DNA of 64,000 nt from NCBI RefSeq assembly GCF_015710975.1, contig NZ_CP049783.1:2477501-2541500 (forward strand). Direction: 5' to 3'. Below the pieces are notes generated by a model that did no database searches, was not told where the DNA came from, and saw nothing but the letters and a program-made list of their open reading frames with translations. This stretch comes from Paenibacillus polymyxa. GTDB taxonomy: Bacteria; Bacillota; Bacilli; Paenibacillales; Paenibacillaceae. Numbering within the stretch: position 1 is the first letter of the stretch; each line of letters starts with the position of its first letter. Below are positions 1 through 64,000 of the stretch, piece after piece. A program made the position numbers and the translations under genes.

Positions 1-294
1 GTCGTGAACAGCCGTGCCGAGCTGCATCAGGCCTTGCGGATCAACTCTGCTTTCTGTAAGCTGGAGGTACGCAATCTGCAAGGGGAGAGCAAGTTTGTAC
101 AGCGAGGCATGTACGATGGCGATCATCATCAGTTAGGGGTCGTGCTTGCACCTGATGCAGACGCAGGCTGGGCCGTATCCATACAGCCGGCCTCCATCTA
201 CCGAATTGTGGCCATGCACATAGGTGCACGACGACGCAAAGCAGGACAGGCATCCAAGGCAGAGGGTACGCATTTGGACACCATGGACCAATAG
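1..294 (+). CDS. Unknown protein, probably 5'-truncated by the window edge
   Basis: The reading frame is open from the first base to a TAG at 292-294. A GTG at 4 could start it, but no ribosome site is visible because the sequence begins there, so the gene may extend further left. The readable part is about 97 residues and has no membrane segment or motif I recognise. It has a mixed, soluble composition and a basic stretch (ARRRKAG) near the C-terminus. A clear intrinsic terminator follows 12 bases after the stop, which supports a real gene end. I assign no function. Confidence 0.5.
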   Translation, partial: VVNSRAELHQALRINSAFCKLEVRNLQGESKFVQRGMYDGDHHQLGVVLAPDADAGWAVSIQPASIYRIVAMHIGARRRKAGQASKAEGTHLDTMDQ

Positions 295-305
295 ATATTA
301 CAATA

Positions 306-354
306 AGAGGGTAGTCATTATTTGATTAGAATCGAATAAGGCTACCCTCTTTTG
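306..354 (+). terminator. Intrinsic terminator after the first gene
   Basis: Arms GAGGGTAG (307-314) and CTACCCTC (342-349) are perfectly complementary, enclose a 27-base loop and are followed by a T run. Confidence 0.75.
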
Positions 355-472
355 TATATGGCGACAGCAGCCTGCTTGAAATGAATATTCTCATCGGTAT
401 ACAATGAATAATGTAATGGGAACATTGATGAACCGAATGCCTATCATGTGTGTCAAGCAGGGAGAGGAAAAG

Positions 473-1030
473 ATGAACGCGATTCACTTTATTCGAGAGT
501 ACATCAGGCACCCACGCAGCGTAGGCGCTGTAATACCCAGTTCAAGACAGCTGGCCAAGCAAATAGCGACACCGATTTACTTTGACAAAGCCTCGTGCAT
601 TATTGAATATGGGGCAGGGACTGGTGTGTTTACGCAAGAGCTGATTTTGAACAAGCGTCCAGAAACGTTACTGTTAGTGATTGAGGCAAATGAATCGTTT
701 TATAAAAAATTACAAAGCAAATATGGTCACCTGGAGAGGGTACACATCATTCATGGATCGGCCGAGCATGTAGCGCGGTATATGGAACAGTACCAAGTCT
801 CGAAGGTGGATTATATCGTATCGGGGCTTCCTTTCACCAGCTTACCCGCCGCGTTATCCAGCCTCATTTTGGGACAAACGGCCGAGGTGTTAGGCCAAGA
901 AGGCAAGTTTATTACGTTCCAGTATAGCAAAGTTAAGCACAATTTCTTCCGTACTTTCTTTGCAGATATCCAGATTAAAAAGGTAAATTATAATGTGCCG
1001 CCAGCCTATGTGTTTACTTGCAGCCTGTGA
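473..1030 (+). CDS. Class I SAM-dependent methyltransferase (phospholipid N-methyltransferase / rRNA dimethylase-like)
   Basis: The 185-residue product is a small soluble methyltransferase. The N-terminal pattern FIREYIRHPRSVGAVIPSSR resembles the PmtA-like and KsgA-like group, and the SAM-binding glycine motif follows as EYGAGTGVFTQ at about residues 49-59. An acidic residue after strand 2 (VIEANESF) would bind the ribose, and VSGLPFTSLP sits where this family has its motif IV. I chose the ATG at 473 because GGGAGAGG lies 8 bases upstream; an in-frame ATG at 404 would add 23 unconserved-looking residues without a ribosome site. The substrate (phosphatidylethanolamine, rRNA or another) cannot be told from sequence. 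The gene stands alone between two terminators. Confidence 0.75.
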   Translation: MNAIHFIREYIRHPRSVGAVIPSSRQLAKQIATPIYFDKASCIIEYGAGTGVFTQELILNKRPETLLLVIEANESFYKKLQSKYGHLERVHIIHGSAEHVARYMEQYQVSKVDYIVSGLPFTSLPAALSSLILGQTAEVLGQEGKFITFQYSKVKHNFFRTFFADIQIKKVNYNVPPAYVFTCSL

Positions 1031-1092
1031 CCCTTCAGCTATGTAGAAGATTAGAATAAATACGAATATCCATATACGGATGATTATGAGAA

Positions 1093-1133
1093 GATTGGGT
1101 CAGCATCATTAAGATGTTGAAACGGTCTTTTTT
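1093..1133 (+). terminator. Probable intrinsic terminator after the methyltransferase
   Basis: GATTGGGTCAGCATC pairs with GATGTTGAAACGGTC (15-base arms, G-T pairs and a two-base internal mismatch) and runs into T6. Confidence 0.5.
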
Positions 1134-1303
1134 GTTGTCCACTTTTATGGAAATATAAGATAAGGGTTATGTTAAATGGCAAAATTCATTTAAGGAATCA
1201 TATTTTAAAATGGGGCTTAACCTATATATTACATAAGTTGGAACCTGTTAGACTTTTGTAAGATTCATAATAAATCTGAACTTTTGTTAAAGGAGATTTA
1301 TAT

Positions 1304-1687
1304 ATGGTAAAACCGCTGATGTTCATGCGCTGGTGTGAGTATTATGGGTTAAGCGACCGTGAGACAGATTTTGTATCCTTTTTTATGATGAATTTTTCGG
1401 CTGCACGATCAGGCAATCAACCCAAACTTAAGGATCAATTTGTTGAGATTCAAAAAAAAGCCTTTCCAGAATACCCCTTTGATATTAGCCCGGAAGAACT
1501 GGATTATAACAAATTTGAAGAACTGATGAAACGAGTGTTGAACATTCATTTTGACACAGCTGAACTGCTGTACTCCTTCTATCTCCAAAAGCTGTGCGCA
1601 CCTTTAGCAGAATACATTTTATCTACTGGAGATGCCGAGCCTGCACGAATTTACTATGAGCTTATTCAAAAGGATAAAGTACGGTAG
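1304..1687 (+). CDS. Conserved-looking hypothetical protein, 127 aa
   Basis: An AAAGGAGA ribosome site lies about 7 bases before the ATG and a strong terminator follows directly after the stop, so this is very likely a real monocistronic gene. The protein is soluble, rich in aromatic residues (MFMRWCEYYGLSDRETDFVSFFMMNF at the start) and probably all helical; there is no signal peptide. I do not recognise the family. The A/T-rich 160 bases upstream would hold its promoter, but I could not pick out a convincing one. It is not similar by eye to the receptor genes downstream. Confidence 0.7.
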   Translation: MVKPLMFMRWCEYYGLSDRETDFVSFFMMNFSAARSGNQPKLKDQFVEIQKKAFPEYPFDISPEELDYNKFEELMKRVLNIHFDTAELLYSFYLQKLCAPLAEYILSTGDAEPARIYYELIQKDKVR

Positions 1688-1693
1688 AGATAA

Positions 1694-1724
1694 AAAAGCC
1701 CCTTGGCTAAGGGGCTTTTTTCTA
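1694..1724 (+). terminator. Strong intrinsic terminator
   Basis: AAAAGCCCCTT and AAGGGGCTTTT form a perfect stem with a four-base loop (GGCT) followed by Ts, starting six bases after the stop codon of the preceding gene. Confidence 0.9.
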
Positions 1725-1859
1725 TACTCAGGCTATAAAGTTATTTAATAAGTTAACTCTAGTCAATGTTCTGCTATATGGATATATGGAATAATCTATG
1801 TATATGGACATTACGTCCCATAAATGGTTCGATATGAAGATTTGGTCGGTAGAACGTAT

Positions 1860-2037
1860 AGCAAAGCTGTATTACAACATTTGAAGATCCGAGCACTTCT
1901 GAATTTCGGACGGAGAGGAGAGTGTAATCAACCGAATACCTGGAGCTTCGAGACGCTGTACCGGAACGATTAACTCGTTAGGAATCAGGAGCCTTAAAGC
2001 CTGATGGAGCGGCACTCGTATGGGGTGCTGCTCTTTT
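1860..2037 (+). promoter_or_regulatory. Structured leader of the Cel44-Man26 gene ending in an attenuator-like hairpin
   Basis: The 330 bases between the previous terminator and the enzyme gene hold no credible ORF but several hairpins. ATCAGG (1984-1989) pairs with CCTGAT (2000-2005). Immediately after it GAGCGGCAC (2007-2015) pairs with GTGCTGCTC (2025-2033; one G-T pair) and is followed by TTTT, an intrinsic terminator 24 bases before the start codon. Further upstream GGACGGAGAGGAGAG and TGTACCGG segments could form a receptor structure. I compared it with the riboswitch consensus sequences I know (c-di-GMP-I and II, T-box, SAM, ydaO, Mg) and none fits. Transcription attenuation is inferred from the position of the terminator only. 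Confidence 0.45.
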
Positions 2038-2060
2038 CAAATGTAAAGGAGGAAAGCGGT

Positions 2061-5000
2061 ATGAGGGCGAAAAATAGTAGTAATCTTTTGTTCAAACGTT
2101 CCAAATGGCTGCCTGTCGTCATGGCCTGCACGATGATAGTAGGGGGGGCTTTACCTGCTCCAGCTGTGGTTCACGGTCAAACGGCAAAGACTATTACTAT
2201 TAAAGTAGATACATTCAAGGATCGTAAGCCTATTAGCCCTTATATATACGGTACAAATCAGGATTTGGCAGGCGATGAAAATATGGCTGCCAGACGACTT
2301 GGTGGCAACCGAATGACCGGATACAACTGGGAAAACAATATGTCCAATGCAGGAAGTGACTGGCAGCAATCTAGCGATAACTATTTATGCAGTAATGGTG
2401 GCCTGACACAAGCCGAATGTGAAAAGCCAGGAGCGGTGACGACTTCGTTTCATGACCAATCGCTGAAGCTTGGCACTTATTCTTTAGTTACGTTGCCGAT
2501 GGCCGGTTATGTGGCTAAGGATGGAAACGGAAGTGTGCAGGAAAGCGAAAAGGCCCCTTCCGCTCGTTGGAATCAGGTCGTAAACGCCAAAAATGCACCG
2601 TTCCAACTACAGCCTGATCTGAATGACAATCGGGTCTATGTGGATGAGTTCGTCCATTTTTTAGTGAACAAGTACGGCACTGCTTCAACAAAGGCGGGGG
2701 TGAAAGGATATGCCCTCGACAATGAACCCGCTCTCTGGTCGCATACGCACCCACGCATTCATGGTGAAAAAGTCGGAGCGAAAGAGTTGGTAGACCGGTC
2801 AGTCAGTTTATCCAAAGCTGTGAAAGCGATTGACGCGGGGGCAGAGGTTTTTGGCCCGGTTCTTTACGGATTTGGCGCCTATAAAGATCTTCAAACTGCA
2901 CCTGATTGGGACTCTGTAAAAGGCAATTATAGCTGGTTCGTAGACTATTACCTGGATCAAATGCGCCTTAGCTCGCAAGTCGAAGGCAAGAGATTGCTGG
3001 ATGTATTCGACGTACACTGGTATCCCGAAGCGATGGGCGGAGGCATACGAATTACGAATGAGGTAGGCAATGACGAAACGAAGAAAGCCAGAATGCAGGC
3101 ACCTCGCACCTTGTGGGACCCGACCTATAAGGAAGATAGTTGGATCGCTCAATGGAACAGCGAGTTTTTGCCCATACTACCTCGATTGAAGCAGTCGGTG
3201 GATAAATATTATCCGGGAACCAAGCTGGCAATGACCGAGTATAGCTATGGCGGCGAAAATGATATTTCCGGCGGGATTGCGATGACCGATGTGCTGGGTA
3301 TCTTGGGCAAAAATGATGTTTATATGGCAAACTACTGGAAGCTAAAGGATGGTGTCAACAACTACGTTAGTGCCGCTTACAAGCTTTATCGCAATTATGA
3401 CGGAAAAAACTCTACTTTCGGTGATACCAGTGTTAGTGCGCAAACATCGGATATTGTCAATAGCTCGGTCCATGCTTCTGTAACGAATGCATCCGACAAA
3501 GAACTGCATCTCGTTGTCATGAATAAAAGCATGGACAGCGCATTCGACGCCCAATTTGATCTTTCCGGCGCGAAGACTTACATTTCCGGTAAAGTATGGG
3601 GGTTCGATAAAAACAGCTCGCAAATTAAAGAAGCAGCGCCAATCACGCAAATTTCAGGCAACCGTTTTACTTATACCGTACCGCCTTTGACGGCATATCA
3701 CATTGTGCTGACTACTGGCAATGACACGTCTCCAGTGGAAGGTCCTGAAAGCTTTAAGCTGAAAGCTGAGGCTGGTGATGGGAAAGTCCATTTATCCTGG
3801 GATGCTTCCAGCGGAGTTGTAGGATACAGCGTACAGCGGGCAACAGATGAAAACGGCCCTTTCACTGCTGTAGCATCCAACTTGACCGAAACGTCTTATA
3901 CGGATACTAACGTGACAAACGGTACTTCATACTATTACAAAGTAACCGCCAAAACCAATAAGGGATCGAGCGAATCCAATATTTTGAAAGCGGTTCCGAA
4001 GATGCCTGTAAACGGTCCCGCTCGCTATGAAGCCGAAGAAGGCACGCTGAAGGGAACCATTGTGGAATCCAGCGGGACCGGCTACTCCGGTGCTGGTTAT
4101 GTAACGAATTTCCACAATCCAGGGGATTCTCTGACGATGACGATTCAGGCTCCCACGGCAGGCTTGTACAATCTTACAATCGGCTACCGTTCTCCTCATG
4201 ATGACAAACGCACCAATTTCTCATTAAACGGCAAAGCGTTTGGCGAACTGCTGCTTAAGAAAACGGCTGATTTTAAAGAAACTTCCGGAGGCAAGGTGCT
4301 GTTGAATGCAGGCGCGAATACGATCAGTTTTGAAACAGGCTGGGGCTGGTACGATATCGACTACGTCAGACTGGAGCCTGCCGCTGACCGCCCACCTCAT
4401 GCGGTAACCAAAACGCTTACCAATCCGAATGCGACGGTAGAAGCAAAAGCATTGATGAACTATCTGGTTGATCAATACGGGAAGAATATGCTCTCTGGTC
4501 AAGAGGAAATAAACGAAATTGATTGGCTTCAAGCCAATGTAGGTAAAAAGCCGGCGATTGCAGCGCTTGACCTGATCGACTATTCGCCAAGCAGAGCGGA
4601 ACACGGTCTTAGTTCCACAGAGGCAGAAAAGGCGATTGCATGGGATAAGCAAGGGGGGATCGTTACCTTTGCATGGCACTGGAACGCACCGAAAGGTCTG
4701 ATCGATACGCAGGGAAAAGAATGGTGGAGAGGCTTCTATGCCGATTCAACCACATTCGATATAGAATATGCGATGAATCATCCAGAGTCCGAAGATTATA
4801 AATTACTTATTCGCGACATCGATGTGATTGCAGGGCAATTGAAGAAGTTGCAGGATGCGAAGGTTCCTGTCCTGTTCCGTCCTTTGCACGAAGCGGAAGG
4901 AAAATGGTTCTGGTGGGGCGCCAAAGGTCCTGAGCCTGTTAAAAAGCTGTATATTTTAATGCACGACCGTTTGACGAATGTGCACAAATTGAACAATCTG

Positions 5001-6119
5001 ATTTGGGTATGGAATTCTGTTGCTCCGGATTGGTATCCGGGAGACGAGTATGTGGATATTTTGAGCTTTGACTCTTATCCGCAAGCAGGTGATTACAGCC
5101 CGCAAATTTCAAAATACGAAGACCTTGTTGCATTGGGCAAGGACAAAAAGCTAGTTGCCATGAGCGAAAATGGACCGATCCCGGACCCTGATTTGATGAA
5201 GGCGTATCAAGCTCATTGGAGCTGGTTCGCTACATGGTATGGAGATTTTGTGAGAGACGGCAAACAAAACAGCCTTGAGCATCTGAAAAAAGTGTATAAT
5301 CATCCGAACGTCATTACGCTGGATGAGCTCCCAACGAACTTAAAAACGTATGGCATTACTGAGCAGCCGTCCGTACCGGGCAGCTTCACGCTGAACGCTG
5401 CGGGTGAAACGGCGAAAGTATCGCTAAGCTGGACAGCATCGGCGAATGCGAAAAGCTATGAAGTGAAGCGTTCGACGACTGAAAACGGCGCGTTCGCCAC
5501 TGTAGCGAGTGATGTATATGGCAGTAGCTACACCGACACAGCTGTAACGGCAGATACGACGTACTACTACCAAGTCGTAGCGAAGAACGATGCAGGACAG
5601 ACGCTGTCGAACACGGCTAGCGCAATGCCGAAAGCGGATACTCAGCAGCCGACGACAGGACTGCTGCTCCAATATCGCACAGCAGATACTAAGGTGAACG
5701 ATAATCACCTCAATCCGCAATTCCAAATTGTAAACAAAGGCACAACCTCCATACCGATCAACGAGTTGAAAATTCGCTACTACTACACAATCGACGGTGA
5801 CCGTGAGCAGACTTTCAACTGCGACTATGCGACGCTGAGCTGCTCAAAGCTGAACGGTAAACTGGTTAAAATGGAGAAGGCTGCAACCGGTGCCGATTAT
5901 TATTTGGAAGTCAGTTTCAATTCGGATGCAGGCGTGTTAGCACCTGGAGGAAGCACGGGCGATATCCAAACCCGTATTCATAAGACAGACTGGTCGAACT
6001 ATAACGAAAGTGACGATTATTCGTATAAAGGCACGCAAACCTCATTTGCCGATCATCCTAAAGTTACCTTGTATCATAACGGCGTACTTGTTTGGGGAAC
6101 CGAGCCGACAGCTAATTAA
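2061..6119 (+). CDS. cel44C-man26A: Secreted bifunctional endoglucanase/mannanase (GH44-Fn3-CBM35-like-GH26-Fn3-CBM3)
   Basis: This is a secreted plant-polysaccharide hydrolase of 1352 residues, the length I remember for Cel44C-Man26A of P. polymyxa GS01. Order: Sec signal peptide (1-40); GH44 module to about 545 with general acid E222 (ALDNEP) and nucleophile E393 (MTEYSYG); Fn3 (about 560-645); CBM35-like galactose-binding domain (about 653-772); GH26 module (about 780-1096) with acid E944 (RPLHEAEGKWFWWG) and nucleophile E1036 (AMSENGP); second Fn3 (about 1103-1190); C-terminal CBM3 cellulose-binding domain (about 1197-1352). The GH44 part is expected to cut cellulose/xyloglucan/xylan-type chains and GH26 to cut beta-mannan. 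I took the ATG at 2061 because AAAGGAGG lies 7 bases before it; the in-frame ATG at 2004 lies inside the leader hairpin. Monocistronic, with a terminator after it. Confidence 0.96.
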   Translation: MRAKNSSNLLFKRSKWLPVVMACTMIVGGALPAPAVVHGQTAKTITIKVDTFKDRKPISPYIYGTNQDLAGDENMAARRLGGNRMTGYNWENNMSNAGSDWQQSSDNYLCSNGGLTQAECEKPGAVTTSFHDQSLKLGTYSLVTLPMAGYVAKDGNGSVQESEKAPSARWNQVVNAKNAPFQLQPDLNDNRVYVDEFVHFLVNKYGTASTKAGVKGYALDNEPALWSHTHPRIHGEKVGAKELVDRSVSLSKAVKAIDAGAEVFGPVLYGFGAYKDLQTAPDWDSVKGNYSWFVDYYLDQMRLSSQVEGKRLLDVFDVHWYPEAMGGGIRITNEVGNDETKKARMQAPRTLWDPTYKEDSWIAQWNSEFLPILPRLKQSVDKYYPGTKLAMTEYSYGGENDISGGIAMTDVLGILGKNDVYMANYWKLKDGVNNYVSAAYKLYRNYDGKNSTFGDTSVSAQTSDIVNSSVHASVTNASDKELHLVVMNKSMDSAFDAQFDLSGAKTYISGKVWGFDKNSSQIKEAAPITQISGNRFTYTVPPLTAYHIVLTTGNDTSPVEGPESFKLKAEAGDGKVHLSWDASSGVVGYSVQRATDENGPFTAVASNLTETSYTDTNVTNGTSYYYKVTAKTNKGSSESNILKAVPKMPVNGPARYEAEEGTLKGTIVESSGTGYSGAGYVTNFHNPGDSLTMTIQAPTAGLYNLTIGYRSPHDDKRTNFSLNGKAFGELLLKKTADFKETSGGKVLLNAGANTISFETGWGWYDIDYVRLEPAADRPPHAVTKTLTNPNATVEAKALMNYLVDQYGKNMLSGQEEINEIDWLQANVGKKPAIAALDLIDYSPSRAEHGLSSTEAEKAIAWDKQGGIVTFAWHWNAPKGLIDTQGKEWWRGFYADSTTFDIEYAMNHPESEDYKLLIRDIDVIAGQLKKLQDAKVPVLFRPLHEAEGKWFWWGAKGPEPVKKLYILMHDRLTNVHKLNNLIWVWNSVAPDWYPGDEYVDILSFDSYPQAGDYSPQISKYEDLVALGKDKKLVAMSENGPIPDPDLMKAYQAHWSWFATWYGDFVRDGKQNSLEHLKKVYNHPNVITLDELPTNLKTYGITEQPSVPGSFTLNAAGETAKVSLSWTASANAKSYEVKRSTTENGAFATVASDVYGSSYTDTAVTADTTYYYQVVAKNDAGQTLSNTASAMPKADTQQPTTGLLLQYRTADTKVNDNHLNPQFQIVNKGTTSIPINELKIRYYYTIDGDREQTFNCDYATLSCSKLNGKLVKMEKAATGADYYLEVSFNSDAGVLAPGGSTGDIQTRIHKTDWSNYNESDDYSYKGTQTSFADHPKVTLYHNGVLVWGTEPTAN

Positions 6120-6149
6120 GATAAATGTTCGATCTAAAACATTGCTGAA

Positions 6150-6187
6150 ATGAGCAGGGGAATTGTATCCTCTGCTCATTTTTTTTG
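6150..6187 (+). terminator. Intrinsic terminator after the GH44-GH26 gene
   Basis: ATGAGCAGGGGA and TCCTCTGCTCAT are nearly perfectly complementary with a six-base loop (ATTGTA), followed by eight Ts. Confidence 0.92.
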
Positions 6188-6334
6188 TACAGAGCCTCTA
6201 TAACTTTAAAATGGATAATGAAGGAAGGGATATGTTTGACTTTTATATTCAGATTAAAGAAATCACGAACTAAAATTACCTCATAATGTTAGAAAAGACG
6301 AAAAATATATTTTTTAGTTAAGAGGGGGATTGAA

Positions 6335-7732
6335 ATGGAACATACACCTACGATCCGCTCGACGATAGAGACCGAACTCAAGCAGAGAGGCTATACATTT
6401 AGCAGCTTCAGTAAAATATCTGGAATTAACCGTGGTACATTTAGCACCATGCTGAACAGTAATCCACCCAAGCCGATTTCGGTTCGGCAGATGGACCTGA
6501 TTACCAAGGCACTAGGATATCCCGATGGCTGGCTGTATGAGTTATACATAGATGAATGCTTTCACGAGGGGAAAGGACACTGGAAACGGATCAAGCCTTT
6601 TTTATTGCGTTGTGTAGATTTAGGAAGGAAGGACTGTATTCAAAAGGTATTGTCGAGATTAACGGAAGACTGGTCCTATGTGTCAACGGTATTTGAGTTT
6701 GCAGAAGAACTGCATAAAGTGGGAAAGAAAAATGAAGCTGTCCCTTTTTACGAGTGTGTGGTAGAGAACGAAAGATATTACCATTCGGAGCGGCTGGCAA
6801 TCTGCCAGTATAGGCTGTTTTGTTATTCTCTAAATTCTGATTTGGATAATAATCGGCAAGCAGCTATAAGGTTTGCACCGTTTCCAAAGAACCTTCCCGA
6901 AAATTATCAACTAGACGCTTTGTTGAAGTTGACCAATACAAATTTCCAATTTTATGATTATGACATGGCTATACATTATGCGAAAGAACTTGAAGTATTA
7001 GTCACAGGTATTTTTTGGGACCAGGCTCAAGCAAGGGCGAAAAATCGTGAAGTTACACGTCTCAATACAGAAAGACATCTAATCGTTTATTATGGTCAAG
7101 CCTATTTAATGCAGGGAAATTCCTTAGAAAAACAAGGACTATATGAAGCAGCTATGAAGTTCATACCTTACTATGAAAATCTAACTCGGATTGAAGGCCT
7201 GGATGAGGTTGGAATGATAGAAGCAGAGAAATTCGAAATATGGGGGAAAGCCAATCGATTGAATCTACAAATTCTGATGGGGGATAAAGATAGTCTGCCT
7301 GCCTATGTTGAACTTATTAGGGATAATCCACAGGAAATATTACTAGGTCTATTAACCATTATAGAATCGGCCAATAATTACAGTTACTCAGTAGATGATA
7401 CTTTGGTCCTTTTCGCCGAGGATATTAATAAATTTAGGGAGCTACGTACAAATATATCGTATTATCATACCAACAACAGTCTGCTGACATATTCTCGTTT
7501 TTTTCTTGAACTTAGTCGATATTTTTTTAGTAAGGGAAGCTACACCGAGGCAATAAACAATATGCTGATTAGTTTAGAAGCATCCTCTCAGTTGAATGAT
7601 AAAACTTATTATATCAAGTCCATCACGCTATTGTTTGAGAAATATAAGGATCATTCGACTGAAGAACAACGGACAGAATATGAAAAAGCGATAAAAGCAG
7701 TGGAATATAATACGAGGCAAATGACCTCTTAG
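6335..7732 (+). CDS. AimR/Alo-like RRNPP quorum-sensing receptor without an adjacent peptide gene
   Basis: The 465-residue cytoplasmic protein has an N-terminal helix-turn-helix (about residues 12-62, SKISGINRGTFSTMLN) followed by a long all-helical TPR-type region, the architecture of RRNPP peptide receptors such as AimR, PlcR and NprR. It is clearly paralogous to the next gene: both share the block PPKPISVRQMDLITKAL and a W-L-Y-D/E-L-Y-x-DECF segment. AGAGGGGG lies 8 bases before the ATG. Unlike its neighbour it has no small secreted-peptide ORF overlapping or following its 3' end; a terminator-like hairpin comes directly after. It is therefore either an orphan receptor that listens to a peptide made elsewhere or one that has lost its pheromone gene. 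DNA target unknown. Confidence 0.85.
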   Translation: MEHTPTIRSTIETELKQRGYTFSSFSKISGINRGTFSTMLNSNPPKPISVRQMDLITKALGYPDGWLYELYIDECFHEGKGHWKRIKPFLLRCVDLGRKDCIQKVLSRLTEDWSYVSTVFEFAEELHKVGKKNEAVPFYECVVENERYYHSERLAICQYRLFCYSLNSDLDNNRQAAIRFAPFPKNLPENYQLDALLKLTNTNFQFYDYDMAIHYAKELEVLVTGIFWDQAQARAKNREVTRLNTERHLIVYYGQAYLMQGNSLEKQGLYEAAMKFIPYYENLTRIEGLDEVGMIEAEKFEIWGKANRLNLQILMGDKDSLPAYVELIRDNPQEILLGLLTIIESANNYSYSVDDTLVLFAEDINKFRELRTNISYYHTNNSLLTYSRFFLELSRYFFSKGSYTEAINNMLISLEASSQLNDKTYYIKSITLLFEKYKDHSTEEQRTEYEKAIKAVEYNTRQMTS

Positions 7733-7737
7733 AGCAA

Positions 7738-7786
7738 AAAGGGCTATGTTTCTGTACCTAAAGCAGAAGATCACATAGCTCTTTTA
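7738..7786 (+). terminator. Intrinsic terminator after the first receptor gene
   Basis: GGGCTATGT (7741-7749) pairs with ACATAGCTC (7773-7781) with one G-T pair and is followed by TTTTA. The loop is long (23 bases). Confidence 0.6.
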
Positions 7787-7993
7787 GTTTATTGGACTAA
7801 ATTGTTTGAAAAAAATTAGTGAATATCCGCTGTGAGGATTTTTATACACATTAAATTCCATAATATATTGAAATGGTGTAGAATAAAGGGTTGACCCCCA
7901 TCCAATTTATTCATATAATTTCTAGTATATTGTAATTGATTGTCGAGGAGGGTGATTTTTTAAAATCATCTGAATACGCCGGGGGTGTTTTTA

Positions 7994-9397
7994 TTGGAAA
8001 ATGCAACCACGATTCGTTCGGAAATTGAGAAAGAATTAAAACTTGGTGGCTATACTTTTAATAGTTTTGGACAAGCTACGGGTCTTAATCGGGGCATTTT
8101 TAGTGCTATGCTTAACGGAAATCCGCCTAAGCCTATCTCCGTACGACAAATGGACTTGATCACTAAAGCGCTTAATTATCCCGAAGACTGGTTGTATGAC
8201 CTGTATGTGGATGAATGTTTTTATGATGGAAGACCACATTGGAAAAGAGTTAAGCCGTTCCTTATACGCTGTGTTGAAGTAGGAAACCTGCAATGCGTGG
8301 AGAAAGTGCTCTCACGCTTAATGGAGGATCTTAATCACATCCCGACGATCTTTGCTTTGGCAGAGGAGCTATATGATGGGGGAAAGCTACAGGAGGCAAT
8401 TCCTTTCTATGAGTGTGTAATTGAAAATGAAAAATATCAGCACTCAGAACGTTTGGCGATCAGTCATTATAAATTATTTCGTGCAAAAATTGGTGAGAAT
8501 ACTGAAATAAATCTAAAGGCAGCTATTCAATTTGAGCCTTTTCGTTTTCGGTTGCCAGAGTGTCATCAATTGGACGGATTATTGCACCTAACAAATATAT
8601 ATTCCTCACTACATAAATGGCAAGAAACAATTACACACAGTGATGAGCTTTGGGAGCAATCTAAAATTATATATGAAGAGGAAAATAAAAGAAGAGCTCG
8701 GAAAAACAGGAGTTATGTACCGGTAAAAACCGAACGACATTTAGTAGTATATTATGGGCAAGGATTACTTATGAAAGCTTATGCCTTACAAAAAATTGGC
8801 GACTATGAGAAGGCGAAAAAAATTGTTGCTGAGTATGCCGATCTAAGTTGGTTTGAGGGTTTAGACACCGTTGGGAAAAGAGAAGTGGAAAAGTTTAAGG
8901 TATGGTCTATGGGGAACTCTTATACACTTGATTTACTGTTAGGAGATACATCTGTGCTCCCTCAATATGTAAACTTATTAGAGAACAATAATGATGAGAT
9001 ATTACCAGGGCTTGTGAATATTTTGGAATCGGCTAATAGAAATTTCTTCTCGGTTGACAGCATTTTAGATCAATTTATCAAGTTTATTGATACTTTCAAA
9101 ACTACTCAAGACGTAATATTTATGGATGACTATTATAATTTTAATTTTCAATTAGCCATTTATTATAGGCGAAATAAGAGACACAAGGATGCAATAAATG
9201 CTATTTTACAATGTATTCAGACATCATTCTTTCTTAAAAATGTAGAGAGTTTTGCCCAGAGTATGGTTTTCTTCGAAAATCTTAGAGCTTTATGTGACGA
9301 AGTACAAATTGAAATTTATAAATCTATTATTAAGGGGGTGTGCAAAGATGAAGAAGGTTTTTCTTTCACTCTTGCTTTCTCTAATAGTAGTCAGTAA
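7994..9397 (+). CDS. aloR: AimR/Alo-like RRNPP quorum-sensing receptor, paired with a peptide gene
   Basis: The 467-residue product has an HTH (about 12-62) plus TPR-type helical repeats, paralogous to the preceding receptor along its whole length. I start it at TTG 7994, with GGGGGTG about 7 bases upstream, because that gives MENATTIRSEIEKELK, which aligns with residue 1 of the paralogue (MEHTPTIRSTIETELK); the GTG at 7985 would overlap the ribosome site. The peptide gene aloP starts inside its 3' end (9348), a 50-base overlap that suggests translational coupling. By family knowledge such receptors bind an imported 5-10 residue pheromone and switch DNA-binding. I recall a P. polymyxa study describing at least 16 such 'Alo' pairs, one of which ends in SHGRGG like this one (AloR13/AloP13, from memory). 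Target genes are unknown. Confidence 0.85.
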   Translation: MENATTIRSEIEKELKLGGYTFNSFGQATGLNRGIFSAMLNGNPPKPISVRQMDLITKALNYPEDWLYDLYVDECFYDGRPHWKRVKPFLIRCVEVGNLQCVEKVLSRLMEDLNHIPTIFALAEELYDGGKLQEAIPFYECVIENEKYQHSERLAISHYKLFRAKIGENTEINLKAAIQFEPFRFRLPECHQLDGLLHLTNIYSSLHKWQETITHSDELWEQSKIIYEEENKRRARKNRSYVPVKTERHLVVYYGQGLLMKAYALQKIGDYEKAKKIVAEYADLSWFEGLDTVGKREVEKFKVWSMGNSYTLDLLLGDTSVLPQYVNLLENNNDEILPGLVNILESANRNFFSVDSILDQFIKFIDTFKTTQDVIFMDDYYNFNFQLAIYYRRNKRHKDAINAILQCIQTSFFLKNVESFAQSMVFFENLRALCDEVQIEIYKSIIKGVCKDEEGFSFTLAFSNSSQ

Positions 9398-9482
9398 TAT
9401 TGGGAATCTGTCTTATTTTCATAATATTACAATTGGTAATGGTTCACAGATTACAGTTTCAAGCCACGGTAGAGGTGGCTGA
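9348..9482 (+). CDS. aloP: Quorum-sensing pro-peptide, C-terminal SHGRGG
   Basis: A 44-residue pro-peptide. TAAGGGGGTG lies 7 bases before the ATG, inside the end of the receptor gene in another frame. Residues 1-20 are a typical export signal (MKK then a run of Leu/Val/Ile/Ser), followed by a short linker and the C-terminal hexapeptide SHGRGG. This fits the logic of RRNPP systems: export by Sec, trimming outside the cell, re-import by an oligopeptide permease and binding to the receptor encoded just upstream. SHGRGG matches my memory of the mature AloP13 peptide of P. polymyxa; the exact processing site is inferred, not visible. A terminator follows, so receptor and peptide form a two-gene unit. 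Confidence 0.85.
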   Translation: MKKVFLSLLLSLIVVSNIGNLSYFHNITIGNGSQITVSSHGRGG

Positions 9483-9548
9483 ATTATAATCATGTTATAT
9501 TTACTTCTAGGTTAGTATCAGGGGAAGCTTATAAGTAAATGGACTTAG

Positions 9549-9581
9549 CAAAAAACCAGTCTTGGTAAGGCTGGTTTTTTG
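9549..9581 (+). terminator. Intrinsic terminator after the receptor/peptide unit
   Basis: AAAAACCAG (9551-9559) pairs with CTGGTTTTT (9571-9579) around an 11-base loop, ending in a T run. Confidence 0.88.
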
Positions 9582-9691
9582 ATGTATTCCGTTAAAGGGA
9601 TGAAATGGGTTTTATTATATTTTTAACCTGTGGGGAAGGTATCAGCCTGTAAACTAATGTAAATACCACACCGAACAGGAGGTTTATTGAT

Positions 9692-9919
9692 GTGAAATGG
9701 AAACAATTGGAGGAGTGCATCGAAGAAAAGCGAAAAGAATTAAATGAATTGGCGAAAGAGGTGGGATTGAAGGATCGACGGGTGTTGACCAAGTCTATGG
9801 AGTTGGATCGGCTCCTTAATAAGTACAGTGATTGGAAATATAGCTATCGTAGACAACAGAGCGTACCCCAAAGTTCACAGATCCAAGAGAAGCAACACGA
9901 GCTCGTCCTATCTTATTAA
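9692..9919 (+). CDS. Spo0E-family aspartyl-phosphate phosphatase
   Basis: A 75-residue, highly charged helical hairpin protein. The family signature is present as SMELDRLLNKY (about residues 33-43; consensus S-x-E-L-D-x-L-I/L). Members of the Spo0E/YisI/YnzD family dephosphorylate Spo0A~P and so delay sporulation. The start is a GTG at 9692 with AGGAGG 8 bases upstream; the overlapping ATG at 9690 runs directly into a stop, so GTG is the only option. It stands alone between the Alo unit and the convergent stator genes. Its position right beside a quorum-sensing pair may be chance, but both kinds of gene act on post-exponential regulation. Confidence 0.85.
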   Translation: MKWKQLEECIEEKRKELNELAKEVGLKDRRVLTKSMELDRLLNKYSDWKYSYRRQQSVPQSSQIQEKQHELVLSY

Positions 9920-10100
9920 CATCAAGCATTATGACAAGATAAAACCTAACTTCACCTTGGCTTCTATACATAGTGAGATATAGCATAAACAAAATAATCT
10001 CTATTACATCTCGTACGCCGCCCTTATCCACGTTGTTCGTACAGTTTATTGTTCTGCGTCTACATCAGAGCGGAAGCCATGTAACATGAGGATACAGCTC

Positions 10101-10147
10101 AAAAAAACCTCCCCATTCACGTTATGGCGTGACTCGGGAGGTTTTTG
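10101..10147 (-). terminator. Terminator of the motA-motB operon
   Basis: On the minus strand the stem AAAACCTCCC / GGGAGGTTTT is perfect and ends in a T run. It lies just past the motB stop; the A run on the other side could let it work in both directions. Confidence 0.85.
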
Positions 10148-10151
10148 GGTT

Positions 10152-10967
10152 TTACTGCTGGAGCTGACGCAGCACAGTGATTTCGACACGGCGGTTTTTT
10201 TGTCGCCCTGCTTCGGTGCTATTGTCACCAACCGGACGGGTATCTGCATAACCCGCATACTGGAATCCTGAGGGGGATAGCTGCTCTCGGTCGATAAAGA
10301 ACCGGAGTACAGACAGTGCCCGAGCGCCGGAAAGCTCCCAGTTGTCCTTGTAGGTCGATGAGTTAGAGGAACGCGTGAATGGAATGTTGTCCGTATGCCC
10401 CTCAATACTAATCGGTGTTTTCAAATCTCGAAATAGACTAGCTAATTTGGATAACGTGTTTGCAGAACCCTGCTTGAGTGCCGCTCTGCCTTGGTCGAAT
10501 AGAAAGCGGTCATTCAGCGTAATGACAATGCCACGTGGTTGATCGGATACGAAAATCTGATTTTGTAGCTTGTTGTCCGTAATATATTCCTGGATGACAC
10601 CCATTAGGTTTTGCAGCTCTTTTTCCTGCTTGCGAAATGCTTGTTCACGCTCGGTGAGCTTGGTTGATCCCGCTTCTTTTTTATTAGAGGCCGGTTGCTT
10701 GGTCGCGGGTGGATTCTTGCTGGTGTAACGATCGGCAGTCCCCGTAATGCCCGAGCCTTGCTCCAAAATAGAATCTCCCTTGTGGAACGTATCCTGAAGG
10801 GATTGAACAACGACGTCGTATTTCTTAGCATCCAGACTGCTCATGGCATACATCACGACGAAGAAAATGAGCAGCAGGGTGATCAGATCGGCATAAGTAA
10901 TCATCCACCGATCCCGTTGGTCTCCGCCGCCACCTTGACGCCCACGGCGCTTAGCGCGCGCTCTCAT
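10152..10967 (-). CDS. motB: Flagellar stator protein MotB (MotB/MotS family)
   Basis: The 271-residue protein anchors the flagellar stator to peptidoglycan and carries the ion-binding aspartate. Seen in it: a basic N-terminus, one membrane span with the essential Asp27 (WMITYADLITLLLIFFVVMY), a linker rich in charged residues and a C-terminal OmpA-type peptidoglycan-binding domain with EGHTDNIPF and NWELSGARALSVLRFF. It follows motA with a 17-base overlap, so the two are translationally coupled. The sequence does not tell me whether the channel carries protons or sodium. There are no other flagellar genes nearby, as is usual for Bacillus-type mot operons. Confidence 0.92.
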   Translation of the reverse strand: MRARAKRRGRQGGGGDQRDRWMITYADLITLLLIFFVVMYAMSSLDAKKYDVVVQSLQDTFHKGDSILEQGSGITGTADRYTSKNPPATKQPASNKKEAGSTKLTEREQAFRKQEKELQNLMGVIQEYITDNKLQNQIFVSDQPRGIVITLNDRFLFDQGRAALKQGSANTLSKLASLFRDLKTPISIEGHTDNIPFTRSSNSSTYKDNWELSGARALSVLRFFIDREQLSPSGFQYAGYADTRPVGDNSTEAGRQKNRRVEITVLRQLQQ

Positions 10968-11778
10968 GGAAGTCCTCCTTTGGAGTAGCGCTCTCTGTAC
11001 GTGAGCGACGAGGCGGTTTGCGATCTATATTTTGCTCTGAGCGGATAAAGAACTCCAACTTCTTGCGTACAAGCTTAGGGTTCTCTCCGTTTTGGATAGC
11101 CAGGATACCTTGCAGCAGCAAATCCATCGTAATAATTTCACTTTCACTGGCTGCTCTTATTTTGGACGCGATGGGCAGAAAGATCAGATTGGCGCTAGCA
11201 ACGCCGTATAATGTTGCGATAAAAGCTACAGCAATCGACGGTCCGAGCGCAGTAGGCTCGGTTAGGCTGCCAAGTACATGGATCAGACCCATGACCGTAC
11301 CGATAATCCCCATCGTAGGGGCATAGCCGCCTGCCGATTCAAATATTTTGGCGTACCCTTCATGTTTGTGCCCAATAGCATCTAACTCTAGTTCTAAAAT
11401 TTGCTTGATCTGTTCCTGTTCAGTGCCGTCAATGACTAGTTGAAGACCTTCCCGCAAAAATGCATTCGGATGCTCTGATGATATACGTTCTAGCGCAAGC
11501 ACACCGGATCGGCGGGAGGTGGCTGCCATGGAAACCAAATCTTCTAAATATTGCTCCGTTGGATTGTCCTCACGACTAAAAGCCATCCGCAGAGCGGTGG
11601 GTATAGTCTTCAGCTTGGAGGCAGGGTAGCTGATCACAACGGCGGCGAAAGTTCCGCCGAATACGATCAGAGCTGATGTACCTTGAAGCAGCCCTGTGAA
11701 TTCTCCGCCTTCCCACAAGAAGCCACCGATTAATGCTATGATTCCGGCGATGATGCCCAATACGATGGTGATATCCAA
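10951..11778 (-). CDS. motA: Flagellar stator protein MotA (MotA/MotP family)
   Basis: The 275-residue product has four membrane spans, and the conserved loop GGYAPTMGIIGTVMGLIHVLG between the cytoplasmic domain and span 3 is diagnostic of MotA/TolQ/ExbB proteins. Together with MotB it forms the ion-driven stator. The start is a TTG at 11778 (minus strand) with AGGAG about 11 bases upstream, a slightly long spacing; no ATG fits. The C-terminal tail is charged and overlaps the motB start. The promoter should lie in the 200 bases shared with the divergent uvrB gene. Confidence 0.9.
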   Translation of the reverse strand: MDITIVLGIIAGIIALIGGFLWEGGEFTGLLQGTSALIVFGGTFAAVVISYPASKLKTIPTALRMAFSREDNPTEQYLEDLVSMAATSRRSGVLALERISSEHPNAFLREGLQLVIDGTEQEQIKQILELELDAIGHKHEGYAKIFESAGGYAPTMGIIGTVMGLIHVLGSLTEPTALGPSIAVAFIATLYGVASANLIFLPIASKIRAASESEIITMDLLLQGILAIQNGENPKLVRKKLEFFIRSEQNIDRKPPRRSRTESATPKEDFHESAR

Positions 11779-11810
11779 AATTCAATTCACTCCTATTCAA
11801 GACTTATCGT

Positions 11811-11839
11811 TTGCATCCGCGGTAAGAAAGAGGTATAAT
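11811..11839 (+). promoter_or_regulatory. Sigma-A promoter of uvrB
   Basis: TTGCAT (11811-11816), a 17-base spacer and a perfect TATAAT (11834-11839). The transcript would begin near 11846 and carry a leader of about 140 bases. Confidence 0.8.
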
Positions 11840-11842
11840 ACG

Positions 11843-11856
11843 GGAACAAACATTCT
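11843..11856 (+). promoter_or_regulatory. LexA/DinR (SOS) box over the uvrB transcription start
   Basis: GGAACAAACATTCT matches 12 of 14 positions of the Firmicute SOS consensus CGAACRNRYGTTYC as I remember it, with the GAAC half-site intact and G-to-A in the second half-site. It sits just downstream of the -10 element, where LexA binding would block transcription. uvrBA is SOS-regulated in Bacillus. Confidence 0.65.
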
Positions 11857-11986
11857 TATTCAACCATATTTCCCAAGTATCATTGCGCGGGAAATATCGA
11901 CATAGAATTACAGGTAAAGACGTTAAAGCTCGATTGGTGTAAAAACATGATGTTTCCATTTTAGACGATAAGGGTGATGCAGGGCA

Positions 11987-13978
11987 ATGAGTGATATCGT
12001 TGTTAGCGATAAGACTTTTGAAATTCAGTCGGAATTCCAACCTCAAGGCGATCAACCCCAGGCCATTTTTGAATTGGTAGAGGGAATTGCAGAAGGAAAG
12101 AAGCATCAAACTCTATTGGGTGCTACGGGAACAGGTAAGACGTATACCATCGCTCAGACTATTGCCAAGCTGAATCGGCCTACACTGGTTATTGCGCATA
12201 ACAAGACTTTGGCTGCTCAACTGGCAAGTGAGTTTAAAGAATTCTTTCCAAACAACTCAGTCGATTATTTTGTCAGCTACTATGATTACTACCAACCGGA
12301 AGCGTACATCCCTTCTTCCGATACGTATATTGAGAAGGATTCCAGCATCAATGAGGAGATTGATAAACTTCGCCACTCAGCCACAAGCTCTCTGTTTGAG
12401 CGTCGTGACGTTATTATTGTAGCGAGTGTCTCTTGCATTTATGGTTTGGGTTCCCCGAAAGAATATTCAAGCTTGCTGCTCTCGCTTAGAGTCGGCATGG
12501 AGAAACCCCGCAATCAGATTTTGTCCCGCTTGGTCGATATTCAATATCAGCGGAACGATATCAACTTCGTGCGGGGTACTTTCCGTGTACGGGGGGATGT
12601 TGTTGAAATATTCCCGGCTTCCCATGGAGAAAACGCGATCCGGGTAGAACTGTTCGGAGATGAAATTGAACGGATTACCGAAATTAATGTGCTTACAGGT
12701 GAATTGATCGGTGAACGTGAGCATATCGCCATTTTCCCGGCATCTCACTTCGTTACTCATGAGGATACGATGAGGGTAGCACTGGTCAACATCGAACGTG
12801 AACTGGAAGAGCGCTTAGCAGAGCTGAAGGAGCAAGGGAAGCTGTTAGAGGCGCAACGTTTGGAGCAACGTACCCGCTATGATATCGAGATGATGAGAGA
12901 GGTTGGCTTTTGTTCCGGTGTCGAAAACTACTCGGGTCCACTGACATTCCGTGAGCGTGGAGCAACACCATATACACTGTTGGACTATTTTCCAGATGAT
13001 ATGCTGATCGTCATCGACGAATCTCATGTTACATTGCCGCAGATTCGTGCGATGTATAACGGGGACCAGGCGCGTAAAAATGTTCTCGTTGAACATGGTT
13101 TTCGTTTGCCATCTGCCTTGGATAACCGGCCGCTGAAGTTCGAAGAGTTCGAGGACAAAGTGAATCAAATTATCTATGTATCGGCTACTCCAGGCCCGTA
13201 TGAGATGGAAAAATGCGATACGATGGTGCAGCAGATTATCCGTCCTACCGGTCTCCTTGATCCTATAATTGAGGTGCGTCCAAGCAAAGGTCAGATTGAC
13301 GATCTCATTAATGAAATACGGCAGCGCATAGAACGTGAAGAACGGGTACTGGTCACCACACTCACGAAGAAAATGGCTGAAGATTTGACAGACTACTTAA
13401 AAGAAGTGGGCATCAAGGTTCGGTATATGCACTCCGAGATTAAGACTTTGGAACGGATGGCCATTTTGCGGGATCTTCGTCTGGGAACCTTCGATGTGCT
13501 GATCGGGATCAACTTGTTGCGGGAAGGTCTCGATTTGCCGGAAGTATCGCTGGTTGCGATTTTGGATGCGGACAAAGAAGGCTTCCTGCGTTCTGAGCGC
13601 TCTCTGATTCAGACGATCGGACGGGCAGCGCGGAATAGTGACGGACGTGTTATTATGTATGGCGATAAGATTACCGATTCTATGGATAAAGCGATTAAGG
13701 AAACGGAACGTCGCCGTGCGATTCAAATTCAATACAATGAAGAGCATGGGATTACCCCGCAAACCATCCGTAAAAAGATACGTGATGTCATTGAAGCAAC
13801 CAAGACGGCAGAGTCCAAGAATGATTACCTTCCTAATGAGACGGGTAAACTTTCCAAGAAGGAGCGTCAATCCCTCATTCAGCGCCTAGAAGCAGAAATG
13901 AAGGATGCGGCCAAGAATCTACAGTTCGAACGGGCCGCCGAGTTGCGTGATGCTTTGCTGGAATTGCGGGCTGATTAA
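11987..13978 (+). CDS. uvrB: UvrABC excinuclease subunit B
   Basis: The 663-residue damage-verification helicase of nucleotide excision repair. Walker A is [10 protein letters not shown] (about residues 44-53), the strand-separating beta-hairpin is [12 protein letters not shown], helicase motifs DESH and the C-terminal motif VI (QTIGRAARN) are present, and the last 35 residues form the UVR domain that contacts UvrC ([22 protein letters not shown]). Its length equals that of the family. A weak ribosome site (GCAGGGC) precedes the ATG. It is the first gene of a uvrB-uvrA unit behind a promoter with an SOS-like box. Confidence 0.98.
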
Positions 13979-14045
13979 ACATTGGGAATAAGCTAGAAGC
14001 ACAACATATTGATAATAAAATGTTTGATTGCTTTTAAGAAATAGC

Positions 14046-14077
14046 GAGGACGGCCGATGTGGTCGTTCTCTTTGCGA
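14046..14077 (+). terminator. Weak hairpin between uvrB and uvrA
   Basis: GAGGACGGCC can pair with GGTCGTTCTC through several G-T pairs around a short loop, followed by TTT. The weak stem and short T run suggest partial termination or mRNA processing rather than a full stop between the two genes. Confidence 0.3.
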
Positions 14078-14147
14078 TATATCACTTCCATCGGATCATC
14101 CGATGCGATATAGGATAACGTGAATTACGGCTAAGGAGATGAAACAT

Positions 14148-17009
14148 TTGGCGAATGAAAGCATCATCATCAAAGGCGCACGCGCGCATAATCTCAAAAA
14201 TATTGACGTGACGATTCCGCGGGACAAGTTCGTTGTCCTGACAGGGCTTAGCGGCTCAGGTAAATCATCACTGGCTTTCGATACGATCTATGCGGAAGGA
14301 CAGCGGCGGTATGTGGAATCATTATCTGCGTATGCCCGTCAATTCCTCGGGCAAATGGAGAAACCGGACGTCGATTCGATTGACGGCCTGTCACCTGCCA
14401 TTTCCATTGACCAAAAAACGACAAGTCGGAATCCTCGTTCTACGGTCGGAACAGTTACAGAAATCTATGATTACCTGCGGTTGTTATTTGCCCGAGTGGG
14501 TCATCCTCATTGTCCTGAACATGGCATTGAAATCACTTCACAGACCGTCGAACAGATGGTAGACCGCATTTTGCAGTATCCTGAAAAGACACGGCTACAA
14601 ATCCTGGCTCCATTGGTATCCGGCCGCAAAGGTGAGCATAAGACACTGTTCACTGATATAGCCAAGCAGGGCTTTGTACGGGTACGTGTGAATGGCGAAC
14701 TGCGTGAATTGTCCGAGAAGATTGAATTGGAGAAGAACAAGAAGCACTCGATTGAAGTGGTCGTAGACCGGATCGTAGTCAAGGAAGATGTACGTGCGCG
14801 TCTGTCCGACTCTATCGAGACGGCACTGAATCTTTCAGGCGGACAGTTGCTTGTAGATATTATAGGGCAAGAGGAGTTGCGATTTAGCTCCAACTTTGCG
14901 TGCCCGATTTGCGGTTTTAGCATAGATGAGCTGTCTCCCCGAATGTTCTCCTTTAATAGTCCGTTTGGTGCTTGTCCAGATTGTGATGGGCTAGGAGTTA
15001 AAATGGTGGTTGACCCTGATCTGCTCATACCCGATCCAGAAAAAAGTGTAGAAGATGGGGCATTCCAGGCATGGAGTGGAGGAACTTCCACTTATTATCC
15101 TCAATTTTTACAGTCCGTATGCGAACACTACGGTATTCCGCAGGACGTTCCTGTAAGCCAATTGACGTCAGAACAAATGAATCTTATTTTGCACGGAACA
15201 GGTGACCAGAAGATCCGTTTCCGCTATGAAAATGATTTTGGTCAACGTAAGGAAGCCTATGTGACCTTTGAGGGCATTATCCCGAACCTGGAGCGTCGCT
15301 ACCGTGATACGGCTTCTGAGGGAATACGTGAATTTATTGAAGGCTTTATGAGTGCAAAGCCATGTAACACCTGTAAGGGGCACCGACTGAAAAAAGAAAG
15401 CCTGTCGGTAACCATTCAAGAGCGTAATATCGCTTATGTGACAGCTTTGTCTGTCGGGGAGGCTTCTCAATTTTTCCATACACTGGAGCTGAGTGAGAAA
15501 GAGCAGTCGATTGCCAACCTCATTTTAAAGGAAATTAACAGCCGACTGGGATTCCTCGTTAACGTTGGTTTGGAATACCTGACTTTAAGCCGTGCGGCAG
15601 GTACATTGTCCGGCGGGGAGGCACAGCGTATCCGATTGGCGACACAGATCGGGTCCAGTCTGATGGGTGTGCTTTATATTTTGGACGAGCCAAGTATCGG
15701 GTTGCATCAGCGAGATAATGACCGCCTGATTAGTGCTTTGGAACATATGCGGAACCTAGGCAATACGTTGATCGTGGTGGAGCATGACGAAGATACGATG
15801 ATGGCGGCAGACTATATCATTGACATTGGGCCAGGAGCCGGAATCCATGGCGGGATGATCATGTCACAGGGGACCCCACAGGAAGTTATGGAAGATCCGA
15901 ATTCCCTGACCGGTCAATATTTGAGCGGGCGTAAGTTTATTCCGGTCAATAGCGAGCGGCGCAAGCCTGCAGATAAGTGGCTGGAGATTCGCGGAGCCAA
16001 GGAGAACAATCTCAAAAATGTGAATGTCAAAATTCCATTGGGTGTTTTCACGGCTGTCACTGGTGTATCCGGGTCTGGGAAATCGACGCTAGTCAACGAA
16101 ATTTTGTACAAAACGCTGGCGCGTGATCTGAACCGTGCGAGAGTACGTCCAGGTCAACATAAAGAAATTCGCGGGCTAGAGCATATCGAAAAGGTGGTTG
16201 AGATCGATCAATCGCCAATCGGCCGTACACCGCGTTCCAATCCTGCGACTTATACCGGTGTGTTCGATGATATCCGTGATTTATTCTCGCAGACGAACGA
16301 GGCTAAGGTTCGAGGCTACAAGAAAGGCCGGTTTAGCTTTAACGTTAAGGGAGGCCGATGTGAATCTTGCAGAGGCGACGGCATCATCAAGATTGAGATG
16401 CACTTTCTGCCCGATGTGTACGTACCCTGCGAAGTGTGCAAAGGCAAACGCTATAATCGGGAGACCCTCGAGGTTAAGTATAAAGGGAAGAGTATTGCTG
16501 ATGTGCTGGAGATGACGGTAGAGGATGCAACAGCATTTTTTGAAAATATCCCGAAGATTCACCGCAAGATTCAGACGCTGATGGATGTAGGTTTGGGGTA
16601 TATCAAGTTGGGTCAACCAGCGACTACCTTGTCCGGTGGTGAAGCACAGCGTGTGAAGCTGGCTTCCGAACTGTATCGTCGCAGCACAGGTAAAACCATT
16701 TATATTTTGGATGAGCCGACAACGGGTCTACATGTTCACGATATTGACCGTTTATTGACGGTGCTGCATCGTTTGGTTGATTCGGGAGAAACGGTACTGG
16801 TTATTGAACATAATCTAGATGTAATTAAAACAGCCGATTTCCTGATTGATCTGGGGCCTGAAGGCGGAAGCGGCGGTGGAACGATCTTGGCTACCGGGAC
16901 ACCAGAACAACTCGTAAAAGTTGAAGAATCCTATACAGGCCGATACTTAAAGCCGATCCTTGAACGGGATACACAGCGCAGCCAAGCGCTTCAGACCGTC
17001 GATCTATAG
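14148..17009 (+). CDS. uvrA: UvrABC excinuclease subunit A
   Basis: The 953-residue damage sensor of nucleotide excision repair: two ABC-type ATPase halves with Walker A motifs [13 protein letters not shown] and [13 protein letters not shown], signature motifs [12 protein letters not shown] and [12 protein letters not shown], and zinc-binding cysteine pairs ([29 protein letters not shown]). It recruits UvrB to lesions. I start it at TTG 14148, 9 bases after AAGGAG, giving [20 protein letters not shown], like other UvrA N-termini. The ATG at 14139 touches the ribosome site and is an unlikely start. A leader gap of 169 bases separates it from uvrB. Confidence 0.98.
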
Positions 17010-17030
17010 ATACTGTTTAGTGTATGTTTT

Positions 17031-17109
17031 AGAAACCCTGCACATGCAGGAAGGCAGAATACGAATTAGCGTATTTATGCTTTCCCGTTGGCAGGGTTTA
17101 TTTTTTTTG
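17031..17109 (+). terminator. Terminator after uvrA
   Basis: Outer arms AAACCCTGC and GCAGGGTTT enclose an inner hairpin (GAATACG...CGTATT) and are followed by a run of about nine Ts. Confidence 0.85.
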
Positions 17110-17419
17110 TAAAAAAAGAAAACTTTTATCAAATTCCTGCGTTAAAGCATGTGACACATAGTTTACCAAGCGCTGGAATAATAAATCTATATGTATATTC
17201 ATCGACAGAAAGTCTCTGAGTAATCTCTAAATTTTTGGAGTTTTGGATGTTTAGGCTCGGGCTTGAAGAGGTTAATATATAACTTATGATTATCTAGCAT
17301 CATACGAAGTTCCGTGCCCCGTGACAACCATTACTAGTTGAAGCGAAACCGTCTATAGTTATATCACATCTAAGATTTATACCACATCTCTGAGGAAGTC
17401 ATGAAGGGAGCTGGAACGT
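17110..17419 (+). other. Non-coding 310-base interval before the secreted unknown gene
   Basis: I see no credible ORF on either strand and no RNA gene here. It is A/T-rich and should hold the promoter of the downstream gene; I cannot choose one with confidence. Confidence 0.4.
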
Positions 17420-18631
17420 TTGAAGATTAAGCAAAGTAGAGATCTACGTACACGTGTATACTCATGGGCAGCAGGAGTCACTATAGCGGCATGGTTATTG
17501 GGTTATAGTGCTGCACCGTCCTATGCCTCCGAGGTGTCCGAGGCGTATGCGCCCATACAAGCCGAGATCGAAACCAGTGCAGTGATTGGAACTATTAAAG
17601 ATTCAGAAAACGCTCACAATTATATTCAGCCCGCAGCAAAGGGTGGGTTTGTAATGCTGAACGTCGAGGACATTACAGAAGCAAGTGTGGTACACGTCAC
17701 GTACGGCAAGCTGGACAGTTCTCTAGAGACTGTATGGAAACACCAGCAGGACCTGAACGTACAACCGGGAACAAGTAGCAGGGGAGTCCAGCGGGAGACG
17801 TCAGATGGTGGGTTGTTGTTTCTGATTGATTATACCCAAGCGAACGGAATGCGGGATTTGCAGGCTTCACGATTGGACGCGGATGGAAACCCCTTGTGGT
17901 CCAAAACATTACCGACTGATGGCTTGATATCTCAAGGGCAGGGTTCTCAGGTAGGACTGGAGCCACTTGAGGATGGCAGTTTTCTAGTCTCCTCACTGAA
18001 CCTTGCGGAGCAGTCCTTCACTGTACTCAAATACACAGAAGATGGCGATATACAATGGCATCGAACGACGGCCGGGGTGACCTCAGGTTGGCTGGTTGGC
18101 AGTCACAATGGATATTATGCGCTTTTGAACAGCTCAGATGGTCCCGTGGGGGTACAAGCCGATGTGTATGGTCGTAATATCCGTGATGTCCATCTAGACT
18201 TAGGATCAGGTAAGGAAATTGCCGCGGTACGTGAGTTGTCCAGCGGTCATATTGCTGTAACAGGGCTTAAAGGAAACAGCAAGCGTACCCAGGTGTTAAG
18301 TAATGGTCTGCAATTGTTTAGTAATACAGAGGACTATGCCGCTGACCGGGTGTATCTGCCTGAGGAGCAGTTGTACGTCCAGTTCAGTGATCAATATGAT
18401 CCACTGGGTAAAACCACGAAGATGCATGGCATTACTATCACAGGCTTAAAAGGAAATGGCACGAAGGTGTGGGAAACGAAGACTCATTATAAGGAAGATA
18501 ACTCCTTCGGCATCCGATATGATACGGGATTGATATATAAGATTCCTTCAGGCTACGCGGTGGTGACATCTACAACAGGCGCTCAGAAGCCAATAGTACT
18601 CGATTTTGCGAAAATATTGATACCGGAGTAA
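17420..18631 (+). CDS. Secreted protein of unknown function, probable beta-propeller
   Basis: The 403-residue protein begins at TTG with GGGAG 6 bases upstream. Residues 1-36 form a Sec signal peptide (basic start, AAGVTIAAWLLGYSA core, likely cut after SYA-S). The mature part is all-beta in character, with repeated units of 40-50 residues carrying a D-G-[DN]-x-x-W pattern (DADGNPLWSKT, EDGDIQWHRT, GNGTKVWETK), as in PQQ-like or WD-like propellers. No catalytic motif is evident. A hairpin overlapping the stop codon closes the transcript. Function unknown. Confidence 0.75.
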   Translation: MKIKQSRDLRTRVYSWAAGVTIAAWLLGYSAAPSYASEVSEAYAPIQAEIETSAVIGTIKDSENAHNYIQPAAKGGFVMLNVEDITEASVVHVTYGKLDSSLETVWKHQQDLNVQPGTSSRGVQRETSDGGLLFLIDYTQANGMRDLQASRLDADGNPLWSKTLPTDGLISQGQGSQVGLEPLEDGSFLVSSLNLAEQSFTVLKYTEDGDIQWHRTTAGVTSGWLVGSHNGYYALLNSSDGPVGVQADVYGRNIRDVHLDLGSGKEIAAVRELSSGHIAVTGLKGNSKRTQVLSNGLQLFSNTEDYAADRVYLPEEQLYVQFSDQYDPLGKTTKMHGITITGLKGNGTKVWETKTHYKEDNSFGIRYDTGLIYKIPSGYAVVTSTTGAQKPIVLDFAKILIPE

Positions 18632-18648
18632 TCCGGTGTCTTTTTTTA
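18621..18648 (+). terminator. Terminator overlapping the stop codon of the secreted unknown
   Basis: ACCGGA and TCCGGT form a short stem around GTAA, followed by GTC and T7. Confidence 0.65.
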
Positions 18649-18700
18649 TGAAATCGAAGAAATAGCAAGTAGGTATGGCACTGTGGTGTGGCATAAGAAA

Positions 18701-18735
18701 CAGCCTGCTTGTATATAAAATACAAGCAGGCTGTT
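18701..18735 (-). terminator. Terminator of the sulfite reductase gene
   Basis: CAGCCTGCTTGTAT and ATACAAGCAGGCTG form a perfect 14-bp stem around a short A/T loop; on the minus strand it follows the reductase stop codon directly and is followed by a short TTTC, so the U tract is weak. Confidence 0.7.
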
Positions 18736-18749
18736 AATGGGCTTTATGT

Positions 18750-20375
18750 CTAGGATGCAACGTGGTTGGACTGTAAAATGGCAGACAACTTCTCTTGGAA
18801 AGACGGAATGCCTACACGCTGTACATACGCATAAAAGCTTTCGCCAGCAATCCTATTTTCTTTGTAAAACAGAATAAGCTCTGCCAATACAGGACCAACC
18901 TGATCGCCACGCACGCGGCCTTTGAGTGCCTTGTTGAACTGGGCATCTGCTCCAAGTGCCCCGCCGACAGCGATGTCGAACGCGTCAACCATGCCTTCAG
19001 GTGTCTTAAGGAGCGAGCCTTGCAGTCCAATGTCGGCAATATGCTTTTGACCGCAGGAATTCGGGCAACCAATAAAATGGATGCGCACCTTTTCATCCAA
19101 TTGTACGTGCTGATCCAAATACTCGGCAACGTCAATCGCTCGCTTTTTCGTTTCCACAATCGCCAGATTGCAAAACTCATTTCCTGTGCAAGATACTGTA
19201 CGGCTCATAAAATGCTTGGGCTGTGGTGTCAGGCGTTGCAGCACGGGAGCTTTTAGTAGCTCATCTACTTGATCATCCGGCACACCGCTCAGCAAAATAT
19301 TTTGCGACATCGTGGTACGAATCTGCCCATCACCGTAGCGGTCAGCCAGGTCGGCCAGTTCATGCAACTCGTCAGCACTGAGGCGACCAACAGGTACGTT
19401 CAGACCGACATAGTTCAGACCTTCTTGGGCTTGGGGATGTATACCGTCAAAATAGGCGGCTTGCCAGCCAATGGTTTTATCTTCACCTCGTCCCGGCATT
19501 TCGCCAGTGTACTCAGTCAGCTTGGCCAGGAATTTGTCTGGGCCCCAATCGGCAACAAGGAATTTCAGACGGGCATGGTGCCGTTTTTCCCGATAGCCGT
19601 AATCACGGAAGATGGTGGTGACAGCAATAGCAACCTTCAGTACTTCCTCAGGACGGACAAACAAATCCAGCGGATGTGCCAAATGCGGCTTGGCGGATAG
19701 TCCACCGCCAACCATCACATGGAAGCCAACCACTTCTTTTCCGTTAAGGATCTTGGTTGCCGGTGTGAAGGACAGGTCGTTAATTTCAGCATGTGCATTA
19801 TTGTACGTATTACTGGAGATGGACATTTTATATTTGCGCGGAAGATTGGAAAAGTCGCGATTCAATAAGAAAAAGCGGTTTACTTCATCTACAATCTCCT
19901 GAGTATCCACCAGCTCATTAGGATCAATGCCAGCCAGAGGATTGCCGACAATGGTACGAGGGCAGTCCCCACAGGCTTCAAAGGAATACAAACCAACCTT
20001 TTCCAGCCGTTCGAAAATATCCGGCAAGCTTTCAACGGTCAGCCAGTGAAATTGAATCGCCTGACGGGTGGTGACATCCACAAGATCGCGCCCGTACAGT
20101 GCGGAGATGTCCGCTAAGGCACGTGCCTGGGCTGAAGTCATGATCCCTGTATTGATGCGGACGCGCATCATGAAATGACCATCCTTGGGTTTTTGCTGGT
20201 AAACACCAGCCCATTTGAATCGGTCCATATCGTCCGCAGAGATCGAGTCATACCCTTTGTGTGCATAGCTTTCGATGATGGTACGTATAACGTCGAGACC
20301 ATCCTTTTCCAGCTTGACTAACTCAAACTTGTTAAGCTTATCGGGATGAGCATTCCAGATGGGTTCATAGGCCAT
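18750..20375 (-). CDS. Assimilatory sulfite/nitrite reductase (siroheme, 4Fe-4S)
   Basis: The 541-residue enzyme performs the six-electron reduction of sulfite to sulfide or nitrite to ammonia. The siroheme/4Fe-4S ligands are present as C-x5-C (SCTGNEFC) and C-x3-C (GCPNSCG) in the C-terminal half, with the two ferredoxin-like half-domains typical of the NirA/SirA/CysI family (DVTTRQAIQFHWL; GDGQIRTTMSQNILL). I chose the start at 20375 (MAYEPIW) because AAGGAGG lies 8 bases upstream; six extra residues are possible. No flavoprotein partner lies beside it, so it probably takes electrons from ferredoxin or a CysJ-like protein elsewhere. Sequence alone does not settle sulfite versus nitrite. Confidence 0.92.
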   Translation of the reverse strand: MAYEPIWNAHPDKLNKFELVKLEKDGLDVIRTIIESYAHKGYDSISADDMDRFKWAGVYQQKPKDGHFMMRVRINTGIMTSAQARALADISALYGRDLVDVTTRQAIQFHWLTVESLPDIFERLEKVGLYSFEACGDCPRTIVGNPLAGIDPNELVDTQEIVDEVNRFFLLNRDFSNLPRKYKMSISSNTYNNAHAEINDLSFTPATKILNGKEVVGFHVMVGGGLSAKPHLAHPLDLFVRPEEVLKVAIAVTTIFRDYGYREKRHHARLKFLVADWGPDKFLAKLTEYTGEMPGRGEDKTIGWQAAYFDGIHPQAQEGLNYVGLNVPVGRLSADELHELADLADRYGDGQIRTTMSQNILLSGVPDDQVDELLKAPVLQRLTPQPKHFMSRTVSCTGNEFCNLAIVETKKRAIDVAEYLDQHVQLDEKVRIHFIGCPNSCGQKHIADIGLQGSLLKTPEGMVDAFDIAVGGALGADAQFNKALKGRVRGDQVGPVLAELILFYKENRIAGESFYAYVQRVGIPSFQEKLSAILQSNHVAS

Positions 20376-20554
20376 CTTTTTAACCTCCTTCATGTGTCTT
20401 ATTTATACTTGAGATTTTAGATATAGAACTCACGATTTTTTATTTCCGACAATATAACTAAGATATAATGTGATGGTATCATAGTTGGTTATGCCCGTAA
20501 ACGAAGGAATGGTCCAAAGGGTATAACGATTTTTTATTGTTTTTGCTTATTTTT

Positions 20555-20583
20555 TTGATATAAGGATTTGGAAAATTTATAAT
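20555..20583 (+). promoter_or_regulatory. Strong sigma-A promoter of the HtrA-like gene
   Basis: TTGATA (20555-20560), exactly 17 bases, then TATAAT (20578-20583). It implies a 5' leader of about 140 bases before the protease start codon. Confidence 0.85.
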
Positions 20584-20730
20584 ATAAATAGTATGAGAGG
20601 ATAGGGATGTGGCAAACGGCGCTTTTTTAGAAAAAGATAGGGCTTAAAGCGATTGTATGCGTGTCCCCTCTATGGTAGATTTGGACTAACTGATAGAACA
20701 GGGTCATGTTAGAGAGGAAATGGTGAGTAT

Positions 20731-21963
20731 ATGCGTAAGATGGGGAAAAGGGTAGCTGTGCTGGCTTTGGGCAGCGCTCTATGTGTTTCTGGAACGGCAG
20801 GTGCAGCCAGCAGTGGAGCTGCGTTGAAGGCCAAGGTCATTAATGGCGGGGTCTATGTTAACGTAAGTGATATGAATAAAGCATTAGGAACCAGCGGCGC
20901 GTATAACAGCGCAAATGGTACATATACGTTATCGGCCGATCGTGTGCCGCAGGTCGTTAAAAATGTATCTCCTTCGGTAGTCGGCATCATTGGCCGTTCT
21001 GCGACAGGAGAGACCGTAGCAGGGGGAGACCGATACAACCTGGCTCACGGCACGGGTGTCATCATTCGGGCAGATGGATGGATTGTTACGAACGCGCATG
21101 TAATCGAAGGATTAGGTGATGCCGTAGTTGTAACCTCGGACGGAAAATCTTACGGAATTATCGACAGCTACAGCGATCCGATCAGTGACTTGGCGTTGAT
21201 TAAAATTAAGGCAAGCGGTCTTAAACCTGCTACCTTTGCAGCTTCTACGAATAGTTTACAGGTAGGCGAGCAGGTAGTAGCTATCGGTACGCCGATCTCC
21301 TTTTCACTTCGTAACTCGGCAACCTCAGGTGTTGTTAGCGGGCTGAACCGTGGTGTCAACGCTGCGTATCGTCTCATTCAAAGTGATACCGCGATCAACC
21401 CTGGTAACAGCGGTGGTCCGCTGGTCAATCTCAAGGGCGAGGTTATCGGGATCAATACAATGAAGTTCTCAGCGGTCGGAATTGAAAATATGGGCTTTTC
21501 GATTCCGGCGGATACAGTGAAATATGTCATCAATCAATTTTTCAAATATGGTGAGGTTCGACGTGCTAGTCTTGGTCTAGGGCTTGAAGAGAGCTGGTCG
21601 GCTATCGTGGGGTTGCCTACCGAGGACCCTTTGAAAGTCACTAAAGTCACCTCAGCCAGTGCCGTACAGGTTAAAATCAAGGAAGGCGATGAGTTGTATA
21701 GTATTAACGGCAAGCGTGTAGCTTCCGCCATTGATGTCAATGAGCTGCTTAAAAACTATCAACCGGGCCAAACGGTGAGTGTACTTATGCAATCGGACGG
21801 TGATATTGTGAAGCGCAAGCTGGTACTGACACAGGATACTGGTGAAATTTATGACTCCATTCAGTCTGGAGAAGATCTTGAGGATTCGAATGAATCAGGA
21901 GCTGCTGTAGATGACGGTATAGCGCCTTCGAAGGAAGCGTCAGATTCAGCTACGGGAAAGTGA
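20731..21963 (+). CDS. HtrA/DegP-like secreted serine protease with PDZ domain
   Basis: The 410-residue protein has a Sec signal peptide (1-25, VLALGSALCVSGTAGAAS), then a short stretch resembling a copper-amine-oxidase-N repeat (VINGGVYVNVSDMNKALG), then a trypsin-fold protease with triad H123 (TNAHVIEG), D153 (SDLALIKI) and S227 (GNSGGPL), and a C-terminal PDZ domain (about 275-365). The last 35 residues are acidic and probably disordered. It is expected outside the membrane in protein quality control or processing. It is followed after 49 bases by a second exported protein with a related N-terminal domain, likely one operon from the promoter at 20555. Confidence 0.9.
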   Translation: MRKMGKRVAVLALGSALCVSGTAGAASSGAALKAKVINGGVYVNVSDMNKALGTSGAYNSANGTYTLSADRVPQVVKNVSPSVVGIIGRSATGETVAGGDRYNLAHGTGVIIRADGWIVTNAHVIEGLGDAVVVTSDGKSYGIIDSYSDPISDLALIKIKASGLKPATFAASTNSLQVGEQVVAIGTPISFSLRNSATSGVVSGLNRGVNAAYRLIQSDTAINPGNSGGPLVNLKGEVIGINTMKFSAVGIENMGFSIPADTVKYVINQFFKYGEVRRASLGLGLEESWSAIVGLPTEDPLKVTKVTSASAVQVKIKEGDELYSINGKRVASAIDVNELLKNYQPGQTVSVLMQSDGDIVKRKLVLTQDTGEIYDSIQSGEDLEDSNESGAAVDDGIAPSKEASDSATGK

Positions 21964-22012
21964 ACGATAACGGCTCATCAATCTATAAAATAAAGCTAAA
22001 GGGAGATTTACT

Positions 22013-23926
22013 GTGAAGCATATGCAAAGAAAAATGATGCGTAAGCTGGGGGTCGGCGCTGTCGCATTGTCCCTTCTGCTTACCGCTTTACCACCAGTTG
22101 CAGCAGATCAAGATAAAAACATATTGGAATTGCGTCTGCAAAGCGGCAGCAATACAGCGATCGTGAACGGCCAAAATGCGAATATTACGAAACCCTATTC
22201 CAAAAGTGGAGCACTGATGGTTCCGGCTGGTGTGTTTAAAAAGGCATTTAACAGCAAAATTCGCCTAGCTGAAGATAATGTGGTTAAGATCACCAGCGGC
22301 ACTCACGTTGTATCGCTGACAATCGGTAGTCGTACAGCCTGGGTGAGAGGACACAAGGTGACACTTCCGGCTCCACCGGAAATGTCGTCAGGAATCCTCA
22401 TGGTGCCTTTGCGTCAAGTAGCAGAAGGACTGGGCGGTAAGATGGAGAAGAATGGCGCAGGAATCATCATTCGGATGGAAGCCCAAGAAGAGGCGGGCAC
22501 GGTAGCAGAAGAATCACCGAACATTGATAATGATGAGGGCAAGACGCAGATCGGGAATAGTTACTACGATTGGTCCATGAACTATCCAACAGGACTCGTT
22601 ATCGGTCAGGGGGGTGGAGATGAGAGTATTTCCACATTTATGGACGAGAACAGTGCATACTATATGGAAGTACACACAGCATTACAGCCGGTTCCATTGA
22701 ATGCAGACGATTTGTTGCAACAATTGGTGCAGGCAGCCAAGGAAACGGGAGAAACTGTAGTGGACCGAAAATCCTTCCCGAAAGCGAAAGTGCCTTATGC
22801 TCGTGTTATTACGAAGGATGGGGACGGCGTACTGTGGGAAAATCGTCAGTACTATGACAACGGACGACTGTATGTCGTTTATTTTTCCGATGCTAAAGCA
22901 ACGAACTATAAAGATCTGGCCCAGTATGCTGGACTGTTGAACTCATTTAAAACCTCTTTTAATGCACAGGATAAAAGTATTAAAGACTTGTCCACTGTTA
23001 TAGGAGGCACACGAGAGGCTGGGAATCCAGACTACGGTGTGTCACTTAAAATACCTGCAGGCTGGAAAATGGACGACCAACGAATGCAGTATGAAAGCAA
23101 TGACGGATCAAGCTTCCACATGAAAATCACCTCTGCTCCAGCAGATGGAAAATTGGAAAACTGGGGTCAGCAACTGCAAAAATGGCTGAGCGATTCATTT
23201 GTGTCCACAGCATACGAGGCACAAAAGACGTACCCGCTGGAGGTTGCAGGTGTTCAGGGATTAGTGCAGGAGTACCGCTATAATTTTGGGGATGGATGGG
23301 TCAAGGAGTACAATGTGCTGATTCAGCAAAATGGATATCGCTACCTGGCTGAATACGCAGTGCCTGAAAAGGTAAGCAAGGGAAATGACCAGTTCAACGC
23401 GCTCATTTCTTCGCTTCAAATCGATTTTCAAACAGTAGCGAATAACTTTGGACAATTGGAAGAGGATGACTACCTGGCGGACAAAACGAAAACGATCAAA
23501 AAGACGTCTAAAGCATATGAGTATACAGTGAATATCCCGCGGTATTGGACTGCGGTTAGCGATCAATTTGAATTGGGCGATATAGAGTATCAATTTACCG
23601 GAGGGCGTTTTTCTATCAAAATCGACAACGACCAATCCTTTGAATTGACGGTATCCCAGCTTAAGGACTTCTATGATAAGCAAGCCAAGAACTATAAAAA
23701 CCTTAAAGTGGAGGAAGTTAAGGATGTAACATTTGCTGGTGTGTCGGCAGTGTCCTTTACATTCCACCGTGTGGAGGAAGGCATCGGTTATACAGGTCGC
23801 CAAATCGTTCTGGAGCATAACGGTAAAACATATACCGTAACAACGACATTAAACGATGCAAACAACACGGGTGTACAGTCCAACGCACTGGATTCGACAC
23901 TGAATTCGTTTAATTTTGTGAAGTAA
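22013..23926 (+). CDS. Exported protein with copper-amine-oxidase-N-type domain
   Basis: The 637-residue product starts at GTG (AAGGGAGA 6 bases upstream) and has a signal peptide of about 32 residues ending PPVAADQ. Residues about 45-155 form a two-unit copper amine oxidase N-terminal domain (NGALMVPAGVFKKAF-type and SGILMVPLRQVAEGLGG), a wall-associated module common in Paenibacillus. The rest looks like three repeated units (around 175-320, 340-485, 505-635), each with a YxVxIPxxW motif (YGVSLKIPAGW, YEYTVNIPRYW) and a strand-rich ending of the LNSF/FNSF type. No enzyme motif. Co-transcription with the HtrA-like protease is probable. Confidence 0.8.
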   Translation: MKHMQRKMMRKLGVGAVALSLLLTALPPVAADQDKNILELRLQSGSNTAIVNGQNANITKPYSKSGALMVPAGVFKKAFNSKIRLAEDNVVKITSGTHVVSLTIGSRTAWVRGHKVTLPAPPEMSSGILMVPLRQVAEGLGGKMEKNGAGIIIRMEAQEEAGTVAEESPNIDNDEGKTQIGNSYYDWSMNYPTGLVIGQGGGDESISTFMDENSAYYMEVHTALQPVPLNADDLLQQLVQAAKETGETVVDRKSFPKAKVPYARVITKDGDGVLWENRQYYDNGRLYVVYFSDAKATNYKDLAQYAGLLNSFKTSFNAQDKSIKDLSTVIGGTREAGNPDYGVSLKIPAGWKMDDQRMQYESNDGSSFHMKITSAPADGKLENWGQQLQKWLSDSFVSTAYEAQKTYPLEVAGVQGLVQEYRYNFGDGWVKEYNVLIQQNGYRYLAEYAVPEKVSKGNDQFNALISSLQIDFQTVANNFGQLEEDDYLADKTKTIKKTSKAYEYTVNIPRYWTAVSDQFELGDIEYQFTGGRFSIKIDNDQSFELTVSQLKDFYDKQAKNYKNLKVEEVKDVTFAGVSAVSFTFHRVEEGIGYTGRQIVLEHNGKTYTVTTTLNDANNTGVQSNALDSTLNSFNFVK

Positions 23927-23944
23927 GAAGGTGTGGGTAAAAGA

Positions 23945-24205
23945 TCAGTGAGTTGTAGTGGGAAGAGGCTACGCGTGCCATTTGATCCTACGATCGCTGT
24001 TGACCCGGGATTCTTGGATTGTGTAAGGATTGAATAGTAAGAATCCCAGGTCAAAGGCGAACGCTCGCGCTTCTTCGGATTCAAATGGCCCGCTTCGCTG
24101 GCCACCGCCAAATATCCCTAATCTTTTAAAGAGTGAAGTAAGCAGGGAAGTGCGAAGGCTGCTACTTTTACGAGGCTTATTCTGCCTTTTTGCTATAATA
24201 CGACC
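23945..24205 (+). other. Structured non-coding element of unknown nature upstream of the GNAT gene
   Basis: The DNA between two ordinary genes changes character here. GACCCGGGATTCTT (24002-24015) is repeated inverted as AAGAATCCCAGGTC (24039-24052) with one mismatch; GGCC-CGCTTCGCT-GGCC follows; AAGTAAGCAG pairs with CTGCTACTT (24136-24167) and runs into TTTT. An extended -10 element, TGCTATAAT (24191-24199), lies at the right edge. Open frames on both strands here have no ribosome site. It could be a repeat element, an RNA gene or the scar of a recombination event. Confidence 0.4.
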
Positions 24206-24215
24206 TAGCTTTAAC

Positions 24216-24737
24216 ATGCAGCTGTTTCGTGCGGCAAGGTCAGTAAGCTTTGGTAATAAGAAAAAATGGAAGGCGAAGTATAGGGGGAATCCGAAAATAA
24301 TTACGCTAAAGGCAGTCGACAAAAGGAATTGGGAAGAATGTGCTGAACTTGAACCGAGTCCTGAACAACAAAGATTTATGGTATCTAACCTTTACTCAAT
24401 TGCCGAATGTCAGTTTTTAGATGGATTTGTATCTAAAACAATTTATAATGATGACGTATTGATTGGCTTTACGATGTTTGGTTTAGACCCGGATGACGGA
24501 AACTACTGGGTTTACCGATTTATGATTGACGAAAGATTTCAAGGTCGAGGTCATGGTTACCATGCAATGTTGCTGGTTATCGACGAAATCAGGAAAGCCA
24601 GTGATAGGACTGATGTTATCATGATTGGATATAAACCAGACAATGAACTAGCTAGAAAGCTATACAGAAAATCTGGTTTCAGGGAGGAAGGAATATCACC
24701 CTGGGGAGAAATGCTTGCGAAGTATAGGTTTGCCTAG
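24216..24737 (+). CDS. GNAT-family N-acetyltransferase with an abnormal 5' end
   Basis: The conserved domain (KIITLKAVDKRNWEECAELEPSPEQ onward) is a complete GNAT fold of the BltD/SpeG-like type, with the acetyl-CoA loop FMIDERFQGRGHGYHAM and the C-terminal ELARKLYRKSGF motif; likely substrates are polyamines or other small amines. The start is the problem. The domain should begin near base 24297, where AGGGGG (24282-24287) has ideal spacing to an ATA codon followed by ATT, neither a normal start. The nearest in-frame ATG, 24216, which I give here, has no ribosome site and adds 27 odd residues; a TTG at 24030 adds 89. Either an AUU/AUA start is used or the start codon has been lost. Confidence 0.65.
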   Translation: MQLFRAARSVSFGNKKKWKAKYRGNPKIITLKAVDKRNWEECAELEPSPEQQRFMVSNLYSIAECQFLDGFVSKTIYNDDVLIGFTMFGLDPDDGNYWVYRFMIDERFQGRGHGYHAMLLVIDEIRKASDRTDVIMIGYKPDNELARKLYRKSGFREEGISPWGEMLAKYRFA

Positions 24738-24754
24738 TTAATGATATGATGACG

Positions 24755-24795
24755 CACCTCCAAAGCACCGCTAACCCGGATTGGAGGTGTTTTTG
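24755..24795 (+). terminator. Terminator after the GNAT gene
   Basis: CACCTCCAA (24755-24763) and TTGGAGGTG (24781-24789) are perfectly complementary and followed by TTTTT. Confidence 0.9.
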
Positions 24796-24797
24796 TG

Positions 24798-25170
24798 CTT
24801 TTAGTATTATATTTTTAAGGAATCGCTTGGAAAGTGTAGAAGCTTGGGGCGCAGTCTGGTACACTAGATTAGTTACAAGATAAGAATAATTTCTGCCGCA
24901 GATGTTTGTGATGCGGATTTTTTGAGTTGGATGCGATTCAGGCAAGGTACCGATGGTTCAGCGTGTGAATGATCGGACAAGATGATAGAGACAGATAGGC
25001 TTAAGAAATAAGATTCTTAGTAGGTTTCCATATCCCTGACTGAACATAACCAGCTTTGGAATGAGTGGATGGAACATTAATGAGATTACCAAGTAAGCAG
25101 CATAGCTGCCCTGAAAACAACGATGCTCCAATGAGGGGTCATTCGTTTTCAGCATATAGGGAGGGCAATA
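24798..25170 (+). other. Long leader of the U32 peptidase gene with hairpins
   Basis: There is no credible ORF here. CCGCA (24895-24899) and TGCGG enclose 11 bases and are followed by ATTTTTTG, a weak terminator-like hairpin. CTGAAAAC at 25111 pairs with GTTTTCAG at 25145, extendable inward, just before the GGGAGGG ribosome site. The arrangement could allow transcript control but matches no riboswitch I know. Confidence 0.35.
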
Positions 25171-27680
25171 ATGAAATCAGCAGTACGAAGAGAAGATGTC
25201 GAGCTTCTGGCACCAGCAGGTGACTGGGATTGTATGCGTGCGGCGGTAGCGAACGGAGCCGATGCGATCTTTTTTGGAGTGGAAAAGTTCAATGCACGGG
25301 CACGGGCGAATAATTTTCGCATGGATGAATTGCCCGAAATTATGGCCTTTTTGCATAGCTACGGAGTTAAGGGCTTTTTGACATTCAATATACTAGTATT
25401 TGAAAATGAGCTGGAGGACGCTAAAGAGTTGGTCGATGCCTGTATTGATGCCGGTGTCGATGCCCTAATTGTTCAGGATATGGGCTTGGTGAAAATGATT
25501 CGCGACATTTCGCCGGATTTTCCGATCCATGGTTCTACTCAAATGACGATTACCTCGCCGGAGGCTGTAGAATTCACGAAGCCGTACAACATGGAACGGG
25601 TTGTGCTGGGGCGTGAAAATAATCTAAAACAGATTCAAAAAATTGGCGATCAAGCAAGGCTTCCGATGGAAGTATTCGTGCATGGAGCGTTGTGCGTATC
25701 TTATTCAGGCCAATGCCTGACTTCAGAAATGTGGGGCGGACGCTCTGCAAACCGTGGTGAATGTGCACAGGCATGCCGTTTGCCTTACGATTTGATGGTG
25801 GATGGAGAGCAAAAGCCGATGGCCGATGTGACATATCTGCTATCCCCAAGGATCTGGCAGCCATTGATTTGATGCCAGAACTGATCGATGCAGGTGTGGT
25901 TTCCTTTAAAATTGAAGGGCGACTGAAAACGCCTGAATATGTAGCGAATGTGGTTAGCAAATATCGCAAGGCCATTGACAAGTATTTTGACGGCGATACG
26001 TCCAAGACGAGCAAAGAAGATATCCGCGAGCTGCAGCAGAGTTTTTCACGCGGCTTTACAGACGGGTTTCTGGAAGGAACGAATAACAAAAAGCTGGTGG
26101 ACGGTACGTTCCCGAAAAGCCGGGGCGTGTATCTCGGCCGAGTGGAGCAAATCCTACGTGATGGTGTAGTATGCCGTATTGACGCCCCGCTCAAGCGTGG
26201 CGATGGTATTGTATTTGATGCAGGAGATCCTACGCAAAAAGAAGAAGGCGGACGCGTATACGATATCCGCCGCAAGGGCGTGAAGATTGAAGGCGAAGCC
26301 GGAGAAGGATGGATCGTTGACATCGTAGCGGGACGCAACGATGTGGATCTGCGCCGTGTGCACGTGGGCGACCGTATTTGGAAGACCAACGACCCGGCGC
26401 TGGACAAGCGTTTGCGCCAGTCATACGAAACCGAAAAGCCGTACCGTGTCTTCCCGGTACATGTGCGGGTCAGCGGCTCCCCAGGACAGCCGCTGTCAAC
26501 ATGGTGGACCGACGTGCAGAAAGGCACAACGGTCCGTGTGGACTCCGAGTTGGAGCTTGAAATCGCCCAGAAGCGTCCGATGACGCACGAACTGCTCGAA
26601 GAGCAGTTCGGCCGACTGGGCGGAACCGTGTTCCAGCTGGAGGAGCTGGACGTCCATCTGCATGGGGACGTCATCGTACCCATGCGCGAGCTGAACAGCA
26701 TCCGCCGTCAGGCGGTGGAACTGCTCGCGGGCGAGCGCCCCAAACCACCCGTATACACGAAGCGGGCGGTAGAGGTGTATGGCGATGCAGCGACTCCGGC
26801 ATCGTCTGTGGCACGCGGTCAGGCAGAGCTGACCGCGCTGTGCCGCAGCCTCCCTCAGGTGGAGGCTGCGCTTGAGGCCGGCGTGGAGTTCATCTACGCC
26901 GACTTCGAGTTCATCAAGCAATTCCCGGCAGCCGTAGAGGCTGTGCACGGCGCTGGGCGCCGAATTGCGCTGGTGACTCCGCGTATTCACATGCCAGGCG
27001 AAAACGGATATCACAACAATATCCTGCGCCTGCAACCGGATGCTGTGCTGGTACGCAATCCGGGAGCATTGTATTTTTACATGCGTCACCGCTTGGAGAA
27101 CCCGGATGCACATCATCCGCAATTGATTGGCGACTTCTCGCTGAATATCGCCAACCATAAAGCGGCTGACCTGTTCCTGGATTCCGGCTGCGACCTGGTG
27201 ACACCGTCATATGATTTGAACATCCAACAGATGGTCGATATGCTGGGACGTACACGTACCGACAAGCTGGAGATCGTCATCCAGCAGCATTTGCCAATGT
27301 TCCATACCGAACACTGCGTGTATTGTACTTTTATGAGTGAAGGCACAGACTACACCAACTGCGGTCGCCCATGTGAGGATCATCGCGCATCCCTGCGTGA
27401 TCGTATTGGGATGTCTCACCCGGTTCGTGTGGACGAAGGATGCCGTAATACGGTGTACAACGCGATTGAGCAATCAGGCGCGGAATACCTGTCTAACTTC
27501 CTAGAACTAGGCGTGTCCCGTTACCGCGTGGAATTTTTGGAGGAGACACCAGAGCAAGTTCATGAGGTTATTGATCTCTATAACCGTGCTTTGCGCGGTG
27601 AAATCAGCGGAACACAAGTATGGAAGACGCTGAAAGCGACGAATCAGCTAGGGGTTACACGTGGGCAACTGGTGAAGTAA
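25171..27680 (+). pseudogene. U32 family peptidase/collagenase-like protein, frameshifted
   Basis: Two adjoining frames encode one U32 peptidase of about 836 residues. Frame 1 runs 25171-25872 and carries the N-terminal barrel (ELLAPAGDWDCMRAAVANGADAIFFGV) and the family signature EVFVHGALCVSYSGQC; it then hits a stop after LLSPRIWQPLI. The second frame continues seamlessly from base 25852 (KDLAAIDLMPELIDAGVVSFKIEGRLKTPEYV) to 27680, including the C-terminal repeat with CVYCTFMSEG. One base is missing at TCCCCAAGG (about 25846-25852): adding one C or A restores SPKDL. The bounds are not a slippery heptamer, so programmed shifting is unlikely; a sequencing error or recent mutation is more likely. 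In Firmicutes U32 proteins include tRNA hydroxylases (TrhP-like) and secreted-collagenase homologues. GGGAGGG precedes the ATG. Confidence 0.88.
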
Positions 27681-27702
27681 CAAAGCTGTTATAGAAAAAG
27701 CG

Positions 27703-27738
27703 AAAAGGGTATGTGCTTTGACAGCACATACCCTTTTC
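27703..27738 (+). terminator. Bidirectional terminator between the U32 and GtrA genes
   Basis: AAAAGGGTATGTGCT and AGCACATACCCTTTT form a perfect 15-bp stem around TTGAC, with T/A runs on both sides, suiting the convergent genes on each side. Confidence 0.9.
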
Positions 27739-27768
27739 TATTTAAAATTACCATTGAGCCTCTTATTG

Positions 27769-28206
27769 CTATACTTTTTGGGCGCTTGTTTTCTTAGAAA
27801 AAACAATAAATTTTTGTCCAACATAATTAATTAAAGTATAAAAAACATTCCCGATTAGAATAGACACGTTGCCTAGAATCTCATTATTTTTAATGCTCAA
27901 ACTTGAGATCAGGTAGTGACTGATTAGATAGCTGAGACAATACGACAGTATATAGCATATCAATATAATAGAGATGAACTTCCAAATGGTCTGTCCATGG
28001 TTTGCATCATTTTTGAAGGTAAATCTTTTGTTTAAGAAATAGCTTACAGTGGCGCCTACAGAATTACCGATAAAGGTCGATAACCAGTAGTTAGTCTCTA
28101 AAATATTAAATAGCAAGAACATGACGGACATGCCGCATATTGTATTTAGAACACCTACGACAAGAAAACGGAAAAAACTATTCTGAAATAAAGTCAAATT
28201 AGTCAC
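27769..28206 (-). CDS. GtrA-family membrane protein (lipid-linked sugar flippase type)
   Basis: The 145-residue product has four membrane spans and the GtrA pattern (FFRFLVVGVLNTICGMSVMFLLF at the N-terminus, SYFLNKRFTFKN in the middle). GtrA-like proteins are thought to move polyprenyl-phosphate-linked glucose or related sugars across the membrane for decoration of surface polymers. It follows the GT2 gene after only 13 bases on the same strand, the classic gtrB-gtrA arrangement. Confidence 0.88.
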   Translation of the reverse strand: MTNLTLFQNSFFRFLVVGVLNTICGMSVMFLLFNILETNYWLSTFIGNSVGATVSYFLNKRFTFKNDANHGQTIWKFISIILICYILSYCLSYLISHYLISSLSIKNNEILGNVSILIGNVFYTLINYVGQKFIVFSKKTSAQKV

Positions 28207-28219
28207 CTGTTCGCATCTG

Positions 28220-29251
28220 TTATTGGACCGCTACAACTTCCCTTTCACTATTATTCACTTTTTTTGTGTTTTCAGTATCTAAGGTGCTCTGGGACTCTAA
28301 TATAGTCTCAATAATATATTTAGGTCTTTGTTTTACTTCTTTATATATTTTACCGATATATTCGCCAATGAGTCCGAGTGCGACGAGTTGTAGACCGCCT
28401 ATGAACCAGATGGATAACATTAAAGAAGACCAGCCCCAAACGGTGGTGCCAAGGAACTTGCTAATAAGGGTATAGGCAGCTATTAATAGGCTTATGCCAA
28501 ACATTCCAAAACCCACAGCCGAAATAAGCCGTATCGGGGTTACGCTAAACGAGGTGATTCCATCGAAAGCAAAAGCGAGCATTTTCTTTAAAGGATATTT
28601 GGATTCACCTGCAAAGCGTTCGTGTCGATCGTAATACACTTCAGTAGACTTATAACCTATTAACGGAACTAGACCACGTAAAAAGAGATTTACCTCTTTA
28701 AAATTGGCTAATTCCTGGAGAACCCTTTTGCTCATTAAACGGTAATCTGCATGATTGTATACGATATTAACGCCCATTTTACTCATCAGACGGTAGAAGC
28801 CTTGGGCTGTTGAACGTTTGAAAAATGTATCGGTAGTTCTACTTTTTCGCACCCCATACACGATGTCATTACCTTCTTTGAATTTTATTATGAATTCTCG
28901 GATGGCATTGAGATCATCCTGTAGGTCAGCGTCAACGGATATCACACAATCTGAGGTTTCTTTAGCTTCCATTAACCCAGATAATAGAGCGTTTTGATGG
29001 CCCGCATTTTTCGCCAATTTGAGACCACTGACAAAAGGATTTTTTAGATTATATGATGCGATGATGTCCCATGTTTGATCACGGCTACCATCATCAACAA
29101 ACAACATTTTACTATGTTTAGAAATGAGTTCGCTCTCAGCCAACTCTTCCAGAATCACCGTAAGTCTGCTTATGGTTTCAGGCAGTACTTCTTCTTCGTT
29201 ATAACAGGGAATAACTAACGTTAAAACAGGGTTACTGATTATTGAATCCAA
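28220..29251 (-). CDS. GT2 polyprenyl-phosphate glycosyltransferase (GtrB/DPM1-like)
   Basis: The 343-residue enzyme has an N-terminal GT-A domain (VLTLVIPCYNEEEVLPETI; sugar-binding DADLQDD) and two C-terminal membrane spans, as in GtrB, CsbB and YkoT proteins, which transfer a sugar from its nucleotide to undecaprenyl phosphate. With GtrA just downstream it would supply membrane-bound sugar donors for modifying teichoic acid or another wall polymer. The start at 29251 has AGGAGAGAG upstream. galU is divergent on the other side and could supply UDP-glucose. Confidence 0.9.
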   Translation of the reverse strand: MDSIISNPVLTLVIPCYNEEEVLPETISRLTVILEELAESELISKHSKMLFVDDGSRDQTWDIIASYNLKNPFVSGLKLAKNAGHQNALLSGLMEAKETSDCVISVDADLQDDLNAIREFIIKFKEGNDIVYGVRKSRTTDTFFKRSTAQGFYRLMSKMGVNIVYNHADYRLMSKRVLQELANFKEVNLFLRGLVPLIGYKSTEVYYDRHERFAGESKYPLKKMLAFAFDGITSFSVTPIRLISAVGFGMFGISLLIAAYTLISKFLGTTVWGWSSLMLSIWFIGGLQLVALGLIGEYIGKIYKEVKQRPKYIIETILESQSTLDTENTKKVNNSEREVVAVQ

Positions 29252-29353
29252 AGAACTCTCTCCTCAAATTTTGGCTTATCTGGTACTCAAATTTCTATCT
29301 TTTTTAGTCTATAATATGGTTTACTTAAATTATATAACAATGCAATGACTAAG

Positions 29354-29362
29354 TGCTATAAT
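29354..29362 (+). promoter_or_regulatory. Extended -10 promoter of galU
   Basis: TGCTATAAT (29354-29362) is a perfect extended -10 element about 75 bases before the galU start; no good -35 is visible, which extended -10 promoters tolerate. Confidence 0.5.
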
Positions 29363-29438
29363 AAACTATTAGCAATTTCCAAACGTTACTCAAACTATTG
29401 AATAATTTAGTAAGATTTGTCGAAAAGGAGTTTTACCT

Positions 29439-30320
29439 ATGAAAATCCGTAAAGCAATTATTCCTGCTGCGGGATTAGGAACCCGGTTCCTTCCTGCGAC
29501 CAAAGCGATGCCTAAAGAGATGCTTCCCATTGTAGACAAACCAACCATTCAATATATTATTGAAGAAGCTGTTGCATCTGGTATAGAAGATATCATTATC
29601 GTTACTGGTAAAGGCAAAAGGGCAATTGAGGATCATTTTGACTACTCCTTCGAGCTGGAGCATAACTTGACTTCGAAGGAAAAATGGAACCTGCTCAATG
29701 AAGTACGCAAGCCATCAGAGATGGCAGATATCCACTATATTCGTCAAAAGGAACCTAAAGGCTTGGGGCATGCCATCTGGTGTGCACGTAAGTTTATTGG
29801 TGATGAACCTTTTGCCGTCCTTTTGGGTGATGACATCGTAGAGTCTGAGAATCCATGTCTCAAGCAGATGATTGACGTGTTCGATGAGTATCAGCGTTCT
29901 ATTGTAGGTGTAAAACAAGTCGATTGGAACGAGGTACATCGTTACGGGATTGTTGAAGGCCATGCACTTACTTCCAAAATCTCTGAGGCGGAACGATTGG
30001 TGGAAAAGCCTAAGAAGGAAGAAGCCAACTCCAACTTAGCGATCATGGGACGGTATATCTTGACACCTGATATTTTTGATATCCTGGGTCAGCAATCCGC
30101 CGGAGTAGGTGGGGAAATTCAACTGACGGACGCATTGTCCAAACTGGGAGAAAAGAGTCCGATCCTAGCCTATGAATTTGATGGCAACCGCCATGACGTT
30201 GGCGAGAAGCTGGGATTCATTGAAACGACCATTCATTATGCTCTACAGCATAACGAGATTAAGGATGAAGTACTGGCTTATATGAGACAGGTTATTGAAG
30301 ATATTGACCAACAGAAATAA
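29439..30320 (+). CDS. galU: UTP--glucose-1-phosphate uridylyltransferase
   Basis: The 293-residue enzyme makes UDP-glucose from UTP and glucose-1-phosphate. The nucleotide-binding N-terminus is [23 protein letters not shown], followed by [14 protein letters not shown] and LGDDIVES, and the length equals that of Bacillus GalU/GtaB. AAAAGGAG precedes the ATG by 10 bases. Its product would feed the surrounding polysaccharide genes and the divergent GtrB-type transferase. The island of decayed insertion sequences and the lanthipeptide genes begins directly after it. Confidence 0.95.
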
Positions 30321-30349
30321 ACCTTACTGTAAGAAGTAGGACTGATCCC

Positions 30350-31150
30350 TATTTGTAAGACAGAGAGCAAAATACTTTTCAGTTTAAGGACCAGTTGCTA
30401 GAAACGAACTGGCGATTGGTTATTTAGTTCTGTTGAATGCAAATTAAGGTTAGTAGGTAAAGTAGTCCTGAACCGTCCGTTCGACGATATCCGTTGTTGT
30501 ATAGCTCAAACCTTGAGATAGCACGTTTCAGACTTTAACGTGGAATGGAACGACTTGATGGAGCATTATCAGCAGTCCCCCCCCTTGCGGGGGAGCTTAT
30601 GGTAATGCTTTTTACCTTTCCAACTTTCTGATACGCTTTGGATTATAAACGCTGCCTTGATTGCTATGGAGTATTGTACCTGGTAGAAACGGTAATTGGT
30701 GAAGCGTATCCAAGACAAACGCGGTATTTTTGCTTGTCAGCTACACTTTATGCCACAATTTCTCCATTGAAATTCAAAGATACTCGACAGATACAACATT
30801 TTCTCGCCAAACGGTAAATACGTAATTTCCATAACGATTTTTTGCATAGGGCTTCGATCCCGAATTGGTGCTTTAATAGAGATGCACTACTATATAAGTT
30901 GGCTGATTCTGTGCGTTTTCGTTTCTTGAGTTTGAGATGACATTGTAACTGCTCACCCTACATGATTTATTGTACAAGTTTATGATTGACCTTATGCTCA
31001 TAAGAAACAAGTCCGTGGCCTTCCTGTATCCATACCGAGTTTTATGCTGTATGTAGAGTTCGCGAACATTCCTACGAGAAGTTCTTCTCCACGGCCTCGT
31101 AGCTGCTTTCTAGTGGAAGTATATGGCTTGAGGAAGACCTATCCATCACA
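30350..31150 (-). pseudogene. Decayed IS3-family transposase (OrfB), many frameshifts and stops
   Basis: No long frame survives, but translated pieces on the minus strand match the IS3/IS150 OrfB order: KTRYGYRK (about 31030-31055), VNHKLVQ-IM after a frameshift, FNGEIVA, LHSNQGSVYNP (about 30630-30670; the DDE region where functional copies read LHSDQG), and DNAP further on. Stops and frame changes lie between them, and the catalytic Asp of HSDQG is Asn. Boundaries are approximate; minus-strand pieces with KKYKELK up to 31390 may belong to the upstream orfA. Confidence 0.65.
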
Positions 31151-31479
31151 AGCTTGACTTCAAATTCACTTTTCCCGAAATAGATTTCCCCATTGTACTA
31201 AGTAGTCTCTGGTGACATCCCCCTTCAACTCCTTGTACTTTTTAGATCGTCTAATTGTTGCTTTAAAAATCAATTTTCCGCTTTTTGGTTGCTCAAACTC
31301 TGAATGTATGCTCAGGTTCTTTTTTATAGCTGTATTGTTTCCGAGAGGCAGCTTTATCCGTTTCAATTCGCCGTTAAGATACGACCTTAACATGATTTTT
31401 ACTTGTTCTTATTTCATATGCCCAATTGCTCCATGACTTGTCAGGCCGAGATACTAGCCAGTATCAGGAGATGCTTTCA

Positions 31480-31508
31480 TTGTGTAAAAAAGGTAAAAAT
31501 TTTAAATA
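31480..31508 (+). promoter_or_regulatory. Possible promoter of the lanthipeptide operon
   Basis: TTGTGT (31480-31485), 17 bases rich in A, and TAAATA (31503-31508) lie about 100 bases before the precursor gene. The -10 is poor, so this is a weak candidate. Confidence 0.35.
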
Positions 31509-31606
31509 GATGTAATAAAAAGAAACTTTTTTTCTCTTGATGCGTCTTATATATTGAGAGGTTGCCCATTGAGGTTCTCTCAACTTTATCGAAGGGAGGG
31601 ATTAAG

Positions 31607-31774
31607 ATGAATTCTCCAGAATTAGTCTTTTTCGAACAAGAGGACACCCTTGATTTGGACTTACAAATTAATGATCTAACATTAAAGCAAGCGAAAAATC
31701 CTTGCACAAGCACTGTAACTTGTAGTGTTTCTAGATGCCTTGGTACACATGTGACTTGTGAGTGTTGGTGCTAA
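31607..31774 (+). CDS. Class I lanthipeptide precursor peptide (LanA)
   Basis: The 55-residue precursor is preceded by AAGGGAGGG, 7 bases before its ATG; an in-frame ATG at 31562 lacks a ribosome site. Residues 1-30 are an acidic leader with LDLDLQINDL at about 15-24, standing where class I leaders carry the F-N-L-D type box that binds LanB. The C-terminal part (about residue 31 on) is NPCTSTVTCSVSRCLGTHVT then CECWC: six Cys and eight Ser/Thr, all Ser/Thr being candidates for dehydration. Multiple lanthionine rings and a compact CECWC end are inferred. The leader cleavage site is not evident; no protease gene is nearby. A LanB and a LanC gene follow directly. I do not recognise the core as a known lantibiotic. 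Confidence 0.88.
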   Translation: MNSPELVFFEQEDTLDLDLQINDLTLKQAKNPCTSTVTCSVSRCLGTHVTCECWC

Positions 31775-31790
31775 CTTTAAAAGAAATCTG

Positions 31791-31826
31791 ACCCTGGATA
31801 TTATTTCATACATCCAGGGTCTTTTA
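31791..31826 (+). terminator. Attenuator between lanA and lanB
   Basis: ACCCTGGAT (31791-31799) and ATCCAGGGT (31812-31820) form a perfect 9-bp stem followed by CTTTT. Placed between precursor and modification genes, it would make precursor mRNA exceed lanBC mRNA and protect its 3' end. Confidence 0.85.
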
Positions 31827-31849
31827 CTTCAGGAGGAGGTTATCCTATA

Positions 31850-34800
31850 GTGGATAAAGTTACAAATATAAATATGTTTCAGTCATTAGATTTTTTTATG
31901 GTGAGAGTACCACTACTGCCTATTGATTTTTACTATAACTTATTCAGTGAAAGTACTACATATGATGTGACAAGGAACAAGGCTTTATCTTTGTTAACAG
32001 ACCCTGTTATACGGGAAGCGATCACCATAGCCAGCCCTTCACTTATGAATTCTATCAATAATGTCCTAACCAATAAAAATACTAAAAAAATGAACACGGT
32101 GCTACGGGCAGTTGTGAATTATCTAATCAGGCTTTCTTCAAGAGCTACACCTTATGGGATTTTTTCTGGGGTTTCTATAGGTCTCTTTTCGGAACTTAGC
32201 TGCTTGGAAGTGGGTGATACTAGGCAGAACAGGAAAATATCCCGTCCAGATATGGAATGGATCATGGGATTGGTTAGATATTTAGAGAAAGAGGGAAATG
32301 TGGTAAAACAGTTGGCGGTGCGGACTAATCCAACCTTGTATTTATCTGGTACAAGAATAAAATTGCCATTTTTAAACTATATTGAACAACACCACGATCC
32401 TGATGTAAAACGAATGAAAAGTAGTTCGATAAAAGCGTCCAAGCCGGTTCAGCTTGTGATGGATTATGCACAAACTCCGATTCCTTTTGCTAATCTAGTT
32501 AAGAAAATACAAGAAGAGTATCCCGAAAACAAAGAAACTTTAATAACTGAATTTCTGATGAAGCTATTGAATCAGGAGTTTTTAATTAGCAATTTGAGAC
32601 CACCATTATGCATAGATAATATGGATTTGCCTTTTGAATATCTACGAAAACAGATAGCACCTATAAACAATATTGAATATATCAAAAAAGGTCTGGATGA
32701 AATTAGTGAAGAAATAAAACAATACGATGATTCTCCAATAGGTAATGGGGAATCCTTGTACAATCAGCTATGTATAAGAATGAGAAAATTAGTTCCAACG
32801 AAGGAAACTTTGCAGATTGATATGGAGACAAAAGTAGAAGAAGCCTTTTTAAGCCAAAATGTCTCTAAAGATATTGCTAGATCAGCAGAGATCTTATGGA
32901 GGCTGTCGCCGGATTTGAGCAATCCTCATTGGACACAGTACCGAAATGATTTTATAGAGAAATATGGTATTGATTGTCAAGTTCCGATCTTAGAGCTTTT
33001 GGACGAAGATTTAGGGTTAGGGGCTCCACCTGATTATAAATATCCTGAGAGTAGATATAGTTTAGAACACCCTATACTAAATGCAGAGAGAGAGAAGGTT
33101 CTGGCAAACTGGATTACAAATGTTATTAAAGAAGGAAAAATAGAAATAGAACTGACGGATGAAAAATTAAAGAGAATCGAGACTTTATCTGATGAGCTTT
33201 TGCCCCCTACCTCTATAGAAATGTATGTTACCATAGCAGCAAATAGCGAAGAAGCTTTGAAAAATAACGAATATAAGATCATTATCAACCCCAATTCGGG
33301 AAGTGCAGGTGCGGGTAAAACATTTGGAAGATTTGGACCAATCCTAGATAAGACTGCAAGAGAGAAGATCACGAACACGTATAAAATTCAAGAGGAATAC
33401 AGAAAAGATGCTATATTTGCTGAACTTGTATATTTAACGGTCAATAGTAGACATTCTAACGTAGTGATTACCAACAAATCATGTAGTCACCAAATTGTGT
33501 TGGGAACTAATTATTCCAATGTAGATACTTCAAAACAAATTTCAATTTCTGATTTATATGTAGGATGTACCCACAATTACTTTTATTTAAAGTCACAGTC
33601 GTTGAATAAAGAGATAATCCCAGTTTCCACCAACATGCTAAATTACAATAATGCTCCCAATGTATACCGCTTTTTAATGGAAATTTCACAAGAAAGACAC
33701 AGAAGCATTTTGCCTTTTCAGTGGGGAGGCCTATCGGAATTCCCTATGCTGCCTCGTGTGAAATATAAAAACATAATTTTATCTTTAGCGAAATGGTCGC
33801 TTGATAAAAATAACGATGAATTAAAAAAATGTAAAAACGAGGAGGATTGGATTGAGGGTTTTGAAAAGTGGAGAGGGGAGTGGCGCGTTCCAAGATATGT
33901 TTATATTACCACTTCTGTTTCAGATAACAGAGTACTAATTGATCTTAAAAATGAGTTTTTCATATTAGAGTTATTTGAGAAATATCATAAATTAAGTGAT
34001 TCACAATCATTATGGTTAACCGAGAGTGGATTTGAACCAAGTGACGTATGGGCTAGAGGGAAAGAAGGGCGCTTTATCGCAGAGTACGTTATTCCCTTAG
34101 TAAGGACAAATGTAGAGGAACCTTTGACCCCGAAGCAGTGTGAAGATATGAATCTTATTCAAAGACCAATCAGAGAGCATTCAAACATTATATATTTACC
34201 GGGAAGTGAATGGCTTTATATAAAGCTTTATGGTATGTCTGAACGAGAGGAAGAGTTTATTGGCAATTACATTAGAACATTTTGTGAGCAGGTAGAGAAT
34301 CAAGGAATAATAAATCGTTATTTTATTGTTAGGTATAAAGATCCGGATCATCATATACGGTTACGACTTCATGGTGAGGAATCCGTTGTTTGTAAACAAC
34401 TAATCCCTGCTATTCATATGTGGGCTAGACGCCTAAAGGTTGGAGGTCTACTAAGTAAAATAATATTTGATTCATATGAGCCGGAAATTGAGCGATACGG
34501 TGGTAAACGTTTAATTAGTATAGCGGAGCGTTTTTTTGCTGTTGATTCGAAGATTACAGTAGAACTGGTCTCTTTAAAATATAACAATAAGTTGAATGTT
34601 CCTATAGAGATTATTGGTTTCATTAGTGTAATTGATATTTTAAATCAGTTTATACCAGCGGTAGAACGGCAAGTTACTTGGTTTCATGAAGAAGAATGGC
34701 ATATGGAGCATGTAAAAGATTTTATGAAGGATCGCACTTTTTATATAATTTTGTGCGATGTTTCGGACAATTGGTCCTCACTTAGAAATTTGGAGTACGG

Positions 34801-35080
34801 GGACTACTTATTATCTAAGTTTCAAGAGCGAAAAAAAATAATAAATGAATATAAAGAGGCACTTGAACATGAAAAGGATTTAACGAATACATTTTCCAAT
34901 ATTCTAGGTAGCCTCATTCATATGCATTTAAATCGTCTTATAGGTACGAATAGGAAAATGGAAAGAAAGATAATGTCGTTGTTAAGTCATTCTTTATATC
35001 ATTTTAATGAATCAATAAAACACAAGAAAAAATGTATTTCAAAGGAGTCGAACGTTGATGACAGTAGTACAAAACAATAA
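31850..35080 (+). CDS. Class I lanthipeptide dehydratase (LanB), full length
   Basis: The 1076-residue enzyme dehydrates Ser and Thr of the precursor using glutamyl-tRNA. The long N-terminal glutamylation domain (about 1-760) includes RLSSRATPYGIFSGV near residues 93-107, typical of Lant_dehydr_N; the C-terminal elimination (SpaB_C) domain begins near 785 (WLYIKLYGMSEREEEFIGNY) with IVRYKDPDHHIRLRLHG. The length is that of an intact LanB (NisB 993, SpaB 1030), so the gene is not decayed. It starts at GTG with AGGAGGAGG 10 bases upstream and overlaps lanC by about 23 bases. Base composition is clearly more A/T-rich than the housekeeping genes on either side, which suggests acquisition. Confidence 0.93.
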   Translation: MDKVTNINMFQSLDFFMVRVPLLPIDFYYNLFSESTTYDVTRNKALSLLTDPVIREAITIASPSLMNSINNVLTNKNTKKMNTVLRAVVNYLIRLSSRATPYGIFSGVSIGLFSELSCLEVGDTRQNRKISRPDMEWIMGLVRYLEKEGNVVKQLAVRTNPTLYLSGTRIKLPFLNYIEQHHDPDVKRMKSSSIKASKPVQLVMDYAQTPIPFANLVKKIQEEYPENKETLITEFLMKLLNQEFLISNLRPPLCIDNMDLPFEYLRKQIAPINNIEYIKKGLDEISEEIKQYDDSPIGNGESLYNQLCIRMRKLVPTKETLQIDMETKVEEAFLSQNVSKDIARSAEILWRLSPDLSNPHWTQYRNDFIEKYGIDCQVPILELLDEDLGLGAPPDYKYPESRYSLEHPILNAEREKVLANWITNVIKEGKIEIELTDEKLKRIETLSDELLPPTSIEMYVTIAANSEEALKNNEYKIIINPNSGSAGAGKTFGRFGPILDKTAREKITNTYKIQEEYRKDAIFAELVYLTVNSRHSNVVITNKSCSHQIVLGTNYSNVDTSKQISISDLYVGCTHNYFYLKSQSLNKEIIPVSTNMLNYNNAPNVYRFLMEISQERHRSILPFQWGGLSEFPMLPRVKYKNIILSLAKWSLDKNNDELKKCKNEEDWIEGFEKWRGEWRVPRYVYITTSVSDNRVLIDLKNEFFILELFEKYHKLSDSQSLWLTESGFEPSDVWARGKEGRFIAEYVIPLVRTNVEEPLTPKQCEDMNLIQRPIREHSNIIYLPGSEWLYIKLYGMSEREEEFIGNYIRTFCEQVENQGIINRYFIVRYKDPDHHIRLRLHGEESVVCKQLIPAIHMWARRLKVGGLLSKIIFDSYEPEIERYGGKRLISIAERFFAVDSKITVELVSLKYNNKLNVPIEIIGFISVIDILNQFIPAVERQVTWFHEEEWHMEHVKDFMKDRTFYIILCDVSDNWSSLRNLEYGDYLLSKFQERKKIINEYKEALEHEKDLTNTFSNILGSLIHMHLNRLIGTNRKMERKIMSLLSHSLYHFNESIKHKKKCISKESNVDDSSTKQ

Positions 35081-36398
35081 GAGCCTGCATAACGATATTA
35101 TAAAAATTGTAAGTGTTATAAGTGCCAGGTTGACTGACCCCCAGTATGTACAGACTATATGTTCTTCTGAGCAGAATCATGTAGATAAACAAGAGGAGTT
35201 TAATTGGAATGATATAAGCCTGGCAACTGGATTTCCGGCAATCAGTATTTTGTATGGGAGACTAAGTACTGTATTAAAGGATGAGAGATTAAAAGAGTAT
35301 GCACACTCCTACCTTTTAAGTACTCGTGAATCATTAAAGAAATCAGGAGCGTCATTATCACTATGGGAAGGATTATCTGGTGTTGGATTTGCCGCATATC
35401 TATTATCTGACAATGGTATAAAATACAGAAGATTTATCAACCAAATTAACACTTTGATATTGCGTCATGGTAGTGCTGATCTACTGAATGCAAAAAGTGG
35501 GCTGGAATCAGGTACGTCAATTAATGATTATGATGTAATTTCCGGATGGAGTGGCATAGGAAGGTATCTGTTACTGTTCTCTGATATACCTGAAATTAGG
35601 GAGCTCCTTATTGGTGTTCTTGAGTATCTTGTTCTTCTAAGTAAAGATAGGATTATCAACGATAAACAAGAGGTTCCGAATTGGTATATTTCAAATAAAT
35701 ATTTACTTTCACATGAAAAGGATGAATATCCATTTGGATATTTTAATATGGGTTTAGCCCATGGAGTTCCTGGCCCCTTGGCATTATTATCTATAGCGTT
35801 ACTTCAAAATATAAAGGTACCTGGTCAAATAGAGGCAATTCAACGATACTGTGACTGGATAACAAAATGGAAATTGGAACAAACAGATAGAATACAGTGG
35901 CCCTTAATTATAAGCTACGAAGAATTTACTAACGATCAATTATACGCTAAAAAACATCGGGATGCTTGGTGTTATGGTTCGGCAGGTGTTGCGAGGAGTC
36001 TATTTTTAGCAGGTAGATCCATCGGGGATAGAAGCTTGGAGGTTTTAGCTGTAAACGCATTTAAATCGATATACAAAAGATCTATCGAAGAGTGGAATAT
36101 TTATTCACCAACGGTATGCCACGGATATTCAGGATTATTGAAAATTACCTATCATATGTATCGGGACACACACGATCCTGAATTGCAAGAAAACTATCAA
36201 AGCTTGCTCCGAACGGTCGTTAAAATGTTTGATGAAGAATCGGCATTTGGTTTTTATGATTTATATAGGGATTCTAATTCTACTAAGAATTTAAATTATG
36301 TAGGTTTACTTGACGGTGTTTCGGGAATAGCCATGACATTACTAGATTCTCTTTATCCTGATGAAAAGGATTGGGGGGCGAGCTTATTGATTTGCTAA
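35058..36398 (+). CDS. Lanthipeptide cyclase (LanC)
   Basis: The 446-residue zinc enzyme joins Cys thiols to dehydrated residues, making (methyl)lanthionine rings. All active-site elements are seen: His235 (GLAHGVPG), zinc ligands Cys305 (WCYGSAG) and Cys354-His355 (VCHGYSG), plus the repeated G-x-x-G motifs of the alpha/alpha toroid (LWEGLSGVGFAAYLL; GLLDGVSGIAMTLL). AAAGGAG precedes the ATG by 10 bases (a TTG one codon earlier is also possible), inside the end of lanB, so the two are translationally coupled. The operon stops here: no LanT, LanP, LanFEG/LanI or LanRK gene follows. Confidence 0.93.
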   Translation: MTVVQNNKSLHNDIIKIVSVISARLTDPQYVQTICSSEQNHVDKQEEFNWNDISLATGFPAISILYGRLSTVLKDERLKEYAHSYLLSTRESLKKSGASLSLWEGLSGVGFAAYLLSDNGIKYRRFINQINTLILRHGSADLLNAKSGLESGTSINDYDVISGWSGIGRYLLLFSDIPEIRELLIGVLEYLVLLSKDRIINDKQEVPNWYISNKYLLSHEKDEYPFGYFNMGLAHGVPGPLALLSIALLQNIKVPGQIEAIQRYCDWITKWKLEQTDRIQWPLIISYEEFTNDQLYAKKHRDAWCYGSAGVARSLFLAGRSIGDRSLEVLAVNAFKSIYKRSIEEWNIYSPTVCHGYSGLLKITYHMYRDTHDPELQENYQSLLRTVVKMFDEESAFGFYDLYRDSNSTKNLNYVGLLDGVSGIAMTLLDSLYPDEKDWGASLLIC

Positions 36399-36690
36399 GG
36401 TAATAAGTAAAGTAACGGATGAATTACTCAAACCACAGAGAGAGACTGGTTAGCATTCTTAATCGATAACAGGGTTACAATTCCACTCAAAAGATGAACA
36501 ATAAAAAGGGGTATCTCAAAGGCAGTTTTTTATAGTGAAACAGCCTATGAGACGAATTATAATTAACTTCATGAGAAAAAGCGTAGGTTACAAGGCTGAA
36601 TTAGTCCGAAATCTGCGCTTTTTGATTCACTAGAGTCTGTAAGATAGTTTGTTTAGTAAAATGGAAGTCATAGAAAGGGGGAAGAATACA

Positions 36691-36900
36691 TGGGGCTTTG
36701 GTCAAAAGAGCAACTGCGAGCTTTCATTAAGGAGAAAAACCAGGTGACTGCACAGGAGGTGTTGGAAGTAGAAACGGACGCGCACCTGGGCTAGGAGGAG
36801 CAAGAGATCAAGGGTAAAATGACGCCAAACAGCCGTAACAGCAATAGCAAGAAAGAACGTCGTCAGCGAGTATGGCGAGCAGAAGCTTGCTGTACCTTGA
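36691..36900 (+). pseudogene. Remnant of an IS256-family (mutator-type) transposase
   Basis: Starting at an ATG after AAGGGGG, the frame reads MGLWSKEQLRAFIKEKNQ, then TAQEVLE, then E-x-DAHLG, a stop, and K-MTPNSRNSNSKK; these match, in order, the N-terminus of IS256-type transposases (ExDxHLGYEK, NxRNGxxxK). A nonsense codon at 36792 interrupts it and the catalytic domain is missing, so the element is dead. Confidence 0.7.
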
Positions 36901-37086
36901 CGTGACGAGCGGTCAGCCAAATGAATGGAATAGCTCTTAAACGGCTTTGACGATTTGACGGGATGAGTAGATGCGCTGTATATAGGCGTAGAAAATGAAT
37001 TTGATGAGCTTATTGCGATGATTGTTGTTTCGTCCCTTTCAGGGTAGGTTGCGTCTAAGGTGGTGTCATCGAGCCAATTCAGAGCC

Positions 37087-37425
37087 TCACTTACAACGTG
37101 AGCGAGTTGATCCTGAGGACTTCTCGAATGGACTCGACCCAAGCAATGACGACTTTAGGTTCCACCTTCTTTCCAGCTCCTTGTGCATTTTTTCTACTCT
37201 TACTTCTTCAAACTCCAAAGAGTGTTCACGGACCTTGTCCGTAGCTGTATCGCTTGCCCACAGGCTGCTCCAGACGGTATACTCCGTTTTTTCATCCACG
37301 TTTTGAGCTGTGTCATATTCCGTATCTCCAACTGCTCTATAACCTCTCTTACAGGTACTCCTGCCAATCTCATTTCGGGCGCTCTCACTTTTTATTTCTA
37401 ACGGGTAACTCACTCTAGTTGCCAA
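37087..37425 (-). pseudogene. Remnant of an IS3-family OrfA (transposase helper)
   Basis: Minus-strand pieces in different frames assemble into an IS3/IS150-type OrfA: MATRVSYPLEIK at the start, EMRLAGVPVREVIEQLEIRN with TQLKTWMK (helix-turn-helix), and HKELERRWN from the coiled-coil end. At least two frameshifts separate them and OrfB is not recognisable beyond it. This is a second, separate IS3-type scar from the one upstream of lanA. Confidence 0.72.
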
Positions 37426-37428
37426 CGC

Positions 37429-37491
37429 AAAAACACCTTCAAGGTTATCCCCCTATCTTACGACAGGATTACATTCTCTTGAAGGTGTTTT
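37429..37491 (+). repeat. 14-bp inverted repeat at the edge of the IS remnants
   Basis: AAAACACCTTCAAG and CTTGAAGGTGTTTT are perfectly inverted, 35 bases apart, next to the OrfA remnant start; they may form a terminator or belong to an element end. A second small palindromic stretch, CCCATCGATTTATGGG, lies at about 37563-37580 and resembles insertion-sequence tips. Confidence 0.55.
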
Positions 37492-37622
37492 AATTGTCTC
37501 ACGTTGTGGGGTAGTCCCACATCCATTTTAGCAAGGATAGGCTTTTTTGTTTTTTAGGACATCCCATCGATTTATGGGACAGCCTCAAATAAACAAAACA
37601 GAGAACAACTAAACTCCAGGGA

Positions 37623-40073
37623 CTATTCTCTTTTCAGTTCGTTTATCAGTTCTTTTTCCCTGGGATCAGCTTGAATCAGCTTATCGTACAATGCTTTGTC
37701 ATCTTGTCCCTGCTTTTGCAAAGCGGCAATATAGTATCGGGTTACCTCACGATTCGTAGCGTCACTCAGATCGTCCTTCAAGCCGTTTTTCAGGATGACG
37801 GCAGCCTCGGCGGGTTTACCTGACATGAACTCAATTTTTCCAGCACTGAGCGCAATGCTTGGAGTTACTTCAAAAGTACGTATCAATTGAATTTCAGGTG
37901 GAATCGTCTTAAGATGAGCTACCCCATCTAGAACCTGCTGATAAGCAGCAAGACCTGCTTGGAAATACTTCTGTTCCTTGGCTGAGTCCTTAGCCAATCG
38001 AGCTTTATTGCCAAATTCAAACGCTTGGGTAATCAGCAAATTGTACCAATCCAGATCCCAGGTGAAGTTAGCACGGTTATTTTCCAAAATGGCAAATGCC
38101 TTGTCATTGTTTCCTTTAGCTTGCTCAAGTCGCATTTTGATAAACAGCATATTTCTATTATACGGTTCTGCCTGCAGCCCCAAATCAACAATGGCCATAC
38201 CGCCTGTATAGAACTCTTCGCGTTTGGTTTGCTTGTAGACCTGATAATACATACTAGACAAACCAACAATTGAATCAATATGAGTTGGGCGCAGATTCAA
38301 ATCCTTATTATAAGCAGCTTGTCGTTGTTCGAACGAATTGCTGCTTTCCAGCGCTTTTGCTTCCCAGGCAGCATTGCTGGCTTGTGCAAAGCGCAGCCCT
38401 ACAAACAGAAGCACAATACTGAGAACACAAATGACGATACTATAAATCGGACGGAAACCTTCAGGCTTCATCGCCAAGCGTTTTACAGGTTGTGCATCCA
38501 TTGCTGCAGCCATACCCCCGAGTCCAATAAACACCAGTATACCCATGAACACATAACTCATATTAAAGTCCAATAGACTATGGAGCAAAATGGACATTGC
38601 CAAGATCAGGTAAAGGAAGTGGCTATCCTGCTTTTCCTCATCGCTCTTGATGTAACCTTTAATGTATTTATAGAAGATATAAAGGATAAATGCCATAAAA
38701 ATAATGAATCCAAGAATACCGGCCTCTACCAGATACTGCATGAAAAAGTTATGTGCCTGTGCGCTTGTGTAGCCATAGTCTTGATATTTTCCATACAGCG
38801 TAGCCCAACCGCCGCCACCTGCGCCAATCAACGGATAATCAGCAATTAGCTTGGAAGCATCGCGATAAAAGGTTATACGTTCCAGCACACTATGCTGTTG
38901 GAAGTTGATATTTTCCAGACGTGTCTCTACATTGGCTGGTAGAAAAGTTCGTAGTCCTGTACCAATGAGCAGGAACGCAATTACACCAATCACGACCACA
39001 GAGCCAACAGGCAGCCACAGATTAGAGAGTTTACGTGAGGCTAGACCGTGCATCCTTTTTTCCAAACGAGATCCCAGAGAGGTTTGTATAAGCCATAGAA
39101 CAACTGCAGTCACCAAGGAAGTCCCAAGAAGCAGTCCCCAGCCTTTAGCAGCCACAGCACCGTTGTAGGTCTGATTCAGCTGTAATCCCCAATTTGTAAT
39201 AGGACTCAAAATAGCAAGTGAAACGACACCCGCAATTGCGCAATGTAAAAGCCATAAGATTTGCCGCGCTGGCTTAAAGAACAGAAGTAAAAGAACAAAT
39301 ACGACTGGCAGCATTATGAGACCACCACGTGAAAGTGTCAGGAACAGTGATACCAATATAGGCACCAGCATAAAGGCATGAGTCGCTTTTCCATACCACG
39401 TCTTCGACTTCATCAGACAAAAGATAGCTGCGAACAAAAATGCCATCAAAAATGCCGCATATGTATTCGCGTACTGGAAGACGGAAGTGAGACGCGGACC
39501 ATTAGTATCTATCTTTATGGCATCAACGTAGCGATTACCGCTTACCATTGTTGAGAACCAATCCACGAGTCGTCCGGCCAATGCCCACTGTCCAAACCAG
39601 TTGATGAGGCCGAAGCCTATAATAATATAAGCTACGGTCATAATCGCGGTTTGGATGATTTGGTTGCTCAACCGATCTCGCAAGGCGTACAATGTAATGA
39701 TGAAGAACGAGGCATAGATGCACTGCACCACTACCATGTTCATCGCGAGATAATGAGAAGCAGCAGAAATCAATGAAAGCACGAACGTCAGCGGAAGTAA
39801 GATAACAAGCACAGCCAACCAGTCTCTTTGATCTTCCAATTTGAATTTCTTATAATAGGTTACGATTCCCAATATCAGCAGAATCGTGCTGATGATCAAA
39901 GCCCAATACAGAGGCTTCTCAAAGTCGAGCATTTGACCATTAAAAAGCGCCGCCTGGAAGGGGGCCCAAGCTAAAAACAAAATCATGCCAACAATTAACA
40001 CCCAAAACATAGCCGGCCTTTTATCGTCACGGGTCGACGTTTTGGCCTGTTTCCCGTATACTGGATTCGACAA
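37623..40073 (-). CDS. O-antigen ligase-like (WaaL/RfaL) membrane protein with C-terminal TPR-like domain
   Basis: The 816-residue protein has about a dozen membrane spans in its first 540 residues, including the large external loop and GAGGGGWATLYGKYQDYGYTSAQAHNFFMQYLVEAG, which matches the conserved H-N-x-x-L region of O-antigen ligase/Wzy-type proteins. The last 270 residues are soluble helical repeats of TPR type (LNLRPTHIDSIVGLSSMYYQV, LGLQAEPYNRNMLFIKMRLEQ). Such proteins transfer or polymerise lipid-linked glycans outside the membrane; in Gram-positives they attach polysaccharide or sugars to wall or S-layer proteins. It starts at TTG with AAGGAG about 10 bases upstream. It is divergent from the ABC exporter genes. 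Confidence 0.85.
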   Translation of the reverse strand: MSNPVYGKQAKTSTRDDKRPAMFWVLIVGMILFLAWAPFQAALFNGQMLDFEKPLYWALIISTILLILGIVTYYKKFKLEDQRDWLAVLVILLPLTFVLSLISAASHYLAMNMVVVQCIYASFFIITLYALRDRLSNQIIQTAIMTVAYIIIGFGLINWFGQWALAGRLVDWFSTMVSGNRYVDAIKIDTNGPRLTSVFQYANTYAAFLMAFLFAAIFCLMKSKTWYGKATHAFMLVPILVSLFLTLSRGGLIMLPVVFVLLLLFFKPARQILWLLHCAIAGVVSLAILSPITNWGLQLNQTYNGAVAAKGWGLLLGTSLVTAVVLWLIQTSLGSRLEKRMHGLASRKLSNLWLPVGSVVVIGVIAFLLIGTGLRTFLPANVETRLENINFQQHSVLERITFYRDASKLIADYPLIGAGGGGWATLYGKYQDYGYTSAQAHNFFMQYLVEAGILGFIIFMAFILYIFYKYIKGYIKSDEEKQDSHFLYLILAMSILLHSLLDFNMSYVFMGILVFIGLGGMAAAMDAQPVKRLAMKPEGFRPIYSIVICVLSIVLLFVGLRFAQASNAAWEAKALESSNSFEQRQAAYNKDLNLRPTHIDSIVGLSSMYYQVYKQTKREEFYTGGMAIVDLGLQAEPYNRNMLFIKMRLEQAKGNNDKAFAILENNRANFTWDLDWYNLLITQAFEFGNKARLAKDSAKEQKYFQAGLAAYQQVLDGVAHLKTIPPEIQLIRTFEVTPSIALSAGKIEFMSGKPAEAAVILKNGLKDDLSDATNREVTRYYIAALQKQGQDDKALYDKLIQADPREKELINELKRE

Positions 40074-40223
40074 GGTTTACAATCTCCTTTTCTTGTAGAT
40101 ACGTCAACATTTTAGCATATAGTAGCTGTCAGAGCCATATCGCAAGAATGAACTTCCCACATATTTACATTGTTGTATTGTAAGAGACTTACCAAACCAT
40201 GTTTAAGGTCGTGACACACTCGT

Positions 40224-41012
40224 ATGAATTTAACTCAAAACTTTTCGAAAAATTTAAAGTTACTTTGGGAATTGTCTAAAAAGGATATACAATCTAGGTA
40301 CCTTGGTTCATTTATGGGAGTACTCTGGGCTTTTATACATCCTATGGTATCTATACTTGTTTATTGGGTCGTATTTCAGGTTGGTTTTAAAAATGTACCT
40401 ATTGGTGATACTCCTTTTATACTTTGGTTACTAACAGGCATGGTACCGTGGTTATTCTTTTCGGAAAGCTTGTCAACTGCAACCAATAGTATTATTGAAA
40501 ACAATTATCTGGTAAAGAAAATTGTTTTCCGAGTAGGCTTGCTACCAATGGTAAAAATTTTGGCTGCTCTTTTTGTCCATGTTTTTTTTATCATCGTTCT
40601 TTTCATTATGTTCAAAATATACAATGTTGAATTTACGATGTATAACATTCAAATCCTTTATTATTTATTGGCCACCATTCTTCTTTCTTTGTCCATTTCT
40701 TACATAACAGCGACATTGGTTGTTTTTGTAAAAGATGTTGGTCAAATTGTAGGAGTGTTTATTCAATTGTTTTTCTGGCTTACGCCAATCTTTTGGAATT
40801 TGAATATTGTCGAGGATAAGTATCAGTTTTTCTTTAAACTTAATCCTGTTTTCTATATTGTTGAAGGATATCGTGATACCTTTATTAATCACAAATGGTT
40901 CTGGGAGCATCCATCCATGACGATCTACTTTTGGGCTATTGTGATCATCGCAGGTACGATAGGAATCAAAATTTTCAAAAAAATGAAATCTCATTTTGCT
41001 GATGTATTGTGA
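40224..41012 (+). CDS. Polysaccharide ABC exporter, permease (Wzm/TagG family)
   Basis: The 262-residue protein has six membrane spans and the ABC-2 type signature (WELSKKDIQSRYLGSFMGVLWAFIHPM at the N-terminus). This family carries undecaprenyl-linked polymer (O-antigen or teichoic acid) through the membrane. It precedes its ATPase partner by 10 bases. The ribosome site is poor (TAAGG), so translation may be weak. Confidence 0.92.
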   Translation: MNLTQNFSKNLKLLWELSKKDIQSRYLGSFMGVLWAFIHPMVSILVYWVVFQVGFKNVPIGDTPFILWLLTGMVPWLFFSESLSTATNSIIENNYLVKKIVFRVGLLPMVKILAALFVHVFFIIVLFIMFKIYNVEFTMYNIQILYYLLATILLSLSISYITATLVVFVKDVGQIVGVFIQLFFWLTPIFWNLNIVEDKYQFFFKLNPVFYIVEGYRDTFINHKWFWEHPSMTIYFWAIVIIAGTIGIKIFKKMKSHFADVL

Positions 41013-41022
41013 GGAGAAGAGT

Positions 41023-42330
41023 ATGACTCAAACAGAATCAGTTGCTGTAGAAGTTAATAATGTCACTAAAATATATAAAATATATGATAATCCCAATGAA
41101 CGTTTAAAAGAGGCTATTCATCCTTTTAAAAAGAAATATCATTCTGATTTCAAAGCCATAAGTGACCTTTCCTTTTCTATTAAAAAAGGGCAAGCGATTG
41201 GCATTATCGGTAAAAATGGTTCGGGCAAATCGACTCTTTTAAAAATGATTACAGGCGTAATTACGCCTACCCATGGAAGCATAAAAGTGAATGGGAAAGT
41301 TGCAGCTCTGCTGGAACTCGGTGCTGGGTTTAATCCAGACTTAACTGGAATGGAAAATATTTATTTAAATGGTACGCTTATGGGCTATAGCAAAGCAGAA
41401 ATGGATGAGAAGGTAGAAGATATTACATCCTTTGCGGATATTGGGGACTTCATTAATCAACCAGTCAAAATGTACTCCAGCGGTATGTTTGCCCGATTAG
41501 CCTTTGCAGTAGCCATCAATGTTGATCCAGACATTTTGATTGTGGATGAGGCCTTGTCTGTTGGAGATATTTATTTTCAGGCCAAATGTATCACCAAAAT
41601 GAAGGAGCTCTCTAAAAAGAGCACAGTTTTATTTGTCTCTCATTCCATGGATACCATTAAGAGTTTTTGTGATACAGCATTGCTTATTGATAAGGGACAC
41701 ATGGTCGAAATTGGTCCAGTGAAGCGCGTAGCACAAATTTATGAAAATATTATTAACCAGGAAATTGCAGATATGAAGCGTGTGCAATCTTTGGATACAT
41801 TTGTGAATTCCGAAACGGATAAAAAGAGTACGCTGTTGTTGTTAGAAGAGGATCCTGCTTTTGCAAAACGTGCCAATGAGTTTCGTTCTGGAACGGGAGA
41901 TGCACGTTTTATAAGGGCAGACTTGTTAGTCAATGGAGAAGTGGTAAACCAGGTCCCTTTTGGCGAAATGGTTACTTTGCGTTTGCTGGCACAATATTAT
42001 AAAGATATTGATTCCGAGGGAACCATTGGCTACATGGTTAGAAACCATACTGGTGTAGATGTGTTTGGCATGAATATCTACAATAAGGCCAAATTAGTCC
42101 CGAAAATGCAAGCAGGGGGCATTCTTGAGGTTAACTTTAATTTCCGCAATCTTTTGTCTGAAAGTGGTAAATACACCATTTCTATTGGCTTAAAGCCTAA
42201 GCCGTTTGAGCCTCTTTATTTGGATAGCGTAAGTATAGCAGCTGTTTTTGAGGTTCCTAAGCCAGAGAATAATTACGTACCAGGTTTAATATTTGTAGAT
42301 AATACAATAGATTTGCAAGTTATTACTTAA
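41023..42330 (+). CDS. Polysaccharide ABC exporter, ATPase with substrate-recognition domain (Wzt/TagH family)
   Basis: The 435-residue ATPase has Walker A GKNGSGKSTLLK (about 66-77), signature MYSSGMFARLAFA and Walker B ILIVDEALSVGD. Residues about 290-430 form a Wzt-C-type beta domain (VTLRLLAQYYKDIDSEGTIGYMV, LSESGKYTISIGLK), which in O9a-type systems recognises the capped end of the finished polymer before export. GAGGAGA lies 5 bases before the ATG at 41023; the upstream in-frame start at 40996 overlaps the permease end. Export by Wzm/Wzt implies polymer is completed inside the cell. Confidence 0.93.
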   Translation: MTQTESVAVEVNNVTKIYKIYDNPNERLKEAIHPFKKKYHSDFKAISDLSFSIKKGQAIGIIGKNGSGKSTLLKMITGVITPTHGSIKVNGKVAALLELGAGFNPDLTGMENIYLNGTLMGYSKAEMDEKVEDITSFADIGDFINQPVKMYSSGMFARLAFAVAINVDPDILIVDEALSVGDIYFQAKCITKMKELSKKSTVLFVSHSMDTIKSFCDTALLIDKGHMVEIGPVKRVAQIYENIINQEIADMKRVQSLDTFVNSETDKKSTLLLLEEDPAFAKRANEFRSGTGDARFIRADLLVNGEVVNQVPFGEMVTLRLLAQYYKDIDSEGTIGYMVRNHTGVDVFGMNIYNKAKLVPKMQAGGILEVNFNFRNLLSESGKYTISIGLKPKPFEPLYLDSVSIAAVFEVPKPENNYVPGLIFVDNTIDLQVIT

Positions 42331-42343
42331 GGCTGGTGATAAA

Positions 42344-43882
42344 ATGTGTGGGATTTTGTTTTCTAATGTAGCTATAAATAAAGAAGCATTTCTTAATTCA
42401 TTAAATATAATGAAGCATCGGGGGCCTACGGCCCCGCTTTGTGTATACCAGCATGAAAATTTTATGCTTGGTCACAACAGATTAAGCATTTTAGATCTGG
42501 ATCAGAGAAGTGATCAGCCTTTTTTTTCTGATGATGGAAGATATGTGATTATATTCAATGGAGAAATCTATAATTATAAAGAATTAGCTTCTACTTATTC
42601 AATTCAAATGAGAACAAACTCAGATACTGAACTTTTATTGAAGCTTTACATTCAATATGGTCCCCAAATGTTGAATTGGATTAATGGAATGTTCAGTTTT
42701 ATTGTTTTAGATGTCCAGCACAAAGCATTTTTTGCAGCACGAGATCGTATGGGAGTAAAGCCGCTTTATTACAACAAGAATGGTGAAGAGTTCATTTTTA
42801 GTTCTGAAATTGCTCCATTGCTCCCATTAGTTCACAACGTTTCTTTAGATCAAGCAGCTGTAAGACAATATAAAAAAATGAGATGTTTTTTTAATAACCG
42901 TACTGTCTATAATGAAATAAAAGAGTTTCCCCCAGGATATTACTATGAGAATGGTGAATTTATTAAATATTGGGAACTTGATTATTCAGAGAAAGAGCCG
43001 CCTTCTGATGAGGAACTTGAGTTTTTAATTCGTTCTGCAGTAGAGTACCGCAAGATCGCAGATGTTGAAATTGGAAGTTACCTTAGCGGAGGCTTGGATA
43101 GCACGATTATTACTGCACTCGCTGGAGTAGAGCATACTTGGACTGTTGGCTTTGAAGATTATAATGAGTTCGAGTGGTCTGAAATCGCAGCAACAAGATA
43201 TAACACTATTCATCACCCGATATTATTTGATCCTGATCGCTTTTTATCATTAGCTCGTGAACTGGTGATTGTAAAAAAAGAGCCTCTGTCTGTGCCCAAC
43301 GAAGTGTTGCTGTATCATATGACACAACAAGCATCTGCTAAGAACACAGTCATATTAAGTGGAGAAGGCGCTGATGAGCTTTTCTTTGGATATGATCGTA
43401 TCTTCAGATGGGCTAGTAGCACCACAGACTTTGATATCCGAGCCTTTAGTGATCTCTACACCTATGGATCGGAAGATGATTTAGAGATTGTAGAAGATGC
43501 ATTGGCACCTTTTATGAAGTTAAAGTCCCCTCAAAAAATCGTAGCGGCATTCTTTCAACAAGCCCATTTGCGAGGGTTACTCAAAAGGCTGGATAGTGCC
43601 TCGATGTTAAATTCGGTAGAAGCAAGATCTCCTTTCTTGGATTACAGATTAATTGAAAGGCTTGCAGGGGTAGACGCTCAGTATAAGATGAAGGATGGAG
43701 TTGTTAAGGCTCCGCTCAAGAGAATTTTTAAAGACATTATCCCAGCAGAGATTGTAAACAGAAAAAAGGTAGGTTTTCCTGTTCAACTTGAAAGAGTCCT
43801 ATCTTCTGAAAAAATTGAAGGGAAGACGACATTCGACAAATGGTTTAACTTCAATTTAAATACGTTAGGAGAAATCTTATGA
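42344..43882 (+). CDS. Asparagine synthase-like glutamine amidotransferase in a polysaccharide cluster
   Basis: The 512-residue protein has an N-terminal class II glutaminase domain with nucleophile Cys2 (MCGILFSN) and a C-terminal ATP-pyrophosphatase domain (YLSGGLDSTIITALAG, SGEGADELFFGYDR). It is about 100 residues shorter than AsnB. AsnB-like enzymes inside surface-polymer clusters usually amidate a sugar carboxyl group or a phosphoglycerate-type acid instead of making asparagine. It starts 13 bases after the Wzt-like gene and overlaps the next gene by 4 bases, so it is a fixed part of this operon. Confidence 0.9.
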   Translation: MCGILFSNVAINKEAFLNSLNIMKHRGPTAPLCVYQHENFMLGHNRLSILDLDQRSDQPFFSDDGRYVIIFNGEIYNYKELASTYSIQMRTNSDTELLLKLYIQYGPQMLNWINGMFSFIVLDVQHKAFFAARDRMGVKPLYYNKNGEEFIFSSEIAPLLPLVHNVSLDQAAVRQYKKMRCFFNNRTVYNEIKEFPPGYYYENGEFIKYWELDYSEKEPPSDEELEFLIRSAVEYRKIADVEIGSYLSGGLDSTIITALAGVEHTWTVGFEDYNEFEWSEIAATRYNTIHHPILFDPDRFLSLARELVIVKKEPLSVPNEVLLYHMTQQASAKNTVILSGEGADELFFGYDRIFRWASSTTDFDIRAFSDLYTYGSEDDLEIVEDALAPFMKLKSPQKIVAAFFQQAHLRGLLKRLDSASMLNSVEARSPFLDYRLIERLAGVDAQYKMKDGVVKAPLKRIFKDIIPAEIVNRKKVGFPVQLERVLSSEKIEGKTTFDKWFNFNLNTLGEIL

Positions 43883-44292
43883 TTATCGGCTATACTTCCG
43901 GAGTCTTCGATTTATTTCATATTGGACATTTGAATTTGTTGAGAAATGCTAAGTCACTCTGTGACAAACTCATTGTGGGTGTGACCACAGATGAGTTGGT
44001 TTCATATAAGTACAAAAAAGCGGTCATTCCTTTTGAGGAAAGAATTGAGATTGTTAGAAATATCAAATTTGTTGATACTGTAATTCCTCAGGACTCCATG
44101 GATAAATTTGAGGTTTGGCAAAAATTAAAGTATGACGTAATGTTCGTTGGTGATGATTGGTTTCAAAATGAACGTTGGGACCAGTACGAGTTGCAGTTTA
44201 AGGAAGTTGGAGTGAAAATTATATATTTTCCCTATACGAAGAGTACATCATCAACTTTACTGAATGAGACATTACTGAAATTAAGAAAATAA
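43879..44292 (+). CDS. Glycerol-3-phosphate cytidylyltransferase-like (TagD family)
   Basis: The 137-residue protein is a complete small nucleotidyltransferase: GVFDLFHIGHLNLLRNAK with the HxGH motif near residues 15-18, the VGDDWFQNE block and the C-terminal K-STSSTLL (consensus RTEGISTT). TagD makes CDP-glycerol from CTP and glycerol-3-phosphate. It overlaps the asnB-like gene (ATGA) and is followed by a protein with a CDP-glycerol glycerophosphotransferase-like domain, so a glycerol-phosphate group in the polymer is likely. A CDP-ethanolamine-type activity cannot be ruled out. Confidence 0.9.
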   Translation: MIIGYTSGVFDLFHIGHLNLLRNAKSLCDKLIVGVTTDELVSYKYKKAVIPFEERIEIVRNIKFVDTVIPQDSMDKFEVWQKLKYDVMFVGDDWFQNERWDQYELQFKEVGVKIIYFPYTKSTSSTLLNETLLKLRK

Positions 44293-44325
44293 GTGGATTT
44301 TTGCCTGAAAGGAAGAGGTTTTACA

Positions 44326-47300
44326 GTGAATATGAACAGATCTATAGCTTTTGTCATTCACAATCTTGTTTTATATGAAACGATTAAGCCTTTAATTGAG
44401 GAATGTGAAAAAAAGCAGATCGTTTGTGATATTTATGTCCCTCACATTGAAGAAGATGATTGGGGAGACATGTCCTTAGATACCTATCATTATTTGAAGA
44501 ATAACGGTATAAACGTGACTCTAACAAGCGCTGTACCCGACAAAGCATATAAAATAGCCTTCTATCCTTACCTCCCCTATTATTTGGAAGTTAAGTCCGA
44601 TTATAAGTTCAGATATCAGTATGGAATGGCTAAACCAAACTGGAATTTAGATACATGGAGTCGGAATTTCGATTTCATTTTTTGTAATGGGCTATATGAT
44701 TCCTCGGTTCTGGCAGCCTACACTCAGACTGAAATCGTAGGCATGATTAAATATGCTAAATTTCAAAGAATGAAGCGCGAAACGGATAAATATAATTTGC
44801 TTTATTTGCCTACGTATGGGAATGAATCGTCTATTGAGCTTGTAATGAACCATATTGAAGAAATTTCAGATACCTTTAATATGAAGGTAAAATTGCACCA
44901 TGGCACTTCTTTTTTGGAGCATGATCGGGTTAGTCTAGTTAAGTCTCATGTTCCTGAAGTGCTTGATCACAAGGCTTCTCTTGTTCATTTAATAGAAGAA
45001 GCGGATGTAATATTGTCTGACGGCTCTGGGGCTATATTTGATGCGCTGTTTACGGATACTCCAATTGTAATATTCCAGCATCCCCAAACAGAATCGTTCG
45101 AGGGGATTCTACCTTTGGAAGAACAAATAGTTCAGCAAAACTTTGTTCCTTTTGTGAGCGATAACGACAATATTAAGCAAACTTTACTTAATGCAATCTT
45201 AGATGAACAACTAATACAACAAAGAAGGAAATTTACTTTAGAGATGTTTCCGGTCAAAGGAAGAGAGACGATAGATAAGTGTATGGATGTAATTAATAGA
45301 TTTTTACAAGATGACGTAGACCAGGCTTATAGAGCAGGGCATACACGTCTAAAAAATGAATTTAATGAATTACAAACTCATAATCAAAATCAAAGCCAAG
45401 AAATAGAACAGCAAAAACAACGCATAGCTGAGCATACGGATCAGATTAACACATTGATTCAAACGCGTGATCATCAGGAAAATGTAATAAACAGCATGTC
45501 AGCAGATATTAGATCTCTGTCTGAAAAGAAAGATGAATTAGAACAACAGTACGCTCAACTCACACAGGATTATAATGATGAAAAAAACAACTTGGATATT
45601 TTAAACCATCAATATAGACAGCTATTTGGTCAATATAATGAACTGAACACCCAGTTCAGTGAGTTGCAAGAATATAATGGAAGACTGTCCACGGAGCTTC
45701 ATAATATTTATAACTCTAAAAGGTGGAAAATGGCGAATAAACTTAAACATATTTTACACAAGTCCAAAATGATATATGTTCTTAAGGGATATAGAGTATG
45801 GAAAAACTATGGCACCACGATCTTACTAAAAAAGATTAAATCTAAAGTGTCGCATAAGCTTAAACGGACTAACGCAGGGGATCATCCTGTTGATCTGCGC
45901 AAAGATGAAGGAAACTACAATCAGTTATTAACTTGGTACGAGTATAAATTTTATAATTATAAAGTAGCCAAAGACAATTCATTTTCCCTGGAACTTGATA
46001 AGTTCGAGACTGCATTTGAGAAAGATCTTATATCGATCGTTCTTCCTGTATATAACGGTGAGGATTATGTATCGAAAGCTATTGATAGTATTCTGCAGCA
46101 ATCTTATAAGTATTTTGAACTCATTATTATTAACGATGGTTCAAAAGATAAAACGGCAGAAATTATTGATGCGTATGCCAAAGCAGATCATCGTATTAGG
46201 GTAGTCCATCAGGAAAATCGTAAAATACCAAGAACATTATCCAGAGGTTTTAAACTAGCTAAGGGTGAGTACCATACTTGGACCAGTGCAGATAACATTC
46301 TTCCTGAACATTTCTTGGAGAAGATGGTCGCTGATCTTAAACGTGATGAAAATATTGGTATGGTATATGCGAACATGAGGTTAATTGACTCGGACGGCCA
46401 AGTAATTTCCAACCATGGCTGGTATGAAGAACCACAGTTCAGTGGCAATGTTATGCTACCTAAGTCCGCATTGGAGCTAAATGTATATCCTAACAATACG
46501 ATTGGTGCGGCCTTTATGTATAGGGCCAAGGTGACTCACTTATTAGGTGACTACTCTAGTTATAAGCATACCCTTGAAGATTATGATTATTGGATGAGAG
46601 TGAACTCCTTATTTGAGCTCAAACATGTGACGTTCGATGAGCCTATATATGATTATCGCTGGCATGATAAATCATTGACCGCTTCAGATCAAGAACTCGG
46701 CATCACATCTAACAGATATAAACTCATGGTACTTGATGATTTTAGAAGGGATTTTTATCTGACCCCATTAGTTTGGATCATTGAGGGAGACGCAGCTGAA
46801 GTTAGTGATTTTAAGAAATATGTTCTGGCTAAGGGCCATACCGTGGTTGGAAGAGATGAACTAAATACGATTATTGGCCTTAATTTGGCAACGCCTATTT
46901 GCTATTTATATATTAAAACAGGCGAAGTCCATAATTTTGAATTTATGGATTCTAATGCTTCATCGTCTATGTATGCACTGCTTATAGATAAATCAGAGCA
47001 TACCACAGATACATTTATAGCTGACTATCCTTGGGATCTGAAAATAAAGGATAAAATGAATGGTGAGACGGATAGCAACTATGACTTTTTTGCACAGGAG
47101 ACCGAAGTTCTGTTCTCTCTTATAAATACCAAGGTTAAAAACGATCACTTATATCGCATTGAGGCGGTAATTGAAAGTGAACCCGTCTATAAAAAGGATC
47201 TATCTGTTATTATTTGCACTTACCAGCGGAGTGAGAAACTTTCCAATGCAATTAAATCAGTGATAGAACAGTCGTTGGATAAAGCGAGCTATGAAATCAT

Positions 47301-48168
47301 TGTTGTCAATAATGATTATCAGAATGATGAGATTCATCATCTGGTTCGTGAGTTCAGAGCAACCTATAATATTGATGATTCCTTCATGCGATATATGGAG
47401 GCACCGTTAAAAGGCCTTTCCTTTGCACGTAATGTTGGTTTATTTGGAGCAGAGGGTGAAGTCATACTCTATATTGATGATGATGCTATCGCGAACTCCA
47501 ACTTGCTTGAAGAGACCGTCAGAGGCTTCTCAGATCGTCCGGATATCGGAGTTATGGGTGGGAATATTATACTCAATTTACACGAGGAACGGCCTGAGGT
47601 GGTTAAACCAGGTACTGAAGCCTACTGGAGTCAGCTTATTGTGGAAGGCGAAGAAATTATTGATTCTAATTTTCAGTGGGAGTTTCCTTATGGAGCCAAC
47701 TTTGCGGTTAGACATGCTGCACTAATGCGAATTGGGGGCTTTAGAAGCGCTTATGGGCGTAAAGGAAACAATTACGCTGGAGGAGAAGAAATTGTTGTAT
47801 CTTTTGCTATGAGAGAAATCGGGTATAAGGTTGGTCTTAATCCGAAGATGAAAGTCATTCATGATGTGGACACCTCCCGATATACGGTTGAGCATGTTAG
47901 AAAGACAATGCGAAATAGCATTTTAACCAATTACCAATTGCAAAAGGATCTGTATGCGCCAATGGAATCGGATATTGAAGCAGATAAGAATCACCTTGAA
48001 ATTGTTAAAGCTGAATTAGACCATTTGCAGAAGATGCCGGCTAAAAATCAGGATGTTGAAATTGATATCTTGTATAAACAGTACACAATCGAAGCATATG
48101 AAGAGCTGATACAAATGAAGGAAAATGATATAAATACGCGAAGACAGCTGGCAGGAGCGTATAGATAA
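44326..48168 (+). CDS. Three-domain transferase: CDP-glycerol glycerophosphotransferase-like, coiled coil, two GT2 domains
   Basis: The 1280-residue protein combines: residues about 1-335, a TagB/TagF-like glycerophosphotransferase fold (LVHLIEEADVILSDGSGAIFDALFTDTPIV contains the typical D-G-S-G-x-x-F-D); about 338-461, a Gln/Glu-rich coiled coil; about 568-800, a first GT2 domain (ISIVLPVYNGEDYVSKAIDSILQQS, NDGS); about 959-1210, a second GT2 domain (LSVIICTYQRSEKLS, LYIDDDA). It begins at GTG 44326, 7 bases after GGAAGAGG. The coiled coil may act as spacer or chain-length ruler, as in O-antigen capping enzymes used with Wzm/Wzt exporters. A terminator follows. I know of no characterised enzyme with exactly this layout. 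Confidence 0.87.
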   Translation: MNMNRSIAFVIHNLVLYETIKPLIEECEKKQIVCDIYVPHIEEDDWGDMSLDTYHYLKNNGINVTLTSAVPDKAYKIAFYPYLPYYLEVKSDYKFRYQYGMAKPNWNLDTWSRNFDFIFCNGLYDSSVLAAYTQTEIVGMIKYAKFQRMKRETDKYNLLYLPTYGNESSIELVMNHIEEISDTFNMKVKLHHGTSFLEHDRVSLVKSHVPEVLDHKASLVHLIEEADVILSDGSGAIFDALFTDTPIVIFQHPQTESFEGILPLEEQIVQQNFVPFVSDNDNIKQTLLNAILDEQLIQQRRKFTLEMFPVKGRETIDKCMDVINRFLQDDVDQAYRAGHTRLKNEFNELQTHNQNQSQEIEQQKQRIAEHTDQINTLIQTRDHQENVINSMSADIRSLSEKKDELEQQYAQLTQDYNDEKNNLDILNHQYRQLFGQYNELNTQFSELQEYNGRLSTELHNIYNSKRWKMANKLKHILHKSKMIYVLKGYRVWKNYGTTILLKKIKSKVSHKLKRTNAGDHPVDLRKDEGNYNQLLTWYEYKFYNYKVAKDNSFSLELDKFETAFEKDLISIVLPVYNGEDYVSKAIDSILQQSYKYFELIIINDGSKDKTAEIIDAYAKADHRIRVVHQENRKIPRTLSRGFKLAKGEYHTWTSADNILPEHFLEKMVADLKRDENIGMVYANMRLIDSDGQVISNHGWYEEPQFSGNVMLPKSALELNVYPNNTIGAAFMYRAKVTHLLGDYSSYKHTLEDYDYWMRVNSLFELKHVTFDEPIYDYRWHDKSLTASDQELGITSNRYKLMVLDDFRRDFYLTPLVWIIEGDAAEVSDFKKYVLAKGHTVVGRDELNTIIGLNLATPICYLYIKTGEVHNFEFMDSNASSSMYALLIDKSEHTTDTFIADYPWDLKIKDKMNGETDSNYDFFAQETEVLFSLINTKVKNDHLYRIEAVIESEPVYKKDLSVIICTYQRSEKLSNAIKSVIEQSLDKASYEIIVVNNDYQNDEIHHLVREFRATYNIDDSFMRYMEAPLKGLSFARNVGLFGAEGEVILYIDDDAIANSNLLEETVRGFSDRPDIGVMGGNIILNLHEERPEVVKPGTEAYWSQLIVEGEEIIDSNFQWEFPYGANFAVRHAALMRIGGFRSAYGRKGNNYAGGEEIVVSFAMREIGYKVGLNPKMKVIHDVDTSRYTVEHVRKTMRNSILTNYQLQKDLYAPMESDIEADKNHLEIVKAELDHLQKMPAKNQDVEIDILYKQYTIEAYEELIQMKENDINTRRQLAGAYR

Positions 48169-48180
48169 TTAATAAAACTT

Positions 48181-48221
48181 TAAAGGCGCCTCTTTTATAA
48201 AAATAAGGGGCGCCTTTATTA
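48181..48221 (+). terminator. Terminator after the three-domain transferase gene
   Basis: TAAAGGCGCC (48181-48190) and GGCGCCTTTA (48209-48218) are perfect inverted arms followed by TT. Confidence 0.85.
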
Positions 48222-48237
48222 GTATGGAGCTGTTAAA

Positions 48238-49355
48238 TTGAAAATTTTATATTTCTCTCCAATCTATTGGGATGATTTAAAACAACGTCCGCAACATTTG
48301 GCTGAAGAATTTGCTAAGCTCCCGGGGTTCACATTACCTTTGTAGAACCATCCATTAGCATACTTAATAGTATTGCAAGGCAGAACTCAGATTATAAACA
48401 AAGAAAACAAACCATTAATGATAGTCTTCAAATATTCAGGCCGTCAGGCAGTCTGAGATTACCTAGAAGCTTTGAAGGCTTAGACATATTTCATATGAAT
48501 CAATGGTTTGAAAAGAAACAATTAAAGGATTTTGTTTCCAGTTCAGATATCATTTGGTTGGGGAGCCCGGTTTTTTATCCTCTTATTAAACAAAATAAGA
48601 AGAAGATTATATTTGATCGTATGGACGACTATGTATTTCTAACTAACAATGCATTGATGAAGAAGTTACTCAAAAAGTGGGAACTTGAATTACTTGCCAA
48701 GGCGGATCTTGTTATATCTACGAGCAATGATTTGCATAAGCATTCTCTATCATTGAATAAACAATCTTATTTAGTGAAAAATGCTGTGGATACAGCTATA
48801 CTAAACATAAATGTAAATAGCTTGGTTGCCAGTGACTTGAGACGATTAAAGCATGAGGGCTACCATATTTTTGGCTATGTAGGAGCGCTTGACCACTGGT
48901 TTGACGTGGAAGCGGTTAAGGCAATTACAGAATTTGATGAGAAGTTTGTTGTATGTTTGGTTGGGAGAAATAACCTGAACTATAATTTTGAGCAGCATAG
49001 TGGGATTAGATACTATAACCCAGTTCCCAAATCAGAAATTGGTGCGATTATTGATGTTTTTGATGTTTGTTTATATCCCTTTTCAAGGAATTCAGATAGA
49101 ATTGATACGATTAATCCAGTCAAAGTTTATGAGTATCTTAGTCTGAATAAAGTGACTCTAGCTGTGCAGAGTGAAGAAACTAAATTATTAGATCAGAAAG
49201 GGGTCTATCTATATCGTAGTTTAGAAGAAATAAGGGAGTATCTGGCGAGTGTAGACACCCTGCAACGGCCTTTTAATAATCAGGAGCAACTGGAAAACTT
49301 CATAGTCCACAACAATTGGGAAGCTCGTGCAAAAACCATTATGGAGCTACTATAA
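48238..49355 (+). pseudogene. GT-B glycosyltransferase (TuaH-like), frameshifted
   Basis: A TTG at 48238 with GGAG 8 bases upstream opens a frame reading LKILYFSPIYWDDLKQRPQHLAEEFAKLPG, then hits a stop at 48345. The next frame continues the same protein (HITFVEPSISILN...) through 49355, about 372 residues in all. One G is missing at CCCGGGG (about 48326-48331): a fifth G restores LPGVHITFVEP. The body has GT4-like features (GYVGALDHWFDVEAVK, PVPKSEIGAIIDVFDVCLYPF, INPVKVYEYLSLNK). It belongs to the glycosyltransferases acting on lipid-linked oligosaccharide inside the cell. The break may be a sequencing error. Confidence 0.8.
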
Positions 49356-49382
49356 AAGAGCTTTAATAGGAGGAAGTTAGAT

Positions 49383-50111
49383 ATGAAAGGGATTATATTA
49401 GCTGGAGGGACTGGCTCTAGATTATACCCGCTTACTAAAGTTACAAACAAACATTTGCTGCCGATTGGTAAATATCCAATGATTTATTACTCTATTGACA
49501 AGCTAAAAAAGGCGAATATAAACGATATTTTGATCGTTACTGGAAAGGAACATATGGGAGATGTAGTTAATCTCTTAGGAAGTGGAGTCGACCTTGGAGT
49601 TACACTGACTTACAAAGTACAAGATGAAGCCGGTGGAATTGCACAGGCTTTGCTTTTAGCTGAGCACTTTGTTGGTAATGACAAGATGGTTGTAATTTTG
49701 GGGGACAATGTATTTAAAGATGATATAACCTCATTCGTTGAAAAATTCAAGCTTCAAGAATCGGGAGCGAAATTGCTACTTCATAAAGTTCCTGATGCTA
49801 ATCGCTATGGAGTACCAGAATTACAAGGCGATAACATTGTAAATATTGAAGAAAAGCCTAAGAACCCTAAGAGTGATTATGCAGTTACGGGCATTTATAT
49901 GTTTAACCATTCAGTGTTTGATATTATCAAGACTTTGACCCCTTCAGCAAGAGGAGAATATGAAATCACAGATGTGAATAACGCTTATATTCAACGAAAC
50001 CAACTTACATTTGATATTTTAGAAAATTGGTGGACTGATGCGGGAACACATGCTTCATTGATGCTTGCTAACAAATTAGTGAGTGAAATGGATTATGAAC
50101 TATTTTCCTAG
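49383..50111 (+). CDS. rmlA: Glucose-1-phosphate thymidylyltransferase
   Basis: The 242-residue short-form RmlA makes dTDP-glucose, the first step to dTDP-rhamnose. Seen: KGIILAGGTGSRLYPLTKVTNKHLLPIGKYPMIYY at the N-terminus, GDNVF for the catalytic/metal region, EEKPKNPKSDYAVTGIY and WWTDAGTH at the end. AGGAGGAAG precedes the ATG. The other three rml genes lie 3 kb downstream, separated by an acyltransferase and a gene on the other strand, so the pathway is complete but split. Confidence 0.93.
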   Translation: MKGIILAGGTGSRLYPLTKVTNKHLLPIGKYPMIYYSIDKLKKANINDILIVTGKEHMGDVVNLLGSGVDLGVTLTYKVQDEAGGIAQALLLAEHFVGNDKMVVILGDNVFKDDITSFVEKFKLQESGAKLLLHKVPDANRYGVPELQGDNIVNIEEKPKNPKSDYAVTGIYMFNHSVFDIIKTLTPSARGEYEITDVNNAYIQRNQLTFDILENWWTDAGTHASLMLANKLVSEMDYELFS

Positions 50112-50173
50112 GATGATCGCAGGACTAAAGAATCCGCAGATAACAATGACATAAAGAAAGTGAGACTTTATAA

Positions 50174-51271
50174 ATGCAAATTGTGCATGCTCCAGCTAGA
50201 ATAAAGTGGGTAGATGTTTTAAAGGGACTGGCAATTATTTTTTTAGTCTTCTCACATTTGGTGCCTCATGGTTTTAAAGGGAATGAGTTGATGGATAAAA
50301 GCTTTATAATAGGGTATTTTTATTCCTTCCATATGCCTCTTTTCTTTTTTGCTTCTGGGTTTACCTCTAATTTTCAGAAGTATAAATTTAGTAGTTTTTT
50401 GTGGTCTAAAATCAAAACAATCCTTTTACCATATACGACTCTTTATATATGTTCCTTATTGTATTTTGGTTGGATGCATTGGATGGGGATTGTCGGAACA
50501 CTTGATCCAATGGTTGTTATTGAAACTTTTTTATATGCAGATGGGAATCACTTGGGTATTCTTAATATGTCTCTATGGTTCCTACCTTGTCTTTTCTTGG
50601 CCCAAATTATTTCGTACTTAGTTTTGAAGATTTCCTCAAAGAAAAGTTATATGTATGTATTTTGGATATTGCTCACCATTCTAGGGGCATTTTTAAGTAA
50701 GCTTGATACACATGCACTTCCCTGGTCATTGGGAACTTCAATTAATGCAGCTTCCTTAATTATTTGTGGTTATTTATTTAAAATGAATGAACAATTTTTT
50801 ATTGAAAAAATCAAATTAAATAAACCATACATTGCTTATGCTGGTGGCTTCCTGGGTCTTGTGTTATTTTTAATAAATGACAAGCCAGGCATGTCAGGAA
50901 ATTACTATGGGCATAATTATATATTATTTTACCTATCAGTACTGAGCAGTCTAGTATTCTATATTTACTTATCTAAAAAAATTGAGTCATCTAACTTGTT
51001 GTCCTATTTTGGTAAAAATTCTCTAATTATATTTGGTCTGCATGGATTAATACTTAGCTTCTGGGAGAATGTGAATTTTTACGAGATGTTTTCTGTTAAA
51101 ACAAATATGTATTTAGATGGAATTTCATTTGTTGTTATCTCTACCTTGCTTGTCTTCTTAAGTTGTGTCCTTTTCATTGAAATTTTTAATAGATTCTTAC
51201 CATTCCTGATTGGCAAAAAATTTAGTTTTGGCAATTCTAAAATAACTACAATTCCCAATAAAAATGTTTAA
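50174..51271 (+). CDS. Acyltransferase-3 family membrane protein
   Basis: The 365-residue protein has about ten membrane spans and the family start RIKWVDVLKGLAIIFLVFSHL, followed by the conserved HMPLFFFASGF segment. Such enzymes O-acetylate sugars on the outer face of polysaccharides or wall polymers. It is weakly preceded by AAAGTGAG and ends in a bidirectional terminator. Its position between rmlA and the polymer genes suggests O-acetylation of the same glycan; this is inference. Confidence 0.85.
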   Translation: MQIVHAPARIKWVDVLKGLAIIFLVFSHLVPHGFKGNELMDKSFIIGYFYSFHMPLFFFASGFTSNFQKYKFSSFLWSKIKTILLPYTTLYICSLLYFGWMHWMGIVGTLDPMVVIETFLYADGNHLGILNMSLWFLPCLFLAQIISYLVLKISSKKSYMYVFWILLTILGAFLSKLDTHALPWSLGTSINAASLIICGYLFKMNEQFFIEKIKLNKPYIAYAGGFLGLVLFLINDKPGMSGNYYGHNYILFYLSVLSSLVFYIYLSKKIESSNLLSYFGKNSLIIFGLHGLILSFWENVNFYEMFSVKTNMYLDGISFVVISTLLVFLSCVLFIEIFNRFLPFLIGKKFSFGNSKITTIPNKNV

Positions 51272-51278
51272 TGATTAA

Positions 51279-51318
51279 CAAAAAAAAGCCCCCGATTTTT
51301 ATTCGAGGGCTTTTTTTA
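51279..51318 (+). terminator. Bidirectional terminator between convergent genes
   Basis: AAAAAAAGCCCCCGA and TCGAGGGCTTTTTTT form a stem with a short loop (one mismatch) flanked by A and T runs, suiting both the acyltransferase and the convergent membrane transferase. Confidence 0.9.
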
Positions 51319-51340
51319 TGCGTCGGACATCTGGATTGAA

Positions 51341-53215
51341 TTAGAAAAGATCGGGATTATCAGGGTATATTTTTCTGAATTGTGAACGTATAAGCTCAAC
51401 TTTTTCTTTTGTGATGGATGACGTCTTTTTCAAGACGATGGCTTCTACGTTATTATCAAGAGTATAGCTTTTTAAAGGTTTAAAATTATTTTTAAGAGAT
51501 CCGTTCATGACCTCTTCTGCGAGTATACCTACAACCTTTTGACCACTTTCACCTAAATGGTATTGTGTAGGTAATGCGATCACAACATAATCAGACTCAA
51601 AAAACGACACTGGAAAGCCATCTCTTAAATCCACATGGTGAGTCAGATTCATAAACGGAAGAGCATTGCTATTGTCAGGCATTTCGATCTGTCTAAGTAT
51701 GTCATCATTAAGAATTCCAGAGCTCGATAGGACATATACTTTATGCTGCTCTGATGAAATTTCCTTAAGATCAGCCGTCATTTGCTTCAAAACAGGTATA
51801 TCTGTTCTTACTCTAGGTGTTTGTTTAAAGTCACTGAATAAAGAAGAGAAGTAGGTAACAGGCCGTGCATTTGTATTCGTAAAGGTTACTAAGAAATTAC
51901 AAAGCACTAAATAAGCCAGAATAACTAAGCCAACACTTTTTGCATATTTTATCTTGGACAAATAGTTTAGAATGAGAATAACGCCACTAATAAATAGAAT
52001 TAACACATTCACTGTAAGCAGATAATAATGCTGAGAAGCTAAGCTTTGGATTCTTGTAAAAAGAAAGTACGTAATGAATAAGTTCGTAACTAAAAAGATT
52101 GATATATACCTTGTTTTACTAATGAATAACAAGCCTATGCAACCAACAAGAGCTATGATGAAAATGAAGGCTCCGTAATGATAAAATAAATTCTGCAAGT
52201 TACTTAAGACGTCACCAAAATAATAAGCTGAGTAGGCGTTCTTAAAGTTATTGGTCAGAGCTCTTTGAATAAATTCATTGAAGAATATGACAAGAAACAA
52301 TGCGCTTGAAGCTCCTATAATGAAAAAATTTAAGATAACCTGTAAGAGCTGCTTAAAGCGAAACTCTTTTTCTAGAATCCATTTGAATATAAAGGCGATA
52401 CCGATCGACCCAAAAAAAGATACGATCCAGAATCCATACCATCGTCTTGTGAATGTTAGTAATACCAGGCAAGCAGCTAAAAGTAAAATCGCTTTTACAT
52501 TTAAGCGTTCAAAATCATTATTAAATAAGATAACTAGGGACAAGCCGATAAAAATAAGTCCTATAGAATCCAGGTATCCACCCAACATAGGAGCTATCAT
52601 AATTGGGAAAGTAAATGTAAGTACAAAGATGATAAGAACGTTCAATTTTGTGTTTAGCTGGATTTGATCAGCAATCTTGATACATAATAAGAATAGTATC
52701 AAACAAGAAGGATACAAGAAGCAGGTATAGATTGCTAACACATAGCTCATGTAGCTTGTACCTAAGAACTTTAAGGGTAAGGCGAGAAAGACTGTTGGGA
52801 ACACGGAATAATCGTCTCTTAAAATACTTGCATAGATTTGTTTAGATGCTGCTATAAAATCTGTACTTAAGAGGTTATTAAATTGTATGGAAGTATTCCA
52901 ATAGGCCGAAAAGTCCCAATAATAAATGAAATGTTCCCTTTGGAGGAAAGCGTAAATGAATATAATCCCAACGAGATAGCCGCCAAAAGCTAGGTATTGC
53001 ACCATTATTTCTTTCTTTGCATATGTTAAGATACCACTGATGTGTAAAATGTATGTAGCACCTATGACAAACGACTGAGCAATATTTAGACTGAATAATA
53101 TGGAAATATAGTAAGAATCAATTTTAAACAATATGAGAATCGGGATAAGTAGCCACATCAAAATCAAATAGGACCAAACAAAATTTTTATTAACTCTCGA
53201 TAAATTCAAAAGCAT
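51341..53215 (-). CDS. Large multi-span membrane protein, probable GT39/ArnT-type glycosyltransferase
   Basis: The 624-residue protein has about 12 membrane spans. The first external loop holds HFIYYWDFSAYWNTSIQFNNLL, with the Asp expected of polyprenyl-phosphate-dependent GT-C enzymes, and a later loop has ILRDDYSVFP. The C-terminal 150 residues are soluble (LKQMTADLKEISSEQHKVYVLSSSGILNDDIL), as in GT39/PMT relatives. I start it at 53215 (minus strand), where GGGAGGGA precedes the ATG; a longer in-frame form would overlap rmlC. It probably adds a sugar from a lipid donor on the outside of the membrane. Its 5' end nearly touches the divergent rmlC promoter region. Confidence 0.75.
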   Translation of the reverse strand: MLLNLSRVNKNFVWSYLILMWLLIPILILFKIDSYYISILFSLNIAQSFVIGATYILHISGILTYAKKEIMVQYLAFGGYLVGIIFIYAFLQREHFIYYWDFSAYWNTSIQFNNLLSTDFIAASKQIYASILRDDYSVFPTVFLALPLKFLGTSYMSYVLAIYTCFLYPSCLILFLLCIKIADQIQLNTKLNVLIIFVLTFTFPIMIAPMLGGYLDSIGLIFIGLSLVILFNNDFERLNVKAILLLAACLVLLTFTRRWYGFWIVSFFGSIGIAFIFKWILEKEFRFKQLLQVILNFFIIGASSALFLVIFFNEFIQRALTNNFKNAYSAYYFGDVLSNLQNLFYHYGAFIFIIALVGCIGLLFISKTRYISIFLVTNLFITYFLFTRIQSLASQHYYLLTVNVLILFISGVILILNYLSKIKYAKSVGLVILAYLVLCNFLVTFTNTNARPVTYFSSLFSDFKQTPRVRTDIPVLKQMTADLKEISSEQHKVYVLSSSGILNDDILRQIEMPDNSNALPFMNLTHHVDLRDGFPVSFFESDYVVIALPTQYHLGESGQKVVGILAEEVMNGSLKNNFKPLKSYTLDNNVEAIVLKKTSSITKEKVELIRSQFRKIYPDNPDLF

Positions 53216-53298
53216 ATTCCCTCCCAAAATAGTGTGCTTATTAATTTTATAGTAATCATAAATGAAAGTATATACAGAAGATGTTGGAGGTTTCGTGA

Positions 53299-53844
53299 AT
53301 GATAATAAAGGAAGTACTTGCAGGTGCAAAAATTATTGAACCCGTGGTCCATGGTGATCACCGTGGTTTTTTTATGGAAAGCTACAATGAACAAATCATG
53401 AAGCAGCATGGAATCAACTATGCTTTTATTCAGGATAATCAGTCCTTATCTGCAGAAGCTGGCGTGATCCGAGGGCTGCATTACCAGCTTCATCCTAAAG
53501 CCCAGACCAAACTTATCCGAGTGCTTTCTGGAGCCATCTATGATGTTATTGTGGATATTCGTAAAAGTTCCCCAACATTCGGTCAATGGGTCGGGGTGAT
53601 CTTAAGCGAGCATAATAGACGTCAGTTACTGGTGCCTAAAGGATTTGCTCATGGGTTCTGTACGCTTGTTCCAAATACTCAAGTGCTGTACAAGGTAGAC
53701 GAGTATTATTCACCCGAAAATGATCGGGGAATTCTGTGGAATGACCCTGCGCTGGGGATTGATTGGCCAACTTCTCATGCTATTCTTTCAGAGAAGGATC
53801 AGAAGCATCCGACATTTAGGGATGCAGACATTAACTTTGATTAG
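53299..53844 (+). CDS. rmlC: dTDP-4-dehydrorhamnose 3,5-epimerase
   Basis: The 181-residue cupin enzyme carries out the third step to dTDP-rhamnose. HGDHRGFFMESYN, RGLHYQLHPKAQTKLIRV (with the catalytic His) and PKGFAHGFCTL are all intact. It is the first of an rmlC-rmlB-rmlD group on the plus strand, divergent from the large membrane transferase, and the 80-base gap to rmlB has no strong terminator. Confidence 0.95.
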   Translation: MIIKEVLAGAKIIEPVVHGDHRGFFMESYNEQIMKQHGINYAFIQDNQSLSAEAGVIRGLHYQLHPKAQTKLIRVLSGAIYDVIVDIRKSSPTFGQWVGVILSEHNRRQLLVPKGFAHGFCTLVPNTQVLYKVDEYYSPENDRGILWNDPALGIDWPTSHAILSEKDQKHPTFRDADINFD

Positions 53845-53924
53845 AGTGATAATAGGCGGCTGTTTTGTCGTTCTGTTTTAAAATAACATGTTAATTGTAT
53901 TAAAGCACGTTTGAGGAGGTATTT

Positions 53925-54944
53925 ATGAAACTTCTTGTCACCGGCGGTGCCGGATTTATTGGCAGTAACTTTTTATTGTATATGTTAAAGCAGCATCCAG
54001 ATTATGAAATCGTGAATGTGGACGCACTCACCTATGCAGGCAACTTAGAAAATTTGAAATCCATTGAAGATCATCCCAAACATTCCTTTGTGAAAGCAGA
54101 TATTACTGATGCACAAGTGATGGATCAGCTGATGCAGCAGGGAATTGATGTGGTGGTGAATTTTGCGGCAGAGTCGCATGTGGATCGGAGTATTTTGGAG
54201 CCGGAAGTGTTTGTGAAAACAAACGTATTGGGTACACAGGTGTTACTGGATGCCGCCAAGAAATATAATGTGACCAAATTTGTGCAGGTATCGACAGATG
54301 AAGTATACGGTTCACTGGGTGAAACCGGATTGTTCACAGAGGCCACTCCGTTGCAGCCTAATAGTCCCTATTCTGCTTCCAAGGCAGGCGGTGATCTGTT
54401 AGTTCGTGCATATCATGAAACCTTCGGTTTGCCAGTGAATATCACACGTTGTTCTAATAATTACGGTCCATATCAATTCCCAGAAAAACTGATTCCGTTA
54501 ATGATCTCACGTGCATTGAGCGACCAACAGTTACCTGTGTACGGGGATGGCTTGAACATTCGCGATTGGTTGTATGTAGAGGATCACTGCAGCGCTATTG
54601 ACCTGGTCATTCATCAGGGCAAGCTGGGTGAAGTATACAATATCGGGGGAAATAACGAGCGAACGAATGTGCATATCGTCAAAACGGTATTGGAGGAGCT
54701 GGGCAAGCCAGAATCTCTAATTTCGTATGTGCAGGATCGTCCGGGTCATGATCGCCGTTATGGAATCGATCCGACCAAAACTATGAACGAGCTGGGCTGG
54801 AAGCCCAAACACTCTTTTGAGACCGGCATTAAAGAAACGATTCGCTGGTACTTGGACAACGAGGAATGGTGGACCCGCATTCAATCCGGTGAATATCAGC
54901 AATATTATGCCAAGCAGTATGGTTCCCGCTTAGGGGATGTGTAA
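53925..54944 (+). CDS. rmlB: dTDP-glucose 4,6-dehydratase
   Basis: The 339-residue SDR enzyme carries out the second step to dTDP-rhamnose. NAD-binding GGAGFIGSN at the N-terminus, the STDEVYGSL motif, YSASKAGGD (Tyr/Lys pair) and RDWLYVEDH are intact. A strong TTGAGGAGG ribosome site precedes the ATG. Its stop overlaps the ribosome site region of rmlD. Confidence 0.96.
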   Translation: MKLLVTGGAGFIGSNFLLYMLKQHPDYEIVNVDALTYAGNLENLKSIEDHPKHSFVKADITDAQVMDQLMQQGIDVVVNFAAESHVDRSILEPEVFVKTNVLGTQVLLDAAKKYNVTKFVQVSTDEVYGSLGETGLFTEATPLQPNSPYSASKAGGDLLVRAYHETFGLPVNITRCSNNYGPYQFPEKLIPLMISRALSDQQLPVYGDGLNIRDWLYVEDHCSAIDLVIHQGKLGEVYNIGGNNERTNVHIVKTVLEELGKPESLISYVQDRPGHDRRYGIDPTKTMNELGWKPKHSFETGIKETIRWYLDNEEWWTRIQSGEYQQYYAKQYGSRLGDV

Positions 54945-54945
54945 A

Positions 54946-55818
<873 letters not shown>

Positions 55819-55840
55819 TTAAAACTGTATCATAGCTATC

Positions 55841-55879
55841 AAAAATCTCCCATCATTTCAGGATTGGGAGATTTTATTA
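55841..55879 (+). terminator. Terminator after rmlD
   Basis: AAAATCTCCCA and TGGGAGATTTT are perfect inverted arms around a 12-base loop, followed by ATTAT. Confidence 0.85.
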
Positions 55880-55983
55880 TATTTGAGACTATGTTGATTA
55901 AGGCTGATGAGCATTATAATGTATAGGCAGGTGGAATGTACATGTCCCCGTAGCCCATATTTTCAAAGAAGGAGGGCATTACT

Positions 55984-56922
55984 CTGAACAGACCTAATGT
56001 ACAAGTTTTATTGTCTACATATAATGGAGCAGCTTACTTAGATGAGCAGGTAGAAAGTCTCATCAATCAAAAAGACGTAGAAGTGCAGATTCTAATCCGT
56101 GATGATGGCTCAACAGATGATACGGTAGCCAAGTTGATTACATTGGAGCAACGTTATCCCAAACAGATTAGGTTATGCCCAGAGAGTAATGTAGGTGTTA
56201 TTGCGAGTTTTTTTGATCTGATTCAAAGATCGTCCGAGACATTCGACTATTACGCCTTTTGCGATCAGGATGATGTATGGATGCCGAACAAGCTTGCTCG
56301 GGCTGTAGCTCAGCTCAGGGAAAAGGATGAGAGCCGGCCGCTGATGTATTGTTCTGCTACCCAGATGGTCTCTCAAAACTTGGAGCCACTCAAGGTATGG
56401 CCAGCTGATATTCCCAGACCTTTATCCTTATATAATGCTCTCATCGAGAATGTGTGTGTAGGTTGTACCATGGTGTTCAATAAACAAACACTCCAGCTCG
56501 TGAAAAAGAAAATTCCAGCTACCTTAAACAATGTTATTATGCATGACTGGTGGATTTACTTATGTACCGCTTCTTTTGGTGAGGTTGTTTTTGATCCCGA
56601 GCCGTCGATTTGGTATCGGCAGCATCAAAACAATGTGCTGGGAGGTTCAACGGATGGCTGGGTTAGCAAGTGGAGAAAGAGACTAAGTAGATTTGTGAAA
56701 GGAAAAAATCGCTATATTTTAAGTAAACAAGCCCGGCAATTTGTTCAACTATATGGACAAGACATGCCTTCTCAATTGTACAGAGATGTGGATCAATTCC
56801 TGGACAGCTACCAAAAGGGTGTGTTTTCTCGTATGAAATATATAGGGCAGTCTCCGTTTTATAGGCAGTCCCGGTTGGACAACTGGATTTATAAGTTAGT
56901 TTTTATACTGGGGAAATTATAG
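55984..56922 (+). CDS. GT2 glycosyltransferase, rhamnosyltransferase-type, with probable CTG start
   Basis: The 312-residue GT-A enzyme has VQVLLSTYNGAAYLDEQVESLI, DDGSTDDTV and CDQDDVW, and HDWWIYL in the C-terminal half, a set typical of rhamnosyl- and related transferases. The usual start codons would cut off the first beta strand: TTG 56011 gives MSTYNG, which is too short for the fold. GGAGGG (55971-55976) sits 7 bases before a CTG (55984) that gives MNRPNVQVLLSTYNG, so I take CTG as the start. It follows the rml genes, which supply dTDP-rhamnose. Confidence 0.85.
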   Translation: MNRPNVQVLLSTYNGAAYLDEQVESLINQKDVEVQILIRDDGSTDDTVAKLITLEQRYPKQIRLCPESNVGVIASFFDLIQRSSETFDYYAFCDQDDVWMPNKLARAVAQLREKDESRPLMYCSATQMVSQNLEPLKVWPADIPRPLSLYNALIENVCVGCTMVFNKQTLQLVKKKIPATLNNVIMHDWWIYLCTASFGEVVFDPEPSIWYRQHQNNVLGGSTDGWVSKWRKRLSRFVKGKNRYILSKQARQFVQLYGQDMPSQLYRDVDQFLDSYQKGVFSRMKYIGQSPFYRQSRLDNWIYKLVFILGKL

Positions 56923-57040
56923 GGGCTGGGAAGAAAAATATTGAAACTTTTTTCCATGTAAGAGCGTCAAATAATCAAAGGTGCAAATGAATGCTAGATA
57001 AAAACCCATCGAATGCGTGTTCCTTTTTGGAAATATATAG

Positions 57041-57046
57041 TATAAT
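57041..57046 (+). promoter_or_regulatory. -10 element of the toxin gene
   Basis: A perfect TATAAT about 70 bases before the toxin start; the matching -35 (TGTTCC at 57018) is weak. Confidence 0.45.
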
Positions 57047-57114
57047 TGAAGCGTGCAACCGATAGAGCTGGCAAGGGCGGTCGGCTAACTCTCCCGAGGA
57101 GGGGGGTGAAGCCT

Positions 57115-57198
57115 GTGACAGTGTTTGAGGCGCTCAGTTTAATGCTGACGTTCGGGGCGTTAATCGTCACACTGTTAGAGTTTAACAAACGAAAATAG
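57115..57198 (+). CDS. Holin-like membrane toxin (type I toxin-antitoxin, Hol-Tox family), 27 aa
   Basis: The 27-residue product MTVFEALSLMLTFGALIVTL plus LEFNKRK is one hydrophobic helix with a charged tail, and matches the Bacillus/Paenibacillus 'putative holin-like toxin' family (MTVFEALxLM...F). It starts at GTG 57115, with GAGGAGGGGGG just upstream (GTG 57106 is also in frame). The tail is followed by a hairpin at 57190-57229 and a terminator at 57299. A convergent promoter on the other strand points straight into its 3' end, so an antisense RNA would cover the mRNA. Too short for ordinary gene calling. Expressed unchecked, such peptides depolarise the membrane. Confidence 0.75.
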   Translation: MTVFEALSLMLTFGALIVTLLEFNKRK

Positions 57199-57301
57199 AC
57201 CGCCCCCGCAAGGAAGGGTCTATTTTCGGCCTGATTGTTCCAAAACCGTCCGCTCTTGGAGCGTTGGTTGCGCGGGGCTGGCTGGCACCAGCCCTTTTTC
57301 C
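57190..57301 (-). ncRNA. Predicted antisense RNA antitoxin (RatA-type) against the holin-like toxin
   Basis: A promoter at 57336-57308 (minus strand) should start transcription near 57301 and run towards the toxin. The RNA would overlap the toxin mRNA's 3' region and end at the hairpin CGAAAATAGACC / GGTCTATTTTCG (57190-57229), giving about 110 nt. The boundaries are inferred from sequence. Confidence 0.55.
57275..57299 (+). terminator. Terminator of the toxin transcript
   Basis: GGGCTGG (57275-57281) and CCAGCCC (57288-57294) with loop CTGGCA, followed by five Ts. Confidence 0.85.
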
Positions 57302-57307
57302 ATGTAT

Positions 57308-57336
57308 ATCTTACCACGATGAAATTTAGACCTCAA
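57308..57336 (-). promoter_or_regulatory. Promoter of the antisense RNA
   Basis: On the minus strand TTGAGG (57336-57331), exactly 17 bases and TAAGAT (57313-57308). It faces the toxin gene and its transcript would start inside the toxin's terminator region. Confidence 0.65.
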
Positions 57337-57512
57337 CCGAGGATTTTACAAAAATCTAATAATCGACTTCCAATGAACAATATATAGTTCCAAATGGTTT
57401 CGTTTGTCTATATTTGCACTTTGGAGCAGTTGGAATCGAATTTTGCGAAATTCTACTAACTATGCAAGGTTACAAGTTATGTGCTTTTTTGCGCCCCGTG
57501 GTCTGCACGGTA

Positions 57513-57521
57513 TGCTATAAT
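57513..57521 (+). promoter_or_regulatory. Extended -10 promoter before the second rhamnosyltransferase
   Basis: TGCTATAAT, an extended -10 element 48 bases before the ATG of the next gene. A -35 is not clear. The 240 bases upstream, after the toxin module, hold no credible ORF. Confidence 0.5.
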
Positions 57522-57568
57522 AGGCGATAGTAGAATAGATTACTGAATTTGTCAGGAGCGTTTTAAAT

Positions 57569-58477
57569 ATGGATGTAAGCATACTGGTCGTCAACTATAA
57601 TACATGTCGATTGACGCTGGATTGTTTGCAGTCGGTGTATGCGTCAAAGACGCAGTATCGATATGAAGTGATTGTTATCGATAATCACTCCAGTGACGGG
57701 TCTGTTGAGGCTATTCGTGCTGCATACCCTGAAATTATGTTGATAGCCAATCAGGATAATACAGGGTTTGCCAAGGCGAATAACCAGGGCATGGAAGTAG
57801 CTAGCGGGCGTTATGTATTGCTGTTGAACTCCGATACGTTGGTGCAGCCGGATACGCTGGATACAATGATTCGATTTATGGATACGCATCCGGAGATGGG
57901 GGCATCGGGCTGTAAGGTCATCCTGCCGGATGGCTCGCTAGATAAGGCTTGTAAGCGAGGGTTTCCAACGCCGTCTGCGTCTTTTTACTATGCTTTCGGC
58001 TGGTCGAAGCGTTACCCGGATAACCCGAAGTACAACCAATATCAGCTTGGGCATCTAAGCCCGGATGATGAGTATCCTGTGGATGTACTGGTTGGGGCTT
58101 TTATGCTGGTGCGTCGGGAGACGATTGATCAGGTCGGCGGATTGGACGAAACCTTTTTTATGTATGGTGAGGATATAGACTGGTGTTACCGGATTAAACA
58201 AGCTGGTTGGGGCATTTACTACTACCCACACACATATATTATTCATATCAAAGGAGGCAGCGCTCGCCGTCGCCCTTTGAAAATTATTTATGAGTTTCAT
58301 AGAGCTATGTGGGTATTCCATCGAAAGCATTATAAGCAGCAGTACAGCTGGTTCACCAACATGGCTGTATATGCGGGAATTACGGTGAAGTTTGGAATGG
58401 CTTTTCTAAAAAATAAGTTATCTGCACCGGTTAAGCCGGACGGCGGAGAACAATCTCGTACTGAGGTGAAAGCATGA
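57569..58477 (+). CDS. GT2 glycosyltransferase (WbbL/RfbF-like rhamnosyltransferase)
   Basis: The 302-residue enzyme has DVSILVVNYNTCRLTLDCLQSV, VIDNHSSDGSVE, the GFAKANNQG block, LLNSDTLV as the metal-binding region and FFMYGEDIDWCYRI near the C-terminus: the signature of WbbL-type rhamnosyltransferases. CAGGAGCG lies 9 bases before the ATG. It overlaps the phosphoglycosyltransferase gene by 4 bases (ATGA), so both belong to one unit that would make the lipid-linked start of the polymer. Confidence 0.92.
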   Translation: MDVSILVVNYNTCRLTLDCLQSVYASKTQYRYEVIVIDNHSSDGSVEAIRAAYPEIMLIANQDNTGFAKANNQGMEVASGRYVLLLNSDTLVQPDTLDTMIRFMDTHPEMGASGCKVILPDGSLDKACKRGFPTPSASFYYAFGWSKRYPDNPKYNQYQLGHLSPDDEYPVDVLVGAFMLVRRETIDQVGGLDETFFMYGEDIDWCYRIKQAGWGIYYYPHTYIIHIKGGSARRRPLKIIYEFHRAMWVFHRKHYKQQYSWFTNMAVYAGITVKFGMAFLKNKLSAPVKPDGGEQSRTEVKA

Positions 58478-59874
58478 TACGCAGAAATCAGCGTTTTTTA
58501 ACCCAATTATATATTGTGGCGGATTTCGCGGTCATTCAGTTATCCTTTCTGATCGCTTGGTTTTTCAAATTTGAAAGTGAATGGATCACTTATAAAGAGC
58601 CACTTCCTATTCAAGTATATGGAGGGTGGAGCTTAATATACGGTCTGATTGCCGTAGTGCTGGGAATGTTATTCTCGCTCTATTCACCAAAACGCAAAAA
58701 GAGGTTTGCAGATGACGTGTTTCGCGTCACACAGATTCATATTGTTGGCCTGTTTGTGCTGTTGAGTGTGATGTTCTTCGTGAAGCAAATCGACATTTCG
58801 CGGTCTTATCTGGCGATCTATATGATTGGTAATGTACTGATTATTTTGTTTTATCGATATTTTTTGAAGCAAGTTCTTAAAGTCCTCCGTCAAAAAGGAT
58901 ACAATAAGCAATTCATGCTCATACTTGGAGCGGGTTCTTTGGGCCAACGATTTTATCATAATCTTGGACAGTATCCTGATTTAGGCTATGAAGTAGTGGG
59001 ATTTCTGGATGATAAACGGCATTGGAGTGAAGAGGAAGAGGCCCATTTTCGCCCGATTCTTGGAGGATTAGATCAGTTGGAGGCAACGCTGTCGCGCCTG
59101 ATGATTGATGAGGTCATTCTGGCGCTGCCGCTGGATGCTCATGATAAGTATCCCAAGATTATCAACATGTGTGAAAAGGCTGGAGTGCGCACGCTTATTA
59201 TTCCCGATTTCTTTGATTATTTGCCGGCACGACCTTACTTTGACAACTTTGCAGGTATGCCGATGATTAATGTACGGGATATTCCACTGGATGTAGCAGG
59301 GAATCGATTGTTTAAGCGTCTGTTCGATATTTTATTTTCTTTATTTGCGATTATTCTGACCTCTCCGATTATGCTGGCCGTGGCGATTGGTGTGAAGGTC
59401 ACGTCGAGAGGCCCCATTATTTTTAAGCAGGAGCGGGTAGGCTTGAACCGTCGCACCTTCCGAATGTACAAATTTCGCTCCATGAAGGTACTGCCGCCTG
59501 GAACTGAAGATACGGGCTGGACGACTGCTAATGACCCAAGACGCACACGTTTTGGTACGTTTATTCGTAAAACAAGCCTCGACGAGCTGCCACAGTTTTT
59601 CAACGTACTGTTGGGTGATATGAGCGTCGTTGGCCCACGTCCGGAACGGCCCTATTATGTGGATCAGTTCCGTGAGGAAATTCCAAAATACATGGTGAAG
59701 CATCATGTTCGTCCTGGAATTACAGGCTGGGCACAGAGTAACGGTTTGCGCGGAGATACATCTATTGAGGAACGGATTAAGCATGACATCTTCTATATTG
59801 AGAACTGGTCGCTCTTATTCGATATTAAAATTATTTTTCGCACGATTCGCAATGGTTTCAAAAACGCATATTAA
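58474..59874 (+). CDS. Polyprenyl-phosphate phosphoglycosyltransferase (WbaP/WcaJ family)
   Basis: The 466-residue enzyme starts polymer synthesis by moving a sugar phosphate from a nucleotide sugar to undecaprenyl phosphate. It has four N-terminal membrane spans, a Rossmann-like middle domain (LILGAGSLGQRFYHNL, about 145-260) and the C-terminal sugar-transferase domain: FKQERVGLNRRTFRMYKFRSM, KTSLDELPQFFNVLLGDMSVVGPRP with the catalytic Asp-Glu, and HHVRPGITGWAQSNGLRG. UDP-glucose from GalU is a plausible donor. A terminator follows directly, closing the polysaccharide region. Confidence 0.94.
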   Translation: MIRRNQRFLTQLYIVADFAVIQLSFLIAWFFKFESEWITYKEPLPIQVYGGWSLIYGLIAVVLGMLFSLYSPKRKKRFADDVFRVTQIHIVGLFVLLSVMFFVKQIDISRSYLAIYMIGNVLIILFYRYFLKQVLKVLRQKGYNKQFMLILGAGSLGQRFYHNLGQYPDLGYEVVGFLDDKRHWSEEEEAHFRPILGGLDQLEATLSRLMIDEVILALPLDAHDKYPKIINMCEKAGVRTLIIPDFFDYLPARPYFDNFAGMPMINVRDIPLDVAGNRLFKRLFDILFSLFAIILTSPIMLAVAIGVKVTSRGPIIFKQERVGLNRRTFRMYKFRSMKVLPPGTEDTGWTTANDPRRTRFGTFIRKTSLDELPQFFNVLLGDMSVVGPRPERPYYVDQFREEIPKYMVKHHVRPGITGWAQSNGLRGDTSIEERIKHDIFYIENWSLLFDIKIIFRTIRNGFKNAY

Positions 59875-59880
59875 TCCAGA

Positions 59881-59913
59881 GTCACCCTTCGGCTTAGTCG
59901 GAGGGTGTTTTTG
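59881..59913 (+). terminator. Terminator of the phosphoglycosyltransferase gene
   Basis: CACCCTTCGG pairs with the reverse arm CGGAGGGTG around CTTAGT, followed by TTTTT. Confidence 0.85.
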
Positions 59914-60009
59914 CGTCTATATAGCTGATTTTTTAGTTCAACTGATATAGGGCTGTTTTGAGTAGGTGTATGTAGGGTATTGACCTGTACGAAAAGGATG
60001 TGACACCCT

Positions 60010-60882
60010 ATGAAACGAGTGATTGCTGCAGTTATTCTTTTAATGATAATCGGTACATTTTTACTGGCTTATAAAGGACAATCTACAGAAGAACATACTG
60101 GCTTTACCACACACCGTGTGATTTCGCATGCCATGGGAGCCGTTGATGGTTTGGCCTATACCAATGCGCGTGAAGCGTTTGTAGAAAATTACAAAAAAGG
60201 TAGCCGTGTATTCGAGGTCGACCTGATGTTTACTTCGGATGGACATTTGGTGGCCCGCCATGAATGGACAGAATCCTTTACCAAACAAATGCAACAGGAA
60301 TACGCAGTTGCTACAGAGCAGGGCCGAAAGCCTTGGAGCTATCATCAGTTTAAAAACACCCCCATACACGGTTCTTATACTCCACTTGATTGGAAGGATG
60401 TATTGGATTTATTGGAAAACTACCCGGATGCCTATATTGTGACCGATACGAAAGAGCAGGACCCTGCCCAAATCAAACAGTTATTTGCACAACTGACCCA
60501 TCAGGCCCAGGAGAAAAATCCCGAACTTCTGTCTCGTATTGTCCCTCAAATTTATAATGAAGAAATGTTGCAAACGTTGCGGAGTATCTATCCTTATACA
60601 TCCATCATTTATACGCTATATGCTACAGAAGACACGGATGACCAGATCATTCAATTTGTCCAACAGCATGATATAACAGCAGTAACTTTACCAGAAAATC
60701 GCGTGAGTGGTGCCTTAGTGGAAAGTTTGCGTCAGGCAGGGGCAGTGTGCTACGTAAATACGATTAACGAGTTGAAGGACGCCACTGAGTACGAACAGAT
60801 GGGTGTAAGAGGTTTTTATACTGACGTTTTAACGGAAAAAGAACTTCGTAGACGCAGTTGGTTGTATGCGCTGAGACCATGA
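60010..60882 (+). CDS. Glycerophosphodiester phosphodiesterase-like (PI-PLC fold) exported protein
   Basis: The 290-residue protein begins with an uncleaved-looking hydrophobic segment (VIAAVILLMIIGTFLLAY), then a PLC-like TIM barrel: ISHAMGAVDGLAYTNAREAF (catalytic His), FEVDLMFTSDGHLVARHEW (metal Glu/Asp and second His), YIVTDTK in the middle. The spacing matches the GDPD/PI-PLC-like family. GDPD enzymes split glycerophosphodiesters, including wall teichoic acid fragments; for this subgroup the substrate is uncertain. AAAGGATG stands about 11 bases before the ATG. It is a single gene. Confidence 0.82.
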   Translation: MKRVIAAVILLMIIGTFLLAYKGQSTEEHTGFTTHRVISHAMGAVDGLAYTNAREAFVENYKKGSRVFEVDLMFTSDGHLVARHEWTESFTKQMQQEYAVATEQGRKPWSYHQFKNTPIHGSYTPLDWKDVLDLLENYPDAYIVTDTKEQDPAQIKQLFAQLTHQAQEKNPELLSRIVPQIYNEEMLQTLRSIYPYTSIIYTLYATEDTDDQIIQFVQQHDITAVTLPENRVSGALVESLRQAGAVCYVNTINELKDATEYEQMGVRGFYTDVLTEKELRRRSWLYALRP

Positions 60883-60918
60883 GCTGTCTGAACTCGGTGT
60901 TCCCATTTGATACGAACA

Positions 60919-60947
60919 TTGACACCTTTTAAGCACTGTCATAGACT
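60919..60947 (+). promoter_or_regulatory. Sigma-A promoter of pcrB-pcrA
   Basis: A perfect TTGACA (60919-60924), 17 bases, then TAGACT (60942-60947), about 80 bases before the pcrB start. Confidence 0.75.
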
Positions 60948-61026
60948 TAGCATAGAACGCTTTTGGATATTGGAATTCGGCTCGTCTGGATGATGACAAA
61001 AGCAATGGATGCTGGAGGAATGTGTG

Positions 61027-61719
61027 TTGGCAGATTCAATTCAATCATGGAGGCATGTATTTAAGCTTGATCCTGACAAGGAACTGAATGATGAGGCGCT
61101 TGATGCCGTGTGTATGTCTGGTACAGACGCTATTATGGTGGGAGGTTCATCAGGCGTAACCTATGAAAATACGGTGGATTTGCTGTCGCGGGTTCGGCGT
61201 TATGAGGTGCCGTGTGTGCTTGAGGTATCCGATCTGGAAGCTGTGGTGCCGGGGTTTGATCTATATATGATTCCCATGGTGCTGAATACCGCTGACAGTA
61301 ATTGGATTATGGGGCAGCACCAACGTGCGATTGAGCAATTTGGTTATATGATCCCTTGGGATTTGCTTGTGACGGAAGGATATATTGTTTTGAACGGTGA
61401 TTCCACCGTCGCTAAGCTTACTGGTGCGGAAACTTCGCTGAGTGCTTCTGCTGCCGCTTCATATGCACAGATTGCTGACAAGCTTATGCATCTACCGATT
61501 GTATATGTGGAATATAGCGGTGTCTTTGGAGATATGGAACTGGTACAACAAATACATCGCGGTACGGAGCGATCTCGTGTTTTATACGGAGGAGGGATCG
61601 TGGATAAAACTACCGCGTTACAAGCAGCAGCTGTTTGTGACACCATTGTAGTAGGAAACATTATTTATCGTGATTTGGCGAAAGCGTTGGAGACGATAGC
61701 TGTGAAATTGGAAGTATAG
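61027..61719 (+). CDS. pcrB: Heptaprenylglyceryl phosphate synthase
   Basis: The 230-residue TIM-barrel enzyme joins sn-glycerol-1-phosphate to heptaprenyl diphosphate, making an archaeal-type ether lipid in Bacilli. Motifs: WRHVFKLDPDKEL at the N-terminus, GTDAIMVGGSSGVTYENT, VYVEYSGVFGD and RVLYGGGIVDKTTA (phosphate-binding). I start at TTG 61027, 8 bases after GGAGG, giving MADSIQSWRHVF; the in-frame ATG at 61009 precedes the ribosome site. It is followed by pcrA after 41 bases, the usual Bacillus order. Confidence 0.93.
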   Translation: MADSIQSWRHVFKLDPDKELNDEALDAVCMSGTDAIMVGGSSGVTYENTVDLLSRVRRYEVPCVLEVSDLEAVVPGFDLYMIPMVLNTADSNWIMGQHQRAIEQFGYMIPWDLLVTEGYIVLNGDSTVAKLTGAETSLSASAAASYAQIADKLMHLPIVYVEYSGVFGDMELVQQIHRGTERSRVLYGGGIVDKTTALQAAAVCDTIVVGNIIYRDLAKALETIAVKLEV

Positions 61720-61760
61720 AGCGTGAATATATGAAAGCTTAGGGAAAGGAGCATGCACGC

Positions 61761-64000
61761 ATGCAATCAATAGATATACACGAGGCGGTAGCTCGCCTTA
61801 ATCAGCCTCAGCGTCAGGCCGTGGAGGCGGTAGATGGTCCTCTGCTAATTATGGCTGGCGCAGGCAGTGGTAAGACACGGGTGCTCACGCACCGAATAGC
61901 TTACCTCATTGCGACCCGCAAGACGGCTCCATGGGGGATTTTGGCGATTACCTTTACGAACAAGGCCGCGCGTGAAATGCAGGATCGCGTATCCAAGCTG
62001 ATTGGCCCACAGGGGAGAGATGTATGGGTATCCACCTTTCACTCCATGTGTGTGCGTATTTTACGCCGGGATATCGAGCGGATCGGATTTACCTCCAATT
62101 TCAGCATCTTGGATTCTACGGATCAATTGTCTGTCATCCGAAGCTGTATGAAGGACCTGAATATAGATACCAAAAAGTTTGAACCCAAAGCGGTTCAGTC
62201 TATGATGAGTACGGCTAAGAATGAACTGGTCACTCCCGAAATGTATGAGCGCAAGATTGGCGATTATTTTGAAGGAATTGTGGCGAAGGTATATACCAAG
62301 TACCAACAACGGCTCAGAAACAACAACTCTCTTGATTTTGATGATTTGATTATGGCAACGATTCAGCTCTTTAAAGAAGTGCCCGAGGTACTTGATTTCT
62401 ACCAGAAGAAATTTCAATACATTCATGTTGATGAATATCAGGATACGAACCGTGCGCAGTATATGCTGTGCAAAATGCTGGCTGACAAGCATCATCGGCT
62501 ATGTGTTGTAGGTGACAGCGACCAATCCATCTATCGGTGGCGGGGTGCGGATATTAGCAACATTTTGAACTTTGAAGAGGATTACCCGGAAGCACGCACG
62601 ATTTTGCTGGAGCAGAATTATCGTTCAACTTCAAATATCCTTAATGCAGCTAACGAAGTCATTGGCCAAAACACAGGCCGCAAGCCAAAAAAACTATGGA
62701 CCGACAAAGAAGGCGGCGCCAAGATTAAGGTTTATCGTGCTGACTCCGAACATGACGAAGGCTATTTTATCGCCTCAGAAATTCATAAGAATATTAAGGC
62801 GGGCAAAACCTATAGCCATCATGCCATTTTGTACCGTACGAATGCCCAGTCTCGGGTGGTCGAGGAAATTTTGATCAAATCGGATATCCCTTACCAAATC
62901 GTGGGCGGAATCAAGTTCTATGATCGTAAAGAGATTAAGGATTTGCTGGCGTATCTTCGCCTACTGTCCAATCCTGACGACGATATCAGCCTGATCCGAA
63001 TCATTAATGTACCCAAACGAAGCATCGGCGACACAACGGTTGGCAAATTACAGGCAGCCGCGGCGGAACGTGGGGTTTCGATTTTCCGTGTGCTTCAAGT
63101 GGTTGATGATTTGGGCTTTGCTGGACGCACGCGCAATGCGCTTGTAGAGTTTTACGATATGATTGAAGGTTTAAGTCGGATGGTGGATTACCTGTCAGTT
63201 ACTGAGTTGACCGAAAAAATGCTGGAAACCACCCAATATCGATTGGAACTACAAAACGAGAATACACTCGAGTCACGCTCGCGTTTGGAGAATATTGATG
63301 AGTTTCTGTCGGTAACTATGGAATTTGAAAAAGGGACGGAAGACAAGTCGCTTGTCTCCTTCCTGACCGATCTTGCTCTCATTGCCGATATTGATTCCAT
63401 GAATGACGATGAAGAGGAGCAGAGTGATGCGGTTGTATTAATGACCATGCATAGCGCCAAAGGACTGGAGTTTCCTATCGTATTTATCGTTGGTATGGAG
63501 GAAGGGGTATTCCCTCACAGCAGGGCCTTTTTGGATAATGAAGAGCTGGAGGAAGAGCGTAGATTGGCGTATGTCGGGATTACCCGTGCTGAGGAGCAGT
63601 TGTTCCTCACATGCGCTCAGATGCGCACTCTGTTTGGACGTACCACAGCTAACCCGCCTTCCCGCTTTCTCGAAGAGATTCCGGATGAGTTAAAAGAGGA
63701 TACGGTCATCAAGCGTGATCGTTACCGTCGTTCAGGCAATGTAGGCGGATCTTATGGTGGTCGCGGACTGGGCAAAAGCAGTGGCAGCAACTTTGGTGGA
63801 GAGCGCTCGTTTGATACGATGAGCCGTAGTGGCTCGTCTGCTTCCGCGTCGCCCCGCGTAACAGTGACCACTTCCTCACCTGCAAAACCAACTCCGTCTG
63901 TTGCGACAGGGGGGGCATCCATTTTTGCTGCCGGAGACAAGGTACAGCATGGCAAGTGGGGAATTGGAACCATTGTAGCTGTAAAAGGAACGGGCAATGA
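61761..64000 (+). CDS. pcrA: ATP-dependent DNA helicase PcrA (UvrD family), cut off by the window end
   Basis: The frame is open from ATG 61761 (AAAGGAG 9 bases upstream) to the last base: 746 residues are visible, and about 30 more are expected. All superfamily 1A helicase motifs appear in order: Q motif LNQPQRQAV, Walker [10 protein letters not shown], Ia [76 protein letters not shown]. After a flexible Gly/Ser linker (about 660-720) the RNA-polymerase-binding Tudor-like tail begins ([20 protein letters not shown]). The ATG at 61753 leads to an immediate stop and is rejected. Essential for plasmid replication and repair in Bacillus. Confidence 0.97.

Follow-up and report, generated by a model that had tools for sequence, protein, structure and literature searches.

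A class I lanABC module lacking its own transporter genes at a conserved galU/wzy site in Paenibacillus polymyxa

The analysed stretch of the P. polymyxa chromosome (the window; 64,000 nucleotides, NZ_CP049783.1 positions 2,477,501 to 2,541,500) includes intact lanA, lanB and lanC genes at 31607–36398, located between two decayed copies of an IS3-type element. Outside the debris, an intact galU gene for a UTP-glucose-1-phosphate uridylyltransferase-type protein with an NTP_transferase domain (29439–30320, forward strand) and an intact wzy-type O-antigen ligase gene with a Wzy_C domain and orthologues in relatives (37623–40073, reverse strand) form the left and right borders of a conserved site. 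The lan genes are all on the forward strand. lanA (31607–31774) encodes a 55-aa precursor and has an ATG start preceded by a Shine-Dalgarno region, GGGAGGG (31585–31606); lanB (31850–35080) begins with GTG and is followed by lanC (35055–36398). The stem-loop between lanA and lanB (31790–31821), assigned to the forward strand, is called by the pattern scan only on the reverse strand and is likely an attenuator (partial terminator); the interval 31772–31850 has a z score of −2.48. Rfam gave no matches at gathering scores.

LanB (1076 aa) is a full-length dehydratase that includes Lant_dehydr_N (596 bits) and Lant_dehydr_C (175 bits), and the cyclase LanC (447 aa) matches LANC_like with 206 bits, all above the respective cut-offs. 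The LanC zinc ligands Cys306, Cys355 and His356 are all present. LanB residues R94, R98, R837, R839, R882 and H1024 are invariant over the six sequences of one alignment, and align with what we take to be the catalytic positions of NisB. These domain hits and aligned residues agree with the initial annotation, which described the precursor and both enzymes as intact.

LanA passes the NCBIfam FDLD class I lanthipeptide model NF038155 with 21.2 bits (cut-off 20). It consists of a 14-residue extension and an LDLDLQ box followed by the 23-residue core CTSTVTCSVSRCLGTHVTCECWC, which contains 8 Ser/Thr and 6 Cys residues; leader cleavage would occur before the first Cys of the core. For a core cut at this point, the calculated [M+H]+ is 2479.00 in linear form, 2388.95 after five dehydrations and 2334.92 after eight. 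The box reads LDLD, not FDLD, both here and in the precursor of a related genome, G072. The P. alvei precursor also passes NF038155 (21.4 bits), and no NCBIfam model matched the precursors of G072 and Paenibacillus sp. SYP-B3998 at E 0.01. As judged by its full-length LanB, separate LanC with three zinc ligands and FDLD-type precursor, the locus is a class I lanthipeptide locus.

Window ORFs of at least 50 aa were searched by phmmer with three LanT, one LanP, two LanF, three LanC and one LanB queries. LanB and LanC of the locus were recovered, the LanP query had zero matches, and no LanT or LanFEG genes were found apart from weak matches of the LanT and LanF queries to a Wzt-type ATPase (40996–42330; at most 60 bits) and to an ORF at 14139–17009 (28 bits). 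Wzm/Wzt (40224–42330) was rejected as an exporter, as the pair looks suited to exporting polysaccharide, with a Wzt_C domain in Wzt. A Pfam scan of neighbouring ORFs showed no LanI- or LanRK-like genes. The locus falls short of a full class I lantibiotic operon, since LanT, LanP and LanFEG are missing from the cluster, and on this point the initial annotation is confirmed for the window.

IS debris on both flanks, as also noted initially, is on the reverse strand. The left flank (30339–31466), comprising orfB and part of orfA, and the right flank (37203–37518), an orfA end, match one element in genome G091 (L269) with 71% and 76% DNA identity, the latter over element positions 2396–2721. The G091 element encodes a transposase with HTH_21 and rve domains. 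Six translated debris ORFs gave no significant Pfam domain; hence the IS3-type assignment is based on DNA matches to other copies. Both flanks contain element stretch 2396–2574 and therefore represent two copies in the same orientation, not one element split by insertion of lanABC. No similarity between the two flanks was detected at E 0.01.

The initial annotation gave recent loss of the remaining operon genes as one of two alternatives and proposed comparing related strains for a fuller operon. In fact, lanABC without LanT occupies the identical galU/wzy gap in G072 (L032) and P. alvei DSM 29 (L034), the LanB proteins of which are each 53% identical to that of the window, and no LanT was found at the site in either. 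G072 is a single contig across the site and has no IS debris beside lanABC. galU also adjoins an empty gap in 14 of 19 readable relatives. In P. alvei DSM 29, lanB is broken into two overlapping frames, and a 96% identical P. alvei protein (P0005) is free of this break. A further relative, in SYP-B3998, is an unlinked lanABC directly followed by MauE and redoxin genes.

In a quick LanB tree calculated without bootstrap, the window, G072, P. alvei and SYP-B3998 fall in one 8-row clade (SH-aLRT 99; 100 for its 7-row core). LanT is missing in all four clade rows of known gene context; P0001–P0004 are rows of unknown context, and that of P0005 was taken from DSM 29. The genomes behind P0001–P0005 are those of FSL H7-0442, P. 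polymyxa, P. kribbensis, FSL L8-0502 and P. alvei strains. Long branches were flagged, SYP-B3998, P0005 and L058 among them, and the placement of SYP-B3998 is therefore unsure. Sister to the clade is a branch with three LanT-linked rows and L058 of Bacillus sp. FJAT-27245, a LanB elsewhere in the tree that also has no adjoining LanT and whose candidate precursor has one Cys.

The usual view of class I lanthipeptide export involves a LanB-LanC-LanT complex whose genes lie together. Of the long-open LanB loci that were fetched from the family outside the clade, 34 of 34 have LanT (and LanC), and a transporterless class I locus is indeed unusual in this family, as had been claimed. The family scan matched 50 of 394 genomes, with at most two candidates scored per genome, and used a profile built from clade members, which raises clade scores. 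From it 38 regions were fetched: the 34 long-open loci, a distant LanB-like gene lacking both LanC and LanT (L260), a broken LanB beside which LanT remains (L261), P. alvei (L262) and a LanB remnant (L263). The LanB loci of G000 and G072 were covered separately, and partial matches that were short (E 4e-8 or weaker) fall outside the fetched set. In a contig search, a single LanB query found nothing and a LanB alignment query found 60 loci; L064 and L053 were left out since contigs end near the cluster, and the L064 genome has LanT at another contig end. In plasmids, 112 of 72,556 records matched by tblastn, every one at less than 60% identity.

Recent loss of the remaining genes was rejected, given that LanT is absent from each of the four clade members whose context is known, and the absent parts look like a lasting arrangement. 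The locus is probably a working minimal class I cassette of a lineage that has no transporter, protease or immunity genes of its own at the site and is served from elsewhere in the genome. On grounds of homology and intact catalytic residues, LanB would dehydrate Ser/Thr residues of the LanA core and LanC would close the thioether rings, and proteins encoded elsewhere would export, cleave and tolerate the modified precursor. In this strain, the likeliest helpers would come from the paenilan and paenibacillin clusters, namely their LanT, S8-protease and LanFEG-like systems, or else be general extracellular S8 proteases. The cassette would occupy a gap common to several Paenibacillus lineages, with the IS3-type copies presumably coming to flank it in this strain.

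Supply by other genome-encoded genes, one of the options raised initially, is plausible. The same chromosome carries paenilan (L004) and paenibacillin (L005) clusters with genes for LanT, LanFEG-like ABC proteins and an S8 protease, and their precursors are identical to the paenilan and paenibacillin sequences printed in PMC7343975. No second LanB was found in P. alvei DSM 29 or SYP-B3998; therefore, borrowing from another class I cluster cannot hold clade-wide. Neither was a paenilan-type LanT found in P. alvei (150 of 171 candidates scored) or SYP-B3998 (150 of 167 scored), though a paenibacillin-type LanT would not stand out there, as the paenilan LanT query gives just 128.6 bits on the paenibacillin LanT of its own genome. 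Recognition of LanA by the paenilan and paenibacillin LanTs is uncertain because the leaders of those peptides are without the 14-residue extension.

This extension, MNSxxLxxxxQEDT, is a candidate signal. It occurs in 8 of 9 aligned precursors, which represent five distinct sequences after merging of near-copies, the exception being SYP-B3998. The core pattern C-[ST]-x-x-V-T-C-x-V-S-x-C is found in five of the nine rows, with variants in the others. Precursors of the galU/wzy site have 14 residues ahead of the box, whereas 33 of 34 LanT-linked family precursors have 4–8, with starts picked by Shine-Dalgarno match; in the window, G072 and P. alvei, the starts giving 14 residues have the strongest Shine-Dalgarno sequence among the alternatives. 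In LanT-linked L235, the best-scoring start is at 15 and a start at 5 is almost as good; its near-copy L237 has only the start at 5.

A bolder reading is possible but rather doubtful, namely that the lineage gave up LanT permanently, that a non-LanT or shared exporter reads the 14-residue extension before the FDLD box, and that the cassette persists at the galU/wzy site, where alternative alleles of it are exchanged. To a similarly limited degree, the extension might instead be recognised by a dedicated, unlinked ABC exporter of the clade's own, making the co-resident LanTs irrelevant. The difference in leader length is consistent with the latter, as are the MauE and redoxin genes behind lanABC in SYP-B3998 and an orphan LanT-like ABC gene in P. 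alvei that is accompanied by MauE and redoxin, with no precursor seen alongside. However, the SYP-B3998 precursor has no extension, the start that scores best in L235 lies at 15, and the two MauE proteins share only 27% identity. In addition, a search of 12 genomes with the P. alvei MauE found no match in the remaining 11, G000 and G072 included; it also missed the SYP-B3998 MauE, and its negative result therefore extends only to close homologues. The P. alvei ABC-MauE-redoxin genes were accordingly set aside as a general partner, with the same restriction.

It is improbable that the locus is a dying remnant that recently lost its LanT, LanP and immunity genes and makes nothing useful. The IS debris on both sides and the frame break in P. 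alvei DSM 29 would fit such decay, but LanB and LanC have remained open with their catalytic residues across ~50% divergence and the LanT-less state is common to four clade members. Moreover, the P0005 protein lacks the break, and a LanB row 99% identical to that of the window (P0001) represents 26 member sequences. Slighter still is the chance that export as an antibiotic is not the fate of the modified peptide, which would then act inside the cell or be released by lysis only. No exporter gene recurs consistently alongside the module, and in one published test (PMC11210098) P. alvei DSM 29 was inactive against two indicator species; this inactivity is weak evidence because lanB of DSM 29 is broken in the assembly examined. 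Against this reading, the FDLD-type leader box and the core resemble those of secreted class I peptides, and no precedent for it is known to us. Least credible is an assembly error that removed LanT and other genes, since, although assemblies tend to break at IS copies, the same gene order is found in three genomes of different species and G072 crosses the site in one contig with no IS.

A clade with intact LanABC and no LanT offers a natural test of exporter sharing or of takeover by another exporter, and the leader extension provides a handle on the export question. For genome mining, the lack of lanT should not be taken as grounds to dismiss a lanABC module as broken. The locus also adds an uncharacterised core-peptide family. 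Among the literature matches listed, in which subscription journals are mostly outside coverage, there was no report of a class I clade devoid of LanT.

The exact precursor is already published as an unexplored prediction: it is identical over all 55 aa to that of Bac3 from P. polymyxa #23, a lantipeptide classed as 'unknown/unique' (PMC10731318). In the part of that paper available, lanB and lanC are likewise reported adjoining the precursor, and Bac3 is one of five predicted clusters, with no product reported and no remark on a missing transporter, a conserved site or relatives.

The paenilan cluster resembles the lanABC module in being class I, with an FDLD leader, a LanB that is 34% identical and no protease in the published clusters, but it encodes a LanT, LanFEG-like ABC proteins and a Trans_reg_C protein of its own, and its precursor has four residues before the box and another core. 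Paenilan is matured by an unclustered S8 protease (PMC8960859). The paenibacillin cluster is also class I, with a LanB that is 24% identical, but it includes LanP (S8), LanT and AgrB-like/AgrC-like genes, and its precursor has six residues before the box. SpaT of the subtilin (spa) system has been studied together with NisBC (PMC12328550). With a frameshifted epiT, epidermin (epi) is still made, at a reduced level, and gdmT complements the defect (PMC5945643). The subtilin and epidermin systems offer earlier examples of host proteases removing the leader and of a peptide still being produced when LanT is defective, although their clusters, unlike the lanABC module at the galU/wzy site, encode or encoded a LanT.

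The three genes of the lanABC module lie where the initial annotation placed them, and the finding is real. The 55-residue precursor encoded by lanA (31607-31774) combines an LDLDLQ box with a 23-residue core rich in Cys, Ser and Thr; it exceeds the cut-off of the NCBIfam FDLD class I model by a small margin (21.2 bits vs 20). LanB (31850-35080) includes two dehydratase domains, and the positions aligned to those NisB residues that we take to be catalytic are invariant in all six sequences of the LanB alignment A2. LanC (35055-36398) retains all three zinc ligands. These conserved features make it very probable that the module can produce a modified precursor. A stem-loop in the lanA-lanB interval (z -2.48) would act as an attenuator raising the level of precursor mRNA over that of enzyme mRNA. 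The same precursor appears in the genome paper of P. polymyxa #23 under the name Bac3 ('unknown/unique'), together with lanB and lanC (PMC10731318); the part of that paper available makes no mention of the missing transporter.

LanT, LanP and LanF queries revealed no LanT, LanP or LanF in the window; a Wzt-type ATPase (at most 60 bits) and, at 28 bits, the ORF 14139-17009 gave weak matches. The insertion-sequence debris reported on either flank was confirmed as two IS3-type copies in the same orientation, each decayed, at 30339-31466 (71% match) and 37203-37518 (76% match to the same element, which carries HTH_21 and rve transposase). This element is multicopy in relatives, with four copies in one genome (G066). 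Outside the copies lie intact galU (29439-30320, + strand) and wzy (37623-40073, - strand), on the border of a polysaccharide locus that includes an ABC-2 permease, a Wzt-type ATPase, glycosyltransferases and an asparagine synthase.

The lack of LanT has persisted in a small clade at a common site and does not mark the module as debris. A LanB profile, searched against 394 genomes of the family (E 0.001, up to two candidates scored per genome), matched 50 of them. Among the candidates scored it exceeded 1400 bits at three, in the window, in G072 (a P. polymyxa-group genome) and in P. alvei (G284), the next scoring 988; the profile was built with clade members, and scores therefore favour them. 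The surroundings of 38 LanB places included 34 outside the clade with a long open LanB, all 34 having a LanT-type exporter and LanC. Of the other four, one was P. alvei, one a broken cluster that keeps traces of LanT, one a LanB remnant and one a solitary, distant LanB-like gene. In a quick IQ-TREE analysis of 53 LanB sequences, the window, G072 and the protein rows P0001-P0005 formed one group (SH-aLRT 100), joined by Paenibacillus sp. SYP-B3998 (99), which is on a long branch and of unsure placement. LanT is missing in all of the four group rows, out of eight, whose context is known (that of P. alvei being taken via DSM 29), and hence, measured against the module, the LanT-less state is old. 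FJAT-27245, a fifth row without LanT, is on a sister branch alongside three LanT-linked rows. The lanABC genes of SYP-B3998 (L036 9736-15613) are at a different place, again without LanT, and are followed by genes for MauE and a MauD-like redoxin. Assuming cleavage before the first Cys, the SYP-B3998 core has 21 residues, seven of them Cys.

The suggestion that the missing parts are supplied from elsewhere is plausible. The genome of the window has two further LanB clusters, whose precursors agree residue for residue with the paenilan and paenibacillin sequences given in PMC7343975. These clusters carry one LanT each, a LanFEG-like ABC set, scoring below cut-off throughout (271.8 bits for TIGR03740, 28-40 bits for the MutE/MutG permeases), and an S8 protease. 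A second, LanT-containing cluster in G072 encodes a core identical to that of paenicidin A as published for P. polymyxa #23, a strain that has paenicidin A together with Bac3, the precursor identical to that of the window (PMC10731318). Each of the three P. polymyxa-group cases seen thus has a second class I cluster. Against this, no second LanB was found in P. alvei DSM 29 or SYP-B3998, the LanB of the module being the sole one. The best matches to the paenilan LanT query there reached 277 bits (30% identity) and 169 bits, respectively, whereas two further genomes in this search gave 498 and 527 bits. The same query scored only 128.6 bits on the paenibacillin LanT of the window genome, and the search therefore rules out a paenilan-type LanT, not every LanT. 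P. alvei DSM 29, besides its orphan lanABC, carries a LanT-like ABC exporter gene followed by MauE and redoxin genes (L180 7221-10827). No precursor-like ORF was found beside them in the stretches read, and the set is at most a candidate exporter of the lanABC peptide. None of the other 11 genomes searched gave a match to the P. alvei MauE, but this search also missed the MauE of SYP-B3998.

Recent loss, the other explanation offered initially, is contradicted by the four LanT-less group members and by the locus comparison, in which a fuller operon was not seen and both G072 and P. alvei DSM 29 hold the same trio without LanT. In G072 the galU-wzy gap contains lanA, lanB and lanC only, 113 and 112 bases from the neighbouring genes, and no IS; P. 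alvei DSM 29 has galU, lanA, lanB, lanC and wzy in this order. In this draft genome lanB (L034 9974-13152) is split into two overlapping frames, which may be a sequencing error; P0005, a P. alvei LanB that shares 96% identity with it, is intact. A strong wzy match was found in 46 genomes of the genus, and the gap was surveyed in those of the window and G072 and in 20 of the remaining 44, of which one had a contig too short to be read. Among the 19 readable relatives, galU adjoins wzy with no ORF >150 aa between in 14, including the nearest relative at wzy (G033, 94.5% DNA identity); three have other inserts, galU is absent at this place in two, and none has lanABC. Since occupancy varies, the gap takes different cargo, and the three other inserts indicate that it may be an insertion hot spot. 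In the survey (L124-L143), G007 and, by eye, G019 had transposase-like ORFs in the gap, and G017 two acyltransferase-like genes, also by eye.

LanB of the window is 53% identical to that of G072, as compared with 97% for galU and 75% for wzy at the protein level, and 52-53% identical to that of P. alvei, a similar divergence; LanC identities are 55.5% and 53.6%, respectively. As LanB is far more diverged than galU and wzy, vertical descent from a recent ancestor is a poor fit, and exchange of diverged cassettes at one fixed site would account for the divergence. The wzy gene is mosaic, with 84-94.5% DNA identity to G033, G004 and G006 and ~72% to G072, G014, G015 and G063. galU and a neighbouring U32-peptidase-type gene are 91-96% alike in G033, G072, G014 and G015, indicating a mosaic polysaccharide locus. 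In G072 (L032), the 113-base interval from galU to lanA includes a 14-base perfect inverted repeat (CCCTTAAAATAAGA / TCTTATTTTAAGGG) reaching the lanA Shine-Dalgarno sequence, and a shorter one lies upstream of that of the window; translation control by these repeats is possible.

Eight of nine aligned group precursors, near-copies among them leaving five distinct sequences, have a 14-residue extension (MNSxxLxxxxQEDT-like) before the [FL]DLD box; that of SYP-B3998 has three residues. Gene context is available for four of the nine (the window, G072, P. alvei and SYP-B3998), the others being the precursor rows P0121-P0125. With starts picked by Shine-Dalgarno match, the start at 14 was the best among alternatives in the window, G072 (TTG) and P. 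alvei (GTG), and the best start was at 4-8 residues in 33 of 34 LanT-linked precursors collected by pattern search, the exception (L235) having its best start at 15 and a nearly equal one at 5. The extension could direct the precursor to a different exporter or protease. The box begins with Leu in the window, G072 and P0123-P0125, and with Phe in P0121, P0122, P. alvei and SYP-B3998.

Other lanthipeptide loci were seen in the survey. Tumebacillus flagellatus (L044 7342-9899) has a row of about a dozen small FDLD-type ORFs containing Cys upstream of one lanB, an apparent case of many precursors per single dehydratase. Precursors at L038 9393-9860 and L065 9716-9925 have cores of repeated C-[YF]-[ST]-[ST]-x units (CYSSQCYSSKCYSDTC...), unlike nisin-type cores. 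A P. alvei draft genome paper lists one lanthipeptide cluster, without detail in the part available (PMC7285544). A whole class I clade without LanT was not reported in the literature searched. Borrowed maturation is already known: an S8 protease ~551 kb from the paenilan cluster matures paenilan (PMC8960859), epiT frameshifts lower epidermin production and are complemented by gdmT (PMC5945643), SpaT has been studied together with NisBC (PMC12328550), and secreted host proteases process presubtilin (PMC5100339).
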